Below, one piece after another: positions 1 to 64,000 of a stretch of 64,000 bases of DNA. The position numbers were made by a program, and so were the translations under genes. Source of the DNA: Brevundimonas sp. SL130. Its GTDB lineage: Bacteria > Pseudomonadota > Alphaproteobacteria > Caulobacterales > Caulobacteraceae. Location: assembly GCF_026625805.1 (NCBI RefSeq), contig NZ_CP113064.1:3264657-3328656 (forward strand), given 5' to 3'. Every line of letters begins with the position of its first letter. Within the stretch, counting starts at the first letter, position 1. Below the pieces are notes generated by a model. That model ran no database searches. It was not told the DNA's origin and was given only the letters and a program-made list of their open reading frames with translations.

Positions 1-648
1 GTCCTGCCCCGTCAAGTGAAACATCATTCGGTCAATCCGATAGGCCGCCTCCGACACCTCCTCCAACATCAGGACATGGCCGGACAGATCGGGCTCTAGG
101 TCCGTGCCCAGCAACTGGTCGATGATGGTCAGGTTGAAGGCGACGGCCGGTCGAGGGTCGATCGCCAGCGACGGCTCGATCCAGTCCGTCCGCCCGGTCG
201 TCAGCCAGGCCAGGGCGCCTTTCGCCGTCGCATCGTCCCGCACCGAATCCGAGGCCATCGGCCCGTGCGCCAGATGTTCGAACCCAGCCTTGTACATCCC
301 CGCCAGCAGGCTGCCCGCGTCGGAATAGCCCAGATACCGCTTCTTGCGGGCCACGGCGTTCAGGCGCGGGATGACCGACTCAGCGATCCGGCAGGATCCA
401 TAGCCGCCGCGCGCGAACCAGATGGCGTCGATGCGGGGATCATTGGCGAACTCGACGAAGGCGTCGGCCCGCGCCCGGTCGTCGCCGGCGAAATGGCCGT
501 GTTTCAGGAAACAGGCGGGGTGAAACACCACCGCCACGTCCCCGTCAGGATGGTGCTGCGCCATCCAGGCCTCGACGGCCTCGGCCCGCGCCTTGGCGAA
601 GCGCGAACTGGCGCAGACCACGCCGATCTTGACTGTATTGCTGCTCAC
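1..648 (-). CDS. LD-carboxypeptidase (S66 family), 3' end beyond window
   Basis: This is a serine peptidase of the LdcA/MccF family, which trims the terminal D-alanine from murein tetrapeptides in the cytoplasm during peptidoglycan recycling. The start is GTG at 648; no ATG precedes the first conserved strand (KIGVVCASSR). The family motif RGGYGS is near residue 83 and GYSD near residue 115, whose Ser is the likely nucleophile. An acidic MLEEVSEA segment near residue 200 supplies the expected Glu. The catalytic His lies in the missing C-terminal part. It diverges from the Mpl-like gene at 719, and the two activities are consecutive in tripeptide recycling. The family is clear; the exact substrate is inferred. 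Confidence 0.85.
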   Translation of the reverse strand, partial: MSSNTVKIGVVCASSRFAKARAEAVEAWMAQHHPDGDVAVVFHPACFLKHGHFAGDDRARADAFVEFANDPRIDAIWFARGGYGSCRIAESVIPRLNAVARKKRYLGYSDAGSLLAGMYKAGFEHLAHGPMASDSVRDDATAKGALAWLTTGRTDWIEPSLAIDPRPAVAFNLTIIDQLLGTDLEPDLSGHVLMLEEVSEAAYRIDRMMFHLTGQD

Positions 649-718
649 GTCCGTCTTCTTCGTCGAATATTGCAATCCGCCTCTGGCGGATCGGCCCGAT
701 CCCCTGTTCTAAGGGGGC

Positions 719-2132
719 ATGAACCAAGACGCCTCCTATTTCTTCTGCGGCATCGGCGGGTCGGGCATGCTGCCCCTGGCCCTGATCGTCCAGGCCCAGG
801 GGCACCGTATCGAAGGCTCGGACCGGGCGCTGGACCAGGGGCGCACGCCCGAGAAGTTCGACTGGCTACGCGCCCACGGCGTGACCCTGCACCCTCAGGA
901 CGGATCGGGCGTAACCCGCGCCGCCCAGACCGTCGTCGCCACCGGCGCGATTGAAGAGACTGTGCCCGATATCGGCGCCGCCCGCCGCGTCGGGGCGACC
1001 ATCTTCACCCGCCCCCAGCTGCTGAGCCAGTTGTTCAACGCCGCCCCGACCTCGGTCGGCGTCGCGGGCACCAGCGGCAAGTCCACCATCACCGGCATGA
1101 TCGCCTGGATCCTGAACCAGACCGACCGCAACCCCACCGTCGTCAACGGCGCCGTGATGAAGAATTTCGCCGATGCCGACCACCCGTTCGCCAGCGCCCT
1201 GGTCGGAGGACCCGATCTGTTCGTGGCCGAGGTGGACGAGTCCGACGGCTCCATCGCCGGCTATGACCCCACCGTCGCCGTCGTCTCCAACATCTCGCTG
1301 GATCACAAGTCGATGGAGGAACTGCGCGACCTGTTCGGCGGCTTCACCGCCCGCGCGACCACCGCCGTGCTGAACCTCGACAATCCCGAAACGGCGGCCC
1401 TGGCCCAGACCCTGCCGGCCGACAAGACGATCACCTTCGCCCTGGGCGAGGAAAAGGCCGACCTGTCCGCCCATGACCTGGTCCCCCTGCCGACCGGCAT
1501 GAAGTTCCGCCTGATCGAGGGCTGGAGCGAATATGACGTCGTCCTGAACGTCCCCGGCGCCCACAATGTCGCCAATGCCCTGGCGGCGCTGGGTGCGACC
1601 CGGGCCCTGGGCGTGCCGACAGGCCAGGCGGTCAAGGCGCTGGAGACCTTCGCCGGCATCCGTCGCCGGATGGAGGTGGTCGGGACCGTCAACGACATCA
1701 CCGTCATCGACGACTTCGCCCATAACCCGGACAAGATCGCCGCCACGCTCAAAGACCCTGCACGCCTTCGACGGCCGTCTGCTGATCCTGTTCCAGCCCC
1801 ACGGCTTCGGCCCGCTGAAACTGATGAAGTCCGAATTCATCGACGGTTTCGCCGGCCTGATGCGCGAGACCGACGTCCTGCTGATGCCCGAGCCGGTCTA
1901 TTACGGCGGCACCACCGACCGCAGCGTCGGCTCCGAAGACATCGCCTCGGGCGTCCGCGCCGCCGGCCGCACCGCCGAGGCCCTGCCGACCCGCGCCGAC
2001 TGCGGCGACCGGATCGTCGAGATGGCGCAGCCGGGCGACCGGATCATCGTCATGGGCGCCCGCGACGACACCCTGTCCAGCTTCGCGGCGGAGCTGCTGG
2101 AACGGATAAGCTCACCCTCCCCTACCGACTGA
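719..2132 (+). pseudogene. mpl: Mpl/MurC-like Mur ligase, frameshifted
   Basis: This Mur ligase resembles Mpl, which joins recycled L-Ala-D-Glu-mDAP tripeptide to UDP-MurNAc. The N-terminal nucleotide fold (GIGGSGM near residue 12), P-loop GTSGKST near residue 121 and central VDESDGS segment are intact in the first frame. The reading then breaks in the run of three A at 1751-1753. Reading on from there in the next frame gives TLHAFDGRLLILFQPHGFGP and a full C-terminal domain ending at 2132. One extra A therefore separates two halves that together would make about 470 residues, a normal length. Either the gene is inactivated or this is a homopolymer sequencing error. The first frame runs on in-frame through the next gene, which is not a real fusion. 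Confidence 0.8.
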
Positions 2133-2140
2133 GGTCAAGA

Positions 2141-2614
2141 ATGCTCGTCTCCCTGCTTCTCGCCTTCACCCTTCAAACAGCGCCTCACGAAGAGCTTCGG
2201 TCTGATTTGACCGAATTGGGAGAACTCATCTCTGTCGGAACTCACTGTGACAGAGCTGGATATCCCGTCGACTTCGAACCCGCCCACCTTATGGAAGCTC
2301 GCCTCAAGGCGCGCGCCGCTGAAGCCGGCCTCTCGGAAGAGGAGGCCACGAACATCATGAACGACGGCTGGGCACGGCAGGACGCGCTTTTCCCGCCCAG
2401 GAACCTGCCCGAGGATTTCGACGACGACGACTTTCTGGCGAGTCTGAACGAAGCACAGAAAATATTTCCGCAAGTTTGTCGCCAACTCGCGACCGACCAC
2501 CCAGAGATGATCCAAGTCGCTGATGTCGATGAAGCCGACCGGGACTTGGTCGAGCGCTTCGATCTTTACCGTCAGGCAATCGCCCTGAAACGAGCACGCA
2601 CGGGGTCTCAGTAG
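2141..2614 (+). CDS. Hypothetical secreted protein, 157 aa
   Basis: I do not recognise this protein. It begins with a short hydrophobic stretch (MLVSLLLAFTLQTA) that looks like a signal peptide and continues as an acidic, helix-rich protein with many Glu, Asp and Ala residues and one DFDDDDF cluster. ATG at 2141 follows the Mur ligase stop by eight bases and has a weak GAGG upstream, so the two may be co-transcribed. Its GC content is visibly lower than that of its neighbours. Its 3' end overlaps by seven bases the end of the flavoreductase gene on the opposite strand. Confidence 0.6.
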   Translation: MLVSLLLAFTLQTAPHEELRSDLTELGELISVGTHCDRAGYPVDFEPAHLMEARLKARAAEAGLSEEEATNIMNDGWARQDALFPPRNLPEDFDDDDFLASLNEAQKIFPQVCRQLATDHPEMIQVADVDEADRDLVERFDLYRQAIALKRARTGSQ

Positions 2615-3969
2615 ACGTCCCGCCGATAGCGGCCGTCTTCGAGCAACTCCAGCACCTGTTCGGCGCCCAACGCCGCCTCCAGCGCCGCATGGACGCCCTG
2701 CGACATCCCCTCCAGACTGCCGCAGACATAGATGACCGCCCCGCGCGCCACCCAGGCGCGTAGTTCGTCGCTCGCCTCCGCCGTCAGATCCTGCACATAC
2801 CGCCCGTCGCCTTCGTCGCGCGAGAAGCACCGGTCCAGCCGCCGCAACACGCCCGACGTCAGCCACGCCTGTAACTCTTCATCGAAGAAGGCGTCGTGCG
2901 CCTGCGTCCGTTCGCCGAACAGCAACCAGGCCCCGCCGCCCGCCGCCGTCCGCGCCTTCAGATGCGCCCGCAATCCCGCGATCCCCGTGCCGTTGCCGAT
3001 CAGGATCATCGGCGTCTCGTCCGCCGGTCCATGGAAGCTGCGGTTCGGGCGTAGCCGCATGCCGATCTGGTCGCCGACCGCCAGATCCTGGGTCAACCAG
3101 CCCGAGGCCAGCCCCGGCGTTCCGTCGGGATGGCGCATCAGGCGGATCAGGCACTCGACCCGCCCGTCAGACGGCAGCGAGGCGATGGAATATTCCCGCG
3201 CGCCGGGCGTCGCCCCGTCCCGTTCGGGCAGGCCGACCTCGGCGATGTCCCCGGCCGCCCAATCGCCGAGGCGGCCGACCGGTTCGAACGCCAGATGATA
3301 GGCCGCTCCGCCCGGACTGCCCGGATTGACCAGGGTCCGCTCGACCAACCGCCAGGGATCGAAGGCGGCCGGAGCCCAGTCCGGCGCGGCGATACTGCCG
3401 GTGATCTGGTTCAACTGATGTTGCCAGCGACGGACGGCGCCGGCCTCGCCGTTATCGACCTCCACCACGTCGAACAGGGCTTCGGCGTCCGAGCGGCGCA
3501 ACCAGCCGTCCACCGCATGGCCGAAGCCGCAGAACTGATCATAGCTGCGGTCGCCGAGGGCCAGCAGTCCGAACCTAAGCCCCTTCAGGTCCGCCGCCTC
3601 ACCCATCAGTTTGCGAACAAACCGGGCCGCAGTGTCGGGCGGGTCGCCCTCGCCGGTCGTCGATACGATCAGCAGGGCCCGCGACGCCGCCTTCAAGGCC
3701 GCAAGATCCAGATCAGCGAAGGACAGGACCCGCGCCCCGACCCCGCCGTCCTGCAAGGCCTTGGCCGTCATCCAGGCCAGCTCCTCGGCGAATCCCGTCT
3801 GGCTGGCGAAGGCGACCAGCACCGCCTCGCCCGGCCCGGCCATCGCCGCCGACCGTGCGCGCGCGGCCGCCTTGGCCCGGCGCTCGCGCCAGACGACGAG
3901 ACCCGTCAGGACCAGCCACAGGGCTGCCGTCCCGGCGGCCCAAAACCAACGCACGGGATCGCCTGTCAC
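2608..3969 (-). CDS. Membrane-anchored flavodoxin/ferredoxin-NADP reductase-type flavoprotein
   Basis: The 453-residue protein is built like the flavoprotein of sulfite reductase or cytochrome P450 reductase. One N-terminal membrane helix (residues 8-28) is followed by a flavodoxin-like FMN domain (SQTGFAEE near 56, STTGEGDPPD near 103, LGDRSYDQF near 140). The FAD-binding strand REYSIASLP is near 260, and the NADPH-binding parts are GNGTGIAGL near 325 and YVCGSLEGM near 420. It is the last gene of a minus-strand operon that begins with a TonB receptor and overlaps apbE by four bases (ATGA). It probably passes electrons from cytosolic NADPH to the membrane for ferric-siderophore reduction; that role is inferred from context. 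Confidence 0.82.
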   Translation of the reverse strand: MTGDPVRWFWAAGTAALWLVLTGLVVWRERRAKAAARARSAAMAGPGEAVLVAFASQTGFAEELAWMTAKALQDGGVGARVLSFADLDLAALKAASRALLIVSTTGEGDPPDTAARFVRKLMGEAADLKGLRFGLLALGDRSYDQFCGFGHAVDGWLRRSDAEALFDVVEVDNGEAGAVRRWQHQLNQITGSIAAPDWAPAAFDPWRLVERTLVNPGSPGGAAYHLAFEPVGRLGDWAAGDIAEVGLPERDGATPGAREYSIASLPSDGRVECLIRLMRHPDGTPGLASGWLTQDLAVGDQIGMRLRPNRSFHGPADETPMILIGNGTGIAGLRAHLKARTAAGGGAWLLFGERTQAHDAFFDEELQAWLTSGVLRRLDRCFSRDEGDGRYVQDLTAEASDELRAWVARGAVIYVCGSLEGMSQGVHAALEAALGAEQVLELLEDGRYRRDVY

Positions 3970-5060
3970 CAGGGCTCTTCCATCATGGCGGCCAGGGCGG
4001 GCGTCATCCGTTCGACCGGCCCGCGCGGCGTCCGCTCCACGAACAGGGCCGCCAGACCGATCGCCTCGGCATGTTCAGGCCCGTCGAACGGCCCCATGAC
4101 CGTCAAGGCCGTGGCGTAGGCGTCCGCCTTCATCGCCGACGGGTGCAGCACCGTCACCGAGGCCACGGCGTTGGTCACCGGCCGGCCGGTCGAACCGTCG
4201 ATCGTATGCGGATAGACCCGTCCATTGTGTTCGAAAGCGCGGCGATAGTCGCCGCTGGTCGCCATGGCCATGTCGTACAGGGCGGCCACGGTGCGCGGCT
4301 CGGTCGAGCCCTCGACCCGCTCGATCTCGACCCACCACGGCTGGGCGTCCGGCTTGACGCCGCACCCCTTCAGCTCGCCCCCGATCTCGACCAGGTGCGA
4401 GGTCGCCCCGATGGCCGTCAGCCGGTCCGAGACCCGGTCCACCGCATGGCCCTTGGCGATGCCCGAGAAATCCAGCTTCATCCCGCCCATCTGCATCAGG
4501 CCCCGCGCCTCGCGGTTCATCCTCAGCCGACGCCAGCCCGACACCGCCAGCGCGGCCTCAACCTCTTCGTCCTCAGGAACCGGCAGCAGGGCGGAACGCG
4601 GCCCCGGCGGGCCGAAGCCCCACAGGTCGACCAGGGCGCCCAGGGTCGGATCGACCGCGCCATTGGTCTCGTCCCCCAGATCCATGGCGGCGTCCAGCAG
4701 GCCCCAGAAGGGCTCCGATACCGACCACATCCCTTCCGGCGCGGCGTTGAATCGACTGATCTCGCTGTTCGGCTCCCAGGGGCTGAAGGCCGCGATCACG
4801 GCCGCCAGCTCCTGTTCGATCGCCGCCCGCGCCTCGACCGGCCCCAGCAGGGGCGGGCCGATCAGGCGCACGCTCCAGGTCGTGCCCATGGTTTCGCCTT
4901 CCAGCGACAGAACCACGTCGCTGGGCGGACGGGGCGGAACCCCGTCCATGGGCGGAATCAGAACCCGATTGTCAGCGCGGTCGGCGAGCGGAACCTGCTC
5001 GCCGACGACGACTGTGGGCGGGGCGGCGCGGGATCCGCGCGAGAAGGGGCTGTCAGACAT
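3966..5060 (-). CDS. apbE: FAD:protein FMN transferase (ApbE family)
   Basis: ApbE attaches FMN covalently to a threonine of target flavoproteins. Visible signatures are MGTTWSV near residue 57, DFSGIAKGHAVD near 198, SGDYRR near 270, HTIDGSTGRPV near 285 and DAYATALTVMG near 315. At 364 residues it is a normal length, but the first 50 residues are polar and proline-rich, with neither a signal peptide nor a lipobox, unlike many ApbE proteins. A cytoplasmic location or a later start is possible. It sits between DUF4198 and the flavoreductase gene. In the same gene set elsewhere, ApbE is thought to flavinylate a PepSY-type or extracytoplasmic partner. Confidence 0.88.
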   Translation of the reverse strand: MSDSPFSRGSRAAPPTVVVGEQVPLADRADNRVLIPPMDGVPPRPPSDVVLSLEGETMGTTWSVRLIGPPLLGPVEARAAIEQELAAVIAAFSPWEPNSEISRFNAAPEGMWSVSEPFWGLLDAAMDLGDETNGAVDPTLGALVDLWGFGPPGPRSALLPVPEDEEVEAALAVSGWRRLRMNREARGLMQMGGMKLDFSGIAKGHAVDRVSDRLTAIGATSHLVEIGGELKGCGVKPDAQPWWVEIERVEGSTEPRTVAALYDMAMATSGDYRRAFEHNGRVYPHTIDGSTGRPVTNAVASVTVLHPSAMKADAYATALTVMGPFDGPEHAEAIGLAALFVERTPRGPVERMTPALAAMMEEPW

Positions 5061-5069
5061 GCCCGTGGC

Positions 5070-5870
5070 TTAGGGCAGGACTTCCATCACCGCCACATAG
5101 CTGGCGTTCGAACCCAGGGTCTCGCCCTGCGCCGGCGCACGAACCGAGGCGTTCAGCCAGTACATGCCGGCTTCGGGCCAGGTCACGGTGAAGGCGCCGT
5201 CGGCGCCGGTCTTGACCGTCATTTCCTCGGGATTGTCGCGATAGCGCACGCCGCCGCGCGCGATTGTGACCTCCAGATCGGCGGCCGGTTGCCCGTCCTT
5301 GACCAGTTTGAAGGTCGCGGCTTCGCCGGCGGCCAGGTCGTTGGGATGGGTCACGGGAACCAGTTCCAGCCCCTCGCCCGTCGGCTTGAAGACGCCGTCG
5401 GTGGCGTTGTTCAGGGTGACGAAGGTCTCGATCCGGCTGGCGGTGCGGGTCGCCTGGACCTCGGTCGCGCCTGCCGGCAGGGCCGCAGGAAACTCGGCCG
5501 CGGTTCCGCGCCAGCGCTTCTGTTCCCCGTTCAGCTTGTAGCTGGCCATGACGCCGCCCATGACATTGGCGACCTTGTAGGTGCCGTTCTGCGTCAGGTG
5601 GACGTCGAAGGTGGTGCGGTACTGGCCCTGCATCAGATGTTCGGGCTGAACGGCCGATCCGTCCGGCGCCGTCACCACCAGGCCGTTCATCCGCATGGCG
5701 GCGTGATCGGGGATGAAGACCCCGTTCGACATGCCGGCGTCGAACCCGACCCAGGCGTCATTGCCCGACAGGCTGGTCGAGGTGGGAGACATCCAGGCGC
5801 GGTGGGCCTGGGCGGCCATGGGCGCAGCCAGGGCGGCGGCGAAAGCCAGAAGCGTGATCGTCTTTTTCAT
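5070..5870 (-). CDS. DUF4198 domain periplasmic protein
   Basis: The 266-residue exported protein has a clean signal peptide (basic MKKT, hydrophobic core, AQA cleavage site near residue 22). The mature part starts HRAWM and has the beta-rich pattern of the DUF4198 family, whose members occur in nickel and iron transport clusters and may bind metal or act as a periplasmic accessory. The mature N-terminal His and several conserved Asp residues would suit metal binding. It lies 11 bases downstream of the DUF2271 gene in the iron-reduction operon. Its biochemical function is not established. Confidence 0.8.
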   Translation of the reverse strand: MKKTITLLAFAAALAAPMAAQAHRAWMSPTSTSLSGNDAWVGFDAGMSNGVFIPDHAAMRMNGLVVTAPDGSAVQPEHLMQGQYRTTFDVHLTQNGTYKVANVMGGVMASYKLNGEQKRWRGTAAEFPAALPAGATEVQATRTASRIETFVTLNNATDGVFKPTGEGLELVPVTHPNDLAAGEAATFKLVKDGQPAADLEVTIARGGVRYRDNPEEMTVKTGADGAFTVTWPEAGMYWLNASVRAPAQGETLGSNASYVAVMEVLP

Positions 5871-5881
5871 GGGTCTGTTCC

Positions 5882-6397
5882 TCAGCGAGAGACGGAGACG
5901 CTCACGGCGCCCAGTTCGGTGGATCCGGAAGCATTGGCGGTGTTGGCGCCGCCCCAGCGGAAGGGCACGCGCACGACTTCGCGTCCGCCCAGCTCACGCG
6001 CCGCCTCGACGACGATCGTGTACTGGCCGGGTTGAAGGCCGCGCAGGCGGGCGGCGGGGACGGTGATGGTCTGGCGACCCGGCGCGCGGGTGGCGCCGGA
6101 GACGCCGTCGGCCGGCAGGCTCATGGCCCGGCCGCCCTTGCGCCACCAGGTGCGCAGATCCTTCAGCCAGTCCTTGCCGTCGCCCTCGTTGTTGCGGGTC
6201 TGCTGGTACCAGACCGCCAGGGTCTGGACCGCCGTCTGATCCGGCCGCTCGATCCACACCGCCACATAGGGGCGGTGATAGGAGGCGGTGTTCAGCCGCG
6301 GCACATCGACGGTGACCGACAGATCCGCAGCCAGAGCCGGCGCGGCGGCGGCCAGGGAAAGCCCGGCCGTAGTGATGACGATGGGAAGCAGGCGCAT
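5882..6397 (-). CDS. DUF2271 domain periplasmic protein
   Basis: The chosen ATG at 6397 gives a 171-residue protein with a typical signal peptide (MRLLPIVITTAGLSLAAAAP, cleavage after ALAA). A longer reading from 6688 would overlap the PepSY gene and is rejected. The mature part contains YVAVWIERPDQ, WYQQTRNNEGDGKDWLKDLRTWW and VPFRWGG, the hallmarks of DUF2271. This family is almost always encoded with PepSY and ApbE proteins. The Trp-rich segment ending in TWW is characteristic. It could be the extracytoplasmic substrate or chaperone of the electron-transfer module, but no activity is proven. Confidence 0.82.
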   Translation of the reverse strand: MRLLPIVITTAGLSLAAAAPALAADLSVTVDVPRLNTASYHRPYVAVWIERPDQTAVQTLAVWYQQTRNNEGDGKDWLKDLRTWWRKGGRAMSLPADGVSGATRAPGRQTITVPAARLRGLQPGQYTIVVEAARELGGREVVRVPFRWGGANTANASGSTELGAVSVSVSR

Positions 6398-6417
6398 CCG
6401 GAACACTCTCACGAAGC

Positions 6418-7164
6418 TCAATGAATAAAGATCAGGGCGATGACGACGGGGATAAGCAGACCCAGGGCCGCCAGCGGCCAGGTGGACGGCCGCCCCTTGG
6501 CGTGCAGCCACATCAGGCCCAGCCCCGTCAGGGCGAAGATAACGCAGGCCACGGCGAAGACGTCGATGAACCAGAACCACACCGCCCCGGCGTTGCGGCC
6601 CTTGTGCAGGTCGTTGAGGTAGGCGATCCACCCCCGCGTCGTCTTCTCGTGCAGAACATCTCCCGTTGAACGGTCGATGGTCACCCATCCGTCGCCGCCC
6701 GGCGTGGGCAAGGCGACATAGATTTCCTCCGCCGTCGTCTCGGTAGGTTTGCCGGCGATCTCGGCCTTCAGGGCCTGGGCCGACCAGCGGGCGACGGCGT
6801 CAGGAACCGGGTCCGTCGTCTCCTCGGGGAAGTCGGCCAATCGCGCCAACAGGGGCGCCGGCAGGGCGGCCGTCTGTTCGACCGTCACCGGATCGGCCGG
6901 GATCGACGCCGCGTGGTTCAGGGTGATGCCGGTCGCCGCGAACAGGACCATGCCCACCAGGCTCAGCGCCGCCGAAATCCAGTGCCAGGAATGAAGCTGT
7001 TTCAGCCAGAAGGACCGCGCGCCGTTCAGCGCCGCCTTCGGCTTTGCGCCCCCCTTTGCAGCGGGCTCGACAGGCTGTTGTGCGGCGAGTTCGGTCACGC
7101 TGTGGCTGTGCCACTGTTGCGAACCGTTTTCAATAGCATCCAGCGGACGAAATCGCCGCACCAA
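6418..7164 (-). CDS. PepSY-associated transmembrane protein
   Basis: This membrane protein of the PepSY_TM group (PiuB-like) is about 248 residues. A first membrane helix starts near residue 57 with SWHWISAALSLVG and ends GITLNHA. A PepSY-like periplasmic domain follows, including WVTIDRSTGDV and the motif LNDLHKGR. Two more helices close the protein. The His residues in LHSWHW, LNHA and LHKGR are candidate haem or metal ligands. The first possible starts are TTG 7164 and GTG 7161, directly after the receptor stop; GTG at VTELAAQQ is also possible. The protein probably conducts electrons across the inner membrane to reduce ferric iron. Confidence 0.82.
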   Translation of the reverse strand: MVRRFRPLDAIENGSQQWHSHSVTELAAQQPVEPAAKGGAKPKAALNGARSFWLKQLHSWHWISAALSLVGMVLFAATGITLNHAASIPADPVTVEQTAALPAPLLARLADFPEETTDPVPDAVARWSAQALKAEIAGKPTETTAEEIYVALPTPGGDGWVTIDRSTGDVLHEKTTRGWIAYLNDLHKGRNAGAVWFWFIDVFAVACVIFALTGLGLMWLHAKGRPSTWPLAALGLLIPVVIALIFIH

Positions 7165-7167
7165 TGT

Positions 7168-9234
7168 TCAGTAGCTGAACCTCATGCCGGCCCGCAGTGT
7201 ACGCGGCGGGGCGTAGCCGGCCACGTCGGTCCCGGTCATAGACACCTCCACCGCCTCGTCGAAGGCGTTGTCCAGGGCGGCCCAGACCATGACGCCTTCG
7301 CGCGCCGCCCATTCCGCACGGGCGTCCAGGGTTACGGCGGCGTCCAGCGTGCGACTGTTCAGGTCATCGTCGAACCGCGCCGATTCATAGCGCGCGGCCA
7401 GACCCAGGGTCAGCCGCTGCGTCGCCCGCCAGTCCAGACCCGCAGTCACGCTCCATTCCGGCGCCTGGGCCGGACGCAGGCCGGTCAGCTGCGACGCCGC
7501 CGTCCCGCCGTCCACCTCAGCGTCCGTCCAGGACAGGACGGCGTTCAGCGACAGGGCTTCGCTCGCCTGGACCGAGCCATTCAGCTCGACGCCCCAGGCC
7601 GCGATGGTCCCGGCGTTCTGGCGCTGGCGCAACACGCCCCCGGCCGGCACGAAGCCGGCGCGGGGGAAGGTCCCCGGCCCCTCGCCGATCGTCACATTGA
7701 CGATGGCGTCCTCGATCTCGTTCCAGAAGACCGTCGCCCCCCAGGCGGTCCCGTCCCGGTCGTAGGCCAGGCCCGTCTCGATCCCGCGCAGAGTCTCGGG
7801 CTCCAGCGCCGAATTGGCCTCGGTGACGTCGTTGCCGACGCGGAACGGCCGGTGCAGTTCGTTCAGCGTCGCCGGCCGGAAGCCGGAATAGGCCGCCGCC
7901 CGCCAGGCGTAGCCGGCGCCCAGCAGATTGCTCAGATCCCGCCGCGCCGCCAACCGGGCGCTGAACACCTCGCCCGACCGGTCCTCGGCCGTCTCGTCCA
8001 GGATCGGCGCGCCGGTCGCCAGGGTGTATTCGTAGCGGAAGCCCGCCTCGTTCTTCCAATGGTCGTAACGCAGCCCGCCGGCGACCAGCCAGTCCCCGCC
8101 GGTCCAAGACCCGTCCACATAACCGCCGGCCACCGACGTCTCGCCGCCCGCGCGCCGTCCCCGGGCGAAGCCCGCGCCGGTCGGATTGCTGAACAACTCG
8201 TTGGTCTCGCCCTCGTTGAACCGGGCGTCGGCGCCGACCTCCCATTCCAGTCGCCCGCCGGCCATCTCGGACACGCGGCGGCGCAGGGCGGCGTTCAGCC
8301 CCCAGCCGGTCGCCGGAGTCCTGTACTGATCATTGGCCGGGGTCGTGGTCGACCGATCCGCCGCCACCGAGGCCGAACTGTTGGCCAGATTGCTCTCTAT
8401 CCGCCAGGCCTGCAGCCGCCAGCCATAGCCATCGACGGGCGGGGCCTTGGCCGCCGTGGCGCTCAGACTGTGGCCGCTGGCGTTGGACCGGGTGTTCAGC
8501 AGGCCGGACCCGCGATCCTCCTCCCAGGTCGCCGTCCGCAGCGACAGGTTGGCCCCCTCGAGGTTGAGCCCGTCCAGAGGCGCATCGACCCGCAGGGCGG
8601 CGCTGCGGCTGTCCAGATCCAGCGGCGTATCCGCCGCCCCGGCCGCCGATCCACGCACCGGCGTATAGCCGTCGCTGGTCTCGTACAGGCCTGACAGGGT
8701 AACGCCGACCGGCCCCAGCATCGTCGATCCCGACCCCGCCGCCCGCGCCCCGCCGCGCTCGCCGACCGACAGGTCCAGCACGCCGCCGCCGTCCCGTTCC
8801 GTCAGGCCGATAGTCCCGGTCAGGGCCCCGGCGCCGTATGGCCCCGCCCCGGCGCCGCGCACCACATCCACCCGCTCCAACGACTCCGGCGCAACCTGGG
8901 ACCAGATCACCCAGCCCCCGAACGGATCATTCAGCGGAACCCCGTCCAGCGTGACCAGGGTCCGCCCCGCGCCCGACGGCGCGATGGCGCGCAGCGAAAT
9001 CCCCTGGGTCGTCGGATTGGCGGCCAGACTGGACGTCCGCCGGAACAGGGACACCGCCGGCACGGTCCGCAAGGCCTCGTCCAGCCGGGTCGAACGCTCC
9101 AGCACGGCCTGATCCAGCCGCACCACCGAAAAGGCGGCGTCAGCAGCGGCGGGCGGAAGACGGGCGGCCGTCACCGTGATTTCGGACAATTGGGCGGGCG
9201 GTGCGGGGGGCGTGTCTTGGAACATTCCGGACAC
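7168..9234 (-). CDS. TonB-dependent outer membrane receptor, first gene of the iron-reduction operon
   Basis: The 688-residue protein has a plug domain (EITVTAARLP as TonB box region, TLDGVPLNDPFGGW, VRGAGAGPYGAGALTGTIGL) and a 22-strand-type beta barrel ending in AGMRFSY with the usual C-terminal aromatic residue. It should import a ferric chelate or similar ligand, given its downstream reductase genes. The frame opens with GTG at 9234 (ATG at 9225 is an alternative). A stop lies upstream, so no signal peptide is encoded in frame. The mature N-terminus seems to begin directly with a Pro-rich linker, which is odd for an outer membrane protein. Confidence 0.85.
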   Translation of the reverse strand: MSGMFQDTPPAPPAQLSEITVTAARLPPAAADAAFSVVRLDQAVLERSTRLDEALRTVPAVSLFRRTSSLAANPTTQGISLRAIAPSGAGRTLVTLDGVPLNDPFGGWVIWSQVAPESLERVDVVRGAGAGPYGAGALTGTIGLTERDGGGVLDLSVGERGGARAAGSGSTMLGPVGVTLSGLYETSDGYTPVRGSAAGAADTPLDLDSRSAALRVDAPLDGLNLEGANLSLRTATWEEDRGSGLLNTRSNASGHSLSATAAKAPPVDGYGWRLQAWRIESNLANSSASVAADRSTTTPANDQYRTPATGWGLNAALRRRVSEMAGGRLEWEVGADARFNEGETNELFSNPTGAGFARGRRAGGETSVAGGYVDGSWTGGDWLVAGGLRYDHWKNEAGFRYEYTLATGAPILDETAEDRSGEVFSARLAARRDLSNLLGAGYAWRAAAYSGFRPATLNELHRPFRVGNDVTEANSALEPETLRGIETGLAYDRDGTAWGATVFWNEIEDAIVNVTIGEGPGTFPRAGFVPAGGVLRQRQNAGTIAAWGVELNGSVQASEALSLNAVLSWTDAEVDGGTAASQLTGLRPAQAPEWSVTAGLDWRATQRLTLGLAARYESARFDDDLNSRTLDAAVTLDARAEWAAREGVMVWAALDNAFDEAVEVSMTGTDVAGYAPPRTLRAGMRFSY

Positions 9235-9265
9235 AATAGACCAGCTTCGCCCTGGTTCACCCCTG

Positions 9266-9281
9266 CCGCCTTATAAAGCGG
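9266..9281. promoter_or_regulatory. 16-bp near-palindrome upstream of the TonB receptor
   Basis: CCGCCTTATAAAGCGG is a palindrome with one mismatched pair around TTATAA. It lies 32 bases upstream of the receptor start and 24 bases downstream of the piuC stop. It could be an operator for an iron regulator or simply a small hairpin; sequence alone does not decide. Confidence 0.35.
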
Positions 9282-9304
9282 ACTGCGCCCCCCGGGTTAC
9301 AGCG

Positions 9305-9988
9305 TCACACCTCGGACCAGCGCCGCAGCAGGTTGTGATAGACGCCGGTCAGTTCGATCACCGCCTGATCCTTCGGCCCCTTCTCCAACCCCACCCGCTG
9401 GGTCGCGACGTCCAGGCGGAACAGCATCTCGCGGTCGCCGTCGTCGCGGATCAGGCTCTGCATCCACATGAAGGACGACACCCGCGCCCCGCGCGTCACC
9501 GGCATGACCTTATGAAGGCTCTTGGACGGATACAGCACCAGGTCTCCGGCCGGCAGCTTGACCGACTGGGGGCCATACATCTCCTCGATGATCAGCTCGC
9601 CGCCGTCGTAATCCTCGGGCTCGGACAGGAACAGGGTGGCCGACAGGTCGCTGCGGATACGGACGCCGCCGCCACGCTGCTGGCGGATGGCGTTGTCCAC
9701 GTGCAGCCCGAACTCGCCGCCGCCTTCGTAGCGATTGAACAGCGGCGGAAAGATCGTGTGCGGCAGGGCGGCGGCCACGAACATCGGATTGGCGTTCAGC
9801 GCCTGAACCACCAGAGACGAAACCTCTCGGGCCACGTCCGAGTCTTCCGGCAGTTGCTGGTTCCGCTTCGCCGTCGCCGACTGATGGCCCGAAGTCATAT
9901 TGCCGTCAGCCCAGGGACCGGCGTCCAGCCGCTCGCGCAAGGCCTTCACTTCGGCCTTGGAGAAGACTTCGGGAATCTGCAGCAGCAC
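9305..9988 (-). CDS. piuC: PKHD-type Fe(II)/2-oxoglutarate dioxygenase PiuC/YbiX
   Basis: The 227-residue protein matches PiuC in length. Iron ligands are the His and Asp of GLHVDNA near residue 97 and the distal His of [10 protein letters not shown] near 158; the 2-oxoglutarate-binding Arg is in [10 protein letters not shown]. The C-terminal [11 protein letters not shown] is typical. The start is GTG 9988 (MLLQIPEV, the usual family start). PiuC is almost always encoded beside a catecholate siderophore receptor, as here with the receptor ending at 10063. A strong terminator lies between the two, so piuC needs read-through or its own promoter. The physiological substrate of the family is unknown. 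Confidence 0.9.
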
Positions 9989-10001
9989 GACAGGTCTCGC
10001 T

Positions 10002-10038
10002 CAAAAGAAAACGGCCCCGCCGGAGGGACGGGGCCGTT
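10002..10038 (-). terminator. Rho-independent terminator of the siderophore receptor gene
   Basis: A 10-bp perfect stem (AACGGCCCCG with CGGGGCCGTT, loop of 9) at 10010-10038 is followed, in the minus-strand direction, by a U-rich tract (complement of aaaagaaaa). It starts 25 bases past the stop of the receptor gene. Confidence 0.85.
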
Positions 10039-10062
10039 GAGGATAGGCCGGGGATCGGCCGT

Positions 10063-12402
10063 TTAGAAGCGCAGGTTCAGCGCCAGGATCGCCTGCCGCG
10101 CCGGGGCGACATCGGCGTGGTGAACCCCGTTGGTGCGGATGATATATTCCTCGTCCGTCAGGTTCTTCACGTTCAGCTGCAGGCTGGCGCGATCCGTCAG
10201 ATCGTAAGAGGCGAAGGCGTCCACGCGCGTCCATTCCGGCGCATAGATGCGGTTGGTCCCGCCGCCCGCGCCGCCCTGGTTCCCGCCGAAGGACTTGGAC
10301 GTGTAATAGACGCCGCCGCCCAGGGTCAGCTTGCGCGTGACGCGATAGGTGCTGAACAGGCTGGCGGTGTGTTCCGGCGTATTGGCCAGCGGATCGCCTT
10401 CGTTGACGCTGGTGTAGGCCCCCTCGACCAGTTCGGAGTCCATATAGGTATAGCCGCCGAAGACCGTCCAGGCGGGCGTGATGCTGCCCGACACGCCGAG
10501 CTCCAGCCCCTTCACCTCGACCTCGCCCGCCTGTTCGTAGTCCGTCGTGCCGGACACCAGGATGATGGCGTTCTTACGCGTGGTCTGGAACAGGGCGGCC
10601 GACAGAGCCAACCGGTCGCTGAAGACATTGGCCTTGGCGCCGATCTCGAAGCTTTCGCTGTCCTCCGGGTCAAGAACCTCGTTGGCTAGATCACCCGACC
10701 CGGTGCCACCGGACGCGTTCTGATCGCCGGACGAGATGGTCGGCGGCGTCGAGGAGGTGGACCAGGAGGCGTAGACGCTGCTGCTCGGCGTCGGCTTGAA
10801 CACCAGGCCGACCTGATAGTTGGTGAACTCCCAGGTGCGCTTGGGCACGATCGTATAGGTCGGAGTGCCCCATACGCCGGCGGTAGGTTGGGTCGGCGTG
10901 ACGGTCGCGTTGATCCCGTCCACCGCATACTGATCCCAGCGCACGCCCAGGTTCAGGATCAGCCGCTCGCTCAGGGTGATGCTGTCGTTGGCGTAGACGC
11001 CGATGGTCTCGGTGGTGTTCGAGCTGATCGGCCCGCGATTGATGACGCCCGTCCAGGCGTCGTCGGCGTTCGGATTATAGACCTGGGTGCAGTCGCCGGC
11101 GCCCAGGGCGCTCGATGCGGTCGGATAGGAACCGCTGACCGTGGTCAGGCCCGTCGGGCAGGTCGAGCCCGAAGTGGTGTAGGTCGAATAAGAGGCGTTG
11201 CGGTTCCGCTCGCGCGACAGTTCCACGCCCACGTCATAGCTGTGCTTGATCGATCCGGTGGCGAACTGACCATAGACGTCAGTCACATTGGCCAGGGTGG
11301 TGACCGGGTTCCAGCGGGTCTTGGTGCCCCGCTTCATCCAGTAGGTGCCGTCGGCCGCCCGCCCCACATAACCGCCGTCGCCGGGGTTGGTGACGATATA
11401 GTCGTTCAGGGTCTCGGAATAGCGGCTGACGTTGCGGATCGTGGCCACGTCGTTCAGGCGGTGCTCGGCCTTGAAGGTGAAGGTGTCCACCTCATTGGTC
11501 AGGAAGTCCCGACCCTTGACGCCGTAGAAGCTGTCGTAGGGCACGTCCAGAATGCCGCTGTCGGTCGTGCGCACCCCGATCTTGGTGAACAGCGGGATGC
11601 CGTAGTCGGGCATCTGGTCGCTGGTCAGGTGATAATAGCTGAACACCATCGACGACGGCGTGCCCAGGCCGGCGCCCAGGCTGATCGCCGCGCCCCACTT
11701 GTCATAATCGACGCTGTCGCGACCGGGCACATCGCCCTGCGCGCCCATCAGATTGACCCGCAGCGCCGCCGTCCCGCCCAGCGGCATGTTGGAGTCGATC
11801 GTGCCGCGCAGATAGGAGTCGGTGCCGACGCTGGCGCCGATGTTGGTGAACTCGGTCAGTTGGGGCGCCTTGGAGCCCATATTGATGCTGCCGCCGCCCG
11901 AACCGCGACCGGAATAGACCGCATCAGGCCCCTTGATGACTTCGACCTGCTCCAGGTTGAAGACTTCGCGTTGCTGGCCGCCCGTGTCGCGCAGGCCGTC
12001 GACGAAGATGTTGTTGCCCGACGACTGACCCCGGATGAAGGGCCGGTCCGCCAACGGCTGCCCGCCTTCGCCCGCGCCGAAGGTGATGCCGGGCGAGTTC
12101 ATCAGCACGTCTTGCAGCGACGACGCGGCCGTCTGCTCGATGATCTGCTGCGGAATGATGGTCACCGCCCGGGGCGTGTCCAGCAGGGGCGCCACGAACT
12201 CGGGGCTTTGCGGCTCCCGCTTCTTCAGTTGGCCATTGACGTTGATCGTGCCGAGATTGGTCGGTTGTTGCTGCTCAGCGGTGAAGACTACGCCGTCTTC
12301 GGCTGGAACCTCGGCGGCAAAGGCCGGCGCGACGACCAGCATGCCTGCGGCGCTGGAGGCGAACAGAAGCGAACGGAGCGCGACGGCGCGGGACTCGGAC
12401 AT
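10063..12402 (-). CDS. TonB-dependent siderophore receptor (Fiu-like)
   Basis: The 779-residue receptor has a signal peptide (MSESRAVALRSLLFASSAAG, cleavage after AFA). Its plug domain shows VTIIPQQIIEQ, the siderophore-receptor hallmark RPFIRGQ, and FVDGLRDTGGQQREVFNLEQ followed by VIKGPDAVYSGRGSGGG. The barrel ends LALNLRF. ATG at 12402 is chosen because it directly precedes the signal peptide and has AAGG upstream; a frame from 12444 adds 14 basic residues. The pairing with piuC matches the fiu-ybiX arrangement of enterobacteria, suggesting a catecholate ligand. Two 15-bp palindromes upstream may mediate iron control. Confidence 0.9.
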   Translation of the reverse strand: MSESRAVALRSLLFASSAAGMLVVAPAFAAEVPAEDGVVFTAEQQQPTNLGTINVNGQLKKREPQSPEFVAPLLDTPRAVTIIPQQIIEQTAASSLQDVLMNSPGITFGAGEGGQPLADRPFIRGQSSGNNIFVDGLRDTGGQQREVFNLEQVEVIKGPDAVYSGRGSGGGSINMGSKAPQLTEFTNIGASVGTDSYLRGTIDSNMPLGGTAALRVNLMGAQGDVPGRDSVDYDKWGAAISLGAGLGTPSSMVFSYYHLTSDQMPDYGIPLFTKIGVRTTDSGILDVPYDSFYGVKGRDFLTNEVDTFTFKAEHRLNDVATIRNVSRYSETLNDYIVTNPGDGGYVGRAADGTYWMKRGTKTRWNPVTTLANVTDVYGQFATGSIKHSYDVGVELSRERNRNASYSTYTTSGSTCPTGLTTVSGSYPTASSALGAGDCTQVYNPNADDAWTGVINRGPISSNTTETIGVYANDSITLSERLILNLGVRWDQYAVDGINATVTPTQPTAGVWGTPTYTIVPKRTWEFTNYQVGLVFKPTPSSSVYASWSTSSTPPTISSGDQNASGGTGSGDLANEVLDPEDSESFEIGAKANVFSDRLALSAALFQTTRKNAIILVSGTTDYEQAGEVEVKGLELGVSGSITPAWTVFGGYTYMDSELVEGAYTSVNEGDPLANTPEHTASLFSTYRVTRKLTLGGGVYYTSKSFGGNQGGAGGGTNRIYAPEWTRVDAFASYDLTDRASLQLNVKNLTDEEYIIRTNGVHHADVAPARQAILALNLRF

Positions 12403-12428
12403 ATTGAAGCGACCTTTTGGCCTGATTT

Positions 12429-12443
12429 TGCGATGCGGTCGCA
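12429..12443. promoter_or_regulatory. Palindromic operator-like site 1 upstream of siderophore receptor
   Basis: TGCGATGCGGTCGCA has outer arms TGCGA/TCGCA. It shares these arms and the flanking T/A with the second site 48 bases upstream. The 7-1-7 layout resembles alphaproteobacterial Fur boxes. Confidence 0.45.
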
Positions 12444-12476
12444 ATAGACAGCTTCACGCCTTCGCACAAGCACAAT

Positions 12477-12491
12477 TGCGACTTAGTCGCA
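12477..12491. promoter_or_regulatory. Palindromic operator-like site 2 upstream of siderophore receptor
   Basis: TGCGACTTAGTCGCA is a perfect 7-1-7 inverted repeat (arms TGCGACT and AGTCGCA) about 75 bases upstream of the receptor start. The form fits a Fur-type repressor site. Assignment to Fur is inferred from the gene it precedes. Confidence 0.5.
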
Positions 12492-12507
12492 CTTGGGTCG
12501 CCACAGT

Positions 12508-13290
12508 TCAGATAACCGCCGTTATTGTCGCCGTCTTTGCGGGCTTCAGGTCCAGCCAGGTCGGATCCGGCATGGCCTTGTGCGCGGCGGCCAGGGCCTC
12601 GGACCAGCGCCGGCCCAGGTCGCGGAAATAGGGATCGTCCGCCTCCAGCCGCCGCTCCATCCCCGTCAGGCCGTCGCGCGGCATCACGATCAGGTCCAGC
12701 GGCGGCCCCACCGCGATATTGGACCGGATCGTCGAGTCGAACGAGATCAGCCCCAGTTTCACCGCCTCGGACAGGGGCGTGTTGTCATGAAGGGCGCGGT
12801 CCAGGATCGGCTTGCCGTATTTCAGCTCCCCGATCTGCAGATAGGGGGTGTCGGCCCCGCACTCGATGAAATTCCCCTGACCATAGATCAGGTACAGACC
12901 CATCTTGCCGCCGCCGATCTGGCCGCCCAGCAGCATGGAGGCGCTGACGTTCAGGGCGTCGGCCGTCGGCGTCGGAGGCGTATTGATCGTGGCCCGCACC
13001 ATGGCCATGGCATGGCCCAGGATCTGGGCGGCGCGGAACAGGCTGGGCACGGTCTCCAGCGTCTCCGGCCCAGTCGAGTCCGGCAGCTTGACCCCCTCGG
13101 CCACCATGGCCAGGGCCGTCTGGGTCACCGACAGGTTCCCCGCCGTCGCCACGGACAGGATCCGTTCGCCCGGCGTCCTGAACACGTGCAGTTTGCGATA
13201 GGACGAGATGTTGTCCACGCCCGCATTGGTGCGCGTGTCGGCGATCATCGCCAACCCGTCGTTCACCAGCATGCCTACGCAATAGGTCAC
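12508..13290 (-). CDS. Anbu-type proteasome-related protease
   Basis: Anbu (ancestral beta subunit, also called bacterial proteasome homologue) is an Ntn hydrolase forming large open ring or helical assemblies. After Met removal the nucleophile is Thr1 of MTYCVGM, with Asp17 in MIADTRTNAG and Lys32 in SYRKLHVF at the expected proteasome positions. The 260-residue length fits Anbu, longer than HslV. It is the last gene of a minus-strand set with an ATP-grasp protein, an alpha-E protein and a transglutaminase-like protein, the conserved Anbu operon. A 64-base gap separates it from the transglutaminase-like gene. The substrate is unknown in the family. Confidence 0.88.
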   Translation of the reverse strand: MTYCVGMLVNDGLAMIADTRTNAGVDNISSYRKLHVFRTPGERILSVATAGNLSVTQTALAMVAEGVKLPDSTGPETLETVPSLFRAAQILGHAMAMVRATINTPPTPTADALNVSASMLLGGQIGGGKMGLYLIYGQGNFIECGADTPYLQIGELKYGKPILDRALHDNTPLSEAVKLGLISFDSTIRSNIAVGPPLDLIVMPRDGLTGMERRLEADDPYFRDLGRRWSEALAAAHKAMPDPTWLDLKPAKTATITAVI

Positions 13291-13354
13291 TTGCCTCTAT
13301 CCGCTCCCCGGTCTGCGAATCGTTCGACGCTAACAGATTCTCGCGTCATGGCGA

Positions 13355-14194
13355 TCAGGACCATCCCCGGCTCTGATGTTGTTGCTGGCTCTGTTGCACC
13401 GGCCGCACATGAAGCGCGACCGTCAGACTGCCCACCCCGCCGCCGTAGCTGGTGCCCCGGATGGGCGTCGCGCCCAGCGCATCCAGCCCCGTGGCGATCC
13501 GCACATAGTTTTCCGTCGGACAGATGCCGTTGGCCGCGTCGAACCCGACCCAGCCCAGCCCCTCGATCCAGGCCTCGGCCCAGGCATGGGCGGCGTCCTG
13601 GTCGTGCTGGCCGTCCGACCGGTTCAGGTGGCCCGAGACATAGCGAGCCGGCACGCCCAGGGTCCGAGCGCTGGCGATGAAGATCTGGGCGTGGTCCTGG
13701 CAGACGCCGCGCCCGATGGCGAAGGCCTCGGCCGCCGTATGGGTGGCGGACGTCGCCCCGACCTCGAAGGCCACGCCGCCGTGGATCGCCCCCATCAGGC
13801 GGTGCATCCGCTCCAGCGGCGCGCCCTCGCCGATCCCGCGCGCAAACTCGACCAGGGCCGCGTCCGCCTGGGTCAGGCGGGTGTCGCGCAGATAGACGCC
13901 CGGCTGCAGCCGCTCGTTCTGGCCCCGGATCACCCCGCCGGTGTCCACGGTCGAGACCTCGCCCGTCACCCGTATGGTCAGGGCGTCGGTCGGCCGCTCG
14001 GTATAGAGGCTGTGAACAATATTGCCGAAGGCGTCCTCGCTGCGCCGCAGCCGGGCGTCAACGTCGGTCTCGACACGCCATTCGCGCACCTGCTGGCTTT
14101 CGCACGACTTGGGCGTCAGCCGCAGCATCTGCACGATGAACCGCGCCGGCCGGGCGTAGGCGTAGCGGGTGGAGTGATCGATCCGTATCCGCAT
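13355..14194 (-). CDS. Transglutaminase-like cysteine protease of the Anbu operon
   Basis: This 279-residue protein has the N-terminal beta domain of bacterial transglutaminase-like proteins (HSTRYAYARPARFIVQMLRL at the start). Its core carries the catalytic triad: Cys in GRGVCQDHAQ near residue 175, His in DAAHAWAEAW near 210 and Asp in VGFDAANG near 225. The extreme C-terminus is Gln and His rich (QQSQQQHQ). The gene starts two bases after the alpha-E stop. The family probably hydrolyses or transfers amide bonds, matching an operon that makes and breaks a peptide or isopeptide. Confidence 0.88.
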   Translation of the reverse strand: MRIRIDHSTRYAYARPARFIVQMLRLTPKSCESQQVREWRVETDVDARLRRSEDAFGNIVHSLYTERPTDALTIRVTGEVSTVDTGGVIRGQNERLQPGVYLRDTRLTQADAALVEFARGIGEGAPLERMHRLMGAIHGGVAFEVGATSATHTAAEAFAIGRGVCQDHAQIFIASARTLGVPARYVSGHLNRSDGQHDQDAAHAWAEAWIEGLGWVGFDAANGICPTENYVRIATGLDALGATPIRGTSYGGGVGSLTVALHVRPVQQSQQQHQSRGWS

Positions 14195-14196
14195 GG

Positions 14197-15135
14197 TCAG
14201 ACCAGATACTGTTCGTGGACGGCGGCGGCCAGGGCGTTGTTCTCGTTCAGGAAGCCCTGGATATATTCGTGCAGACCGGACTGGAAGATATCCTCGATCC
14301 GGGCCTCGTTGAACTGGGTCAAACGGTTGGAGGCCAGCCGCTGGGCCGGGCCGCGTCGGCCGTAATCAGCGGCCAGCTTTTCCAGATAGCTGACGATCAT
14401 CCCCTGACAGCTGGCCAGCGACCGCGGCATCTGCCGGTTCAGCACCAGCAGGTCCGCCACCAGCCAGGGCCGCACGCTCTCCCGGTAAACCCAGCGATAG
14501 GCGGTCAGGGCCGAAACCTCGCGCAACAGGGTGGTCCACTGGAAATAGTCCAGCTGCCCCCCCACCCGCTCGCCGGGCGGCAGCAGCAAGTGATATTTCA
14601 CGTCCAGCAGGCGGGCGGTGTTGTCGGCCCGTTCGATCGCCATGCCCAGCCGCAGGAACCAGTAGGCGTCATTGCGCAACATGGTCCGCGACGAGGCCCC
14701 CTCGACCGCCAGCGAGGTCGACTTCACGAAGTCGAGGAAGTTGGTGAAATCATCCCGCTTGGTCGGCTCGCCCAGTTCGTTCAGCCCGTTCCAGGCGCCG
14801 TTGATCGCCTCCCACAGCTCGATGGTCAGGGCCGTCCGCACCGAACGGGCGTTGGTCCGCGCCCGGGTGATACAGGCCTTGATCGAGGTCGTATTGTCGG
14901 CCCCGAACGCCAGGTATTCACGGACGGACTTCTCGGACACCGTGCGGCCGGTCGCGTCGAACGCCGACTTGACGCCCGAAGATGAAATGGCCCCCGCCCA
15001 GGCGGTGACCGTGGCCTGATCCTTGGCCGGCAGGGCCGCCAGGCGGATCGCCGCCTCCAGGATGCGCGCGAGAAAATCGGCCCGCTCCATATAGCGGCCG
15101 GTCCAGTACAGGCTGTCTGCGGTGCGTGAGAGCAT
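14197..15135 (-). CDS. Alpha-E domain protein
   Basis: The 312-residue helical protein opens with MLSRTADSLYWTGRYMERAD and carries IERADNTARLLDVKYHLLL near residue 175, the two diagnostic Glu/Arg segments of the alpha-E family. Members are fused to or encoded beside circularly permuted ATP-grasp enzymes and are proposed to help form amide bonds. Its ATG overlaps the stop of the ATP-grasp gene (TGATG), indicating translational coupling. No catalytic chemistry has been shown for the domain alone. Confidence 0.87.
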   Translation of the reverse strand: MLSRTADSLYWTGRYMERADFLARILEAAIRLAALPAKDQATVTAWAGAISSSGVKSAFDATGRTVSEKSVREYLAFGADNTTSIKACITRARTNARSVRTALTIELWEAINGAWNGLNELGEPTKRDDFTNFLDFVKSTSLAVEGASSRTMLRNDAYWFLRLGMAIERADNTARLLDVKYHLLLPPGERVGGQLDYFQWTTLLREVSALTAYRWVYRESVRPWLVADLLVLNRQMPRSLASCQGMIVSYLEKLAADYGRRGPAQRLASNRLTQFNEARIEDIFQSGLHEYIQGFLNENNALAAAVHEQYLV

Positions 15136-16556
15136 CAGTTGTCCAACACCCAGGTGTCCTTGGTTCCGCCGCCCTGGCTGGAGTTGACCACCAGCGACCC
15201 CTCCTTCAACGCCACTCGCGTCAGGCCGCCAGGCGCGACCCGCACCCCCGCCGGACTGGATAGGACGAACGGCCGCAGATCGACGTGCCGCGGCGACAGA
15301 TCTCCCCCGTTCAGGGTCGGCGCCGTCGACAGGCTCAGCGTCGGCTGGGCGATGAAGTCGTTGGGATCAGCGATCAGCTTGGCCCGGAACGCCTCGATCT
15401 CGGCCTTGGTCGAGGTCGGCCCCACCAGCATGCCGTAACCGCCCGATCCGCCGACCTCCTTGACGACCAGCTCGTCCAGCTTGCCCAGCACCTCCTTCAG
15501 CGCGTCCGGCTCGCGGCAGCGCCAGGTCGGCACATTCTTCAGGATGGCGTCCTCGCCGGTGAAGAAGCGGATGATCTCGGGCATATAGGTATAGACGGCC
15601 TTGTCGTCGGCCACCCCTGTCCCGACCGCATTGGCCAGGGTCACACGGCCCGCGAAATAGGCCGACATCAGCCCCGGCACCCCGACCGCCGAGTTCGGCA
15701 TGAAGGTCAGGGGATCGATGAAGTCGTCGTCGATGCGGCGATAGATGACATCGACCCGCTTGGGCCCCTCGGTCGTGCGCATATAGACGGTGTCGTCATT
15801 GACGAAGAGATCCCCGCCTTCGACCAGCTCGACCCCCAGCTTGTCGGCCAGGAAGCTGTGTTCGTAATAGGCCGAGTTGAACGGCCCCGGCGTCAGCACG
15901 ACGATGGTCGGATCCTCGCCCGCCCCCGACGGCGCCGAGGCCTGGAGCGAACGCAGCAGCATGTCGGTATAGATCTCGACCGGCCGCACCGCATGTTCGG
16001 CGAACAGGTCGGGGAACAGCCGCATCATCATCTCGCGGTTCTCCAGCATATAGGAGACCCCCGACGGCGTGCGGACATTGTCCTCCAGCACATAGAAGCC
16101 GTCCTCGCCCGTGCGGACCAGATCGACCCCGGCGATATGGCACCAGACGTCGCCCGGCGGCCGGCGGCCCTGCATCTCGGGCCGATAGTGGGGATTGGTC
16201 AGGATCAGGTCAGCGGGCACGATCCCGGCGCGGATACAGTCCTGCGGCCCGTAGATGTCCTTTAGGAAGGCGTTGATGGCGGTGACCCGCTGCTTCAACC
16301 CCTTCTCCAGCCCGCTCCATTCGTCGGCGCCGATGATACGCGGCACCACGTCGAACGGGATCAGCCGTTCGTTGGACTCCTCGTCGCCATAGACGGCGAA
16401 GGTCACGCCCATCCGGCGGAAGAACAGCTCCGCCTGGCGCGAGCGCGCCTGCAACAGATCCGGCGGGGCGTTTTCCAGCCAGGCCGCCAGGGTCTTGTAG
16501 CTGTCGCGGATCGTCCCCGATCCGCCGCCGTTCATTTCGTCGAAAGCTCTCGTCAT
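15135..16556 (-). CDS. Circularly permuted type 2 ATP-grasp protein
   Basis: ATG at 16556 gives a 473-residue protein; a longer frame from 16670 would cross the REP hairpin and is rejected. Typical features are PFDVVPRIIG near residue 68, FYVLEDNVRTPSGVSYMLENRE near 150 (nucleotide and metal binding) and VVKEVGGSGGYGMLVG near 365 (glycine-rich phosphate-binding part of the permuted fold). It ends WVLDN. ATP-grasp enzymes ligate a carboxylate to an amine. Here the enzyme heads the Anbu operon and could tag or build the peptide that the downstream proteases process. The IS110 element lies about 110 bases upstream, so it may separate the operon from distal control sequences. Confidence 0.88.
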   Translation of the reverse strand: MTRAFDEMNGGGSGTIRDSYKTLAAWLENAPPDLLQARSRQAELFFRRMGVTFAVYGDEESNERLIPFDVVPRIIGADEWSGLEKGLKQRVTAINAFLKDIYGPQDCIRAGIVPADLILTNPHYRPEMQGRRPPGDVWCHIAGVDLVRTGEDGFYVLEDNVRTPSGVSYMLENREMMMRLFPDLFAEHAVRPVEIYTDMLLRSLQASAPSGAGEDPTIVVLTPGPFNSAYYEHSFLADKLGVELVEGGDLFVNDDTVYMRTTEGPKRVDVIYRRIDDDFIDPLTFMPNSAVGVPGLMSAYFAGRVTLANAVGTGVADDKAVYTYMPEIIRFFTGEDAILKNVPTWRCREPDALKEVLGKLDELVVKEVGGSGGYGMLVGPTSTKAEIEAFRAKLIADPNDFIAQPTLSLSTAPTLNGGDLSPRHVDLRPFVLSSPAGVRVAPGGLTRVALKEGSLVVNSSQGGGTKDTWVLDN

Positions 16557-16606
16557 TCGCCCCCGCCGCGTTGAGATCGCAGCTTGGTCTATCCCCAACG
16601 AAAAGC

Positions 16607-16622
16607 GCAACAGTTTTGTTGC
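16607..16622. promoter_or_regulatory. Inverted repeat in the Anbu operon leader
   Basis: GCAACA and TGTTGC, separated by four bases, form a short inverted repeat about 50 bases upstream of the ATP-grasp start. It is well placed for an operator, but no regulator can be named. Confidence 0.3.
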
Positions 16623-16639
16623 ACTGCGGCGACGCTCAC

Positions 16640-16667
16640 CTCCCCGTTCGCGAAGGCGAACGGGGAG
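16640..16667. repeat. REP-like hairpin, left part of the palindrome split by IS110
   Basis: A 12-bp perfect stem (CTCCCCGTTCGC with GCGAACGGGGAG) has a 4-base loop. Joined directly to base 17868 it would read GGGGAGGACAGG, which matches the intact mirror half of the same element near 17960-17980. This half was therefore detached by the insertion. Confidence 0.75.
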
Positions 16668-16675
16668 CAACCATG

Positions 16676-17632
16676 TCAGTTGAGCACGGGCGTCCAGGGC
16701 TGATCACGCTTGAGGACGAGGTTTGCGGCTTCGATCAGCTTTCGCATGACGGCGACGAGGGCGACCTTCGGGGGTTTGCCGTTGTCGATCAGGCGCTGGG
16801 CGAAGGCCTTGAGCGCGGGGTCGCATCGGCGGGCGGCCATGGCGGCGATGTAGAGCAGGCGTCGGGGCCTGCATCGTCCCCCGGCGATGAACCTCTGGCC
16901 CTTGTGGGCGCCAGAGTCTCGGTCGAACGGGGCCACGCCGATCAGGGCGGCGGCCTGGCCCCGGCCCATGGCGCCCAGTTCGGGCATGCGCACGACCAGG
17001 CCGAGAGCGACGATGGGACCGACGCCCGGCAGGGAGCGCACCAGGTCGAAGCGCCGCGCCAGGTCGGGCCAGGCGCGCAGGCGCGCCAGCAGATCCGCCG
17101 CCAGCCGGGCCTTGCGCGCCTTGAGCTGGGCCAGTTGGGCGCGGGCCTCCTCCAGCAGGTCGGGCAGGCGGACATGCTCCATCTGGGTCTTGAGCAACCT
17201 CACCAGGTCGGCGGCCTGTTCATAAGCGGTCAGCCGCTCGGCCAGCTCCCTCAAGCGGGGATCGGCGGCGGCCTTGACCGTATCGACCTGGGCCGTGGCC
17301 AGGGCGATCAGCCGCGCGTCGATCCGGTCGTTCTTGGCCCGCAGCCGCTTGATCCGGGCGAACAGCCGCACCTCCAGCGGCTGATGGACCACCACCTCCA
17401 GCCCCGCCGCCGCAAGCGCCTCGACCACGCCGCGCTCGTAACCGCCCGTCGCCTCCAGCCCGACCCGGCCGACGCCGCGCGCCGACAGCCAGGCCAGAAG
17501 CTCGGCGTGCCCCTGGGCCGTGTTGGCGACCTGCAGCGTCGCCGCCGGCTCCGCCCCGTGAAGCGCGACATCCAGCCGGGGCTTGGACACATCGACCCCG
17601 GCGATCCGTGTGTTAGACTTGGCCTCGTTCAT
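16676..17632 (-). CDS. IS110-family transposase (DEDD recombinase)
   Basis: ATG at 17632 gives 318 residues, normal for IS110. The N-terminal RuvC-like domain has GVDVSKPRLDVA near residue 11 (first Asp), GLEATGGYE near 58 (Glu) and KNDRIDARLIA near 97 (Asp pair). A coiled-coil linker follows (residues 125-185). The C-terminal Tnp domain has LPGVGPIVALGLV near 200 and IGVAPFDRDSGAHKGQR near 230, containing the catalytic Ser region. Both domains are intact with no frameshift, so the element is probably active. A longer frame from 17761 would read through the putative bridge RNA and is rejected. Confidence 0.92.
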   Translation of the reverse strand: MNEAKSNTRIAGVDVSKPRLDVALHGAEPAATLQVANTAQGHAELLAWLSARGVGRVGLEATGGYERGVVEALAAAGLEVVVHQPLEVRLFARIKRLRAKNDRIDARLIALATAQVDTVKAAADPRLRELAERLTAYEQAADLVRLLKTQMEHVRLPDLLEEARAQLAQLKARKARLAADLLARLRAWPDLARRFDLVRSLPGVGPIVALGLVVRMPELGAMGRGQAAALIGVAPFDRDSGAHKGQRFIAGGRCRPRRLLYIAAMAARRCDPALKAFAQRLIDNGKPPKVALVAVMRKLIEAANLVLKRDQPWTPVLN

Positions 17633-17649
17633 CGATCCCTTCCCCCGGT

Positions 17650-17830
17650 CCGAGCTTCGCTCGGCCAGAGGACAGGCTCTTGTGGCTTCGGACCCAATCG
17701 TCCCTGCAACCATCCGGATCAGTGAACAGCCGACGGCGACCCAGCTCCCCGACGGCCCCAAAGGCCAAGGACACGGGCGGTCCCTCCATCGGTGGCTCGC
17801 CTGATGCGGTGAACATCAGGCGAGCATCCC
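17650..17830 (-). ncRNA. Putative IS110 bridge RNA
   Basis: The non-coding end upstream of the transposase has hairpins at 17795-17825 (12-bp perfect stem, 7-base loop) and 17650-17664 (CCGAGC/GCTCGG). In transposase-strand order it holds TGTCCT (17773-17768), equal to the target left of and including the CT core. Next is CGGGGAG (17751-17745), complementary to CTCCCCG on the target right. Then comes ATGGTTGC (17713-17706), equal to the element's own right end plus the core C, and ACAAG (17683-17679), complementary to CTTGT at its other end. This is the order of target guides then donor guides known from IS621. Transcript ends are estimates. Confidence 0.6.
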
Positions 17831-17867
17831 GGATCAGGGGAAATCTAACAGATCAGCGACAAACAAG

Positions 17868-18003
17868 GACAGGTCGCGCCAGCGACCAGGAGGGGGCGAC
17901 TCGGTCTCTGATATTTTAGCGGGTCGCCTTCGCCGTCGGAGTCACCCCCTCCTGACCGCTTCGCGGTCTGTCCTCCCCATGCGCCTTCGCGCATGGGGAG
18001 GTG
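17868..18003. repeat. REP-like long palindrome, right part, split by IS110
   Basis: The sequence folds on itself. 17868-17896 (GACAGGTCGC... AGGAGGGGG) pairs with 17946-17974 (CCCCCTCCTGAC... CTGTC) with few mismatches. A terminal 13-bp hairpin follows (CCTCCCCATGCGC with its complement around CTTC, 17973-18002). The missing left hairpin is at 16640-16667 on the far side of the insertion sequence. Confidence 0.75.
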
Positions 18004-18007
18004 AAAA

Positions 18008-19213
18008 TCAGGCCCCCACCGCCTTCATCGAAACCGAGACGTCCGCCAGCTTCGCCACATCCACCGGCGTCCCCTTCCCGATCAGCTGTTTGCCCGCCAT
18101 GAACTCCGGCGGCGCATTGACCGCCTCGACGCAGACCACTCGGTCCCCGTTCAGGTGAAACACCGCAAAGCCCCCCGCCGTCGGATCGCCCCGCACCACC
18201 TGACGGTCCGCATCGAACGTCAGACCCGCGATCTGAAGCTTGAAGTCGTACTGATCGGACCAGAACCACGGCACCTCGGCCGCCGGCCCCGGTCGTCCGA
18301 CGATGGCCGCCGCCGCCTGCTTGGCCTGTTCCAGCGCATTGGGCACGCTCTCCAGCCGGCGCGACACCCCGCCGTGAACCGGAACCGGCCGCCGCGTCAT
18401 GTCGCCGACGGCGAAGACGGCCGGGTCGCTGGTCCGCGCCTGCTCGTCCACCACCACCCCGTCGTCGCAGCGCAGGCCCGCCGACCGCGCCAGGCTGTCG
18501 CACGCCAGGGCGCCGACCCCGACCAGAACCGCATCCGCCTGCACCACCGATCCGTCCGCCAGGGTCACGCCGTCAGGGGCCACGGCGACCACCTCGGCCC
18601 CGGTCATAATCTCGACCCCATGCGCCCGATGCTGGGCGGTGAAGAAGGTCGAAAGCGTCTCCGACGCCACCCGGGCCAGCACGCGCGGCGCCCGTTCGAT
18701 CACCACCGCCTCGGCGCCCAGGGCCCGGGCCGAGGCCGCCGTCTCAAGCCCCACATAGCCGCCGCCGACCACCGCCAGCCGCTTGCCCGGCCCCAGTACG
18801 GCCTTCAGCCGTTCCGCGTCCTTCAGCGTCCGCAGCTCCAGCAGGTCGGGATGATCTCCGCCCGGAACCGGCAGTTTCCGCGCCGTCGATCCCGTCGCCA
18901 GCACCAGGACATCATAGGTCTCGCTCGATCCGTTCTGGAAGGCGACCGTCTTCGCCTCCAGGTCCACCGACACGGCGACCATCGACGGCCGAAACTCGAT
19001 GCCCTGTTCGGCATAGAAGCTCAGCGGCCGCAGCAGCAGCGCCTCCAGATCCGCCTCGCCCTTCAGCCAGGCCTTGGACAGGGGGGGCCGCTGATAGGGC
19101 GGCGCATCCTCCTCGCCCACCAGCACGATCGGCCCCTCATGGCCGTACTGCCGCAGAAACGCCGCGACGGAGCCGCCGGCATGTCCGGCGCCGATGATCA
19201 GAATCTTGGTCAT
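18008..19213 (-). CDS. FAD-dependent ferredoxin/rhodocoxin-type NAD(P)H reductase
   Basis: This 401-residue pyridine nucleotide-disulfide fold oxidoreductase resembles putidaredoxin and rhodocoxin reductases. The FAD-binding GAGHAGGSVA is at residue 8, YQRPPLSKAWL near 40, LATGSTARKLP near 104 (ATG motif), the NAD-binding GGGYVGLETAASARALG near 150, and AVGDMTRRP near 268. The C-terminal reductase domain includes WFWSDQYDFKLQIAG. It should pass electrons from NAD(P)H to a [2Fe-2S] ferredoxin. No ferredoxin or P450 gene lies nearby, so the partner is unknown. It is transcribed away from the his locus. Confidence 0.87.
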   Translation of the reverse strand: MTKILIIGAGHAGGSVAAFLRQYGHEGPIVLVGEEDAPPYQRPPLSKAWLKGEADLEALLLRPLSFYAEQGIEFRPSMVAVSVDLEAKTVAFQNGSSETYDVLVLATGSTARKLPVPGGDHPDLLELRTLKDAERLKAVLGPGKRLAVVGGGYVGLETAASARALGAEAVVIERAPRVLARVASETLSTFFTAQHRAHGVEIMTGAEVVAVAPDGVTLADGSVVQADAVLVGVGALACDSLARSAGLRCDDGVVVDEQARTSDPAVFAVGDMTRRPVPVHGGVSRRLESVPNALEQAKQAAAAIVGRPGPAAEVPWFWSDQYDFKLQIAGLTFDADRQVVRGDPTAGGFAVFHLNGDRVVCVEAVNAPPEFMAGKQLIGKGTPVDVAKLADVSVSMKAVGA

Positions 19214-19225
19214 GGGCGTGGTTTA

Positions 19226-19253
19226 GAGTGGCGAGTGGCGAGTGGCGAGTGGC
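19226..19253. repeat. Tandem heptamer, four copies of GAGTGGC
   Basis: Four perfect head-to-tail copies of GAGTGGC lie between the reductase start and the first his-locus palindrome. Copy number is likely to vary by slippage. Confidence 0.8.
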
Positions 19254-19257
19254 GGAT

Positions 19258-19345
19258 CAGTGAAGAGTGCTAGTGAGCAAGAGGTGAGCCAGGCACATCC
19301 AGCTCACTCCTCGCTCACTCCCCGCTCACCCCTTGCTCACTAAAC
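19258..19345. repeat. Palindromic repeat family B, copy 1
   Basis: The left part, TCAGTGAAGAGTGCTAGTGA, runs into GCAAGAGGTGAGC. The right part ends with GCTCACCCCTTGCTCACTAA, roughly its reverse complement. The central part carries extra copies of CTCACTC. Related copies lie at 21893-21986 and 23465-23558, all within the histidine locus. Confidence 0.75.
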
Positions 19346-19350
19346 ACCCC

Positions 19351-19386
19351 TTGACCGTTCCACTGTTACAGCATAGTGGAACGCGC
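19351..19386 (+). promoter_or_regulatory. Promoter with palindromic operator for the TrpR-like regulator
   Basis: TTGACC at 19351-19356 fits a -35 box. It is followed by GTTCCACT (19357-19364) and AGTGGAAC (19375-19382), a perfect 8-bp inverted repeat with 10 bases between. The right arm overlaps the place of the -10 box (CATAGT, 19372-19377). ATG at 19387 follows closely, so the message may be leaderless. A repressor on this site would block the promoter, and the regulator encoded next is the obvious candidate. Confidence 0.6.
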
Positions 19387-19677
19387 ATGACGACCCCGCC
19401 CGCCCGCGACGCCCTCTATGACGCCCTGCTGTCGATGCAGACGCGCGCCGAGATCGACGCCTTCCTGGCCGATCTCTGCACTCCGGCGGAACTGCGCGCC
19501 TTCGCCGAGCGCTGGCAGGTGGCGCGCCTGCTCGACGCCGGCGACAAGTCCTATCGCGAGATCGCGGCCGAGGCTCACGCCAGCCCCACCACCGTCGTCC
19601 GCGTCGCCCGTTATCTCAAAGACATGCCGCACCAGGGCTACCGCATCGCCCTGGACCGCCTGAAGACCCCGAACTGA
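19387..19677 (+). CDS. TrpR-superfamily regulator (YerC/YecD type)
   Basis: The 96-residue protein has the all-helical TrpR fold: LADLCTPAELRAFAERWQVA followed by the helix-turn-helix SYREIAAEAHASPTTVVRVARYL. ATG at 19387 is preferred over 19333, because the longer frame begins inside the palindromic repeat and crosses the operator. YerC-type proteins beside histidine genes have been proposed as histidine-responsive repressors. Here the gene sits 10 bases upstream of hisG and behind a clean palindrome, so autoregulation and control of hisG and hisD are plausible. The ligand is not shown by the sequence. Confidence 0.82.
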   Translation: MTTPPARDALYDALLSMQTRAEIDAFLADLCTPAELRAFAERWQVARLLDAGDKSYREIAAEAHASPTTVVRVARYLKDMPHQGYRIALDRLKTPN

Positions 19678-19687
19678 GTATCCGAAC

Positions 19688-20569
19688 ATGAGCACCGTAC
19701 AGGGCCGGCTTCGCATCGCCGTGCAGAAATCCGGCCGTCTGGCCGACCGCAGCCTCGACCTGATCCGCGACGCGGGTCTGAAATGGGTCAAGGGCCACAA
19801 CGACCTGCTGTATCGGGTCGAGAACTATCCGATCGACCTGCTGCGCGTCCGCGACGACGACATCCCCACCTTCGTGGCCGACGGCGTCTGCGACTTAGGC
19901 ATCGTCGGCGAGAATGTTTTGGAGGAGGGCCGCAACGGCGGCGCCAACGCCTCCGTCGTCATGCCCCTGGGCTTTGGCCGCTGCACCCTGAAGATCGCTA
20001 CGCCCCCGACCCTGGCCTATGACGGCCCGGCCTCGCTGGACGGACTGCGTATCGCCACGTCGTATCCGAAGATCCTGCGCCGCTTCCTGGACGAGCGTGG
20101 CGTCAAGGCCGACATCGTCGTCATGCGCGGCGCCGTCGAGGTCGCGCCCCGGCTGAAGCTGGCCGCCGCCATCTGCGACCTGGTCTCGACCGGCGCGACG
20201 CTGGAGGCCAACGGCCTGGGCGCCAAGGACACGGTGCTGGAAAGCCAGGCCGTCCTGATCCAGTCCCCCGTCGCCCCCGAGCCCGCCCTGCAACACCTGT
20301 TGGACAGCATCATCGAGCGGATGTCGGGCGTCGTGTCTTCGCAAGGCGCCAAATACGTCATGCTGAACGCCCCGCGTTCGGCGCTTGACCAGATAACCGC
20401 CATCCTGCCGGGCGCCGGTTCGCCCACCGTCATGCCGCTGATGGGCCGCGACGACGCCGTCGCCGTCCACGCCGTCTGTCAGGAGGCCGTCTTCTGGGAG
20501 ACGCTGGAGAAGCTGAAGGCCGCCGGCGCCTCGGCCATCCTGGTCCTGCCCATCGAGAAGATGATGTGA
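19688..20569 (+). CDS. hisG: ATP phosphoribosyltransferase
   Basis: HisG catalyses the first, feedback-controlled step of histidine synthesis, joining ATP and PRPP. The 293-residue protein is of the long form. Markers are RIAVQKSGRLAD near residue 8, the LGIVGENVLEE segment near 68, IATSYPKILRRFL near 120 and the PRPP loop DLVSTGATLEANGL near 160. The C-terminal domain after residue 215 (YVMLNAPRSALDQI) is the ACT-like histidine-binding part, so allosteric inhibition is expected and no HisZ is required. Its stop overlaps the hisD start (TGATG). Confidence 0.95.
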   Translation: MSTVQGRLRIAVQKSGRLADRSLDLIRDAGLKWVKGHNDLLYRVENYPIDLLRVRDDDIPTFVADGVCDLGIVGENVLEEGRNGGANASVVMPLGFGRCTLKIATPPTLAYDGPASLDGLRIATSYPKILRRFLDERGVKADIVVMRGAVEVAPRLKLAAAICDLVSTGATLEANGLGAKDTVLESQAVLIQSPVAPEPALQHLLDSIIERMSGVVSSQGAKYVMLNAPRSALDQITAILPGAGSPTVMPLMGRDDAVAVHAVCQEAVFWETLEKLKAAGASAILVLPIEKMM

Positions 20570-21876
20570 TGAAACTCATCGACTGGTCCTCCCTCGACGC
20601 CGCCGGAAAAAAAGCGGCCCTGGCCCGCCCGGCCCAGCGCACCGCCGGCGACGTGACCGAGGTGGTCCGCACCATCCTGGACGACGTGCGTATCCGCGGC
20701 GGCGCGGCGGTCGCCGACTGGTGCCTGAAGCTGGACAAGGCCCCGCCCCGCCGCATCGCCATCACGCCGCAAGCCGTGGCCGAGGCCCGCAACGCCCTGC
20801 CGCCCGGCGACGTGCGCGCCCTGCGCATGGCGGCCGAGAATGTCCGCGTCTTCCACCAGGCGACCAAGCCCGAAGACACGCCCTTCATCGAGACCACCCC
20901 CGGCGTGCGCTCGAAACTGGCCTGGCGTCCCATCGCCTCCGCCGGTCTCTACATCCCCGGCGGCACCGCCCCTCTTTTCTCCTCCCTGCTGATGCTGGCC
21001 ATTCCGGCCGGGGTCGCGGGCGTGGGCCAGCGCGTCGCCGTCACCCCGCCTTCAAAAGACGGCGGCGTCCACCCCGCCATGATCCTGGCCGCCGCCGAGG
21101 CTGAGCTGGACGCCCTCTGGTTGATGGGCGGGGCCCAGGCCATCGCCGCCCTGACCTTCGGCGTCGAACTGGAGGACGGAATCATCCCCGCCTGCGACAA
21201 GCTGTTCGGTCCCGGCAACGCCTATGTCGCCGAAGCCAAGAAACAGGCGTCTGCTCTTCCGGGCGGCCCCGCCGTCGACATGCCCGCCGGCCCGTCGGAG
21301 CTGATGGTCATCGTCGACCGCGACGCCGCGCCCGAGATCGCCGCCGCCGACCTGCTCAGCCAGGCCGAGCATGACGCCGACGCCCAGGTCATCCTGGTCT
21401 CCACCAGCCGCGCCACCATCGACTACATCCTGTCGGAGGTTGAGACCCAGGTCGCCACCCTGCCGCGCGAAGCCATCGCCCGCGCCTCGCTGAACGAGGC
21501 CCGCGCCATCCTGGTCCGCGACCTCGACGCCGCCTGCGAAGTCGCCAACCTTTATGGCCCCGAACACCTGGCGATCCAGATCGACGATCCCGAACCCCTG
21601 GTGGATTCCATCAAGGCCGCCGGCGCCGTCTTCGTCGGTCGGTTCGCGGCCGAGACCCTGGGCGACTACGCCGCCGGCCCCAGCCACGTCCTGCCGACCG
21701 ACGGCGGCGCCCGCACCCTGGGCGGCGTCACCACCGCCAGCTTCATGACCACCATGTCGGTCCAGCTGGTCTCCGAGGCCGGCGCCCGCGCGCTTGCCCC
21801 CATCGCCGCCCGCCTGGCCCGGATGGAGGGCCTGGAAGCCCACGCCCGCGCCGCCGACCTGAGGGCCGAAGGATGA
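20569..21876 (+). CDS. hisD: Histidinol dehydrogenase
   Basis: HisD oxidises L-histidinol to L-histidine in two NAD-dependent steps. The start ATG at 20569 overlaps the hisG stop; the GTG just before it is unlikely. Markers are LYIPGGTAPLFSSLLMLAIPA near residue 128, the NAD-binding and active-site segment PACDKLFGPGNAYVAEAKK near 210, MPAGPSELMVI near 240 and the zinc and catalytic segment SQAEHDADAQVIL near 263. GDYAAGPSHVLPT near 364 holds the second conserved His. The 435-residue length is normal. Confidence 0.95.
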   Translation: MKLIDWSSLDAAGKKAALARPAQRTAGDVTEVVRTILDDVRIRGGAAVADWCLKLDKAPPRRIAITPQAVAEARNALPPGDVRALRMAAENVRVFHQATKPEDTPFIETTPGVRSKLAWRPIASAGLYIPGGTAPLFSSLLMLAIPAGVAGVGQRVAVTPPSKDGGVHPAMILAAAEAELDALWLMGGAQAIAALTFGVELEDGIIPACDKLFGPGNAYVAEAKKQASALPGGPAVDMPAGPSELMVIVDRDAAPEIAAADLLSQAEHDADAQVILVSTSRATIDYILSEVETQVATLPREAIARASLNEARAILVRDLDAACEVANLYGPEHLAIQIDDPEPLVDSIKAAGAVFVGRFAAETLGDYAAGPSHVLPTDGGARTLGGVTTASFMTTMSVQLVSEAGARALAPIAARLARMEGLEAHARAADLRAEG

Positions 21877-21892
21877 ACGTCGTCAGAGCGGG

Positions 21893-21986
21893 TTCAGTGA
21901 GGAGTGCGAGTGAGCAAAGAAGTGAGCGAGATCGCGCCGCCTTCACCGTTCTGAAGCTCACCTCTTGCTCACTAGCACTTTTCACC
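21893..21986. repeat. Palindromic repeat family B, copy 2
   Basis: TTCAGTGAGGAGTGCGAGTG on the left is mirrored by CTCACCTCTTGCTCACTAGC on the right, with a diverged centre. It fills the gap between hisD and the hisB fusion gene. Confidence 0.75.
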
Positions 21987-22012
21987 CCGGCCCTCCCCTA
22001 CGGAGCCGCCCA

Positions 22013-23437
22013 ATGACCCTGCCCGCCCCCTATCCCCCGCTGGTCTCCGGCGGCGACGGCCTGGACCGCTATCCCGGCGAGCCTGCCGCCCTCGCCGCCC
22101 GCATGGCCGCGATCTACGCCGTGCCCGCCGACCAGGTCCTGCCGGTGCGCGGCCTGACCCACGGGCTGGAGCTGGCCTATCGCCTCGCCGCCCGCGACGG
22201 CGGCTCGGTCGAGGCGCCCAAGGCCGAGCCCTATGACAGTCTCGCCGCCATCTATCCGGCCAAGGGAGCCCCCGCTGTCGTCGTCATCCGCGCCCTCGGC
22301 TCGCCCGAGGCCGTCGCCGAAATGGCCGCCCGCGTCGCCCCCGCCCTGCTGGTGGTGGACGAAGGCCTGATCGAGTTCTCCGACAGCGTCTCGGCCGCCA
22401 CCGTCGTCGCCGATCAGCCGAACCTGGTTGTGCTGCGCAGCCTGTCCCTGGCCTATGGTTTAGCCGGCGCCCGCGTCGGCGCCGCCATCGCCCAGGCCCC
22501 GACCCTGGCCCGCCTCGCCTCGGTGCTCGAACCCTACGCCCTGCCCGAACCCCTGGTCCGGCTGGCGCAACAGGCGCTGGACCCGTCGCGGATGATCGAG
22601 ACCGCCGAGCGGATCGCCTCGGTCCGGCGCGAGCGCGAGCGGATCGCCCGCGAACTGGGCCGCCAGATGCCGGTCGAACCCGGCGTGGGCCCCATCCTCA
22701 TGGCCCGGCCGGAAGACCCCGCCGCCGCCCTGGCCGCGTTGGCCACCTATGGCGTCGCGGCCGACCTGTCGGGCGACCGCCTGCGCCTGCCCGTCTCGAT
22801 CAAGCCCGAGGTCAACGATCGGCTGCTGGCCGCCTTCGGCCTGACGCCCGCCAAGCGCCGCCCCGCCCGCGTCGGCCAGGCCGTCCGCGATACGAAAGAG
22901 ACCCGCATCGTCTGCGCCGTCGACCTGGACGCCCCCGGCCCCATCAAGATCGAGACCGGCGTCGGCTTCTTCGACCATATGCTGGAGCAGATCGCGGCCC
23001 ACGGCGGCTTCTCCCTGCGGCTGCAATGCGAAGGCGACCTGCACACCGACCCCCACCACACCATCGAGGACAGCGCCATCGCCCTGGGCCAGGCGCTGAA
23101 ACAGGCGCTGGGTGAGCGCAAGGGCATCGCCCGCTACGGCTTCGTCCTGCCGATGGACGAGGCGAATGCGACCGTCTCCATCGACCTGTCCGGCCGCCCC
23201 TATCCGCTGTTCGAGGGCACGTTCGACACCCCCTTCATCGGCGACTACCGCACCGACCTGACGGCCCACGTCTTCCGCTCCCTGGCCGAGGCCATGGGCG
23301 CCGCGGTCCATATCTCGGTCACGGGCCAGGACGACCACCACAAGACCGAGGCTGTCTACAAGGCCTTCGGCCGCGCCCTGCGCCAGGCCATCCGGATCGA
23401 GGGCGATGCGGTGCCGTCCACCAAGGGGGTGCTGTGA
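22013..23437 (+). CDS. hisB: HisC-like pseudoenzyme fused to imidazoleglycerol-phosphate dehydratase
   Basis: The protein is 474 residues. Residues about 1-285 resemble a shortened histidinol-phosphate aminotransferase: VDEGLIEFSD near 115 and VVLRSLSLAYGLAGARVG near 139. The position of the PLP-binding lysine (normally SFSKAFGLAG) is Leu146. The segment that normally carries NPNNPTG is absent, so this half cannot be an active transaminase. Residues about 285-474 form a complete HisB dehydratase with TGVGFFDHMLEQ, HTDPHHTIEDSAIALG, PMDEA and DDHHKTEAVYKA metal-binding motifs. ATG 22013 has CGGAG upstream. The N-terminal half may be structural; an active HisC must be encoded elsewhere. Confidence 0.85.
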   Translation: MTLPAPYPPLVSGGDGLDRYPGEPAALAARMAAIYAVPADQVLPVRGLTHGLELAYRLAARDGGSVEAPKAEPYDSLAAIYPAKGAPAVVVIRALGSPEAVAEMAARVAPALLVVDEGLIEFSDSVSAATVVADQPNLVVLRSLSLAYGLAGARVGAAIAQAPTLARLASVLEPYALPEPLVRLAQQALDPSRMIETAERIASVRRERERIARELGRQMPVEPGVGPILMARPEDPAAALAALATYGVAADLSGDRLRLPVSIKPEVNDRLLAAFGLTPAKRRPARVGQAVRDTKETRIVCAVDLDAPGPIKIETGVGFFDHMLEQIAAHGGFSLRLQCEGDLHTDPHHTIEDSAIALGQALKQALGERKGIARYGFVLPMDEANATVSIDLSGRPYPLFEGTFDTPFIGDYRTDLTAHVFRSLAEAMGAAVHISVTGQDDHHKTEAVYKAFGRALRQAIRIEGDAVPSTKGVL

Positions 23438-23464
23438 TGGGCGCGGTTTTCACCGTCGGAGGCG

Positions 23465-23558
23465 GTTCAGTGAAGAGTGCTAGTGAGCGAGAAGTGAGCT
23501 TCTGGGCGTCAACGCCTGCACAGTCCCGCTCACCTCTTCGCTCACTAGCACGCCTCAC
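23465..23558. repeat. Palindromic repeat family B, copy 3
   Basis: The arms starting GTGCTAGTGAGCGA (from 23478) and ending TCGCTCACTAGCAC (to 23551) are almost perfectly complementary over about 23 bases. It separates hisB from hisH and ends about 15 bases before the hisH start. Confidence 0.8.
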
Positions 23559-23573
23559 CCAAGCCCTCCCCAA

Positions 23574-24188
23574 ATGACCGAAGTCGCCATCATCGCCTAT
23601 GGCGCCGGCAACGTCGCCTCGGTCCAGTTCGCGCTCGAGCGTCTGGGCGCCGTCGTCCGCCTGACCGACGATCCCGCCGTGATCGCCGAGGCCGAACGGG
23701 TCATCCTGCCCGGCGTCGGCGCGGCCGGCTACGCCATGAGCCGCCTGTCGGAGCTGGGCCTGGTCGAATCGATCCGCGCCTTCCCCCGCCCCCTGCTGGG
23801 CGTCTGCCTGGGCCAACAACTGCTGTTCGAAACCAGCCAGGAGGGCGAGGGCGTCGATCTGCTGGGCTTCATCCCCGGCGCCGTCTCCCGGCTGGAGCCG
23901 GCGGGCGCCCTGCCCGTGCCGCATATGGGCTGGAGCCGGCTGACGCGCGACCGCGACGACCCGCTGCTGGAGGGGGTCGCCGACGGCGCCTACGCCTATT
24001 TCGTCCACGGCTATGTCTGTCCCGACGGCCCCGCCACCCTGGCCCGCGCCGACTATGGCGGCCCCGTCCCCGCCATGGTCCGCGCCGCCAACCGCTGGGG
24101 CTGCCAGTTCCACCCCGAGCGCTCGGCCGAGGCCGGGGCGACCATTCTCAGGAACTTCCTGAGCCTGCCCGAGAATCCATCATGCTGA
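23574..24188 (+). CDS. hisH: Imidazole glycerol phosphate synthase, glutamine amidotransferase subunit
   Basis: HisH supplies ammonia from glutamine to HisF. The class I amidotransferase triad is present: Cys in LLGVCLGQQLLFE near residue 80, His and Glu in GCQFHPERSAEAG near 182. The N-terminal IIAYGAGNVASV and the oxyanion strand PGVGAAGYAM near 45 are typical. Length is 204 residues. Its end overlaps hisA by seven bases, so hisH, hisA and probably hisF are translated from one message. Confidence 0.95.
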   Translation: MTEVAIIAYGAGNVASVQFALERLGAVVRLTDDPAVIAEAERVILPGVGAAGYAMSRLSELGLVESIRAFPRPLLGVCLGQQLLFETSQEGEGVDLLGFIPGAVSRLEPAGALPVPHMGWSRLTRDRDDPLLEGVADGAYAYFVHGYVCPDGPATLARADYGGPVPAMVRAANRWGCQFHPERSAEAGATILRNFLSLPENPSC

Positions 24189-24913
24189 TCTACCCCGCCA
24201 TCGACCTGAAGGACGGCGTCTGCGTGCGCCTGATGCACGGCAAGTTCGACCAGGTGACGCAATACGACGAACAGCCCGCCGCCCGCCTCAGCGCCTTCGC
24301 GGCCGAGGGCGCCGAGTGGATTCACATCGTCGATCTGGACGGCGCCGAGGCCGGCCAGGCCATGCAGCACGCCCTGATCGGCGACCTGACCCAGGCCATC
24401 GAGGTCAAGATCCAGTCCGGCGGCGGCGTCCGCGGCGCCAATGACGTGGCCAAGCTGCTGGACGCGGGCGTGTCGCGCGTCGTCGTCGGCTCGCTGGCGG
24501 TGACCCAGCCCAATGACGTCGCCGCCTGGCTCAAGGGCTTCGGCGTCGAACACATCACCCTGGCCCTGGACGTGAAGATCGAGGACGGCGTGCCCGTCCC
24601 CGCCCTGAAGGGCTGGACCCAGTCGTCCGGCGTCACCCTGTGGGAGGCGCTGGATCGTTATCCCAAGGGGACGGCCAAACACCTGCTGGTCACCGACGTC
24701 GGCCGCGACGGCGCCATGACCGGGCCCAATCTGGAGCTGCTGGCCGAGATCCGCCGCCGCCGCCCCGATCTGGCGCTCCAGGCCTCGGGCGGGGTGTCGT
24801 CTCTGGACGACATCGCCGCAATCACGGCCCTGGGCTGCGACGGCGCCATCGTCGGCCGCGCCCTGTACGAGAACCGTTTCTCCTTGCCGCAAGCCATAGC
24901 GACGGCGGCATGA
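24182..24913 (+). CDS. hisA: ProFAR isomerase
   Basis: HisA is the (beta-alpha)8 barrel that isomerises N'-[(5-phosphoribosyl)formimino]-AICAR ribonucleotide. The general acid/base Asp of PAIDLKDGVCVRL is near residue 8 and the second Asp is in VTDVGRDGAMTGPN near 172. Phosphate-binding turns are IQSGGGVRG near 77 and QASGGVSSLDD near 200. It has 243 residues, a normal length. The start lies inside the hisH coding region. Confidence 0.95.
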   Translation: MLIYPAIDLKDGVCVRLMHGKFDQVTQYDEQPAARLSAFAAEGAEWIHIVDLDGAEAGQAMQHALIGDLTQAIEVKIQSGGGVRGANDVAKLLDAGVSRVVVGSLAVTQPNDVAAWLKGFGVEHITLALDVKIEDGVPVPALKGWTQSSGVTLWEALDRYPKGTAKHLLVTDVGRDGAMTGPNLELLAEIRRRRPDLALQASGGVSSLDDIAAITALGCDGAIVGRALYENRFSLPQAIATAA

Positions 24914-24944
24914 CAGCCCAGTCTTCAGCCAAGAGGGCGGTCCG

Positions 24945-25712
24945 ATGACCGCCCGGCGGATAATCCCCTGCCTGGACGTCAAGGACGGCCGGGTGGTCAA
25001 GGGCGTGAAGTTCGTCGGCCATACCGACATGGGCGACGCCGCCGAACTGGCCGCCCGTTACCGCGACGCGGGCGCCGACGAACTGGTCTTCTACGACATT
25101 ACCGCCAGCCCCGAGGGCCGGACCCTGGACTATGGCTGGATCAAGGATATCGCCCGGCTGCTGGACATCCCCTTCTGCGTCGCCGGCGGCATCCGCAGCG
25201 TCGATCAGGCGGCCCGATGCCTGGATCACGGCGCGGACAAGGTCTCGATCAACTCTCCCGCCCTGGAACGCCCAGAACTGATCGCCGAAATGGCCGCGCG
25301 GCTGGGCAGCCAGTGCGTCGTCGTCGGCGTCGACAGTCGTCTGGAGGACGGCGACTGGGTGGTCCACAAATACACCGGCGATCCCGACGCGCGCCGCCGC
25401 GCCGGCAAGCGCACCCTGGACTGGCTGGATGAGGCGCAGAGCCTAGGCGCCGGCGAGATCGTGCTGAACTGCATCGACCAGGACGGGGTCCGCAAAGGCT
25501 ACGACATCGAACAGCTGTCCGCCGCCCGCGCACGCCTGACCATCCCCCTGATCGCCTCGGGCGGCGCCGGCGCCCCCGAGCATTTCAAGGCCGTGTTCGA
25601 ACAGTCCGACGTCTCCGGCGCCCTCGCCGCCAGCGTCTTCCACACTGGCGCGATAGCCATCCCGGACCTGAAGGCCTATCTGGCGGGCGAAGGGCTGGAG
25701 ATGAGATTGTGA
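24945..25712 (+). CDS. hisF: Imidazole glycerol phosphate synthase, cyclase subunit
   Basis: HisF uses ammonia from HisH to form imidazole glycerol phosphate and AICAR. Catalytic Asp residues are in IPCLDVKDGRVVKG near residue 11 and NCIDQDGVRKGYD near 130. Phosphate-binding turns are VAGGIRSVDQA near 82 and IASGGAGAPEHF near 202. It has 255 residues. ATG 24945 is preceded by AGAGGG, a usable ribosome site, 31 bases after the hisA stop. Confidence 0.95.
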   Translation: MTARRIIPCLDVKDGRVVKGVKFVGHTDMGDAAELAARYRDAGADELVFYDITASPEGRTLDYGWIKDIARLLDIPFCVAGGIRSVDQAARCLDHGADKVSINSPALERPELIAEMAARLGSQCVVVGVDSRLEDGDWVVHKYTGDPDARRRAGKRTLDWLDEAQSLGAGEIVLNCIDQDGVRKGYDIEQLSAARARLTIPLIASGGAGAPEHFKAVFEQSDVSGALAASVFHTGAIAIPDLKAYLAGEGLEMRL

Positions 25713-25726
25713 CCCGATCCCCGCAT

Positions 25727-25877
25727 TCCTCCCCCCTTGGGGGAGGGGGACCGCCGCGCCTCTTGCGCGGGGGTGGAGGGGGCCCGCCCGCGCGCCGCCG
25801 CCCGATGTCCACCACCCCGCACGCCCTTACCCCCTCCACCACCCTTCGGGCGGTCCCCCTCCCCCTGAGGGGGAGGA
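25727..25877. repeat. Long palindromic intergenic repeat, family C copy 1
   Basis: Bases 25727-25754 (TCCTCCCCCC... GGGACCGCC) are nearly the reverse complement of 25848-25877 (GGGCGGTCCCCC... GGAGGA). The gap between hisF and hisIE consists almost wholly of this element. A related sequence is at 45650-45800. Confidence 0.75.
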
Positions 25878-25896
25878 TTTTTGAGGAGAGGATCCC

Positions 25897-26526
25897 ATGA
25901 TCGACCCCACCACCATCGATTTCGAAAAAGGGAACGGCCTGGTCCCCGTCGTGGTTCAGGACGCCGCCACGCTCCAGGTCCTGACCCTGGCCTATATGGA
26001 CCGCGCCGCCCTGGACGAAACCCTCCAGTCCAAGGAAGCCACCTTCTTCTCGCGCTCGCGCGGCGGACGCTGGCGCAAGGGCGAGACCTCGGGCGACCGG
26101 CTGCACGTCGTCGGCATCACGGCCGACTGCGACAGCGACGCCCTGGTCCTGTCCGTAAACCCCGTCGGCGACGCCTGCCACCTGCACCGCCCCAGCTGTT
26201 TCGGCGAGGCCGACGCGCCGGGCCTGGGCCGCATCGCCCGGCTGGAACAGACCATCGCCGAACGCGCCGCCGCCGATCCGTCCGAAAGCTGGACGGCCAA
26301 ACTGATCGGCCAGGGCGTCAAACGCATCGCCCAGAAGGTCGGCGAAGAGGGCGTAGAGACCGCGCTGGCGGGCGTCGCCGGCCCTGATGAAGAACTTGCC
26401 AGCGAGGCGGCGGATTTGATCTATCACCTCTTGGTGCTTCTCCACGCCCGTAACATGGTGTTTCAGGACGTGCTGGACGTGTTGGCCTCCAGAGCGGAAG
26501 CGGGCAAAGCGACGCCCAGACCTTAA
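25897..26526 (+). CDS. hisIE: Bifunctional phosphoribosyl-AMP cyclohydrolase / phosphoribosyl-ATP pyrophosphatase
   Basis: This 209-residue protein joins two enzymes of the second and third histidine steps. The HisI half (residues 1-110) shows FFSRSRGGRWRKGETSGD near 48, ADCDSDALVL near 85 and DACHLHRPSCF near 101 with zinc-binding Cys and His. The HisE half (from about 118) shows RIAQKVGEEGVETALAG and EAADLIYHLLVLLHARN, the metal-binding helical motifs. In many alphaproteobacteria hisI and hisE are separate, so the fusion is a lineage marker. The gene is separated from hisF by the palindromic element. Confidence 0.93.
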   Translation: MIDPTTIDFEKGNGLVPVVVQDAATLQVLTLAYMDRAALDETLQSKEATFFSRSRGGRWRKGETSGDRLHVVGITADCDSDALVLSVNPVGDACHLHRPSCFGEADAPGLGRIARLEQTIAERAAADPSESWTAKLIGQGVKRIAQKVGEEGVETALAGVAGPDEELASEAADLIYHLLVLLHARNMVFQDVLDVLASRAEAGKATPRP

Positions 26527-26568
26527 AGGCGACTGATCCCGGATAATGGGATCGATCAGGGGACAAGT

Positions 26569-28026
26569 ATGGCGGCTCTCATTCTGTTCGGCGGCGGCGG
26601 CGATCTGGCGATGCGCATGCTGTTGCCCTCGCTCTATTTCCTCGAGCACGACGGGCTCCTGCCGGACGATCTCAAGATCATCGGCGCCGCCCGTTCCGAT
26701 GAAACCGCCGACGAATATGTGGCCAAGGTCCATGACGCGGTGAAGGCCAAGGCCGAGGCGGACAAGGCCTGGGACGACCATAGCTGGGCCAAGATGAAGG
26801 CTCGCCTCGACTATCTGGCTGTGGACGCCACCGACCCCGCCAGCCTGAAGGGCCTCAAGGATCGCGTCGGCGACGGCGAGGTCACCTCCTTCCTGGCCGT
26901 CTCGCCCTCGCTGTACGGCCGCATCGTCACCGCCATGAAGACGGCCGGCCTGGCCGAGCGCAACTGCCGCATCGTGCTGGAGAAGCCGGTCGGGCGCGAC
27001 CTCAAGTCCTTCCTCGAGATCGACGACGCCGTGGCCCACGCCTTCCGCGAGGACCAGGTGTTCCGCATCGACCACTATCTGGGCAAGGAGACGGTCCAGA
27101 ACCTGACGGCGCTGCGCTTCGGCAACACCATCTTCGAGCCGCTGTGGAACAATCTGACGATCGACCACGTCCAGATCACCATTGGTGAAACGGTCGGCGT
27201 CGGCGACCGCTGGCCCTATTATGACGAATACGGAGCATTGCGCGACATGCTCCAGAACCACATGCTCCAGCTGCTGTGCCTGGTGGCCATGGAGCCGCCG
27301 TCAGACCTGGACCCCGAGTCGCTGCGCAACGAAAAGGTCAAGGTGCTGCGGTCCCTGCGCCCCATCACCCATGAGGACGCCGAGCGCGTCACCGTGCGCG
27401 GCCAGTATGTGGCGGGCGTGTCCGAGGGCAAGCCGGCCAAGGGCTATGACGAGGAGCGCGGCGCCGATTCCGACACCGAGACCTTCGTCGCCATCCGCGC
27501 CGACATCGACAACTGGCGCTGGGCCGGCGTGCCCTTCTTCATGCGGACCGGCAAACGCCTGCCCGAGAAGCGCACCGAGATCGTCATCCAGTTCAAGCCC
27601 GTCCCCCACTCCATCTTCGACAACGAAGAGGGCGAGGCGCCGGCCAACCGCATGATCATTGAGCTTCAGCCCGAGGAAGACATCTCCCTGACGGTGATGA
27701 ACAAGCGCCCTGGCCTGGACAAGCGGATGCAACTCCAGCCCATCACCATGAGCCTGTCCTGGGGCGTCGACGGCAAGTCCGCCGCCCCGCCGCGTCGTCG
27801 CATCGCCTACGAACGTCTGCTGCTGGACGCCATGCACGGCGACTCCACCCTGTTCGTCCGTCGCGACGAAGCCGAACAGGCCTGGAAATGGGTGGACGAG
27901 GTCGCCGAGGCCTGGGCCGAGTCCGGCCTGAAGCCCGACGAATATGTCGCCGGCACCTGGGGCCCCGACAGCGCCGACATGCTGATGATGCGCACCGGCC
28001 GCGACTGGAACACCACCGATGTGTAA
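26569..28026 (+). CDS. zwf: Glucose-6-phosphate 1-dehydrogenase
   Basis: Zwf oxidises glucose 6-phosphate to 6-phosphogluconolactone at the entry to the Entner-Doudoroff pathway. The 485-residue protein has the catalytic and substrate-binding RIDHYLGKE near residue 165, EKPVGRDL near 139 and FFMRTGKRLPEKRTEI near 324. The nucleotide loop reads GGGGDLAMRM instead of the common GASGDLAKR. ATG 26569 lies 42 bases after hisIE. The leader can form a small hairpin (GATCCC/GGGATC, 26535-26553). It leads the zwf-pgl-edd-glk cluster. Confidence 0.94.
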   Translation: MAALILFGGGGDLAMRMLLPSLYFLEHDGLLPDDLKIIGAARSDETADEYVAKVHDAVKAKAEADKAWDDHSWAKMKARLDYLAVDATDPASLKGLKDRVGDGEVTSFLAVSPSLYGRIVTAMKTAGLAERNCRIVLEKPVGRDLKSFLEIDDAVAHAFREDQVFRIDHYLGKETVQNLTALRFGNTIFEPLWNNLTIDHVQITIGETVGVGDRWPYYDEYGALRDMLQNHMLQLLCLVAMEPPSDLDPESLRNEKVKVLRSLRPITHEDAERVTVRGQYVAGVSEGKPAKGYDEERGADSDTETFVAIRADIDNWRWAGVPFFMRTGKRLPEKRTEIVIQFKPVPHSIFDNEEGEAPANRMIIELQPEEDISLTVMNKRPGLDKRMQLQPITMSLSWGVDGKSAAPPRRRIAYERLLLDAMHGDSTLFVRRDEAEQAWKWVDEVAEAWAESGLKPDEYVAGTWGPDSADMLMMRTGRDWNTTDV

Positions 28027-28033
28027 TCTCATT

Positions 28034-28205
28034 CTTTCGTCATCCTCCGGCCGGCGCAGCCGGACCGGGGGACCCAGCGGCGCGCGAGAGCGCGAACCTG
28101 TCACGGACGAATTCGTATCCGCCATTTCGCCTGCGCTGCGCTACGGCGCCGCTGGGTCCCCCGGTCTGCGCCGCGAAGGCGCGGCTTGCCGGAGGATGAC
28201 GAAAG
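28034..28205. repeat. Palindromic repeat family A, copy 1 (172 bp)
   Basis: The ends are a perfect 17-bp inverted repeat (CTTTCGTCATCCTCCGG at 28034-28050, complement at 28189-28205). A second perfect 21-bp pair joins 28063-28083 and 28146-28166. It begins eight bases after the zwf stop and ends 13 bases before the pgl start. A sister copy is at 43395-43569. Confidence 0.85.
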
Positions 28206-28218
28206 GAAGGAACAGCCA

Positions 28219-28929
28219 ATGACCCTCCCCATCGAAACCTTCCCCACCGTCGACGCCTGGGCCGAAGCCACCGCCGGCCGCCTGTCCGAGACCCTGGGCG
28301 CCGCCGTCCGCGACAATGGCCGGGCTGTCTTCGCCGGCCCCGGCGGCTCGACCCCCGCCCCGGTCTATCGCCGCCTCGCCGCGACCGATCTGGACTGGGC
28401 GAACATCGCCGTCACCCTGGTGGACGAGCGCTATGTCCCCGAGACCTCGCCAGAATCCAACGCCCGGCTGATCCGCGACACCCTGTTGCAGGACAAGGCC
28501 GCCGCCGGTCGGTTCATCCCCCTCTATACGCCCGAGGTCACGGTCGATCGCGCCGCCATTGTCGCCGCCCACGCCCTGGCGGCTGAGGGCGGACGTTTCG
28601 ACGCAGTGCTTCTCGGCATGGGAGAGGATGGCCATATCTGCTCCATGTTCCCCGACAGCCCCACCCTGAAGACCCTGCTGACCCCGACGCTGAAGCCGAC
28701 CGTCCTGGGCGTGCCCCACGGCCGCGACGGCGCCGCGCCGACGATCGAGCGCCTGTCGATCAACCTGGCCTATCTGATGTCCGCCGGCCGGGTCATCCTG
28801 GGCCTGAAGGGCGCCGCCAAACGCCGCGTGTTCGAAGAACAGGCCAAGGGCGACCCCAAGATCCAGCCCATCGCCGCCCTGATCGCCGCCGGCGTCCCGC
28901 TTGAAGTTCTGTACACGGAAGCCAGCTGA
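28219..28929 (+). CDS. pgl: 6-phosphogluconolactonase
   Basis: Pgl hydrolyses 6-phosphogluconolactone to 6-phosphogluconate. The 236-residue protein of the DevB/SOL family shows FAGPGGSTPAPVYRRL near residue 37, TLVDERYVPETSPESNARL near 69 and LLGMGEDGHICSMFP near 131. ATG 28219 is chosen because earlier in-frame codons fall in the palindromic repeat. It ends one base before the edd start codon, so the two are likely coupled. Confidence 0.93.
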   Translation: MTLPIETFPTVDAWAEATAGRLSETLGAAVRDNGRAVFAGPGGSTPAPVYRRLAATDLDWANIAVTLVDERYVPETSPESNARLIRDTLLQDKAAAGRFIPLYTPEVTVDRAAIVAAHALAAEGGRFDAVLLGMGEDGHICSMFPDSPTLKTLLTPTLKPTVLGVPHGRDGAAPTIERLSINLAYLMSAGRVILGLKGAAKRRVFEEQAKGDPKIQPIAALIAAGVPLEVLYTEAS

Positions 28930-28930
28930 C

Positions 28931-30820
28931 ATGACCCTGCACCCCACGGTGGCCGCGGTCACCGCCCGGATCGTCGAGAAGAGCCGCGCTGCGCGCGCCG
29001 ACTATCTGCGTCGCATGGACGCCGCCCGCGACAGCGGGACCGGCCGCGCCAAGCTGAGCTGCGCCAACTGGGCCCACGCCTTCGCCGGCCAGACCATCGC
29101 CGACAAACTCACGTCGATGGACGGGTCCAAGCCCAACCTGGGCATCGTCACCGCCTATAATGACATGCTGTCGGCCCACCAGCCGTTCGAGCGTTTCCCC
29201 GATGTGGTCCGCAAGGCCGTGCGGGAAGTCGGCGCCACGGCCCAGGTCGCCGGCGGCACCCCCGCCATGTGCGACGGCGTCACCCAGGGTCGTCCCGGCA
29301 TGGAGCTGTCGCTGTTCAGCCGCGACGTCATCGCCATGTCCACCGGCGTGGCCCTGACCCATGACGCCTTCGACGCCGCCCTGATGCTGGGCGTCTGCGA
29401 CAAGATCGTGCCCGGCCTGTTCATGGGCGCCCTGGCCTTCGGCCATCTGCCCGTCGTCTTCGCCCCCGCCGGCCCCATGCCCTCGGGCATTCCGAACGCG
29501 GAAAAGGCCCGCGTCCGCGCCGAGTACGCCCAGAACAAGGTCGATCGCCAGACACTGCTGGAAAGCGAGATCGGCTCCTATCACTCGCCCGGCACCTGCA
29601 CCTTCTACGGCACGGCCAACTCCAATCAGATGATGATGGAGCTGGCGGGCCTGCACATGCCCTCGACCGCCTTCGTCCACCCGGACACCGGCCTGCGCGA
29701 CGCCCTGACCGCCGCCGCCGCCAAGCGCGCCGTCGAACTGGCCCGCAGCGGCGAATGCCGCATGGCCGACGTCATCGACGAGAAGTCCATCGTCAACGCC
29801 ATCGTCGCCCTTCTGGCCACCGGCGGCTCGACCAACCACGCCATCCACCTGGTCGCCATGGCGCGGGCGGCGGGCGTGCTGATCGACTGGACCGACATGG
29901 ACGAGCTGTCGTCCGTCACCCCCCTGCTGGCCCGCGTCTATCCCAACGGCTCGGCCGATGTGAACGCCTTCCAGGCCGCCGGCGGCGTCGCCTTCGTGGC
30001 GCGTGAACTGGCCCAGGCCGGCCACATCCACTCCGACGTCACCACCATTATGGGCAAGGGCATCCACGCCTATTTCCAGGAACCGTCGATGGTCGATGGC
30101 CAGCTGGTCTGGCGCGACGGGGTCAAGGAAAGCCTCGATCTCGACATCCTGCGCCCCGCCTCCAACCCCTTCGACAAGGAGGGCGGTCTGCGCCTGGTCA
30201 AGGGCGACCTGGGCCGCGCGGTCATCAAGGTCTCGGCGGTCAAGCCCGAGAACCGCATCGTCGAGGCCCCCGCCGCCGTCTTCGAAACCCAGGAAGACGC
30301 GCTTCAGGCCTTCAAGGACGGCAAGCTCTACCGCGACGTGGTCGTGGTCCTGCGCTTCCAGGGCCCCAAGGCCAACGGCATGCCCGAACTGCACAGCCTG
30401 TCGCCCGCCCTGTCGATCATCCAGGACAAGGGGTTCAAGGTCGCCTTCGTCACCGACGGCCGCATGTCGGGCGCCAGCGGCAAGACCCCCGCCGCCATTC
30501 ACGTCAGCCCTGAGGCCCTCGCCGGCGGCCCCCTGGCCCATGTGAAGGACGGCGACATCATCCGTCTGGACGCCGAGGCCGGGGTTCTGACCACGGTGGG
30601 CGTCGACGGCCTGACCGCCCGCCCCGCCGCCGCTCGCGGCGACGCCAACGCCGCCGGCTCAGCCTGGGGCTATGGCCGCGAGCTGTTCGGCGCCTTCCGC
30701 CACGTCGTCACCACGGCTGAAGAAGGCGCCACCGTCTGCTTCGCCTTCCCCAGCGGCGCCCAATCGCATACGGACACGCCACCCGATCCCAACTTCGTCG
30801 ACCGGACCGTGGACGCCTGA
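28931..30820 (+). CDS. edd: Phosphogluconate dehydratase
   Basis: Edd converts 6-phosphogluconate to KDPG, the defining Entner-Doudoroff step. This IlvD/Edd family protein of 629 residues carries [17 protein letters not shown] near residue 77, [13 protein letters not shown] near 108, [16 protein letters not shown] near 155 and [22 protein letters not shown] near 219. These hold the Cys ligands of the [4Fe-4S] cluster; [19 protein letters not shown] is near 513. The usual partner eda is not in this window. ATG 28931 follows pgl directly. Confidence 0.95.
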
Positions 30821-30850
30821 TCCGACGCACCGACCCGCAGGAAAGACTTT

Positions 30851-31822
30851 ATGACTGACAAGACCCTTCTCGTCGGAGACGTCGGCGGCACCAATGCGCG
30901 CTTCGCCGTCGCCCGCATGGTGGACGGCCGTCCCGTACTGGACCACCACGAAAGCTTCCCGGCCGAGACCTATCCGACCTTCCTGGAAGGCGTCGCCGCC
31001 TTCATCGACGGCTGCGAAGTCAAGCCGACCGGCGGCGTCATCGCCGTGGCCGGTCCGGTCACGGACGGCGAGATCGACCTGACCAACTCGCCCTGGCGCG
31101 TGTCCGAGGCCGAGCTTCAGACCCTGGGTCTGAAACCCGTCAAGCTGATCAACGATTTCGAGGCCCTGGCCTGGGGCGCCCCCGTGGTGCCGGAAGACCA
31201 GCTGGAAAGCCTGGGCGGCCCCGTAGACGGCGACCCCCACGCCACCGTGGCGGTCCTGGGTCCGGGCACCGGCTTCGGCGTCTCGGCCCTGATCCGCGAC
31301 GCCCACGGCAAGGAAATGGCCATGCCGTCGGAAGGCGGCCACGCCTGTTTCCCTCCCGGCGATCCGGTCGAGGACGAGATCCTGCGCATCCTGCGCCGCC
31401 GCTATGACCGCGTCTCCATCGAACGCCTGATCTGCGGCCCCGGCCTGCTGAACATGCACCGCGCCCTGGCCGAAATCGACGGACGCGAGACCCATATCGA
31501 GGATCCGGCCGAGATCACCAAGGACGCCCTGGCCGATCCCAACAGCCCGTGCGGCGCGACCCTGGCCCGCTTCTGCGCCATCCTGGGCGCCGTGGCCGGC
31601 GACATCGCCCTGACCACGGGCGCGCGCGGCGGCGTCTATATCGCCGGCGGCATCGTCCCGCGCATCCTGCCCTTCATCAAGACCAGCCCCTTCCGCCAGA
31701 GGTTCGAGCGCAAGGGCCGGTTCAAGGACTATATGTCCGAAATCCCGACCAAGGTGATCATGCACAAACACGCCGCGCTTCTGGGCGCCGCGCGGGTCGC
31801 CTTCGCCGAATCCGAGGGCTGA
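30851..31822 (+). CDS. glk: Glucokinase
   Basis: Glk phosphorylates glucose with ATP and feeds zwf. The 323-residue protein is of the proteobacterial Glk group. The phosphate loop LVGDVGGTNARFAVAR is at residue 6, the sugar-binding segment KLINDFEALAWGAP near 98, and the ATP-binding VLGPGTGFGVSAL near 130. SEGGHACFPP holds the conserved Glu and His, and GGVYIAGGIVPRIL near 258 is the adenosine motif. It is last in the cluster and is followed by a strong terminator. Confidence 0.94.
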   Translation: MTDKTLLVGDVGGTNARFAVARMVDGRPVLDHHESFPAETYPTFLEGVAAFIDGCEVKPTGGVIAVAGPVTDGEIDLTNSPWRVSEAELQTLGLKPVKLINDFEALAWGAPVVPEDQLESLGGPVDGDPHATVAVLGPGTGFGVSALIRDAHGKEMAMPSEGGHACFPPGDPVEDEILRILRRRYDRVSIERLICGPGLLNMHRALAEIDGRETHIEDPAEITKDALADPNSPCGATLARFCAILGAVAGDIALTTGARGGVYIAGGIVPRILPFIKTSPFRQRFERKGRFKDYMSEIPTKVIMHKHAALLGAARVAFAESEG

Positions 31823-31842
31823 GGCAGACCTTGGCCCGCATC

Positions 31843-31871
31843 AGCCCCCGTCGTTCGCGGCGGGGGCTTTT
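31843..31871 (+). terminator. Rho-independent terminator after glk
   Basis: An 11-bp stem with one G-U pair and a UUCG tetraloop (AGCCCCCGTCG, TTCG, CGGCGGGGGCT) is followed by TTTT. It lies 20 bases past the glk stop and before the convergent DUF1295 gene. Confidence 0.88.
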
Positions 31872-31877
31872 CGCGCC

Positions 31878-32681
31878 TCACCCGGTCTTCGGCGGCCACG
31901 GCACGAAGGCGCTGGTCCGTTTCACATAGTCCGCATACCCCGGCCGCGACCTGTTGATCGCCTTCTCGGTAATCCCGATCCCCGACCAGCGCGTCAGGGT
32001 GAAGGTCAGGAAGATCGGCCCGGCGATCGACCACAGACCCACGCCCGTCTCGGCCGCGATCAGCCACAGCCCCCACCAGACGCAGGCGTCGCCGAAATAG
32101 TTCGGATGCCGCGTATAGCGCCACAGGCCGGTGTCCAGCACCCTGCCCTTGTTGGCCGGATCGCGCTTGAACGCCGCCAACTGGGCGTCGCCGACGCTCT
32201 CGAATACAATCCCGACCACCGCCAGCAACGCCCCGACCCCGGCGACGACGCCCAGCCCCGGCTGAGGGGCGACCTGCCCCAACTGCACCGGCAGCGACGT
32301 CAGCCAGGCCAGCACGGCCTGGGGCAGAAACACGAACAACAGCGCCGTCTTGCCAAACGACCAGCCGTGGGACTTTTCCTGATCCTCGACGATCTGCACA
32401 TACCGCCCATCCGCCCCGCTGGCCCGCCAGCGGCGGAACAGATGCCAGCCCAGCCGCAACGCCCAGACCGCGCACAGCCCCACCAGCAGCGCCTTGCGCG
32501 CCGGATCGCCCTCGGCGCGCGGCAGGGTCGCCAGGGCCAGCAACAACATGCCCAACGGCCAGACCGCATCGATGAAACTGACGTCCTTCAGCTTCAGCGC
32601 GACCCGCCATAGGCCGAGCATCACGGCGACGATCAGGGCCAGGTTCAGTCCCAGCAGGATGAGGATGTCGGTCAGGGTCAT
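31878..32681 (-). CDS. DUF1295 membrane protein (steroid 5-alpha-reductase-like fold)
   Basis: This 267-residue polytopic membrane protein has hydrophobic helices spread along its length. The family signature RYTRHPNYFGDACVWWGLWL is near residue 180, and the C-terminal SRPGYADYVKRTSAFVPWPP is typical of DUF1295. Members resemble steroid reductases and isoprenylcysteine methyltransferases and probably act on a lipid with NADPH or SAM. ATG 32681 is used, because the 17 residues before it in frame are basic and unlike the family. It is convergent with glk, and its neighbours give no clue to substrate. Confidence 0.85.
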   Translation of the reverse strand: MTLTDILILLGLNLALIVAVMLGLWRVALKLKDVSFIDAVWPLGMLLLALATLPRAEGDPARKALLVGLCAVWALRLGWHLFRRWRASGADGRYVQIVEDQEKSHGWSFGKTALLFVFLPQAVLAWLTSLPVQLGQVAPQPGLGVVAGVGALLAVVGIVFESVGDAQLAAFKRDPANKGRVLDTGLWRYTRHPNYFGDACVWWGLWLIAAETGVGLWSIAGPIFLTFTLTRWSGIGITEKAINRSRPGYADYVKRTSAFVPWPPKTG

Positions 32682-32718
32682 GGGCCTGATACGGCGGCGG
32701 TCCAGCGATGGATGGCGC

Positions 32719-33312
32719 CTAGGCCGGTTCAACCACCGTCAGCTCCGGCCACCGCCCCCGCGCATTCTCGACAGTCTTGACCCAGCCCTTGGCCAGCGGC
32801 CGGTTCGGGTTCGGCCGCACGACCATGGCGAACACATCCTCCAGACCGAACGGCGCCGCCACGGTGATCGTGTCGTCCGCTTCCAGCCGCACCCCGACGG
32901 CGAAGGTGGGGGCCACGAACCGGCCCAGGGCTTCGTCGGTCGCGTGCAACGGTTCATAGGGCTCGCCGAACCGGTTCTGGAACCACAGGTGCACCCGCGC
33001 CTGATTGCGGACCTCGACCTGGCTGCGGAAGGGTTCGTCGAAGGCGGCGGCGACCTGTTTGATCACCACGTCCTCGGCCTCGTACGACAGGTCCGACCCG
33101 TCGAAATAGGCCAGGTCGTAATCCTTGATCCCGTATCCCGACGGCCGTCCCGTCCTGGCGTTCCACACCGCCTGATAGACGGCGCCCGACACCAGCCGCC
33201 AGTCGGGCAGATCCAGCGCCCGCACCGTCCGCAAGACGTGCATCAGGCCGGGATCGGCGCGGACGATTTCGATCAGTCTTTCAGCTAATTTGGGGCTCAG
33301 GGCGTCGCTCAT
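32719..33312 (-). CDS. Nucleotidyltransferase-family protein (DUF925-like)
   Basis: The protein of about 197 residues has the layout of the minimal nucleotidyltransferase-like family often annotated as DUF925. VSGAVYQAVWNARTGRPSGY near residue 43 and IKDYDLAYFDGSDLSYEAED near 64 carry the DxD-type acidic pair. QARVHLWFQNRFGEPYEPL follows near 105. ATG 33312 is used; GTG two codons earlier is possible. No substrate is known for the family, and the gene stands alone between DUF1295 and a repeat-bearing gap. Confidence 0.8.
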   Translation of the reverse strand: MSDALSPKLAERLIEIVRADPGLMHVLRTVRALDLPDWRLVSGAVYQAVWNARTGRPSGYGIKDYDLAYFDGSDLSYEAEDVVIKQVAAAFDEPFRSQVEVRNQARVHLWFQNRFGEPYEPLHATDEALGRFVAPTFAVGVRLEADDTITVAAPFGLEDVFAMVVRPNPNRPLAKGWVKTVENARGRWPELTVVEPA

Positions 33313-33390
33313 CCCCACGCCTTAGCCTCCCGATCCGTTCAGCGGGAGACCTCGCGCGCCGTCATCCACAGATGCGCGCCACCCTACCCC

Positions 33391-33497
33391 CGTCATCCCA
33401 GGGCTTGTCCCTGGGATCCATACGCCCGGTATCGACGACGGCGCACTGCGTGGAAACACCGGGCGTATGGATCCTCGCCACAGGGGCGAGGATGACG
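33391..33497. repeat. Palindromic intergenic repeat, family D copy 1
   Basis: GGATCCATACGCCCGGT (33414-33430) and its exact reverse complement (33458-33474) form a 17-bp stem. The outer ends CGTCATCC and GGATGACG also pair. A shorter hairpin (CCCAGGG... CCCTGGG) lies at the left. Confidence 0.8.
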
Positions 33498-33797
33498 ATA
33501 CTTGGTGCAAAGCCTGCGCCGCACCGGCCAGCTATGAGACCACCGACCGGCCCCTACGCGCACAATTTCCGAGATAAGCCTTTAGCAATTCAGAGACTTG
33601 CGTATTTGTTCGACGAAATACCCGGCGCCCATTCAGCCCCGCTTACAATGGCGGCTCGGTCTTTGACATCGCCAGATACCCATACAAGCCGCCAGGTGGC
33701 ACAGTGCCATTTCGGCTATGAGATTTTCGCTTCCAACACAGCCACTTACGAGACGTGGCGCAAATGGCGCCCTATTTTAGCGCCACGCCATTCGCCC
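33498..33797. other. Non-coding stretch of lower GC
   Basis: About 300 bases at roughly 50-55% GC lie between the family D repeat and thiD. No frame has a believable start or known motif. A plus-strand open frame through it continues as antisense of thiD and is rejected. A small inverted repeat (TGGCGC and GCGCCA, nine bases apart, near 33766-33786) lies just downstream of thiD. The composition suggests foreign or decayed DNA. Confidence 0.5.
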
Positions 33798-34595
33798 CTA
33801 GCCCCGCACCGGCCAGCCGTGATCCAGCGGCCCATGCCCGCCGCCCAGGCCGGGCGCCCGCCGGATGGCCTCGCCAACATAGGCCCAGGCTTCCGCCACC
33901 GCGACCTCCAGCGGCCGGCCCAGGGCCAGGCCCGCCGCGCACGCGCTGGCCAGGGTGCAGCCGGTGCCGTGGGTGTGGCGGGTGTCGATCCGTTCGGCTT
34001 CCAGCACCGTCTCCCCGTCGGCCGTCATCAACAGGTCGATCACCGTCGGCCCGTCCACATGACCGCCCTTCATCAGCACGGCCCGGGCGCCCAGTTTCAG
34101 CAGGGCCTCGCCCGCCCGCCTCTGACCGTCGATGTCGCGCACCGCCAGCCCGGTCAGGGCCTCGGCCTCGGGCGCATTGGGGGTCAGCAGGGCCGCGCGC
34201 GGGATCATCAGGGTCCGGACCGCCTCGACCGCCGCATCGGGCAATAGCGGATGGCCGCCCTTGGCCACCATGACCGGATCGACCACCGCCGGGGCCTTGG
34301 CCTCGTCCAGCAGGGCCGCCACCGTCTCGACCACCTCGACCGAGCCCAGCATGCCGGTCTTGACCGCATCGGTCCCTATATCCTCCAGCACCGCCCGCGC
34401 CTGGGCCGCGATCAGGTCCAGCGGCAGGGGGTGGACCCCATGAACCCCCAGGGTGTTCTGCACCGTGATCGCCGTGATCGCCGTGGCGGCGAACCCGCCC
34501 ATCATCGTCACCGCCTTGATGTCGGCCTGGACGCCCGCGCCGCCGCCGCTGTCCGACCCCGCCAGGATCAAGACCCTGCCCCGATGAAGACTCAT
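33798..34595 (-). CDS. thiD: Hydroxymethylpyrimidine/phosphomethylpyrimidine kinase
   Basis: ThiD phosphorylates HMP and HMP-P in thiamine synthesis. The 265-residue ribokinase-fold protein has LAGSDSGGGAGVQADIKA near residue 9, AITVQNTLGVHGVH near 40, VDPVMVAKGGHPLL near 100, LTPNAPEAEALTG near 130 and the anion-hole and base segment THGTGCTLASACAA near 210. ATG 34595 overlaps the stop of the upstream transporter gene by four bases. No TPP riboswitch is visible in the short upstream gap, so the gene depends on upstream transcription. Confidence 0.93.
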   Translation of the reverse strand: MSLHRGRVLILAGSDSGGGAGVQADIKAVTMMGGFAATAITAITVQNTLGVHGVHPLPLDLIAAQARAVLEDIGTDAVKTGMLGSVEVVETVAALLDEAKAPAVVDPVMVAKGGHPLLPDAAVEAVRTLMIPRAALLTPNAPEAEALTGLAVRDIDGQRRAGEALLKLGARAVLMKGGHVDGPTVIDLLMTADGETVLEAERIDTRHTHGTGCTLASACAAGLALGRPLEVAVAEAWAYVGEAIRRAPGLGGGHGPLDHGWPVRG

Positions 34596-34936
34596 GCCTG
34601 CGCCCCCGAGAACAACTTCAGGCCCACGATCCCCGCCACGATCAGCAGGATGCACACCGCCCGCACCGCCGTCGCCGGCTCGCCATAGACGACGATCCCG
34701 ACCAGGGCCGCGCCCACCGCCCCGATCCCGGTCCAGATCACATAGGCCGTGCCGATCGGCAGCTTCTGCGTCGCCACCCACAGCAGGACCATGCTGGCCG
34801 CCAGCGCGACCAGCACGCCCAGCGAGGTCAGCGGCCTTTGCAGGCTGACGTTCTTGAGGCCGGACGCCCACAGCACTTCCAGCAGACCGGCGACGACCAG
34901 CGTCACCCACGGATTGATCGACAGGATCCAGGACAT
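34592..34936 (-). CDS. sugE: SMR-family transporter, SugE/Gdx type
   Basis: The 114-residue protein has four membrane helices. The essential Glu is in VVAGLLEVLWASGLKN near residue 16 and the Gdx-type motif PIGTAYVIWTGIGAVGAA near 55. This pattern belongs to the guanidinium-exporting Gdx subgroup rather than to broad-spectrum EmrE. ATG 34936 is the natural start before the first helix. The gene is followed by thiD with a 4-base overlap. There is too little space upstream for a guanidine riboswitch, so regulation differs from classical gdx genes. A second SMR gene is not present. Confidence 0.88.
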   Translation of the reverse strand: MSWILSINPWVTLVVAGLLEVLWASGLKNVSLQRPLTSLGVLVALAASMVLLWVATQKLPIGTAYVIWTGIGAVGAALVGIVVYGEPATAVRAVCILLIVAGIVGLKLFSGAQA

Positions 34937-34991
34937 GCCGACCAGATGGCCCAGTCGGCTCATCGGAGCAAGCATGGAGCAGGCAAGCGGA

Positions 34992-35795
34992 TCACTCCGC
35001 CGCCGCCACCGCCGCCTGAAGCTTCAGCGCCTGAACCGTCTCGCGCACATCATGGACCCGCACCATCCGCGCCCCGCGCCGCGCCCCCTCCAGCGCCAGG
35101 GCCAGCGAGCCGCCCAGCCGGTCGGTCGCCTCCACCGCCGTCGCATCAACCGCTTGGACCGTCCGCTTGCGGCTGGCGGCGTACAGCACCGGGAAGCCCA
35201 GCTCGACCAGCGCGCCCAGCCGCGCCGTCAGCGCCATATTGTGGTCCAGCGTCTTGCCGAACCCAATGCCCGGATCCAGCCAGATCCGCTCACGCGCCAC
35301 CCCCGCCGCCACCGCCGCCTCGGCCCGCTCGCGCAGATAGGCGACCACCTCGCCCACCACCTCGTCATAGCGGGGATCGGCCTGCATGGTCCGGGGTTCC
35401 CCCCTCATGTGCATCAGCACCACCTCGCACCCCAGCTCGGCCGCAACCGCCAGGCTGTCGGACGCATGGGTCAGGGCCGTCACGTCGTTCCACATGGCCG
35501 CCCCCGCCGCCACGGCGGCCCGAGCCACCGCCGGCTTCATCGTATCCACGCTGATCAGGCCGGCCCACCGCGCGCGAACCGCAGCGATCACCGGCGCGAC
35601 CCGGTCGATCTCCTCGGCCTCGCCCACCGGCTCCGCCCCCGGCCGAGTGCTCTCGCCCCCAATGTCCAGCACCTCCGCCCCCTGCTCGACCAGCCGCATC
35701 GCCTGGTCCACAGCCGCCTGCGTCGACGCCCACCGCCCCCCGTCGGAGAAGCTGTCGGGCGTGACGTTGACGATGCCCATGACCTGAACCGTCAT
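34992..35795 (-). CDS. folP: Dihydropteroate synthase
   Basis: FolP condenses dihydropterin pyrophosphate with p-aminobenzoate in folate synthesis and is the target of sulfonamides. The 267-residue TIM barrel shows MGIVNVTPDSFSDGG at residue 6, LDIGGESTRPGAEP near 43, ISVDTMKP near 82, MHMRGEPRTMQ near 127, LDPGIGFGKT near 172 and AASRKRTVQA near 205. Its start overlaps the stop of the winged-helix regulator gene (ATGA). Confidence 0.94.
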   Translation of the reverse strand: MTVQVMGIVNVTPDSFSDGGRWASTQAAVDQAMRLVEQGAEVLDIGGESTRPGAEPVGEAEEIDRVAPVIAAVRARWAGLISVDTMKPAVARAAVAAGAAMWNDVTALTHASDSLAVAAELGCEVVLMHMRGEPRTMQADPRYDEVVGEVVAYLRERAEAAVAAGVARERIWLDPGIGFGKTLDHNMALTARLGALVELGFPVLYAASRKRTVQAVDATAVEATDRLGGSLALALEGARRGARMVRVHDVRETVQALKLQAAVAAAE

Positions 35796-36094
35796 CCCGG
35801 CCTCCCGATCAGCCCGCCCAGCGCGTCCAGATAGGCCGCGAAGGCCTTGCGCCCCTCAGGCGTGATCGACACCCGGGTCAGGGGCTTGTTGTTCACGAAA
35901 CTCTTGGCCACGGCGACATAGCCGGCCTCCTCCAGCTTCTTGATATGGACCGACAGATTACCCTGCGTCGCCTCCAGCACCGTCTTCAGCTCGGTGAAGT
36001 CGGCCGCCTCCGCATCGGCCAGATAGACCATGATCCCCAGCCGCATGCGGCCGTGGATGACCTCGTCGATCCGCCCCAGGTCGTTCAGCCCCAT
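35792..36094 (-). CDS. Winged-helix transcriptional regulator, 100 aa
   Basis: A compact winged-helix protein of the HTH_34/ArsR-like class. The fold starts MRLGIMVYLADAEAADFTEL, the recognition part is ATQGNLSVHIKKLEEAGYVAV, and a wing follows (VNNKPLTRVSITPEGRKAF). Members without an added ligand domain are often encoded with a membrane protein that they control. Here a six-helix membrane protein gene lies three bases upstream. The gene is also coupled to folP by a 4-base overlap, which may be accidental. Confidence 0.83.
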   Translation of the reverse strand: MGLNDLGRIDEVIHGRMRLGIMVYLADAEAADFTELKTVLEATQGNLSVHIKKLEEAGYVAVAKSFVNNKPLTRVSITPEGRKAFAAYLDALGGLIGRPG

Positions 36095-36097
36095 GGG

Positions 36098-36751
36098 TCA
36101 GCCGGCGTCCGCATCGACGGTGCGCTTCTTCAGCGACTCGCGGGTAATGATCCAACCCGGCCCCGCGAACAGCAGGAACAGCGCCGCCGTGGCGACATAC
36201 AGATAGATCAGCGGCTGGCGCACCAGCAGGCCCAGCGCCACCGCCGTCGCCCACCCGCCCAGCGACGCCGCCAGCATCCAGCCCTTCTTCTTCAGGGTCC
36301 AGGCCACGTACCAGGCCGCTGACTGAAGGGCGAAGATCATGGCCGGGTAATAGAGCCAGACGGCGAAATCCTCGTCCCGCGCCGCGCCGAAACCGAAGAC
36401 GATGATGATGGCCAGATTGGCCATGCCCGCCCCGCTGAAGGCCGCGTTCAAGGTCCGGGTCACGATGGGGCTGGCCTTGGGTCGCTTGCGGTCTTCGCGG
36501 ATGGCCCAGACCATCACCACCAGAAAGGCGACGGTGATCCCGGCGACGAAGGCCAGGCTGACCGGCCCCGACCAGCGGACGATGCCCAGGGACTGGCCGA
36601 TGTGGACCAGGCACTGAAGCCCGTACAACAGGCCGCCGGCCAGATACATGACCCCCATGGTCAGGGTCGCGCGCGGATCGCCCCCGCCCTGGACGATTGA
36701 ACGGAGGAAGGCCAGGTCGGCCTCGGGCGTGCTGCGGGACGTGTCGATCAT
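36098..36751 (-). CDS. Six-helix membrane protein paired with winged-helix regulator
   Basis: I cannot assign this 217-residue protein to a named function. It has about six hydrophobic segments (for example MGVMYLAGGLLYGLQCLVHI, LAFVAGITVAFLVVMVWAI, LYLYVATAALFLLFAGPGW) and basic cytosolic loops (REDRKRPKAS, LKKKGW). It is followed after three bases by the winged-helix regulator, an arrangement common in Caulobacterales and consistent with a sensor or self-regulated membrane component. Confidence 0.75.
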   Translation of the reverse strand: MIDTSRSTPEADLAFLRSIVQGGGDPRATLTMGVMYLAGGLLYGLQCLVHIGQSLGIVRWSGPVSLAFVAGITVAFLVVMVWAIREDRKRPKASPIVTRTLNAAFSGAGMANLAIIIVFGFGAARDEDFAVWLYYPAMIFALQSAAWYVAWTLKKKGWMLAASLGGWATAVALGLLVRQPLIYLYVATAALFLLFAGPGWIITRESLKKRTVDADAG

Positions 36752-36811
36752 CGATGATTCCTCTGCGGCGGGCGCGTCACTCGGATGGACGCGGCGGCCG
36801 GGGTTGGCAAG

Positions 36812-38029
36812 CTATTCGGCGGGAGACAGGACGGGCGCGGGGCTGCGCCGCCAGGGAACCCGGCGTCCGTTCAGCCAGCGGCCCATGAAGCTATGGCGGA
36901 TCAGCAGTTCATAGGTCGCCAGACAGACGGCCAGCACCCCCAGCGACACCCCCGCCAGCTTGGCCGGCCAGGGCGCGTCCCAGTCCTGCACCCAGACCTG
37001 GGCCAGCATGACCAGCGGCAGGTGCAGGATGTAGACCCAGTAGGAGGCGTCGGCGAAGTAGCGCCGGACGGAGCTGTATCCGGACAGGAAGCGCAGGCAC
37101 AGGCCGGTCGCCGCCAGGGCCGAGGCATAGACGGCGACGGCGACCACGGCGGCGGCGACCGCCTTGGCCGGGGTCGGATCGGCCATGGGCTCAAGGCTGG
37201 GTCCGCCCGCCAGCCGCCATGACCACACGCCCGCGACCACCGCCAGGATCAGATAGACCGGCCAGAAGCCGGCGAGCCGCTCCAGCAGGTCGCGACGGCG
37301 GTCCAGCAGGAAGCCCAGGACAAAGGCGCCGCCGAAGCCGACGAGGGCGGCTGTATGCGGAACCAGTCCGGTATCCGGCGTCGGCACGGCGAAGAAGGCG
37401 ATCCACTTGGGGTCCAGCCAGAAGGCCAGCGCCAGCGGGGCGGCCAGGATGAAGGGCGTCTGCCAGCCGATCAGAACCCCGGTGAGGCGATCGACTCCGC
37501 GCCCCCAGCCTCCGGCCCGATCCAGGGCGGCGAAGGGCGCCCTCAGCACCAGGGCCGCGATGCAGAACAGGCTGAGCAGATACAGGAACCACAGATGGGT
37601 CAGCGGGAAATTGGTCCAGTCATGGGTCGGCGGCGGCGGCGGCGGGGCGCCGGGCGTGACCAGGCCGTTGACGTGGGCGTTCCACACCAGGGCGACGATG
37701 ATCCCCGCCAACACCGGCAGCCAGAAGACCGCCAGCGGCCCGGCGATGCGAGCCGCGCGATCCTTGGCGAAGCCCCGCCAACCGCGGCGCGCCAGCATCA
37801 GATGGGCGAACAGGCCGGCGATCAGAAAGAAGGCCGTCATCCGGAACAGGTGGATGGCGAAGAACAGCCCCGCCGCCCAGATCGAACGGCTGTCGTCCGC
37901 CACGATCCAGATCTGCTGCGGAAAGAAGGACAGGCTGGCGTGCACCACCACCCCCAGCAACAGGGCCCCGCCCCTCAAGGCGTCCAGCCCGTGCAGGCGC
38001 TCGGACCGCTCGATTTCAGATGCCGACAT
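36812..38029 (-). CDS. Acyltransferase 3 family membrane protein (OpgC-like)
   Basis: The protein is about 405 residues with roughly ten membrane helices. The N-terminal signature ERLHGLDALRGGALLLGVVVHASL is typical of acyltransferase 3 proteins that O-acylate glycans or membrane carbohydrates, such as OpgC. The catalytic His is in VVVHASL near residue 30, and RMTAFFLIAGLFAHL follows. A proline run (PPPPPP) occurs in a loop near 135. ATG 38029 is fixed by a strong GGAGG six bases upstream. The promoter region carries a 14-bp palindrome, implying control by a TetR-like repressor encoded elsewhere. Confidence 0.85.
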   Translation of the reverse strand: MSASEIERSERLHGLDALRGGALLLGVVVHASLSFFPQQIWIVADDSRSIWAAGLFFAIHLFRMTAFFLIAGLFAHLMLARRGWRGFAKDRAARIAGPLAVFWLPVLAGIIVALVWNAHVNGLVTPGAPPPPPPTHDWTNFPLTHLWFLYLLSLFCIAALVLRAPFAALDRAGGWGRGVDRLTGVLIGWQTPFILAAPLALAFWLDPKWIAFFAVPTPDTGLVPHTAALVGFGGAFVLGFLLDRRRDLLERLAGFWPVYLILAVVAGVWSWRLAGGPSLEPMADPTPAKAVAAAVVAVAVYASALAATGLCLRFLSGYSSVRRYFADASYWVYILHLPLVMLAQVWVQDWDAPWPAKLAGVSLGVLAVCLATYELLIRHSFMGRWLNGRRVPWRRSPAPVLSPAE

Positions 38030-38046
38030 GAGACCTCCTCCCTGAT

Positions 38047-38092
38047 GGTGAAAGCCATATCCCACAGACTAGTCTGTTTTGCAAACTAGTTC
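38047..38092 (-). promoter_or_regulatory. Promoter with palindromic operator for the acyltransferase gene
   Basis: Read on the minus strand, TTGCAA (-35) and GATATG (-10) are 17 bases apart. The spacer contains the perfect 14-bp palindrome ACAGACTAGTCTGT (38064-38077), and a second palindrome AACTAGTT (38084-38091) overlaps the -35 box. The two ACTAGT cores are 17 bases apart, like a tandem TetR-type site. Confidence 0.6.
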
Positions 38093-38130
38093 ATCAGCTT
38101 TCTCCCCTCTCCCCCCTCATCGTCACTTTC

Positions 38131-38210
38131 CGATCCTCATCCCAGGGCCTTGCGGCGCCGCTGTCCGGTTTAGTTTTTGGGGACGGGGCGCCGCGAGGGC
38201 GAGGATGACG
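38131..38210. repeat. Palindromic intergenic repeat, family D copy 2
   Basis: Arms GCGGCGCC (38152-38159) and GGCGCCGC (38187-38194) pair around a T-rich centre. The edges CCTCATCCCAGG and GGCGAGGATGACG resemble family D copy 1. It lies beyond the end of the HIT gene. Confidence 0.6.
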
Positions 38211-38226
38211 GGTGGGGTTTGAGAGC

Positions 38227-38628
38227 CTAAGCCCCCACGATCACCGCCAGCAGCCGCGCCCGCTCATCCGCCGTATACGGAACCGCAGGCCCCCGCCCCC
38301 AGACCGGATCGGGCCACAGACCGTCGTCGCGGCGGCGGCCGACCATATGAACATGCAACTGCGCCGTCACATTGCCGATGGCCCCCACGTTCAGCTTTTC
38401 GACCGCGCCCAGCCGTCGGACCAGTTGGCCCGCCCGCACCGTCTCTTCCATCAGCGCGCCCCGCTGTTCGACGCTCAGATCCTCCAGCTCCACCGCTCCC
38501 GCGACGCGCGGGATCAGGATCAGCCAGGGGAAGCGGGCGTCGTCCTGAAGCCGCACATGGCACAACGGCCATTCCGCGGCGGCGACGGAGCCGGCTTCGA
38601 AGGCGGGGTCTGGACGAAAGTCGGTCAT
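38227..38628 (-). CDS. HIT-family nucleotide hydrolase-like protein
   Basis: The 133-residue HIT-like protein has FPWLILIPRVAGAVELEDLS near residue 33 and the His motif QLHVHMVGRRRDD near 90, in which the third His of the classical triad is Val or Gly-adjacent (HVHMVG). Alphaproteobacterial members of this group act on diadenosine polyphosphates or nucleoside phosphoramidates, or are of unknown activity. It is divergent from mdh, with about 107 bases between. Confidence 0.83.
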   Translation of the reverse strand: MTDFRPDPAFEAGSVAAAEWPLCHVRLQDDARFPWLILIPRVAGAVELEDLSVEQRGALMEETVRAGQLVRRLGAVEKLNVGAIGNVTAQLHVHMVGRRRDDGLWPDPVWGRGPAVPYTADERARLLAVIVGA

Positions 38629-38722
38629 CGGGGCTCCTGAAGGCGCGTCAGCCAGCCTTGCAGCGCCGCCTTTGCGGGTCTAGACCGCCCGCACGATTAA
38701 TCCCCATTCGCACACGCAATAA

Positions 38723-39697
<975 letters not shown>

Positions 39698-39723
39698 GCG
39701 ATCATCCAGATCGAATGACGAAG

Positions 39724-39753
39724 GGCCTGCGGATCGCTCCGCAGGCCTTTTTT
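39724..39753 (+). terminator. Rho-independent terminator after mdh
   Basis: A 9-bp perfect stem (GGCCTGCGG / CCGCAGGCC, loop ATCGCT) is followed by TTTTTT. The same six-base loop occurs in the terminator near 58040. Confidence 0.9.
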
Positions 39754-39908
39754 CTTTCTTCCTTCTCCCGTGGGAGACCTCTGCGGAATGAGGCATTTGA
39801 CTGGGAGGGTCTCGTCGCCGAGGTCACGGGTCTGTCGGACAGGCGATGTTGATCGCCTGTTGGGGCGTTGTCGGCGGCCTTGGCTGGGCGTTGGACGCAA
39901 CTCGGCTG

Positions 39909-40529
39909 TCAGGTCGCCGGCAATCCTGCGACGCGGCGTAGGTTGAACACTGTGGCCAGACGGAAGATGTCGGCGAGGTTCACGGCGAAGCTGGTTGATC
40001 GGGCGCGGGCGTAGCCGAACACCCGCCGGGCAGTTCCGAACACCTGCTCGACCACGGCCCGGCGCTTGGCGATCAGCTTGTTCCTCTGGGTCTGCCAGTA
40101 GGGCAAGGCCTTCTGGTGCTTGTGCGAGCGGTGGCAGATGCGATCCTTGCACCCGCGTGCCTTCAATCGGGCGCGCCGTCCTTTGTGCTCGTAGCCCTTG
40201 TCGGCATAGACCGCCTTCTCGTCGCCCTGGATCAGCGTCTCGGCCACCAGGCTCTCGCCGACATGGGCCGGGGTCAGCACCACGGCCCGGATCAGGTTGA
40301 AGCCCTGGTCGGTGGCCACGTGCAGCCGATAGCCAAAGTGGCTCTTGCCGTTCTTGCGCGTCCAGCTGGCCCCGGGTTCGCGCTCCAGCCCCGCGCCCGC
40401 GCCCTGCTTGATGTCGGGCTTGCGCGACGCCGCCGCCAGCAGGGTGGCGTCCATCAGCGTGCCGCTGCGAACGATCAGGCCCCGCGCGTCCAACTGGCGG
40501 TTCACCTCCTCGAAACAGGCCTGCATCAC
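39909..40529 (-). CDS. IS5-family transposase, second frame (catalytic DDE part)
   Basis: The 206-residue C-terminal transposase part carries the DDE residues: Asp in LMDATLLAAASRK near residue 27, Asp in VYADKGYEHKG near 108 and Glu in RAVVEQVFGTARRVFGYAR near 158. It lies in the -1 frame relative to the first ORF, with a 4-base overlap and a G-rich AAGGGGTGA run at the junction. A full transposase would come from frameshifting, or the element may be split by a mutation. Its own start would be GTG 40529 or ATG 40526. Confidence 0.85.
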   Translation of the reverse strand: MMQACFEEVNRQLDARGLIVRSGTLMDATLLAAASRKPDIKQGAGAGLEREPGASWTRKNGKSHFGYRLHVATDQGFNLIRAVVLTPAHVGESLVAETLIQGDEKAVYADKGYEHKGRRARLKARGCKDRICHRSHKHQKALPYWQTQRNKLIAKRRAVVEQVFGTARRVFGYARARSTSFAVNLADIFRLATVFNLRRVAGLPAT

Positions 40530-40867
40530 CCCTTCCTGGCCGCCGTCAGGCGGAACCGGCAGATCGTCGTCTCGTCCGGCGTCGCCTCATCCAGGCCCAG
40601 CCCGCAGAAGCGCCGGAACGACAGGCGATCGGTCAGCGCCTCTTCCAAGCCCGGGTCCGAAAGGCCGTAGAGCATCTGCAGATACAAAGCCCGGATCATC
40701 GCGCTGGCCCGGTAGGGCTTGCGCCCCAACCTGCCCGCATGGACCTGCTCGGCCAGCTTCTCCAGCGGGGCCCAGTCGATCACCTTGCCAATGGCGTCCA
40801 GTCGCGCGTTCGTCCCCAATCTCGGATCGACCAACGTCTCAGCCAAGCTCAACTGCTGATCGGCCAT
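40526..40867 (-). CDS. IS5-family transposase, first frame (N-terminal part)
   Basis: This 113-residue N-terminal part has the DUF772-type domain: LDAIGKVIDWAPLEKLAE followed by GRKPYRASAMIRALYLQMLYGLSDPGLEEALTDRLSFRRFCGL and DETTICRFR. It ends four bases into the next frame. Together the two frames give about 318 residues, normal for IS5 transposases. Two overlapping frames are a known arrangement in part of the IS5 family. Confidence 0.85.
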   Translation of the reverse strand: MADQQLSLAETLVDPRLGTNARLDAIGKVIDWAPLEKLAEQVHAGRLGRKPYRASAMIRALYLQMLYGLSDPGLEEALTDRLSFRRFCGLGLDEATPDETTICRFRLTAARKG

Positions 40868-40972
40868 AACCGCCCCTCGCTTCTACGGATCCCGTCACAG
40901 ATAGAGAATCACGACCCCGCCCCGCTGGGAATCACATCCCCGCAACACCCCAAATGTTTCGCAGAGGTCTCC

Positions 40973-41112
40973 GTGGGGAGAAGGTGGCCCGCAGGGCCGG
41001 ATGAGGGGACCGCCGGTGGGCCAGTTCGCACCCCCTTGCCCCTCACCCTTTCGCGCGAAACCCGATCGCTACGCTCTCGGGCGCTCAAGCCCTCTCCCGC
41101 TGGGAGAGGGAT
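40973..41112. repeat. Palindromic repeat interrupted by the IS5 element
   Basis: The half palindrome GTGGGGAGAAGG continues the CCTTCTCCC left at 39761-39769. Further on are GGCCCGCAGGGCC and the closing hairpin CTCTCCCGCTGGGAGAG (about 41092-41108). The stretch is non-coding and reaches to the zapE stop. Confidence 0.65.
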
Positions 41113-42204
41113 CTACTCCCGCACGTGAGCCAGCCAGTCCTTGCTCTGCATCTCGTTGAACCGCGACACCGTCCGTTCGAACTCGAACGCCCCCACCCCT
41201 TCGGTATAGAGGGCCTCGGGCCGGGCGGCGGCCAGGACGATCAGCTTGGTCTTGGCCTCGTACAGGGCGTCCACCAGGGTCACCAGGCGGCGCGCCTCGT
41301 GGTGGTTGGCCGAACTCAGGATCGGCACCTCCTCCAGGAACAGGGTGTGGAACCGTTCGGCGATGGCCAGATAGTCCTGCGGCCCCAGCGGCCGGCCGCA
41401 CAGGTCCGCAAAGCTGGCCCGCGCCATCGACCCCACCGTCCGCTCCACCACGACATCGCGCCCCAGGACGGTCAGATGCGCCGGTTCTTCCGGCTCGCCC
41501 CCCTTCAGCTCGCGCCACAGGTCTTCGAACCCGGCGCGGTCGTCCGGCGTATGCCAGACCTGGGCCGAACTCAGCCGGTCCAGCCGCCAGTCGCGCGCCC
41601 CCGCCGTCTCGACCACGGCGCACCGGTCGCGGAGGATGTCGATGAAAGGGACGAACAGCTGGCGGTTGATGCCGTTCTTGTAAAGGTCCTCGGGCGCCCG
41701 GTTCGAGGTGATGGCCAGCACCACCTTATCCTCGAACAGAGCCTCGAACAGCCGGCCCAGGATCATGGCGTCGGCGATGTCCGTTACCTGAAGCTCGTCG
41801 AAACACAGCAGCCGGGCTTCGGACGCGATCAGCTTGGCGATGGGGGGAATGGGATCGTCGCCCTTGTGCGTCCCGAACACGGCCTTGCGGGTCTTCGCAT
41901 CCCCCTCGCGCCACTGGCGCACCAGGTCGTGGATCCGGGCCATGAAGGCGTGGAAATGGGCGCGCGTTTTCCGGGGCTCGGGCGTTGCGGAATAGAACAG
42001 GTCCATCAGCATGGACTTGCCCCGTCCCGGCGGTCCCCACAGATAGATCCCCTTCACCTCGGGGGCGCGCCCAAACAGGCCCCGTTTAGCCAGATCGACC
42101 TCCAGCCGCTCCAGGGCGACAATGACGGAGGCCTGGGCCGGATCGGGCGTCAGCACGCCCTCTTCCACGCGGATGTCGTAGGCGTTTCGGATGCGGGAGG
42201 TCAT
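41113..42204 (-). CDS. zapE: Cell division protein ZapE (AFG1-like ATPase)
   Basis: ZapE is an ATPase that acts at the division ring and is related to mitochondrial AFG1. Walker A GPPGRGKSMLMDLFY is near residue 58, FHAFMARIHDLVRQWR near 85, Walker B RLLCFDELQVTDIADAMIL near 133 and the sensor segment ITSNRAPEDLYKNGINRQ near 168. The C-terminal VPILSSANHHEARRLVTLVD is typical. ATG 42204 is used rather than an ATG four codons earlier. Length is 363 residues. Confidence 0.92.
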   Translation of the reverse strand: MTSRIRNAYDIRVEEGVLTPDPAQASVIVALERLEVDLAKRGLFGRAPEVKGIYLWGPPGRGKSMLMDLFYSATPEPRKTRAHFHAFMARIHDLVRQWREGDAKTRKAVFGTHKGDDPIPPIAKLIASEARLLCFDELQVTDIADAMILGRLFEALFEDKVVLAITSNRAPEDLYKNGINRQLFVPFIDILRDRCAVVETAGARDWRLDRLSSAQVWHTPDDRAGFEDLWRELKGGEPEEPAHLTVLGRDVVVERTVGSMARASFADLCGRPLGPQDYLAIAERFHTLFLEEVPILSSANHHEARRLVTLVDALYEAKTKLIVLAAARPEALYTEGVGAFEFERTVSRFNEMQSKDWLAHVRE

Positions 42205-42344
42205 GAGCCCCCACATAAGGCCCCACCGGCCGAAAAGCGATTGCTTCGCGGCTGCGAACGCCTATTTGCAGGGCCATCACTACAATGCGCTCAAGCAGCG
42301 AGGTCCCGAGGGCCGAGCGGTAGCGCGTCCGAAGGACAAGAAAT

Positions 42345-43391
42345 ATGGGTTATCGCGTCGCGATCGTCGGGGCCACGGGCAATGTGGGCCGCGAAATGCT
42401 GAACATCCTCGAGGAGCTGGAATTCCCCGTCGATGAAATCCACGCCATCGCCTCGCGCAAGTCCAAGGGGGTCGAGGTCTCGTTCGGCGACAAGACCATC
42501 AAATGCCAGGACATCGAACAGTTCGACTTCTCCAAGGTCGATCTGGTCCTGATGTCGGCCGGCGGCGAAGTCTCGCGCGCCTGGTCCGAGAAGATCGGCA
42601 AGGCTGGCCCCATCGTGATCGACAACTCCTCGGCCTTCCGCAAGGACGCCGACGTGCCCCTGATCGTGCCCGAGGTGAACCCCGACGCGGTCAAGGACGC
42701 CAAGAAGAAGAACATCATCGCCAACCCCAACTGCTCGACCATTCAGCTGGTTACGGCGCTGAAGCCCCTGCACGACGCGGCCAAGATCAAACGGGTGGTG
42801 GTCTCGACCTATCAGTCGGTGTCCGGCGCCGGCAAGGAAGGCATGGACGAGCTGTGGAACCAGACCAAGGCCATCTACGGCCTGGGCGACGCCCGTCCGA
42901 AGAAGTTCCCGAAACAGATCGCCTTCAACGTCATCCCCTACATCGGTTCCTTCCTCGAGGACGGCTCGACCGACGAGGAGCAGAAGATGTCGGACGAGAC
43001 CCACAAGATGCTGGACCCCGACATCAAGGTCACGGTCACCTGCGTGCGGGTGCCGGTCTTCGTCGGCCACTCCGAAGCCGTGAACATCGAGTTCGACCGC
43101 CCCATCGCCCCGGACGAGGCCCGCGCCATCCTGCGCGAGGCGCCGGGCGTTCTGGTCATCGATAAGCAGGAGCACGACGGCTATATCACCCCCGTCGACG
43201 CCGCCGGCGAACACGGCGTCTATGTCAGCCGCATCCGCAAGGATCCGACCGTCGAGAACGGCCTGAACCTGTGGATCGTGTCCGACAACCTGCGCAAGGG
43301 CGCCGCCCTGAACGCCGTCCAGATCGCCCAGCTGCTGGACGAGACCGGCGTCATCACCTCGTCGTCGGGGTATCGTTCGATCACGGTGTAA
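42345..43391 (+). CDS. asd: Aspartate-semialdehyde dehydrogenase
   Basis: Asd reduces aspartyl phosphate to the semialdehyde, the branch point to lysine, diaminopimelate, threonine and methionine. The NADP-binding GATGNVGREMLNIL is at residue 9, the catalytic Cys in NPNCSTIQLVTAL near 130, SGAGKEGMDEL near 160 and the active-site His in VPVFVGHSEAVNIEF near 234. It has 348 residues. ATG 42345 is 11 codons into a leader without strong hairpins. A family A palindrome begins four bases after the stop. Confidence 0.95.
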   Translation: MGYRVAIVGATGNVGREMLNILEELEFPVDEIHAIASRKSKGVEVSFGDKTIKCQDIEQFDFSKVDLVLMSAGGEVSRAWSEKIGKAGPIVIDNSSAFRKDADVPLIVPEVNPDAVKDAKKKNIIANPNCSTIQLVTALKPLHDAAKIKRVVVSTYQSVSGAGKEGMDELWNQTKAIYGLGDARPKKFPKQIAFNVIPYIGSFLEDGSTDEEQKMSDETHKMLDPDIKVTVTCVRVPVFVGHSEAVNIEFDRPIAPDEARAILREAPGVLVIDKQEHDGYITPVDAAGEHGVYVSRIRKDPTVENGLNLWIVSDNLRKGAALNAVQIAQLLDETGVITSSSGYRSITV

Positions 43392-43394
43392 TTT

Positions 43395-43569
43395 CTTTCG
43401 TCATCCTCCGGCGCGCGCAGCGCGACCGGGGGACCCAGCGGCGCGCGTGAGCGCGAACCTGTCGCGGACACGATTTCGGCCGTCATGCTGCTGGGAGATT
43501 TCGCCTTCGGCGCCGCTGGGTTCCCCGGTCTGCGCCGCGAAGGCGCGGCTTGCCGGAGAATGACGAAAG
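43395..43569. repeat. Palindromic repeat family A, copy 2 (175 bp)
   Basis: The ends are the same 17-bp CTTTCGTCATCCTCCGG and its complement, here with one mismatch, at 43395-43411 and 43553-43569. The inner arm pair (ACCGGGGGACCCAGCGGCGC with its near complement around 43520) is also shared with the copy at 28034. It fills the asd-rarD gap. Confidence 0.85.
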
Positions 43570-43585
43570 TGAAGTTGAGTCCCCC

Positions 43586-44506
43586 ATGACCGCCCCCACC
43601 CCCAACGATCCCCGCGCGGTCGCCACCGCCATCGCCTGCTACAGCCTGTGGGGCCTCTTGCCCCTGCTGTTCATGGCCATGGCCGCCCATGGCTTCGGCG
43701 CGCCCGAGATCCTGGCCCACCGGGCCGTCTGGTCGGTGTTCGTGGCGGGCCTGTTCCTGCTGCTGGCGGGCCAGTGGGGCGAGGCGCGGCGGGTGCTGGC
43801 CACGCCGCGCACCCTGGCCTGGCTGACCCTGTCGGCGGCGATGATCGCCACCAACTGGAGCCTCTACGTCTTCGCCACCACCCAGCATGCGACGCTGGAG
43901 GCCAGCCTCGGCTATTATATCAATCCGCTGCTGAACATGGCGGCGGGGGCGGTGTTGTTCCGTGAACGGATCGACCGCTGGAGTGCCGTCGCCATCGCCC
44001 TGGCCGCGGTCGGGGTGGTGATCCAGACCATAGCCCTAGGCCATGTGCCGATCATCGGCCTGACCCTGGCCATCACCTTCTGCGCCTATGCGGTGATCCG
44101 AAAGCGGGTGCCCGCCTCGGCCCAGACCGGCCTGTTCGTCGAATGTCTGTTGCTGCTGCCCATCGGCGCCCTGTTCCTGGCCTGGCTGGCCACGCACGGT
44201 CAGGCGACGGGTTTCGCCTCGCCCGCAGGTCTGGCCTGGGCCCTGGTCAACGGCCCGGCGACGGTCATTCCCCTGGTGCTGTTCGCCTGGTCGGCGCGGC
44301 GCCTGCCCCTGTCCACCCTCGGCTTCATCCAGTTCCTGGCCCCCACGCTCCAGTTCGCCTGTGGCGTCTGGGCGGGCGAGGCCCTGACCCCGCTGCGGAT
44401 CGTCTCCTTCGTCTTCATCTGGGCCGGGGCCGGCGTCTTTGCGCTTGGGGCTGCACAGCGGTCGCGCGCCGCAAGACGCGCCATGGCTCTGTCCGAAACG
44501 GTCTAG
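43586..44506 (+). CDS. rarD: EamA-family transporter RarD
   Basis: The 306-residue protein has ten membrane helices of the drug/metabolite transporter superfamily. RarD markers are AIACYSLWGLLPLLF near residue 15, EILAHRAVWSVFVAGLF near 42, ATNWSLYVFATTQHATLEAS near 92 followed by LGYYINPLLNM, and LGFIQFLAPTLQFACGVW near 248. The family is named for chloramphenicol sensitivity in E. coli, but its natural substrate is unknown. ATG 43586 is 16 bases past the family A palindrome. Confidence 0.9.
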   Translation: MTAPTPNDPRAVATAIACYSLWGLLPLLFMAMAAHGFGAPEILAHRAVWSVFVAGLFLLLAGQWGEARRVLATPRTLAWLTLSAAMIATNWSLYVFATTQHATLEASLGYYINPLLNMAAGAVLFRERIDRWSAVAIALAAVGVVIQTIALGHVPIIGLTLAITFCAYAVIRKRVPASAQTGLFVECLLLLPIGALFLAWLATHGQATGFASPAGLAWALVNGPATVIPLVLFAWSARRLPLSTLGFIQFLAPTLQFACGVWAGEALTPLRIVSFVFIWAGAGVFALGAAQRSRAARRAMALSETV

Positions 44507-45648
44507 AACGCCCCGTACAGCGCCTCCAGCAGCCGCCGGGGGCGCGGGTCGCCGATCAGGTGCGGCGACTGGCGCGTCATCACATAGGCGGCCGACAGGC
44601 GGCGCGACGGATCGGCCATGGCCATCGACCCGCCCCAGCCATAGTGGCCGAAGGATTCGCCCGGCCCGAAGACGTTCAGCCCGTCGTTGCGCATCAGGCC
44701 CGCCGCCCAGCTGATCACATAGGGCAGCACCTTGTCCTGGCCGTGGATCCGCTCGCGCGTCAGGTCGCGCAGCACGCCTTTCGACAGCAGCCGCCGCCCG
44801 TCCAGCATCCCGTCATTGGCCACAACGCCCAGCATCCGGGCCAGACCGGCCGCCGTGGCGTGCATATTGGCCGAGGGGATCTCCATCTTGCGCCATTCGG
44901 TCGAGCCGCGCCCGCCCGGCGCCGAGCCCCGGTCCAGGAAGGCCGCCTGTTTGATGGGGTCCACCGTCCCCAGGCTGGGCGCCGCCGAGGGTTTGCGCAT
45001 CTGGGCCACCCGCCCGTGCTGGTCCTCGGGCAGGCCGATCCACAGGTCCAGATCGGCGAAGTCGGCGCGCAGGGCCTGGCCCATGGTCCGCCCCGTCGTC
45101 AGGCGGAACACCTCATTGGCCAGATAGCCGACCGTGACCGGATGATAGCCCGAGGCCGTACCCGGCGCCCACATCGGCGCCTGGGCCGCCAGCCGGGCGT
45201 TGACCGCCGCCGGATCGAACCACAGCGACGGCTCCACCGCCTCGGAAAAGCCGGGCAGGCCCGCCTGGTGGCTCATCAGCTGGGCGACCGTGACCTTGTC
45301 CTTCCCCGCCTGGCCAAAGGCGGGCCAGATCTGCGAGACCTTCTCGTCATAGGCCAGCTTGCCCGCCTCAACCGCCGTAGCCATCAGCAGGGCCATCACC
45401 GCCTTGCCGGTCGAAAACACCGGGGTCAGGGTGTCCTCGGCGAAGGGCGCCGTCTTCGCCGTATCGGCATGCCCCGCCCACAGATCGACGACCGGCGCCC
45501 CCTCGATCATCACACAGAACCGCGCCCCCACCTCATTCAGCCCCTCGGGCGCCTCGGTGAAATTGGCGGCGAAAGCGTCCTTCACCGCCGCGAAACGCGG
45601 ATCACAGACGCCATGGATGTCGAGAGCTTCGGTCATGGAGGCGTTCAT
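44503..45648 (-). CDS. Serine hydrolase of the beta-lactamase / class C esterase family
   Basis: The protein is about 381 residues with no signal peptide. The SxxK nucleophile motif is in PVFSTGKAVMALLM near residue 70, and the second-motif Tyr is in SGYHPVTVGYLANEVF near 155. HYGWGGSMAMADPS near 340 replaces the KTG motif with His, as in EstB-type esterases. It is more likely an esterase or D-amino acid peptidase than a beta-lactamase. ATG 45648 is used (ATG 45636 is possible), because the frame upstream runs through a repeat. Its stop overlaps the end of rarD by four bases on the opposite strand. Confidence 0.85.
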   Translation of the reverse strand: MNASMTEALDIHGVCDPRFAAVKDAFAANFTEAPEGLNEVGARFCVMIEGAPVVDLWAGHADTAKTAPFAEDTLTPVFSTGKAVMALLMATAVEAGKLAYDEKVSQIWPAFGQAGKDKVTVAQLMSHQAGLPGFSEAVEPSLWFDPAAVNARLAAQAPMWAPGTASGYHPVTVGYLANEVFRLTTGRTMGQALRADFADLDLWIGLPEDQHGRVAQMRKPSAAPSLGTVDPIKQAAFLDRGSAPGGRGSTEWRKMEIPSANMHATAAGLARMLGVVANDGMLDGRRLLSKGVLRDLTRERIHGQDKVLPYVISWAAGLMRNDGLNVFGPGESFGHYGWGGSMAMADPSRRLSAAYVMTRQSPHLIGDPRPRRLLEALYGAF

Positions 45649-45649
45649 A

Positions 45650-45800
45650 GACCGCCCCCTACCTGCGGGGGAAGGGCCGTCGCGCCCCCTCCGTCGCCTA
45701 CGGCGACACCTCCCCCAGAGGGGGAGGATTTCGGTGTTGCGCTCCTCCCCCTCTGGGGGGGGCGGGCTCGGAGCGAAGCGGAGAGACGGAGGGGGCCCGC
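45650..45800. repeat. Palindromic intergenic repeat, family C copy 2
   Basis: Hairpins CCTCCCCC/GGGGGAGG (45709-45727) and CTCCTCCCCC with its GGGGGGG complement (about 45742-45762) lie in the gap between the hydrolase start and the atpC terminator. The ends (GGGGGAAGGGCC... GGGGGCCCGCC) resemble the copy at 25727. Confidence 0.6.
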
Positions 45801-45807
45801 CCGCACG

Positions 45808-45837
45808 AAAAAGGCCTCCCGCCGAAACGAGAGGCCT
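45808..45837 (-). terminator. Rho-independent terminator of the atp operon
   Basis: On the minus strand AGGCCTC pairs with GAGGCCT around a 12-base loop and is followed by TTTTT. It lies about 26 bases beyond the atpC stop. Confidence 0.85.
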
Positions 45838-45862
45838 CAATCTTTACGACCCTTGGAAAGGA

Positions 45863-46132
45863 TCAGGCCGCGACGACCTCGGTCGCCTGTTCGGCCAGGA
45901 TGGTCAGGCCTTCGCCGTTGACGTCGGCGAAGCCGCCCTTGACGTCATACTGGGTCTTGGTCCCGCCGACATAGACGGTCACCAGACCCTCACGCAGGGC
46001 GGTCATGAAGGGGGCGTGGTCCGGCAGGACACCGAAGTCGCCCTCGACGCCCGGCGCATCCACCTGGTCCACGAGGCCCGAAAAGACCTCGCGTTCCGGC
46101 GAGACGAGGGAGAAGTTCAGCTTGCCGGCCAT
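45863..46132 (-). CDS. atpC: ATP synthase subunit epsilon, short form
   Basis: The epsilon subunit couples F1 rotation to the c-ring. The 89 residues cover only the N-terminal beta-sandwich: LNFSLVSPEREVFSGLVDQ at the start, VEGDFGVLPDHAPFMTALREG near 30 and GGFADVNGEGLTILAEQATE at the end. The C-terminal pair of inhibitory helices found in E. coli is absent. The reading frame ends naturally and a terminator follows, so this is not a truncation by the window. Short epsilon is known in alphaproteobacteria, where a zeta subunit can supply inhibition. Confidence 0.92.
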   Translation of the reverse strand: MAGKLNFSLVSPEREVFSGLVDQVDAPGVEGDFGVLPDHAPFMTALREGLVTVYVGGTKTQYDVKGGFADVNGEGLTILAEQATEVVAA

Positions 46133-46134
46133 GA

Positions 46135-48595
<2,461 letters not shown>

Positions 48596-48630
48596 CCGGC
48601 TTTGCTCTTCCTCTAACTAACCGGCGGGGT

Positions 48631-50235
<1,605 letters not shown>

Positions 50236-50269
50236 TTAGGTCCGCTGCTTTCTGGTTTCTGAAACGCGC

Positions 50270-50824
50270 CTAGGCTCGTTTCAGGGCGAACTTCATCTGG
50301 TCGAGCTTGGTCTTCAGCGAGGCGTCGAACAGTTTCGAGCCCACCTTGATCTTCAGGCCGCCCAGGATAGCCGGATCAACGCGCGCGGTCAGTTCCGGCG
50401 CCTTGCCCAGGCTGGCGTTCAGCGCGGTCTTGATCGCGACCAGCTGCTTGGCGTCCAGCGCCTGAGCCGAGACGACCTCGGCGGCGACGATGCCGGCGTG
50501 CTTGGCGTAGCGGGCCTCGAACCCGGCGATCACGCCCGGCAGATCCTTGGCGCGGTGGTTCTGGGCCAGCAGACCCAGGAAGTTGGCGGTGGTCTGTTCG
50601 AACTTGGCCTTGGCGGCGATGGCGACCAGGCCCTTGCCCTGATCCTCGGCCGAAATGACCGGCGAGGTGGCCAGGCGACGCAGGTCGGCGCTCTCGATCC
50701 AGGCTGCCTTCAGCGACGCCAGGTCGGCGCGGACGGCGTCCAGGCGGCCGGTTTCCAGCGCCAAATCAAACAGCGCCTGTGCGTAGCGATCGCCGACTTC
50801 CGTCGTTCTGAAATCATCAGCCAC
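50270..50824 (-). CDS. atpH: ATP synthase subunit delta
   Basis: The stator subunit joining F1 to the b subunits. The 184-residue protein has the N-terminal helical domain (TTEVGDRYAQALFDLALETG) and the C-terminal signature TARVDPAILGGLKIKVGSKLFDASLKTKLDQMKFAL. It is the first gene of the operon, and F0 genes must be elsewhere, as usual in alphaproteobacteria. A gap of about 106 bases to atpA shows no separate terminator. Confidence 0.94.
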   Translation of the reverse strand: MADDFRTTEVGDRYAQALFDLALETGRLDAVRADLASLKAAWIESADLRRLATSPVISAEDQGKGLVAIAAKAKFEQTTANFLGLLAQNHRAKDLPGVIAGFEARYAKHAGIVAAEVVSAQALDAKQLVAIKTALNASLGKAPELTARVDPAILGGLKIKVGSKLFDASLKTKLDQMKFALKRA

Positions 50825-51113
50825 TGATTAGGGTCCGAGGTCGTTGTGTCAGGGTCGCGACCGATTGCGAGGGTCGCAACGGCCAAAAGCCTGAAATGCT
50901 TACGGAAAGCACGATAGAGGCCGTATTCGTGAATACGCCCCCTTCAAGCCGGGCGCCTGATAGCACGGGGTTTTGCTGCTCGCAACATTGCGTGAAGGGG
51001 CGATGAAGCCGCACCCCGTCACAAGCGCCCGCCCGGCGTGTCGCACACCGGTCATCCCCGCATGGGATATCGCGCCCTACTCCCCCTCGAGCCTCAATAT
51101 CCCGAGACCCCAG
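50825..51113. other. Divergent control region between atpH and the EEP-family gene
   Basis: These 289 bases must hold the atp operon promoter on the minus strand and that of the secreted EEP protein on the plus strand. GTATTCGTGAATAC (50922-50935) is a perfect 14-bp inverted repeat near the middle. CGCAAC and GTTGCG-like words recur (50870-50880, 50980-50990). No gene or strong -10/-35 pair can be named. Confidence 0.5.
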
Positions 51114-51998
51114 ATGAAGCCTGCCGCCCTGCTGATCGCCGTCGCCTTCGCCGCCCTGGCCTCCGCCTCCGCCTCCACCTCCGCCGCCGAGTCTCCAGCC
51201 TCGGACGCCGCCCGCCCTGTGCGGCTGATGAGCTACAACATCCGCTACGACGCGCCCGACGACACGCCGAACTGGGTTCAGCGTCGCCCGCATATGGCGC
51301 GCCAGATCGCCTTCTTCGATCCCGACGTCCTGGGGGTCCAGGAAGCCCTGATTCCGATGGTCGCCTATCTGGCCGAACAGGCGCCGGCCTATGACCACTA
51401 TGGCGTCGGCCGCGACGACGGCGCCCAGGCGGGCGAGACCACCACCCTGTTCTGGCGGCGCGCCCGGTTCGAGACGATCAGCACCCAGACCCTGTGGTGC
51501 TCGCCCACCCCGGACCGACCGTCCAAGGGGTGGGACGCCGCCCTGCCCCGCACCGTGACGCGGGTCGTGCTGCGCGACCGGGCCAGCGGCCGTCTGCTGG
51601 ACGTGCGCAACGCCCATATGGACCACGTCGGCGCGGTCGCGCGCGAGCACTGCGCCGCCCTGGCTGCGGACCTGGCCCCGGCGACGGTCGAGGGCGTGAC
51701 GGCGGCGGTGGTGCTGATGGGGGATTTCAACGCCGGCCCAGACACCGCCGCCTATCGCCGCGTCCTGACGGCCGGACTGCGCGACGCCCGCACGGTCAGC
51801 CCCGTCGCGTTCGGGCCGGACGGCACCTTTAATGACTTCGACATCGCCAAGGACAATGACGGCGTCGCCATCGACCATGTCTTCGTCGGCCCCGGCCTGT
51901 CGGTCGAACGCTACGGCGTGCCGACCGATTCCTTCGCAGGCCAGGTGATCTCGGACCACTTCCCTGTCGTGGTCGATATCGCCCTGGACGGCCGGTGA
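51114..51998 (+). CDS. Secreted endonuclease/exonuclease/phosphatase-family protein
   Basis: ATG 51114 gives a 294-residue protein with a signal peptide (MKPAALLIAVAFAALASASA). The mature part has the EEP fold: LMSYNIRYD near residue 38, DPDVLGVQEAL near 67 (metal-binding Glu), RLLDVRNAHMDHVG near 162, VVLMGDFNAGPD near 200 and VISDHFPVVVDI at the C-terminus. The Asn, Asp and His residues needed for catalysis are present. It could be a periplasmic sugar-phosphate, phospholipid or nucleic acid phosphodiesterase. The upstream in-frame part (50973) has no family similarity. Confidence 0.88.
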   Translation: MKPAALLIAVAFAALASASASTSAAESPASDAARPVRLMSYNIRYDAPDDTPNWVQRRPHMARQIAFFDPDVLGVQEALIPMVAYLAEQAPAYDHYGVGRDDGAQAGETTTLFWRRARFETISTQTLWCSPTPDRPSKGWDAALPRTVTRVVLRDRASGRLLDVRNAHMDHVGAVAREHCAALAADLAPATVEGVTAAVVLMGDFNAGPDTAAYRRVLTAGLRDARTVSPVAFGPDGTFNDFDIAKDNDGVAIDHVFVGPGLSVERYGVPTDSFAGQVISDHFPVVVDIALDGR

Positions 51999-52108
51999 TT
52001 GCCAAATGGCGGCCAGGGGTGCGACGATTGCGCCGCACCCTTGCGCTTGATCGGAACCTGCGGCGGCCCTAGCGCTTTCCGCCCCCGCTTTTCCCTCTAG
52101 GACTTTTC

Positions 52109-52936
52109 ATGCTCGACAGCATTACGCCCCTGCTCTCCGACCCGGCCGCCTGGGCCGCGCTGGTGACGCTTATCGTGATGGAGGTCGTGCTCGGTATCGA
52201 CAACCTGATCTTCATCTCGATCCTGTCGAACAAACTGCCGGCGGAACAGCGTCAGAAGGTGCGGCGTATCGGCATCGGCCTGGCCTTGGTCATGCGCCTG
52301 GCCCTGCTGTCGATCATCGCCTGGCTGGTCGGCCTGGTGCAGCCGGTCTTCACCGTCATGGGCAACGAATTCTCGTGGAAGGATCTGATCCTGATCGCGG
52401 GCGGCCTGTTCCTGGTCTGGAAGGCCACCAAGGAAATCCACCACACCGTCGATCCCACGCCCAGCCATGATGTGCTGGATAAGAAGGACGTGGTGATCAG
52501 CAACGTCGGCGCGGCGATCTTCCAGATCATTCTGCTGGACCTGGTCTTCTCGATCGACTCGATCCTGACGGCTGTCGGCATGACCGAACACCTGCCGATC
52601 ATGGTGATCGCGGTCCTGGTCGCCGTGACCGTCATGCTGCTGGCCGCCGACCCGCTGGCCAACTTCATCAACGAGAACCCCAGCGTCGTCATGCTGGCCC
52701 TCGGCTTCCTGCTGATGATCGGCATGGTGCTGATCGCCGACGGCTTCGGCTATCATGTGCCCAAGGGCTATATCTACGCCGCCATGGCCTTCTCGGCCGG
52801 GGTCGAGGCCCTGAACATGATGGGTCGTCGCTCCACCACGAAGAAAGAGAAGGCCACGGCCGCCCGCGCCCAGGCCGATCAGGCCGAGGCCCGCGCCAAG
52901 AAGGCCGAGGCGGAAGCCGCCGCCGAACAGGCCTGA
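52109..52936 (+). CDS. TerC-family integral membrane protein
   Basis: This TerC/YoaE-type protein of 275 residues has about seven membrane helices. Conserved acidic membrane motifs are [17 protein letters not shown] near residue 23 and [18 protein letters not shown] near 140. The last 45 residues are a soluble Lys/Ala/Glu-rich helix ([20 protein letters not shown]), likely a coiled coil. Members are linked to tellurite resistance and to manganese export or metalation of exported proteins. It is alone, with the glutaminyl cyclase gene four bases downstream. Confidence 0.9.
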
Positions 52937-52940
52937 TCCG

Positions 52941-53714
52941 ATGACCCGCCTGTCGTTACGTCTCGCCGGCCTCGTCTCCGGCCTGCTGCTGGCGACAGGC
53001 GGCGTCTTGCCGGTCCACGCTCAGGTTCCGGTCCAGGCCTATGAGGTCGTGCGCGCCTATCCGCACGACACGACGGCCTTTACCGAAGGCCTCTTCATCC
53101 ATCAGGGGGCCCTGTACGAAAGCACCGGCCTGTACCCGTCCTTCATCCGCCAGGTGCAATTGGAAACCGGCGAGGTGCTGCGCCAGCGCGACCTGCCGAC
53201 CGTCTATTTCGGCGAGGGCATGACCACGCTGAACGGCAAGCTCTACAGCCTGACCTGGCGCAACCACATCGGCTTCATCTGGAAGCTGGACGACTTCTCG
53301 CCCCTGGGCGGCTTCTCCTATCCCGGCGAGGGCTGGGCCCTGACCACCGACGGCCGGCGGCTGATCATGAGCGACGGCACCGACCAGCTGCGCTTCCTCG
53401 ATCCCGACACCCTGGCCGAGACCGGCCGGATCTCCGTCACCGCCGACGGCAAGCCGCTGTACCGGATCAACGAGCTGGAGTGGATCGACGGCGAGGTCTT
53501 CGCCAACCTGTGGCAGGACAACCGCATCGCCCGCATCGACCCTGAGACCGGCGTGGTGAAGGCCTTCATCGACCTGACAGATCTGGTCCCCCAGGACGCG
53601 GGCCTGGACCCCAGGGACGATGTCCTGAACGGCATCGCCTGGGACGCGGCCGGCAAACGCCTGTTCGTCACCGGCAAACGCTGGCCGCAACTGTTCGAAA
53701 TCAAGCTGCGCTGA
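52941..53714 (+). CDS. Glutaminyl-peptide cyclotransferase (beta-propeller type)
   Basis: Bacterial and plant-type QC forms N-terminal pyroglutamate on exported proteins. The 257-residue protein has a signal peptide (ending VLPVHA) followed by five propeller blades: YPHDTTAFTEGLFIHQGALYES near 40, YFGEGMTTLNGKLYSLTWR near 90, EGWALTTDGRRLIMSDGTDQ near 130, INELEWIDGEVFANLWQDN near 175 and NGIAWDAAGKRLFVTGKRWP near 232. It follows terC by four bases and is closed by a strong hairpin, so the two form a small operon. Confidence 0.92.
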   Translation: MTRLSLRLAGLVSGLLLATGGVLPVHAQVPVQAYEVVRAYPHDTTAFTEGLFIHQGALYESTGLYPSFIRQVQLETGEVLRQRDLPTVYFGEGMTTLNGKLYSLTWRNHIGFIWKLDDFSPLGGFSYPGEGWALTTDGRRLIMSDGTDQLRFLDPDTLAETGRISVTADGKPLYRINELEWIDGEVFANLWQDNRIARIDPETGVVKAFIDLTDLVPQDAGLDPRDDVLNGIAWDAAGKRLFVTGKRWPQLFEIKLR

Positions 53715-53726
53715 CCCCGGAAACAG

Positions 53727-53762
53727 CGAGGGGGCGGACGCCTGCATGCGTCCGCCCCCTCG
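53727..53762. terminator. Bidirectional hairpin between convergent QC and katG
   Basis: A 15-bp perfect stem at 53727-53741 and 53748-53762 (CGAGGGGGCGGACGC and its complement, loop CTGCAT) lies between the converging genes. No long U tract follows, so termination efficiency is uncertain. Confidence 0.75.
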
Positions 53763-53783
53763 CCGCCTCTGCTCCGGCCTTGA

Positions 53784-56187
<2,404 letters not shown>

Positions 56188-56196
56188 CTGTCTCGA

Positions 56197-57096
56197 ATGC
56201 TCCCCACCCTGCGTCAACTCCAGTACCTCAAGCTTCTCGCCGAACACGGCAGCTTCTCCCGCGCCGCCGAGGCCGCCCACGTCAGCCAGCCCGCCCTCAG
56301 CGCCGGGGTGCAGGAGCTGGAACGGATCCTGGGCGCCCCCGTGGTCGAGCGGGCGCGCGGCGCCGTCATCATGACCGCCGTCGGGGCCGAGGCCGTGCGC
56401 CGGGCCGAGGACGTCCTGGCCCGGACCGAGGATCTGGTCGAGGCAGCCAAGAACGCGGGACGGCTGCTGTCGGGCCGGTTCCGCCTGGGCGTCATCCCGA
56501 CCGTGGCCCCCTTCCTGCTGCCCGCCAAACTGCCGTCGCTGAAGATCGCCTATCCGAACCTGAAACTGTTCATCCGCGAGGATCTGACGCCCCGTCTGAT
56601 CGCCGCCCTGAAAGCAGGCCAGATCGACGCCGCCGTCATCGCCCTGCCCTACGACGCGCCGGGGGTCGAACACGCCCGTATCGGCGACGACGAGATCCTG
56701 GCCGCCGCCCCCCACGACCACGCCCTGGCCGCCCCCGGCCCGATCCGCCCCGGTTCGCTGCGGGCCGAGGATCTGATCCTGCTGGAAGACGGCCACTGCC
56801 TGCGCGACCACGCGCTTGCGGCTCTGGACATCGAGGCCCCGCGCGGCGACGACGTCTTCGCCGCCACCAGCCTGCACACCCTGATCCAGATGGTCGGCTC
56901 GGGCCTGGGGGTCAGCTTCCTGCCCAAGATGGCGGTCCAGGCCGGCCTGGCCGACACCCCTTCCGTCGTCATCCGCGCCTTCGAGAACCAGGCCGACGGC
57001 GCCCCGCCCCACCGCGAAATCGTCGTCGCCTGGCGCTCCGGCTCCAGCCGCGCGGCCGAGGCCCGGTTGCTGGCCGAAGCCCTGAAGCTGGATTGA
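56197..57096 (+). CDS. oxyR: LysR-type peroxide regulator OxyR with a single cysteine
   Basis: ATG 56197 gives 299 residues. The winged helix-turn-helix is at residues 4-60 (TLRQLQYLKLLAEHGSFSRA, SQPALSAGVQELE). The effector domain includes the OxyR-specific LILLEDGHCLRDHALAA near 196. The Cys corresponds to E. coli Cys199. The position of the resolving Cys208, nine residues further on, is Leu, and no other Cys occurs in the protein. Sensing by an intramolecular disulfide is therefore impossible; sulfenate, mixed disulfide or dimer chemistry must be used instead. Its place beside katG supports the name. Confidence 0.9.
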   Translation: MLPTLRQLQYLKLLAEHGSFSRAAEAAHVSQPALSAGVQELERILGAPVVERARGAVIMTAVGAEAVRRAEDVLARTEDLVEAAKNAGRLLSGRFRLGVIPTVAPFLLPAKLPSLKIAYPNLKLFIREDLTPRLIAALKAGQIDAAVIALPYDAPGVEHARIGDDEILAAAPHDHALAAPGPIRPGSLRAEDLILLEDGHCLRDHALAALDIEAPRGDDVFAATSLHTLIQMVGSGLGVSFLPKMAVQAGLADTPSVVIRAFENQADGAPPHREIVVAWRSGSSRAAEARLLAEALKLD

Positions 57097-57106
57097 GGGT
57101 CGCAGG

Positions 57107-57991
57107 ATGACGGACGCCAAGCTCAAGATCGCCGTGATCGGCCCCGGCGCCATCGGCGGCACGGTGGCGGCCTGGCTGGCGCAGCGCGCGGATCTCGACG
57201 TCCTGGTCTGCGCCCGCACGCCGTTTGCGGACCTGGAGATCGAAGCCCCCGGCGGGCGGATCGCCGCCACGCCGACGGTCGCGACCCGCCCGGACGGTCT
57301 GACGCCCGTCGACTGGGTGATCGTGGCCACCAAGACCTATGACACCGCCTCGACCCTGGTCTGGCTCGAGGGGCTGGTCGGCCCTGAAACGCGGGTGGCC
57401 ATTCTCCGCAACGGGGTCGAACACCTGGCCCCGTTCGCCGACCGAGTCCCCGTCGACCGCCTCGTCCCCGCCGTGGTGGACATACCGGCTGAACGCCGGG
57501 CGCCCGGCCGGATCCTTCAGAGGCGCGACGGCTGGATCAAGACTCCAGACGGCGAAGCGGGCGCCGCCTTCGTCGCCCTGTTCGCCCATACGCCGATCCA
57601 CGCCGAGACCACGGCCGACTTCCGCTCCGAAGCTTGGAAGAAGCTGGCCCTGAACTGCGCCGGCGCCGTCAACGCCCTGATCCTCAAACCCTCCGGCATC
57701 GCCCATGACGAAGGCGCCGCCTCCGTGATGCGCGCCCTGGTCGCCGAATGCGTCTTGGTGGGTCGAGCGGAAGGGGCGCTCCTGCCCGACGATCTGCCGG
57801 ACCAGGTCATCGCCGGCTATCGCGCCGCCGCCCCGGACGGGATCAACTCGCTCCACGCCGACCGCGCCGCCGGCCGCCCCATGGAGCTGGACGCCCGCAA
57901 CGGGGTCATCGTCCGCCTCGGCGCCCGCCACGGCCTGCCGACCCCGGCCAACGCCCTGATCGTCGCCCTGCTGAACGCGGCCGCGCTGTAG
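57107..57991 (+). CDS. Ketopantoate reductase-family oxidoreductase (PanE/ApbA)
   Basis: The 294-residue protein has the N-terminal Rossmann motif VIGPGAIGGTVAAWLAQ at residue 10, WVIVATKTYDTAST near 70 and ILRNGVEHLAPF near 98. The C-terminal helical domain includes the conserved catalytic Lys region EAWKKLALNCAGAVNAL near 175. It starts 11 bases after oxyR and may share its message. The family includes true 2-dehydropantoate reductases and paralogues of unknown substrate. No other pantothenate gene is nearby, so I do not give it the panE symbol. Confidence 0.85.
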   Translation: MTDAKLKIAVIGPGAIGGTVAAWLAQRADLDVLVCARTPFADLEIEAPGGRIAATPTVATRPDGLTPVDWVIVATKTYDTASTLVWLEGLVGPETRVAILRNGVEHLAPFADRVPVDRLVPAVVDIPAERRAPGRILQRRDGWIKTPDGEAGAAFVALFAHTPIHAETTADFRSEAWKKLALNCAGAVNALILKPSGIAHDEGAASVMRALVAECVLVGRAEGALLPDDLPDQVIAGYRAAAPDGINSLHADRAAGRPMELDARNGVIVRLGARHGLPTPANALIVALLNAAAL

Positions 57992-58017
57992 GCGCGGTCC
58001 CGCTTTTGGGCTCAAAC

Positions 58018-58055
58018 AAAAAGGGCCGGCGGATCGCTCCGCCGGCCCTCTTTCT
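58018..58055. terminator. Bidirectional terminator between the PanE-like gene and acnA
   Basis: An 11-bp perfect stem (AGGGCCGGCGG / CCGCCGGCCCT, loop ATCGCT, 58022-58049) is followed by CTTTCT on the plus strand and TTTTT on the minus strand. It suits both convergent genes. Confidence 0.88.
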
Positions 58056-58073
58056 ATCTCAGCGAACCGCCGA

Positions 58074-60800
<2,727 letters not shown>

Positions 60801-61001
60801 GGAGAGTTTTCCTCTGTTCAGCGCCGCCCGACAATCCGGTTGCGCCTTCGCGCGACAGACGCAGCGGCTCACAGGGCCCCTGCGCGCGCGGCGAAAGCCT
60901 GCTGCGGCAATCGTGCCTATAGTCCGCTCATCGCGCACCGTCCATGTGTCCACACCCTCGACGCGGACATTGAGAAAGGTTCTCAAAACAAAGGCGTTCT
61001 T
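60801..61001. other. acnA upstream region
   Basis: These 201 bases hold the acnA leader and promoter on the minus strand. A CGCGCGCGGCGAAAG-like GC-rich stretch (about 60880-60896) and TTGAGAACCTTTCTCAA, a 17-bp near-perfect palindrome read on the minus strand at 60971-60986, are visible. The palindrome (TGAGAAAGGTTCTCA) could be an operator. No gene is seen. Confidence 0.45.
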
Positions 61002-61131
61002 CTCCCTCCCCTTCATGGGGAGGGACGATCGCGCAGCGATCAGGGTGGGGCCGTCAGGATCGCATCGGCGGACACGCCCCCACCCGGGCTCGGCTGACGC
61101 CTCGCCGTCCCTCCCCATGAAGGGGAGGGAG
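61002..61131. repeat. Palindromic intergenic repeat, family E
   Basis: Bases 61002-61027 and 61106-61131 are perfect reverse complements over 26 bases; each arm is itself a hairpin around ATG (CCCTCCCC, GGGGAGGG). The centre carries ATCGCGCAGCGAT, also palindromic. It ends nine bases before the ccmA start and so becomes part of the ccm leader. Confidence 0.85.
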
Positions 61132-61139
61132 ACTTCGTC

Positions 61140-61763
61140 ATGATCCACGCCCTCTCGATCTCCGACCTGACCGTCTCTCGCGGCGAGCGCCTGCTGTTCC
61201 AGGGTCTCGACCTGCGCCTCCAAGCCGGCGAAGCCGTGGTGCTGACGGGCGCAAACGGCGCAGGCAAGACCAGTCTGCTGCGAACCATCGCCGGCCTGTT
61301 GCGTCCCGACGCCGGAGAGGTCGCCTTCCACGACGGCGACGGCAATCCGCTGGACGAGCGGCTGGCGCGCGGCCGCGAAACCCATTTTCTGGGCCACCAG
61401 GACGGGCTGAAGACCGGGCGGACGGCGCGCGAGGAGCTGGGTTTCCAGTGCGACTGGCTGGGTCACGTCCAATGCGGCCTGGACGATGCGGTCGAAGCCT
61501 TCGGCCTCGCTCCCCTCCTGGACCTTGAAGTCCGCCGCCTGTCCGCCGGTCAACGCCGCCGCCTCGCCATGGGCCGGCTGGTCGGCTCGCCGCGCGCCCT
61601 GTGGCTGCTGGACGAGCCCATGGCCCCGCTGGACACCCGCTGGCGCGCCGTCTTCGCCGACCAGATGCGCCGCCATCTCGACGCCGACGGCCTGATTCTC
61701 GCCGCCGTCCACGACCCCCTGCCCCTCCCGGCCCGCACCCTGGACCTGGGAGGCCTGACGTGA
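61140..61763 (+). CDS. ccmA: Haem exporter ABC ATPase CcmA
   Basis: CcmA powers release of haem-loaded CcmE in cytochrome c maturation. The 207-residue ABC ATPase has Walker [18 protein letters not shown] near residue 36, the signature [15 protein letters not shown] near 134, Walker [13 protein letters not shown] near 155 and the switch His in [11 protein letters not shown] near 190. The [19 protein letters not shown] segment near 82 is typical of CcmA. Its stop overlaps the GTG start of the DUF3800 gene (GTGA). Confidence 0.93.
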
Positions 61764-62623
61764 GTTGGTCCTTCTTCATCGACGAGTCCGGTCAGGATCG
61801 TCGCGCCTCGCCATATGAGGTGCTGGCGGCCATCGGGGTCGAGGACCGCCGCATCTGGCCTTTGATCAGACAACTGTCCGATGCTCAGGCCCACTTCTTC
61901 GGCATGCGGCTTTTCGAGGCCTATGGACGCGAAGCCAAGGCTCAGAAGCTGCTCAACGCCAAGACCTTCCGGCTCGCCGGGCAGATGCCATCCTTCGACC
62001 ATGCCGAGCGCACCCGGTTGGCAAACGAAGCCTTGATGGACGGCGCGCATCCGACGACCGAACGACTGACCGCCCTCGGCCAAGCGAAGATCGCCTACTG
62101 CCGTTTCGCCTTAAAGCTCGCGCGCCGCCAGAAGGCCCAGGTCTTCGCCACCATCGTTCCTCGCACTGCGCCCAGGCCGGACGACTTCAACGCCTTGCGC
62201 AAGGACTATGCCTATTTGTTCGAGCGGATCTTCTACTTCCTGAACGGGTTGGAGGAGGAGCCCATGGGCTATCTGGTCTTCGACGAGATTGACCGGAGCG
62301 CCTGTCATATCCTGCTGGGACAGGTCTCGAACTATTTCGTGCGCACGGCAAATGGACGGACCCGGGCGCGCCTGATCATTCCCGAACCCTTCTTCGTTCA
62401 CAGCGACCTGACCACCCTCGTCCAACTGGCGGACATCATGGCCTATGTGATCAGTTGGGGCGTAAGGCTGCGAAGCATGAACGAACCGGCGCGCGCTGAA
62501 CTGTCGCTTATCGCCGACGACGTATTGGCCCTGAGGTTCGCGCGACGCCTCGCCGGCGGGGAATGGCAATCCGGCTTCAAGATCATCAACGACCTTAGGC
62601 CTGCCGGCGGGGCCCGAAATTGA
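61760..62623 (+). CDS. DUF3800 domain protein inserted in the ccm operon
   Basis: GTG 61760 gives a 287-residue protein beginning [20 protein letters not shown], the hallmark DUF3800 start. [10 protein letters not shown]-like [13 protein letters not shown] near 90, [18 protein letters not shown] near 170, [20 protein letters not shown] near 208 and [12 protein letters not shown] near 228 are conserved acidic segments of the RNase H-like fold. DUF3800 proteins are found in mobile and defence-related settings, and their activity is unknown. Here the gene is translationally coupled to ccmA and breaks the usual ccmA-ccmB adjacency. Codon use is a little less GC-rich than in its neighbours, consistent with acquisition. 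Confidence 0.85.
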
Positions 62624-62711
62624 AAAAGGCAATGCTCCCGTTTCCGGTCACAAAGCCTCCAAAAGGCAATATCGTGATCTCGCCCCGCAGTGTCAACGTC
62701 GGAGCAGGCGA

Positions 62712-63413
62712 ATGAGCTCGGACGCCGAACCCCGCCCGCCCGGCCTGCGCGGCGCGACGCGCGTGCTGCTGGAGCGGGAGTTGGATCTGGCCTGGAGCGG
62801 CGGGGGCGGCCCCCTGCTGGCCTGCGGCTTTTTCATCTGTCTGACCGCTGTCCTGCCCCTGGCCGTGGGCGGCGATCCGCGCACGCTTTCGCCCGTGGCC
62901 GGCGGGATCGCCTGGCTGGCTCTGGCCCTGGCCTCGCTGCTGTCGCTGGAGCGGCTGTTCGAGCGGGATCTGGAGGATGGGGCGCTGGACCTGTTGGCGC
63001 TCGGCCATCTGCCGCTGGAATCGGTCGTCCTGATCAAGGCCCTGGCCCAATGGATCGCCGTCGGCCTGCCCCTGGCCCTGACCGCGCCGGTCGCGGCCCT
63101 GGCCCTGGGCCTGCCGCCGGCCTTGATCCCGCTCACCGCCCTGTCGGCCCTGATCGGCGGGGCGGGCTTCGCCTTTACCGGAACCCTGGGCGCCGCCCTG
63201 GCTCTGGGGGCGAAGCGGGGCGGCCTGCTGATCGCCGTCGTGGTCCTGCCCCTGTTCATTCCGCCCGTGGTCTTCGGCGCCGGAGCGCTGGAACGCGCCG
63301 CCTCGGGCCAGTCGCCCGCTCCGGCCCTGGCCTTCCTGGGCGCCTATGTCCTGTTCGCCGGCGTCATTGCCGCCTTCGCCGGGGCGGCGGCGGTCAGGAA
63401 CGCCCAGGGATGA
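62712..63413 (+). CDS. ccmB: Haem exporter permease CcmB
   Basis: CcmB is the six-helix membrane partner of CcmA. The 233 residues show LLERELDLAWSGGGGPLLAC near residue 19, LLSLERLFERDLEDGALDLL near 78 (coupling segment) and GFAFTGTLGAALALGAKRGG near 158 followed by LLIAVVVLPLFIPPVVFG. ATG 62712 is 88 bases after the DUF3800 stop; that gap has lower GC and no terminator, so read-through from ccmA is plausible. Confidence 0.93.
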   Translation: MSSDAEPRPPGLRGATRVLLERELDLAWSGGGGPLLACGFFICLTAVLPLAVGGDPRTLSPVAGGIAWLALALASLLSLERLFERDLEDGALDLLALGHLPLESVVLIKALAQWIAVGLPLALTAPVAALALGLPPALIPLTALSALIGGAGFAFTGTLGAALALGAKRGGLLIAVVVLPLFIPPVVFGAGALERAASGQSPAPALAFLGAYVLFAGVIAAFAGAAAVRNAQG

Positions 63414-63467
63414 CCCGCACGATGCGCCGCTTGCCCGCTGCGGCGCCGCCGCGTAATCGCTGAAACC

Positions 63468-64000
63468 ATGTTCGGCCTGTCCAACCCGCAGCGTTTCATG
63501 GCCTTCACCGGCCCCTTGACGCCCGTGCTCTGGGCGGTCGCCGCCGTGCTGCTGGCCGTGGGCGCCTGGCTCAGTTTCACCGTCCCCGCCGACTATCAGC
63601 AGGGCGACACGGTGCGGATCATGTTCGTCCATGTGCCCGCCGCCGTCTGGGGCCTGGGCGCCTACGCCGCCTTGGGCGTCTCCAGCTTCTTCGCCCTGGT
63701 GTTCCGCCACGCCCTGGCCGACGCCGCCGCCCGGGCCGCCGCCCTGCCCGGCGCCGCCTTCACGGCCCTGGCCCTGTTCACCGGCTCGCTGTGGGGCCAG
63801 CCGATGTGGGGGACCTGGTGGGTGTGGGACGCGCGCCTGACCAGCGTGCTGGTCCTGTTCCTCTTCTACCTCGGCTATATGGCGCTGCGGGCCTCGATCG
63901 ACGATGAGCAAAAGGGGGCGCGCGCCGCCGCCGTGCTCGGCCTGGTCGGCCTGATCAACCTGCCCATCGTCAAGTTCTCGGTCGACTGGTGGAACACCCT
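63468..64000 (+). CDS. ccmC: Haem exporter/CcmE-loading protein CcmC, 3' end beyond window
   Basis: The first 177 residues of CcmC are present; the frame is open at the window end. ATG 63468 starts FGLSNPQRFMAF. The first periplasmic His is in IMFVHVPAAVWGLGAYA near residue 50, and the Trp-rich haem-handling motif GTWWVWDARLTSVLVL is near 115. The gene order ccmA-[DUF3800]-ccmB-ccmC is otherwise that of a standard ccm operon, and ccmD and further genes are expected beyond the edge. Confidence 0.92.
   Translation, partial: MFGLSNPQRFMAFTGPLTPVLWAVAAVLLAVGAWLSFTVPADYQQGDTVRIMFVHVPAAVWGLGAYAALGVSSFFALVFRHALADAAARAAALPGAAFTALALFTGSLWGQPMWGTWWVWDARLTSVLVLFLFYLGYMALRASIDDEQKGARAAAVLGLVGLINLPIVKFSVDWWNT

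Follow-up and report, generated by a model that had tools for sequence, protein, structure and literature searches.

We have identified, in a 64,000-nucleotide stretch of DNA from Brevundimonas sp. SL130 (the window), an operon that we consider probable, though far from certain, to be a Fur-type flavin-wired ferric reductase, in which ApbE would attach flavin to the DUF2271 precursor before this protein is exported. The initial annotation had proposed an electron-transfer module with covalent flavin loading that reduces iron taken up by an adjacent TonB receptor. The module and its flavin loading are supported and ferric iron reduction is its most likely function; the role given to the receptor is not supported.

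Gene content and layout of the locus

Profile matches of the open reading frames place six genes on the minus strand in the order initially proposed (Table 1). The mechanical ORF starts are too long. DUF2271 begins at the ATG at 6397, past the end of PepSY, and PepSY begins at the GTG at 7098, a start found by eye in five other loci of the genus (L033-L036, L043); the C. crescentus operon as published also begins with GTG. With corrected starts the junctions measure 69 nt (receptor-PepSY), 20 nt (PepSY-DUF2271), 11 nt (DUF2271-DUF4198) and 9 nt (DUF4198-ApbE), followed by a 4-nt overlap (ApbE-reductase). Gaps below 25 nt or overlaps, first claimed throughout, are thus found at four of the five junctions, the receptor-PepSY junction being the exception. 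The interval first delimited, 2608-9234, does contain the genes assigned to it and stops short of two co-directional genes directly upstream, a PKHD dioxygenase and a Fiu/PiuA-type receptor. Because PepSY, DUF2271 and ApbE co-occur repeatedly across Proteobacteria in our locus comparison, the gene block is not a chance arrangement.

Table 1. Features of the locus, in window positions
Feature	Position	Strand	Remarks
Membrane-anchored flavodoxin/FNR (CysJ-like) reductase	2608..3969	-	GTG start; one N-terminal TM, then an Arg-rich stretch
ApbE FAD:protein FMN transferase without signal peptide	3966..5060	-	Pfam; single ApbE match in a search of the whole genome
DUF4198 periplasmic protein	5070..5870	-	Cleavage site between AxA and H, so that His is predicted as the mature N-terminus; probably a metal carrier
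DUF2271 periplasmic protein	5882..6397	-	Sec signal peptide; acceptor motif DGVSGAT
SGAT codons of DUF2271	6089..6100	-	Thr103 of the 171-aa protein, predicted FMN acceptor
PepSY_TM_like_2 inner-membrane protein	6418..7098	-	Conserved His
TonB-dependent receptor without signal peptide	7168..9225	-	Adjacent to the module rather than belonging to it
TATTGT, -10-like element	9233..9238	-	Immediately 5' of the receptor ATG; start may be leaderless
PKHD-type Fe(II)/2OG dioxygenase	9305..9988	-	CciO/PiuC/YbiX family
Terminator-like hairpin, then T-rich stretch	10010..10038	-	Between cciT and cciO
Fiu/PiuA/CciT-type TonB receptor with signal peptide	10063..12402	-	Mechanical ORF reaches 12444
7-1-7 palindrome TGCGACTNAGTCGCA	12477..12491	.	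Fur-box candidate upstream of cciT

DUF2271 is the predicted flavin acceptor

DUF2271 (PF10029, E 1e-45) combines an acceptor motif with a signal peptide and is, by sequence, a predicted flavinylation substrate and FMN carrier. The ApbE target motif [ST]GA[ST] was looked for in ten window proteins and found in DUF2271 only; PepSY, also suggested as a target, has no such motif. The strict motif is kept in 37 of 93 DUF2271s, and the acceptor Thr is retained in about 96 % of the same 93. In most loci apbE and DUF2271 share a gene block, and flavinylation by the cognate ApbE has been demonstrated with a site mutant for one DUF2271, the Amantichitinum protein (PMC8238504). Searches of PDB sequences with PepSY and DUF2271 gave no match at E up to 1.

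The module ApbE has no export signal

The ApbE has both the family match (PF02424, E 4e-78) and the motif residues: K203, G204, D208, H285 and D313 are invariant in 46 alignment rows and presumably have catalytic or Mg roles. We looked in this protein for a signal peptide and for a lipobox, as carried by extracytosolic ApbEs, and found neither.

To score signal peptides across loci we used a home-made rule rather than SignalP, and it missed 14 of 91 separate DUF2271s; by eye, most of these 14 look like Sec signal peptides. In a set of 101 loci, 87 of which contain ApbE, 81 of 82 separate ApbEs were without signal peptide, and the sole flagged case (L072) corresponds to an RVLVP segment. DUF4198s scored positive in 87/87 cases, and CciO, the negative control, in 1/43. 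Among the named loci, a set that overlaps the first in some genomes, 66 of 75 ApbEs had no signal peptide (about 5 of the 75 rows, L183, L206, L211, L213 and L241, are fragments from contig edges or misplaced anchors), and in the nine flagged cases the call lies within the RVL(I/V)P segment or spans it; 79/80 DUF2271s and 0/25 CciOs scored positive.

Could RVLIP be a short signal peptide? In the predicted structure of the window ApbE, residues 31-50 have a pLDDT above 90 and RVLIP sits inside the confidently folded part, so we rejected this role here. In many Brevundimonas loci polar residues come directly after the segment, and in many ApbEs the stretch from the upstream stop to the start of the fold is no longer than 17-35 residues and contains nothing hydrophobic. 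In some Cupriavidus loci RVLIP continues as VLIPVALSAPPP, which a lax rule scored as signal, and there it might conceivably be one.

Nearly every separate ApbE/DUF2271 pair compared across Proteobacteria combines an ApbE without signal peptide and a DUF2271 with one. Since ApbE is without an export signal and its target DUF2271 has one, cytosolic attachment of the flavin, ahead of export by Sec, is the probable order, a missing signal peptide in ApbE not being by itself proof of cytosolic location. Tat export of a folded FMN-DUF2271 was rejected by eye, as the listed DUF2271 signals have no typical twin-Arg motif.

The picture differs where the module has no local ApbE: in 11 such genomes, the best ApbE elsewhere opens with a signal peptide and lipobox in 11/11 (by eye). 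ApbE and DUF2271 are fused into one protein in five loci, and all five start with a signal peptide (three by rule, two by eye). With the ApbE-less modules presumably dependent on a periplasmic lipoprotein ApbE, the DUF2271 domain would be matured in two compartments across bacteria. We give about even chances to a Proteobacteria-wide division in which signal-less ApbEs load DUF2271 in the cytosol and modules without ApbE use the periplasmic lipoprotein.

Among the literature entries surveyed, including parts of eLife 2021, we found no description of a signal-less ApbE or receptor besides the ApbE review (PMC12052999).

Electron-transfer and metal-binding proteins

PepSY matches PF16357 (E 7e-77) and conserves His in 89/89 sequences at two columns and in 85/89 at a third; by analogy to FoxB, these His may be heme b ligands. 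The reductase joins a flavodoxin domain (PF00258) and an NAD-binding domain (PF00175) to one N-terminal hydrophobic segment and scores below the CysJ equivalog cut-off. From the positive-inside rule, an established guide to membrane topology, its C-terminus is predicted to be cytosolic.

The initial annotation had guessed that one of the two DUF proteins may be the flavinylated or the metal-carrying partner. The sequences agree with this guess: DUF2271 carries the motif and DUF4198 (PF10670, E 1e-56) is a probable metal carrier. A His directly follows the predicted signal-peptide cleavage site in 84 of 87 DUF4198s and in 48/48 of a second alignment, and H23, H56 and H175 are invariant in 48 rows. 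The fold is shared with Zcp (9MHI-9MHN, Z 19.7) and IsDUF4198 (9GCB, Z 15.4), at only 14-18 % identity. IsDUF4198, which also has the N-terminal His, binds Ni with a Kd of 18 nM and prefers it, iron being unmentioned in the available part of that source (PMC12537917). Its second ligand, His18, corresponds to Trp in the window protein, counting from the predicted mature start; the window protein instead conserves H56 and H175.

TonB receptors and Fur-box-like sites

The window shares with CciT/CciO, PiuA/PiuC and Fiu/YbiX an upstream receptor and a PKHD dioxygenase, and differs from these pairs in that the full ApbE/DUF2271/DUF4198 module follows. The dioxygenase scores 361 bits against a cut-off of 336 (NF003973, NCBIfam Fe2+-dependent dioxygenase). 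The upstream receptor passes TIGR01783 (236.1 vs 223.5 bits) and falls below the Fiu equivalog PRK09840 (454.7 vs 686 bits). Linkage of the module to CciT/CciO recurs across loci, and a PepSY protein has been listed among the best neighbours of CciT/CciO, in <25 % of genomes (PMC12004943). Allowing up to 2 mismatches, we found Fur-box-like sites in front of 30 of 32 CciT genes and before PepSY in 19 of 55 loci, the window not among them. The orthologous C. crescentus operon is Fur-repressed, with Fur binding shown, and iron-repressed (PMC3751524), and is needed for fitness in EDTA (PMC12004947). PiuA-type receptor homologues have been linked to cefiderocol resistance (PMC12004947).

The receptor at 9225-7168 has both Plug and barrel domains and, in the window as well as at some loci of the genus, is encoded directly upstream of the module in the same direction. 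Its orthologues, found at E 1e-60 or better in 173 of 199 genomes of the family, are for the most part located away from the module, and none of 18 loci has a Fur-box-like site before it at 3 mismatches or fewer; an uptake role within the module is not borne out. Its own promoter-like element TATTGT precedes it, and inspection by eye showed the pattern TATTGTnnCGCTTnATG at several loci of the genus. A signal peptide was looked for in this receptor and is absent, as across most of the family. A frameshifted or upstream signal peptide was rejected on a scan of three frames of 180 nt (0/47, 1/47 and 0/47 loci), 13 of 60 orthologues having been dropped beforehand as fragmentary, at a contig edge or wrongly anchored (L052, L111, L183, L184, L187, L190, L197), as signal-bearing (L102, L103) or as out-of-family (L115-L118). 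Decay was rejected on dN/dS values of 0.10-0.25 (12 pairs); the lineage, though signal-less in most of the family, appears to be under purifying selection. The PiuA/PiuC (CciT/CciO) pair upstream is a better partner for the module than this receptor.

Proposed mechanism and alternatives

From gene content and order, motifs, the presence or absence of signal peptides, the single ApbE and conservation, we infer an electron path, iron as its substrate and the order of flavinylation and export. ApbE would flavinylate the DUF2271 precursor in the cytosol with cytosolic FAD, and Sec would export the already modified chain. Cytosolic NAD(P)H would reduce the flavodoxin/FNR reductase, from which electrons would cross the inner membrane via the His-ligated hemes of PepSY to the covalent FMN on periplasmic DUF2271, where ferric iron would be reduced. 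The released divalent metal could be held by the N-terminal His site of DUF4198 and then imported, e.g. by Feo.

It is conceivable, but unlikely, that ApbE enters the periplasm with no classical signal peptide, by an unrecognised short signal, by piggy-back or by a non-classical route, and is active there like textbook ApbEs. The periplasm is the site of action of characterised ApbEs, and Salmonella ApbE needed this location for its thiamine role (PMC12052999). The 11 genomes without a module-local ApbE must use a lipoprotein ApbE for DUF2271, so that in these the domain is probably flavinylated in the periplasm. The DUF2271-associated ApbE of A. ursilacus has been termed 'signal peptide-truncated' (PMC8238504), which implies that an exported ApbE may exist beside a separate DUF2271, and the Cupriavidus run-on points the same way. 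The short, non-hydrophobic N-termini of many ApbEs and the folded RVLIP of the window protein argue against such export, and Tat piggy-back is unlikely because the listed DUF2271 signals are Sec-like. A signal-less ApbE might also serve a cytosolic target, as known for Klebsiella (PMC12052999), and leave DUF2271 unflavinylated in this organism; we regard this as very improbable, given that DUF2271 alone among the ten window proteins scanned has the motif, that apbE and DUF2271 are linked in most loci and that the acceptor Thr is conserved.

Use of the module for another metal (nickel, zinc, cobalt or copper) or for general envelope redox would agree with the Ni affinity of IsDUF4198, with the nearest fold matches being Zcp with Zn, Cu or Co, and with the influence of C. 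crescentus cciT/cciO on Cu resistance (PMC12004943); the orthologous operon's control by Fur and its EDTA phenotype, the recurrent CciT/CciO linkage and the Fur-box-like sites before CciT and PepSY leave it little probability. That the adjacent receptor is the module's dedicated importer, as first proposed from its position, is quite unlikely given the mostly distant orthologues, the lack of Fur-box-like sites compared to CciT, its own promoter-like element and the missing signal peptide.

If flavinylation precedes export, the supply of FAD to periplasmic ApbE, which a 2025 review describes as obscure (PMC12052999), would cease to be a problem where ApbE is cytosolic and its target exported, and Sec would export a protein carrying covalent FMN. 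Two undefined operon members would be assigned as carriers, one of flavin and one, probably, of metal, and the recurrent CciT/CciO (PiuA/PiuC) link would make the module a possible electron-supply partner for the dioxygenase pair. The C. crescentus operon is already genetically tractable and cytosolic flavinylation is directly testable there.

Comparison with known systems

The module is not new, since it belongs to the PepSY-like flavinylation systems already described (Meheust 2021, PMC8238504). These comprise PepSY, DUF2271, DUF4198, ApbE and an NAD-binding partner, as in the window, whose PepSY protein is PepSY-like in the sense used there (PF03929/PF16357 in a flavinylation cluster), and a TonB receptor occurs in a minority of clusters. 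Extracytosolic ApbE alone is discussed in the available part of that work, whereas the window ApbE has no export signal and the reductase is separate and anchored. C. crescentus CC3059-3063 (CCNA_03155-03159) carries the same five gene families, identically ordered (PMC3751524, PMC12004947), and the ApbE family members compared are without signal peptide; cciT/cciO (CC0028/0027) lie at a separate locus there, whereas in the window they are directly upstream with the extra receptor between. FoxB/HiuB (PepSY-PiuB) share a PepSY-family membrane protein with conserved His and a proposed role in ferri-siderophore reduction; unlike in the window, a flavinylated partner or ApbE is not described in the available part of PMC12424826. 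The cytosolic ApbE of Klebsiella pneumoniae is also without signal peptide; its target is a cytosolic fumarate reductase, whereas the adjacent target in the window has a Sec signal peptide (PMC12052999).

Gene layout

The genome around the window is complete (3.5 Mb, one contig), and its nearest named relatives belong to Brevundimonas. The six genes listed in the initial annotation (receptor, PepSY, DUF2271, DUF4198, ApbE and reductase) are all present. Its description of gaps below 25 nt holds except at one junction, receptor-PepSY, which measures 69 nt because PepSY begins at a conserved GTG. Near the operon, a frameshift divides a Mpl-type Mur ligase gene; this could be a sequencing error or mark a pseudogene.

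Features of the window and their coordinates
Feature	Position	Strand	Remark
Fur-box candidate, upstream of cciT	12477-12491		7-1-7 palindrome
Fiu/PiuA-type receptor (cciT)	12444-10063	-	
Terminator-like hairpin, between cciT and cciO	10010-10038		
PKHD dioxygenase (CciO)	9988-9305	-	
Second TonB receptor	9225-7168	-	
PepSY	7098-6418	-	conserved GTG start (7098)
DUF2271	6397-5882	-	
DUF4198	5870-5070	-	
ApbE	5060-3966	-	
Membrane-anchored flavodoxin/FNR reductase	3969-2608	-	
Mpl-type Mur ligase, frameshift-split	about 719-2132	+	middle domain in ORF 719-2614; C-terminal domain in ORF 1566-2132

ApbE has no signal peptide and its target has one

The window ApbE begins MSDSPFSRGSRAAPP; a stop codon closes the reading frame 4 codons before this start. 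We applied a simple, home-made signal rule (positive n-region, hydrophobic 9-mer and AxA-like site) to the window together with 60 loci from the Caulobacteraceae and 40 others, nearly all from outside the family, 101 in all. ApbE is present in 87 of the 101, and 81 of the 82 ApbEs not fused to DUF2271 lack a signal; in the single flagged protein the rule matched an RVLVP segment. In the model of the window ApbE, residues 31-50, RVLIP included, are folded at pLDDT above 90, and RVLIP is therefore part of the domain. The positive control, DUF4198, scored 87/87 and the negative control, CciO, 1/43. Separate DUF2271 proteins carry a signal in 77 of 91 cases by rule, and most of the other 14 are Sec-like by eye. 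Paired by locus, ApbE/DUF2271 signals are -/+ in 69, -/- in 7 and +/+ in 1.

A second set of 80 named loci, ranging in origin from Brevundimonas to Xanthomonas and sharing some genomes with the first, was scored with a slightly loosened rule and gave 66 of 75 ApbEs without signal (about 5 of the 75 rows being fragments or a misplaced anchor) and 79 of 80 DUF2271s with one; the 9 flagged ApbEs matched on or across RVL(I/V)P. In the parts of the literature available to us, we did not find a signal-less transferase with a signal-bearing target stated for this class.

The most economical reading has ApbE and DUF2271 sharing one compartment in every arrangement. The window's genome has one ApbE gene. 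Among the fetched modules, 11 have no local ApbE, and the best ApbE elsewhere in those genomes opens with a lipoprotein-type signal in 11/11 (by eye); ApbE-DUF2271 fusions, found in 5 loci, all have an N-terminal signal, which the rule flagged in 3 and visual inspection in 2. On this reading, ApbE of the separate-gene type would meet DUF2271 in the cytosol, ahead of export. A chain with a bulky adduct on a side chain should be able to pass through Sec. In E. coli co-expressing signal-less versions of ApbE and DUF2271, flavinylation proceeds in the cytosol (PMC8238504). The ApbE construct is described there as signal peptide-truncated, which argues that some DUF2271-linked ApbEs do have signals.

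Flavin acceptor, PepSY and DUF4198

The initial annotation had proposed looking for the ApbE target motif in the PepSY and DUF proteins; [ST]GA[ST] occurs once among 10 window proteins scanned, in DUF2271. The acceptor Thr is conserved in about 96% of 93 DUF2271s and the strict motif in 37 of them (commonest variants SGAT 31, SGPT 16, SSAT 15), so the acceptor motif is broader than [ST]GA[ST]. Judging from these alignments, ApbE recognition is probably looser too, SGPT or SSAT substituting for SGAT in many family members with Thr retained. An extra DUF2271 gene at G000:C1:1348267-1348698 (fetched loci L002 and L073) has a signal peptide, the motif DGVSGATRSPG and an EF-hand-like ORF alongside; PepSY and ApbE are not nearby, and it would rely on the genome's single ApbE.

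In PepSY two His are invariant (89/89), a third is found in 85/89 and a fourth in 80/89, a pattern compatible with heme ligation by analogy with FoxB as described in PMC11334425.

DUF4198 has a predicted AxA|H cleavage site, whose His is conserved in 84 of 87 sequences; this His, H56 and H175 are all present in 48/48 rows of alignment A2. Its AlphaFold2 model (pLDDT 86.6; below 50 for residues 1-23, His included) matches metal-bound Zcp structures at Z 19.7 and nickel-bound DUF4198 9GCB at Z 15.4, the latter alignment starting at residue 23 of the model and residue 1 of the 9GCB chain. 9GCB is reported to bind Ni with nanomolar Kd (PMC12537917); iron is not mentioned in the portion of that account available to us. 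We infer that DUF4198 here may be an Fe(II) carrier.

A second receptor without signal

The second receptor starts directly at mature sequence, MFQDTPPAPPAQLSEITVTAARLPP. By rule, 56 of 60 orthologues above 400 bits have no in-frame signal, although L102 and L118 among these are signal-bearing by eye; signal-bearing orthologues come from one family genus (L102, L103) and extra-family loci L115-L118. A frame scan of 180 nt (47 orthologues kept, 13 dropped) found a signal-like peptide in-frame in 0/47 and in the other two frames in 1/47 and 0/47. The TonB-box-like EVVVT segment is retained and dN/dS is 0.10-0.25 (12 pairs). Judged from these sequences, the receptor is signal-less and under purifying selection in most family genera. 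In the window, as in several loci of the genus, a promoter-like TATTGT lies immediately 5' of the receptor's ATG.

Neighbourhood and candidate Fur box

CciO shares the fetched stretch with the module in 43/101 loci and 25/80 named loci, in several arrangements; among the 25 genus genomes in which a DUF2271 module occurs along with a close CciO, 24 have the two within 12 kb. A PepSY protein is reported among the best cciT/cciO neighbours (PMC12004943), so the link is not new; extending it to the whole flavinylation module is a refinement.

The palindrome upstream of cciT is the genome's only perfect TGCGANTNANTCGCA match. One-mismatch sites lie beside a heme oxygenase and a TonB receptor, and no iron link was seen for genes near the genome's other such sites. 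At up to 2 mismatches the pattern is no more frequent within the window than by chance; across family loci it precedes CciT in 30/32 and PepSY in 19/55, compared with 5/55 for the internal-gene control DUF4198 and none for the second receptor (0/18), ApbE (0/57), reductase (0/47) or CciO (0/31). The hairpin between cciT and cciO suggests attenuated read-through into cciO and beyond.

Relation to known systems

The operon belongs to an already published class. Meheust 2021 counted 3220 PepSY-like flavinylation clusters, with DUF2271 in 2833, DUF4198 in 1500 and a TonB receptor in 231, and demonstrated flavinylation of one DUF2271 by the ApbE linked to it (PMC8238504). The five module genes and their order are identical in C. 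crescentus CC3059-3063, which is reported to be strongly induced by iron limitation or fur mutation and bound by Fur in gel shifts (PMC3751524), and in which insertions reduce fitness in EDTA (PMC12004947). By analogy with this Caulobacter counterpart, the iron-reduction reading of the operon is well supported.

Follow-up and report, generated by a model that had tools for sequence, protein, structure and literature searches.

Known bridge RNA systems and the present element

The bridge-RNA system of IS110-group elements is already known (Durrant 2024; Siddiquee 2024). In IS621 of E. coli (PMC11208160, PMC11208158), the bridge RNA comes from the left end, ahead of the recombinase gene, and carries a left and a right target guide (LTG, RTG) followed by a left and a right donor guide (LDG, RDG). 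Target and donor share a CT core, the LDG ends at the core C, and the RDG is discontiguous and ends in CAAG. IS621 further has a promoter at the junction of its ends, REP-type palindromes as targets, and the DEDD and serine residues of its recombinase. The seekRNAs of IS110 and IS1111 elements belong to the same guide-RNA class, and natural reprogramming of such guides has been reported (PMC11187229). Insertion of IS110 elements into REP sequences is likewise well known (PMC1525189).

Apart from the junction promoter, for which it has a candidate only, the element analysed here shares all of these features with IS621. Unlike IS621, it has its own guides and target, an RTG of seven bases with the core included (four in IS621), a recombinase that is only distantly similar in sequence, and a 38-nt REP-like hairpin that separates the RDG from the strand closing the donor loop. 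In elements of the IS1111 type the RNA lies downstream of the gene and the subterminal repeats are long (PMC11187229), whereas here the RNA lies upstream, the GACA/TGTC repeat is 4 bp at most and the right end ends 8 bp past the stop codon, which does not place the element in the IS1111 group. The element is a clear further example of the system, and the insert is a new detail. Homology and covariation together indicate that the region very probably holds the bridge RNA at the left end of an IS110-group insertion, with guides for the element's own ends and its own site. The boundaries, the gene, the conservation of the fold, and the match and covariation of guides with sites and ends come from the present analysis.

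Element boundaries and target site

The window, a 64,000-nucleotide stretch of Brevundimonas sp. SL130 DNA, belongs to a 3.5 Mb chromosome represented by a single contig. The element occupies positions 16668–17865 on the minus strand, with 1198 bp between its left CT core (17866–17867) and its right CT core (16666–16667). The occupied site reads GACCTGTC-CT-[element]-CT-CCCCGTTCGCC on the same strand, where the left target TGTC lies at 17868–17871 and the right target CCCCG, at 16661–16665, opens the palindrome CTCCCCGTTCGC-CTTC-GCGAACGGGGAG. Two empty sites on the same chromosome (G000:C1:2732382-2732441 and 69353-69413; GACCTGTCCTCCCCGTTCGCC and GACCTGTCCTCCCCATTCGCC) present these flanks joined, with only the 2-bp CT in common. 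Because the empty copies join exactly over the CT core, the boundaries of the element are fixed and not assumed. The comparison also gives CT as the recombination core, a 2-bp overlap, and no other target duplication. The left non-coding end, upstream of the gene, is 233 nt long, the right end only 8 bp.

The chromosome contains 33 copies of the target word TGTCCTCCCCG and none of the same pattern read backwards. At the sites read, the word opens a REP-type palindrome, and several other elements of the comparison set are likewise located at palindromes or repeats. Another copy of the palindrome, unoccupied and in the opposite orientation (CTGTCCTCCCCATGCGCCTTCGCGCATGGGGAGG), adjoins the element at 17966–18001. 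Elsewhere on the chromosome, the target word recurs with a period of ~187–189 bp at G000:C1:49588-50348 and 57161-57549 in the manner of BIME-like tandem arrays, the first of which carries it on both strands.

The recombinase

The recombinase gene (16676–17632, minus strand) encodes 318 amino acids with matches to the Pfam domains DEDD_Tnp_IS110 (2e-18) and Transposase_20 (2e-14). The RuvC-like DEDD domain, the Transposase_20 domain and the catalytic serine are those of the IS110 group. The only PDB sequence matches were the recombinases of IS621 (E 4e-29) and ISCro4 (PDB 9t56; E 1e-28), the latter also an IS110 recombinase, compared here at the sequence level. Residues D14, E60, D102, D105 and S240 align with D11, E60, D102, D105 and S241 of IS621. 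Compared with the closest relative, L032 (82% protein identity), a dN/dS of ~0.3 was obtained; the gene is intact and, judged from sequence, looks constrained.

Parts and fold of the predicted bridge RNA

An Rfam search at the gathering score returned no family in the window. The earlier note on this DNA had described four guide words, occurring in a set order ahead of an intact IS110 transposase gene, and all four are in place on the minus strand: TGTCCT (17773–17768), CGGGGAG (17751–17745), ATGGTTGC (17713–17706) and ACAAG (17683–17679). Words of only 5–8 bases in GC-rich DNA might match by chance, or guide and site might both derive from related GC-rich repeats; TGTCCT indeed occurs twice in the region. 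Taken singly, the words appeared in 8.7%, 7.5%, 0.6% and 3.5%, respectively, of 20,000 dinucleotide-preserving shuffles of 17640–17865, and the four in order appeared in none. The second TGTCCT, at 17674, was rejected as a guide, being part of the captured repeat described below.

The predicted bridge RNA extends over 17634–17835 on the minus strand, as do all of its parts listed here. The earlier note had the right region, 17633–17867, and probably too early a start. As the core occupies 17867–17866 and the element itself begins at 17865, the RNA probably starts near 17835 rather than at 17867. This start follows from a -10-like TAGATT (17842–17847, minus strand), and the end of the RNA is taken from the strand that closes the donor loop. 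In the circular form, TAGATT would stand 17 bp from a TTGCTT built from TTG of the right end, the CT core and T of the left end. TTGCTT was found at this junction in 32/32 elements, a count that the way of locating the ends partly predetermined, and the -10 matches at 2–5 of 6 positions.

The RNA begins with a 5' stem-loop (17795–17825; both sides changed in 5/10 pairs), followed by the target-binding loop and its stem (17730–17792; both sides changed in 6/11 stem pairs). This loop holds the LTG, UGUC plus the core CU (17768–17773), and the RTG, CGGGG plus the core AG (17745–17751). Next to the RTG, C17744 is the putative handshake base fitting donor position 7 (G), placed by analogy with PMC11208158. 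The donor-binding loop (17634–17720) is closed by GATCC (17720–17716) and GGATC (17638–17634) in a fold that includes the insert, this being helix 5 of the helix analysis. It holds the LDG, AUGGUUG plus the core C (17706–17713), which matches the element's own right end and core C in 8/8 bases. The RDG (17679–17687) comprises ACAAG (17683–17679) and, two passed-over bases away, probably also A17687-G17686; IS621 has a discontiguous RDG of this kind, and relatives show discontiguous pairing as well.

Folding with covariation from homologous copies, which had been proposed as a check, yielded six helices with 95.5% of cells paired and 15/34 pairs changed on both sides, more than in any of 500 shuffles or any slid control. 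Twelve relatives, with the window excluded, served to build a covariance model, which matched the window at 17839–17670 (E 3e-31) and placed the loops where the earlier note had put them. Strand, order and core agree with IS621, which bears out the proposed succession of target loop and donor loop. The claim that two strong hairpins belong to this layout held for one of them; the other (~17675–17645) is a captured REP-like repeat outside it, which the earlier note had not recognised as an insert in the donor loop. A second model match, at 47758–47907 (E 0.013), was weak, had no IS110 gene nearby and was taken as chance.

Covariation of guides with sites and ends

Upstream regions were aligned from elements with both ends recognised, giving 32 distinct sequences, of which 27 were left after removal of near-identical ones. 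The ends were located by the pattern CTTGT...GTTGCT taken from multi-copy elements, and elements with other ends were left out. In an unguided scan of ~180 alignment columns, permutation was used to set the bases of each column against the target or end of the same element and against those of every other one. For the 27 relatives, the left-target signal showed a single peak at 17770, where TGTC ends (z 8.2, against 2.8 for the runner-up), and the right-target signal a single peak at 17747, where CGGGG ends (z 10.5, against 2.6 for the runner-up). The scan thus arrived unaided at the two guides that had been said to select the actual site, TGTC-CT-CCCCG. The right-end signal was strongest at 17707 (z 5.7, against 4.4 for the runner-up), in agreement with the reading of the LDG as right end plus core C, and its higher background is due to the ends falling into few types. 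Each of the three peaks was reached in 0/2000 permutations. Some LTGs (L050, L053, L083, L084, L101, L134 and others) look one column out of register in the alignment, which was taken as it stood; this lowers their scores here and in the match percentages below.

The left end gave a weak signal (best 3.7 among the 27 relatives, and not at the RDG itself), because it begins with CTTGT in every element used and hardly varies. ACAAG matches CTTGT as proposed, with too little variation for strong covariation. In most elements RNA bases 157–158 (numbered as in IS621) agree, in full or by wobble, with the variable left-end bases 13 and 14: AG with TT or CT, AC with GT, and AU with AT, the pattern of the discontiguous IS621 RDG. 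In seven elements one of the two bases or both do not fit; these include the close relative L032 and four for which a fit would need another spacing or is lacking altogether.

At the five non-core positions of the RTG, 89–96% of elements match their own site, whereas matches to the sites of other elements amount to 35–43% at four positions and 89% at the core-adjacent one. This points to a sharp natural guide length in the alphaproteobacterial set, which would be five non-core bases on the right and about five on the left. Misfits were L062, in the RTG, and L040, with a poor fit.

As relatives share history, we compared nearest pairs by recombinase identity as a control for kinship. In 12/12 informative pairs the guides were a better match to the site of their own element than to that of the partner; three pairs were tied, two of them with identical guides, and none was opposed. 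Relatives at different sites with unchanged guides, which would have spoken against guiding, were looked for in this way, and guides and sites were found to change together. Permutation keeps composition and still gives peaks at the guide columns, and nearest pairs at different sites have correspondingly different guides. Since guides and sites covary in both the column scan and the nearest pairs, chance or a common repeat origin is refuted as the source of the matches, and we regard its probability as negligible.

The same covariation bears on whether the non-coding end, which abuts the recombinase start, is mainly a regulatory leader or sRNA that controls the recombinase without guiding insertion. 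Such control has been proposed for ISPpu9, which has two sRNAs regulating tnp (PMC8450116). Regulation does not predict loop bases that track each element's own site and end, and a purely regulatory role is thus very improbable; the region may have a regulatory role in addition to guiding. We retain the reading of the region as a guide RNA.

A REP-like insert in the donor-binding loop

Directly after the RDG, the window copy carries 38 extra bases (~17678–17641) that are missing from the other 31 aligned RNAs and belong to a captured REP-like hairpin, whose stretch of homology to the repeat is 17642–17679 (minus strand). They resemble a near-identical dispersed repeat of congeners (G146, G108, G094, G130, G163), with 37/38 bases and one single-base gap relative to G146 (GAGCCTGTCCTCGGGCCGAGCGAAGCTCGGACCCGGGGG) and 34/38 bases, ungapped, relative to G108 and G130. 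An origin from the genome's own target palindrome was rejected: its hairpin core CCGAGCGAAGCTCGG has a single occurrence in this chromosome, and taken as a whole the insert fits a different family of repeats known from congeners.

By the covariance model, the insert shifts the strand that closes the donor loop and interrupts the outer donor stem. The handshake base after CAAG is G in most relatives, where it fits C at target position 7, and A in the window copy, a misfit. The insert may impair the donor loop. It is quite conceivable, at somewhat less than even chances, that the guides are real and that this copy is now inactive, the repeat having landed in the donor loop after insertion; this is compatible with the guide-RNA reading. 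It would accord with the uniqueness of the insert, the shifted closing strand, the swapped handshake base and the presence of a single copy of the element in a chromosome with 33 exact target words, although low copy number has many causes. Against it, the recombinase is intact and looks constrained, and in the predicted fold the GATCC/GGATC closing strands stay paired around the repeat as an extra hairpin. That the hairpin is a tolerated or functional extra arm of the donor-binding loop is unlikely in our estimation. If true, bridge RNAs would accept a structured domain between RDG and closing strand, acquired from the same repeat class that IS110 elements use as targets.

Natural retargeting and proposed mechanism

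The window element and L032 are identical over 72 nt from RTG to RDG. The LTG and the first RTG base differ, fitting the different site of L032, CTCCAC-CT-CCCCA. The pair, the most telling of the nearest pairs, is a clean case of natural retargeting, with an identical donor loop and different target guides and site. Plasmid records yielded distant relatives only (<60% protein identity, at most ~70% DNA identity).

Other IS110 types are present in the same chromosome. The covariance model also finds the four copies of a second type (L135, L134, L124 and L125, at G000:C1:326252, 2661993, 2900199 and 3480450, respectively), with a protein ~42% identical and a guide GUGACGGAG that fits the sites CTCCGTC or CTCCGGC. 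A third type (L126, L003 and L002, at G000:C1:40521, 564443 and 3361472, respectively) appears to have the core CC rather than CT; it sits in another repeat family (GCGCCGCTGGGTC ... GCCGGAGGATGACGAAA), and GCCGGAGGATGACGAAA has 16 exact copies.

By analogy with IS621, the RNA would be transcribed, fold into the 5' stem-loop, target-binding loop and donor-binding loop, and assemble with the recombinase. The target loop would pair with both strands of TGTC-CT-CCCCG, and the donor loop likewise with the junction of the element's ends, ATGGTTG-CT-TGTTT, on both strands. Target and donor DNA would then be brought together by the recombinase for strand exchange at CT, and in this way the element would have entered a palindrome that belongs to a repeated intergenic family.

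The results illustrate that raw sequence is enough for reading bridge-RNA guides, and comparison enough for verifying them. Through the captured repeat, in turn, the amount of additional structure that a donor loop can bear would become directly testable.
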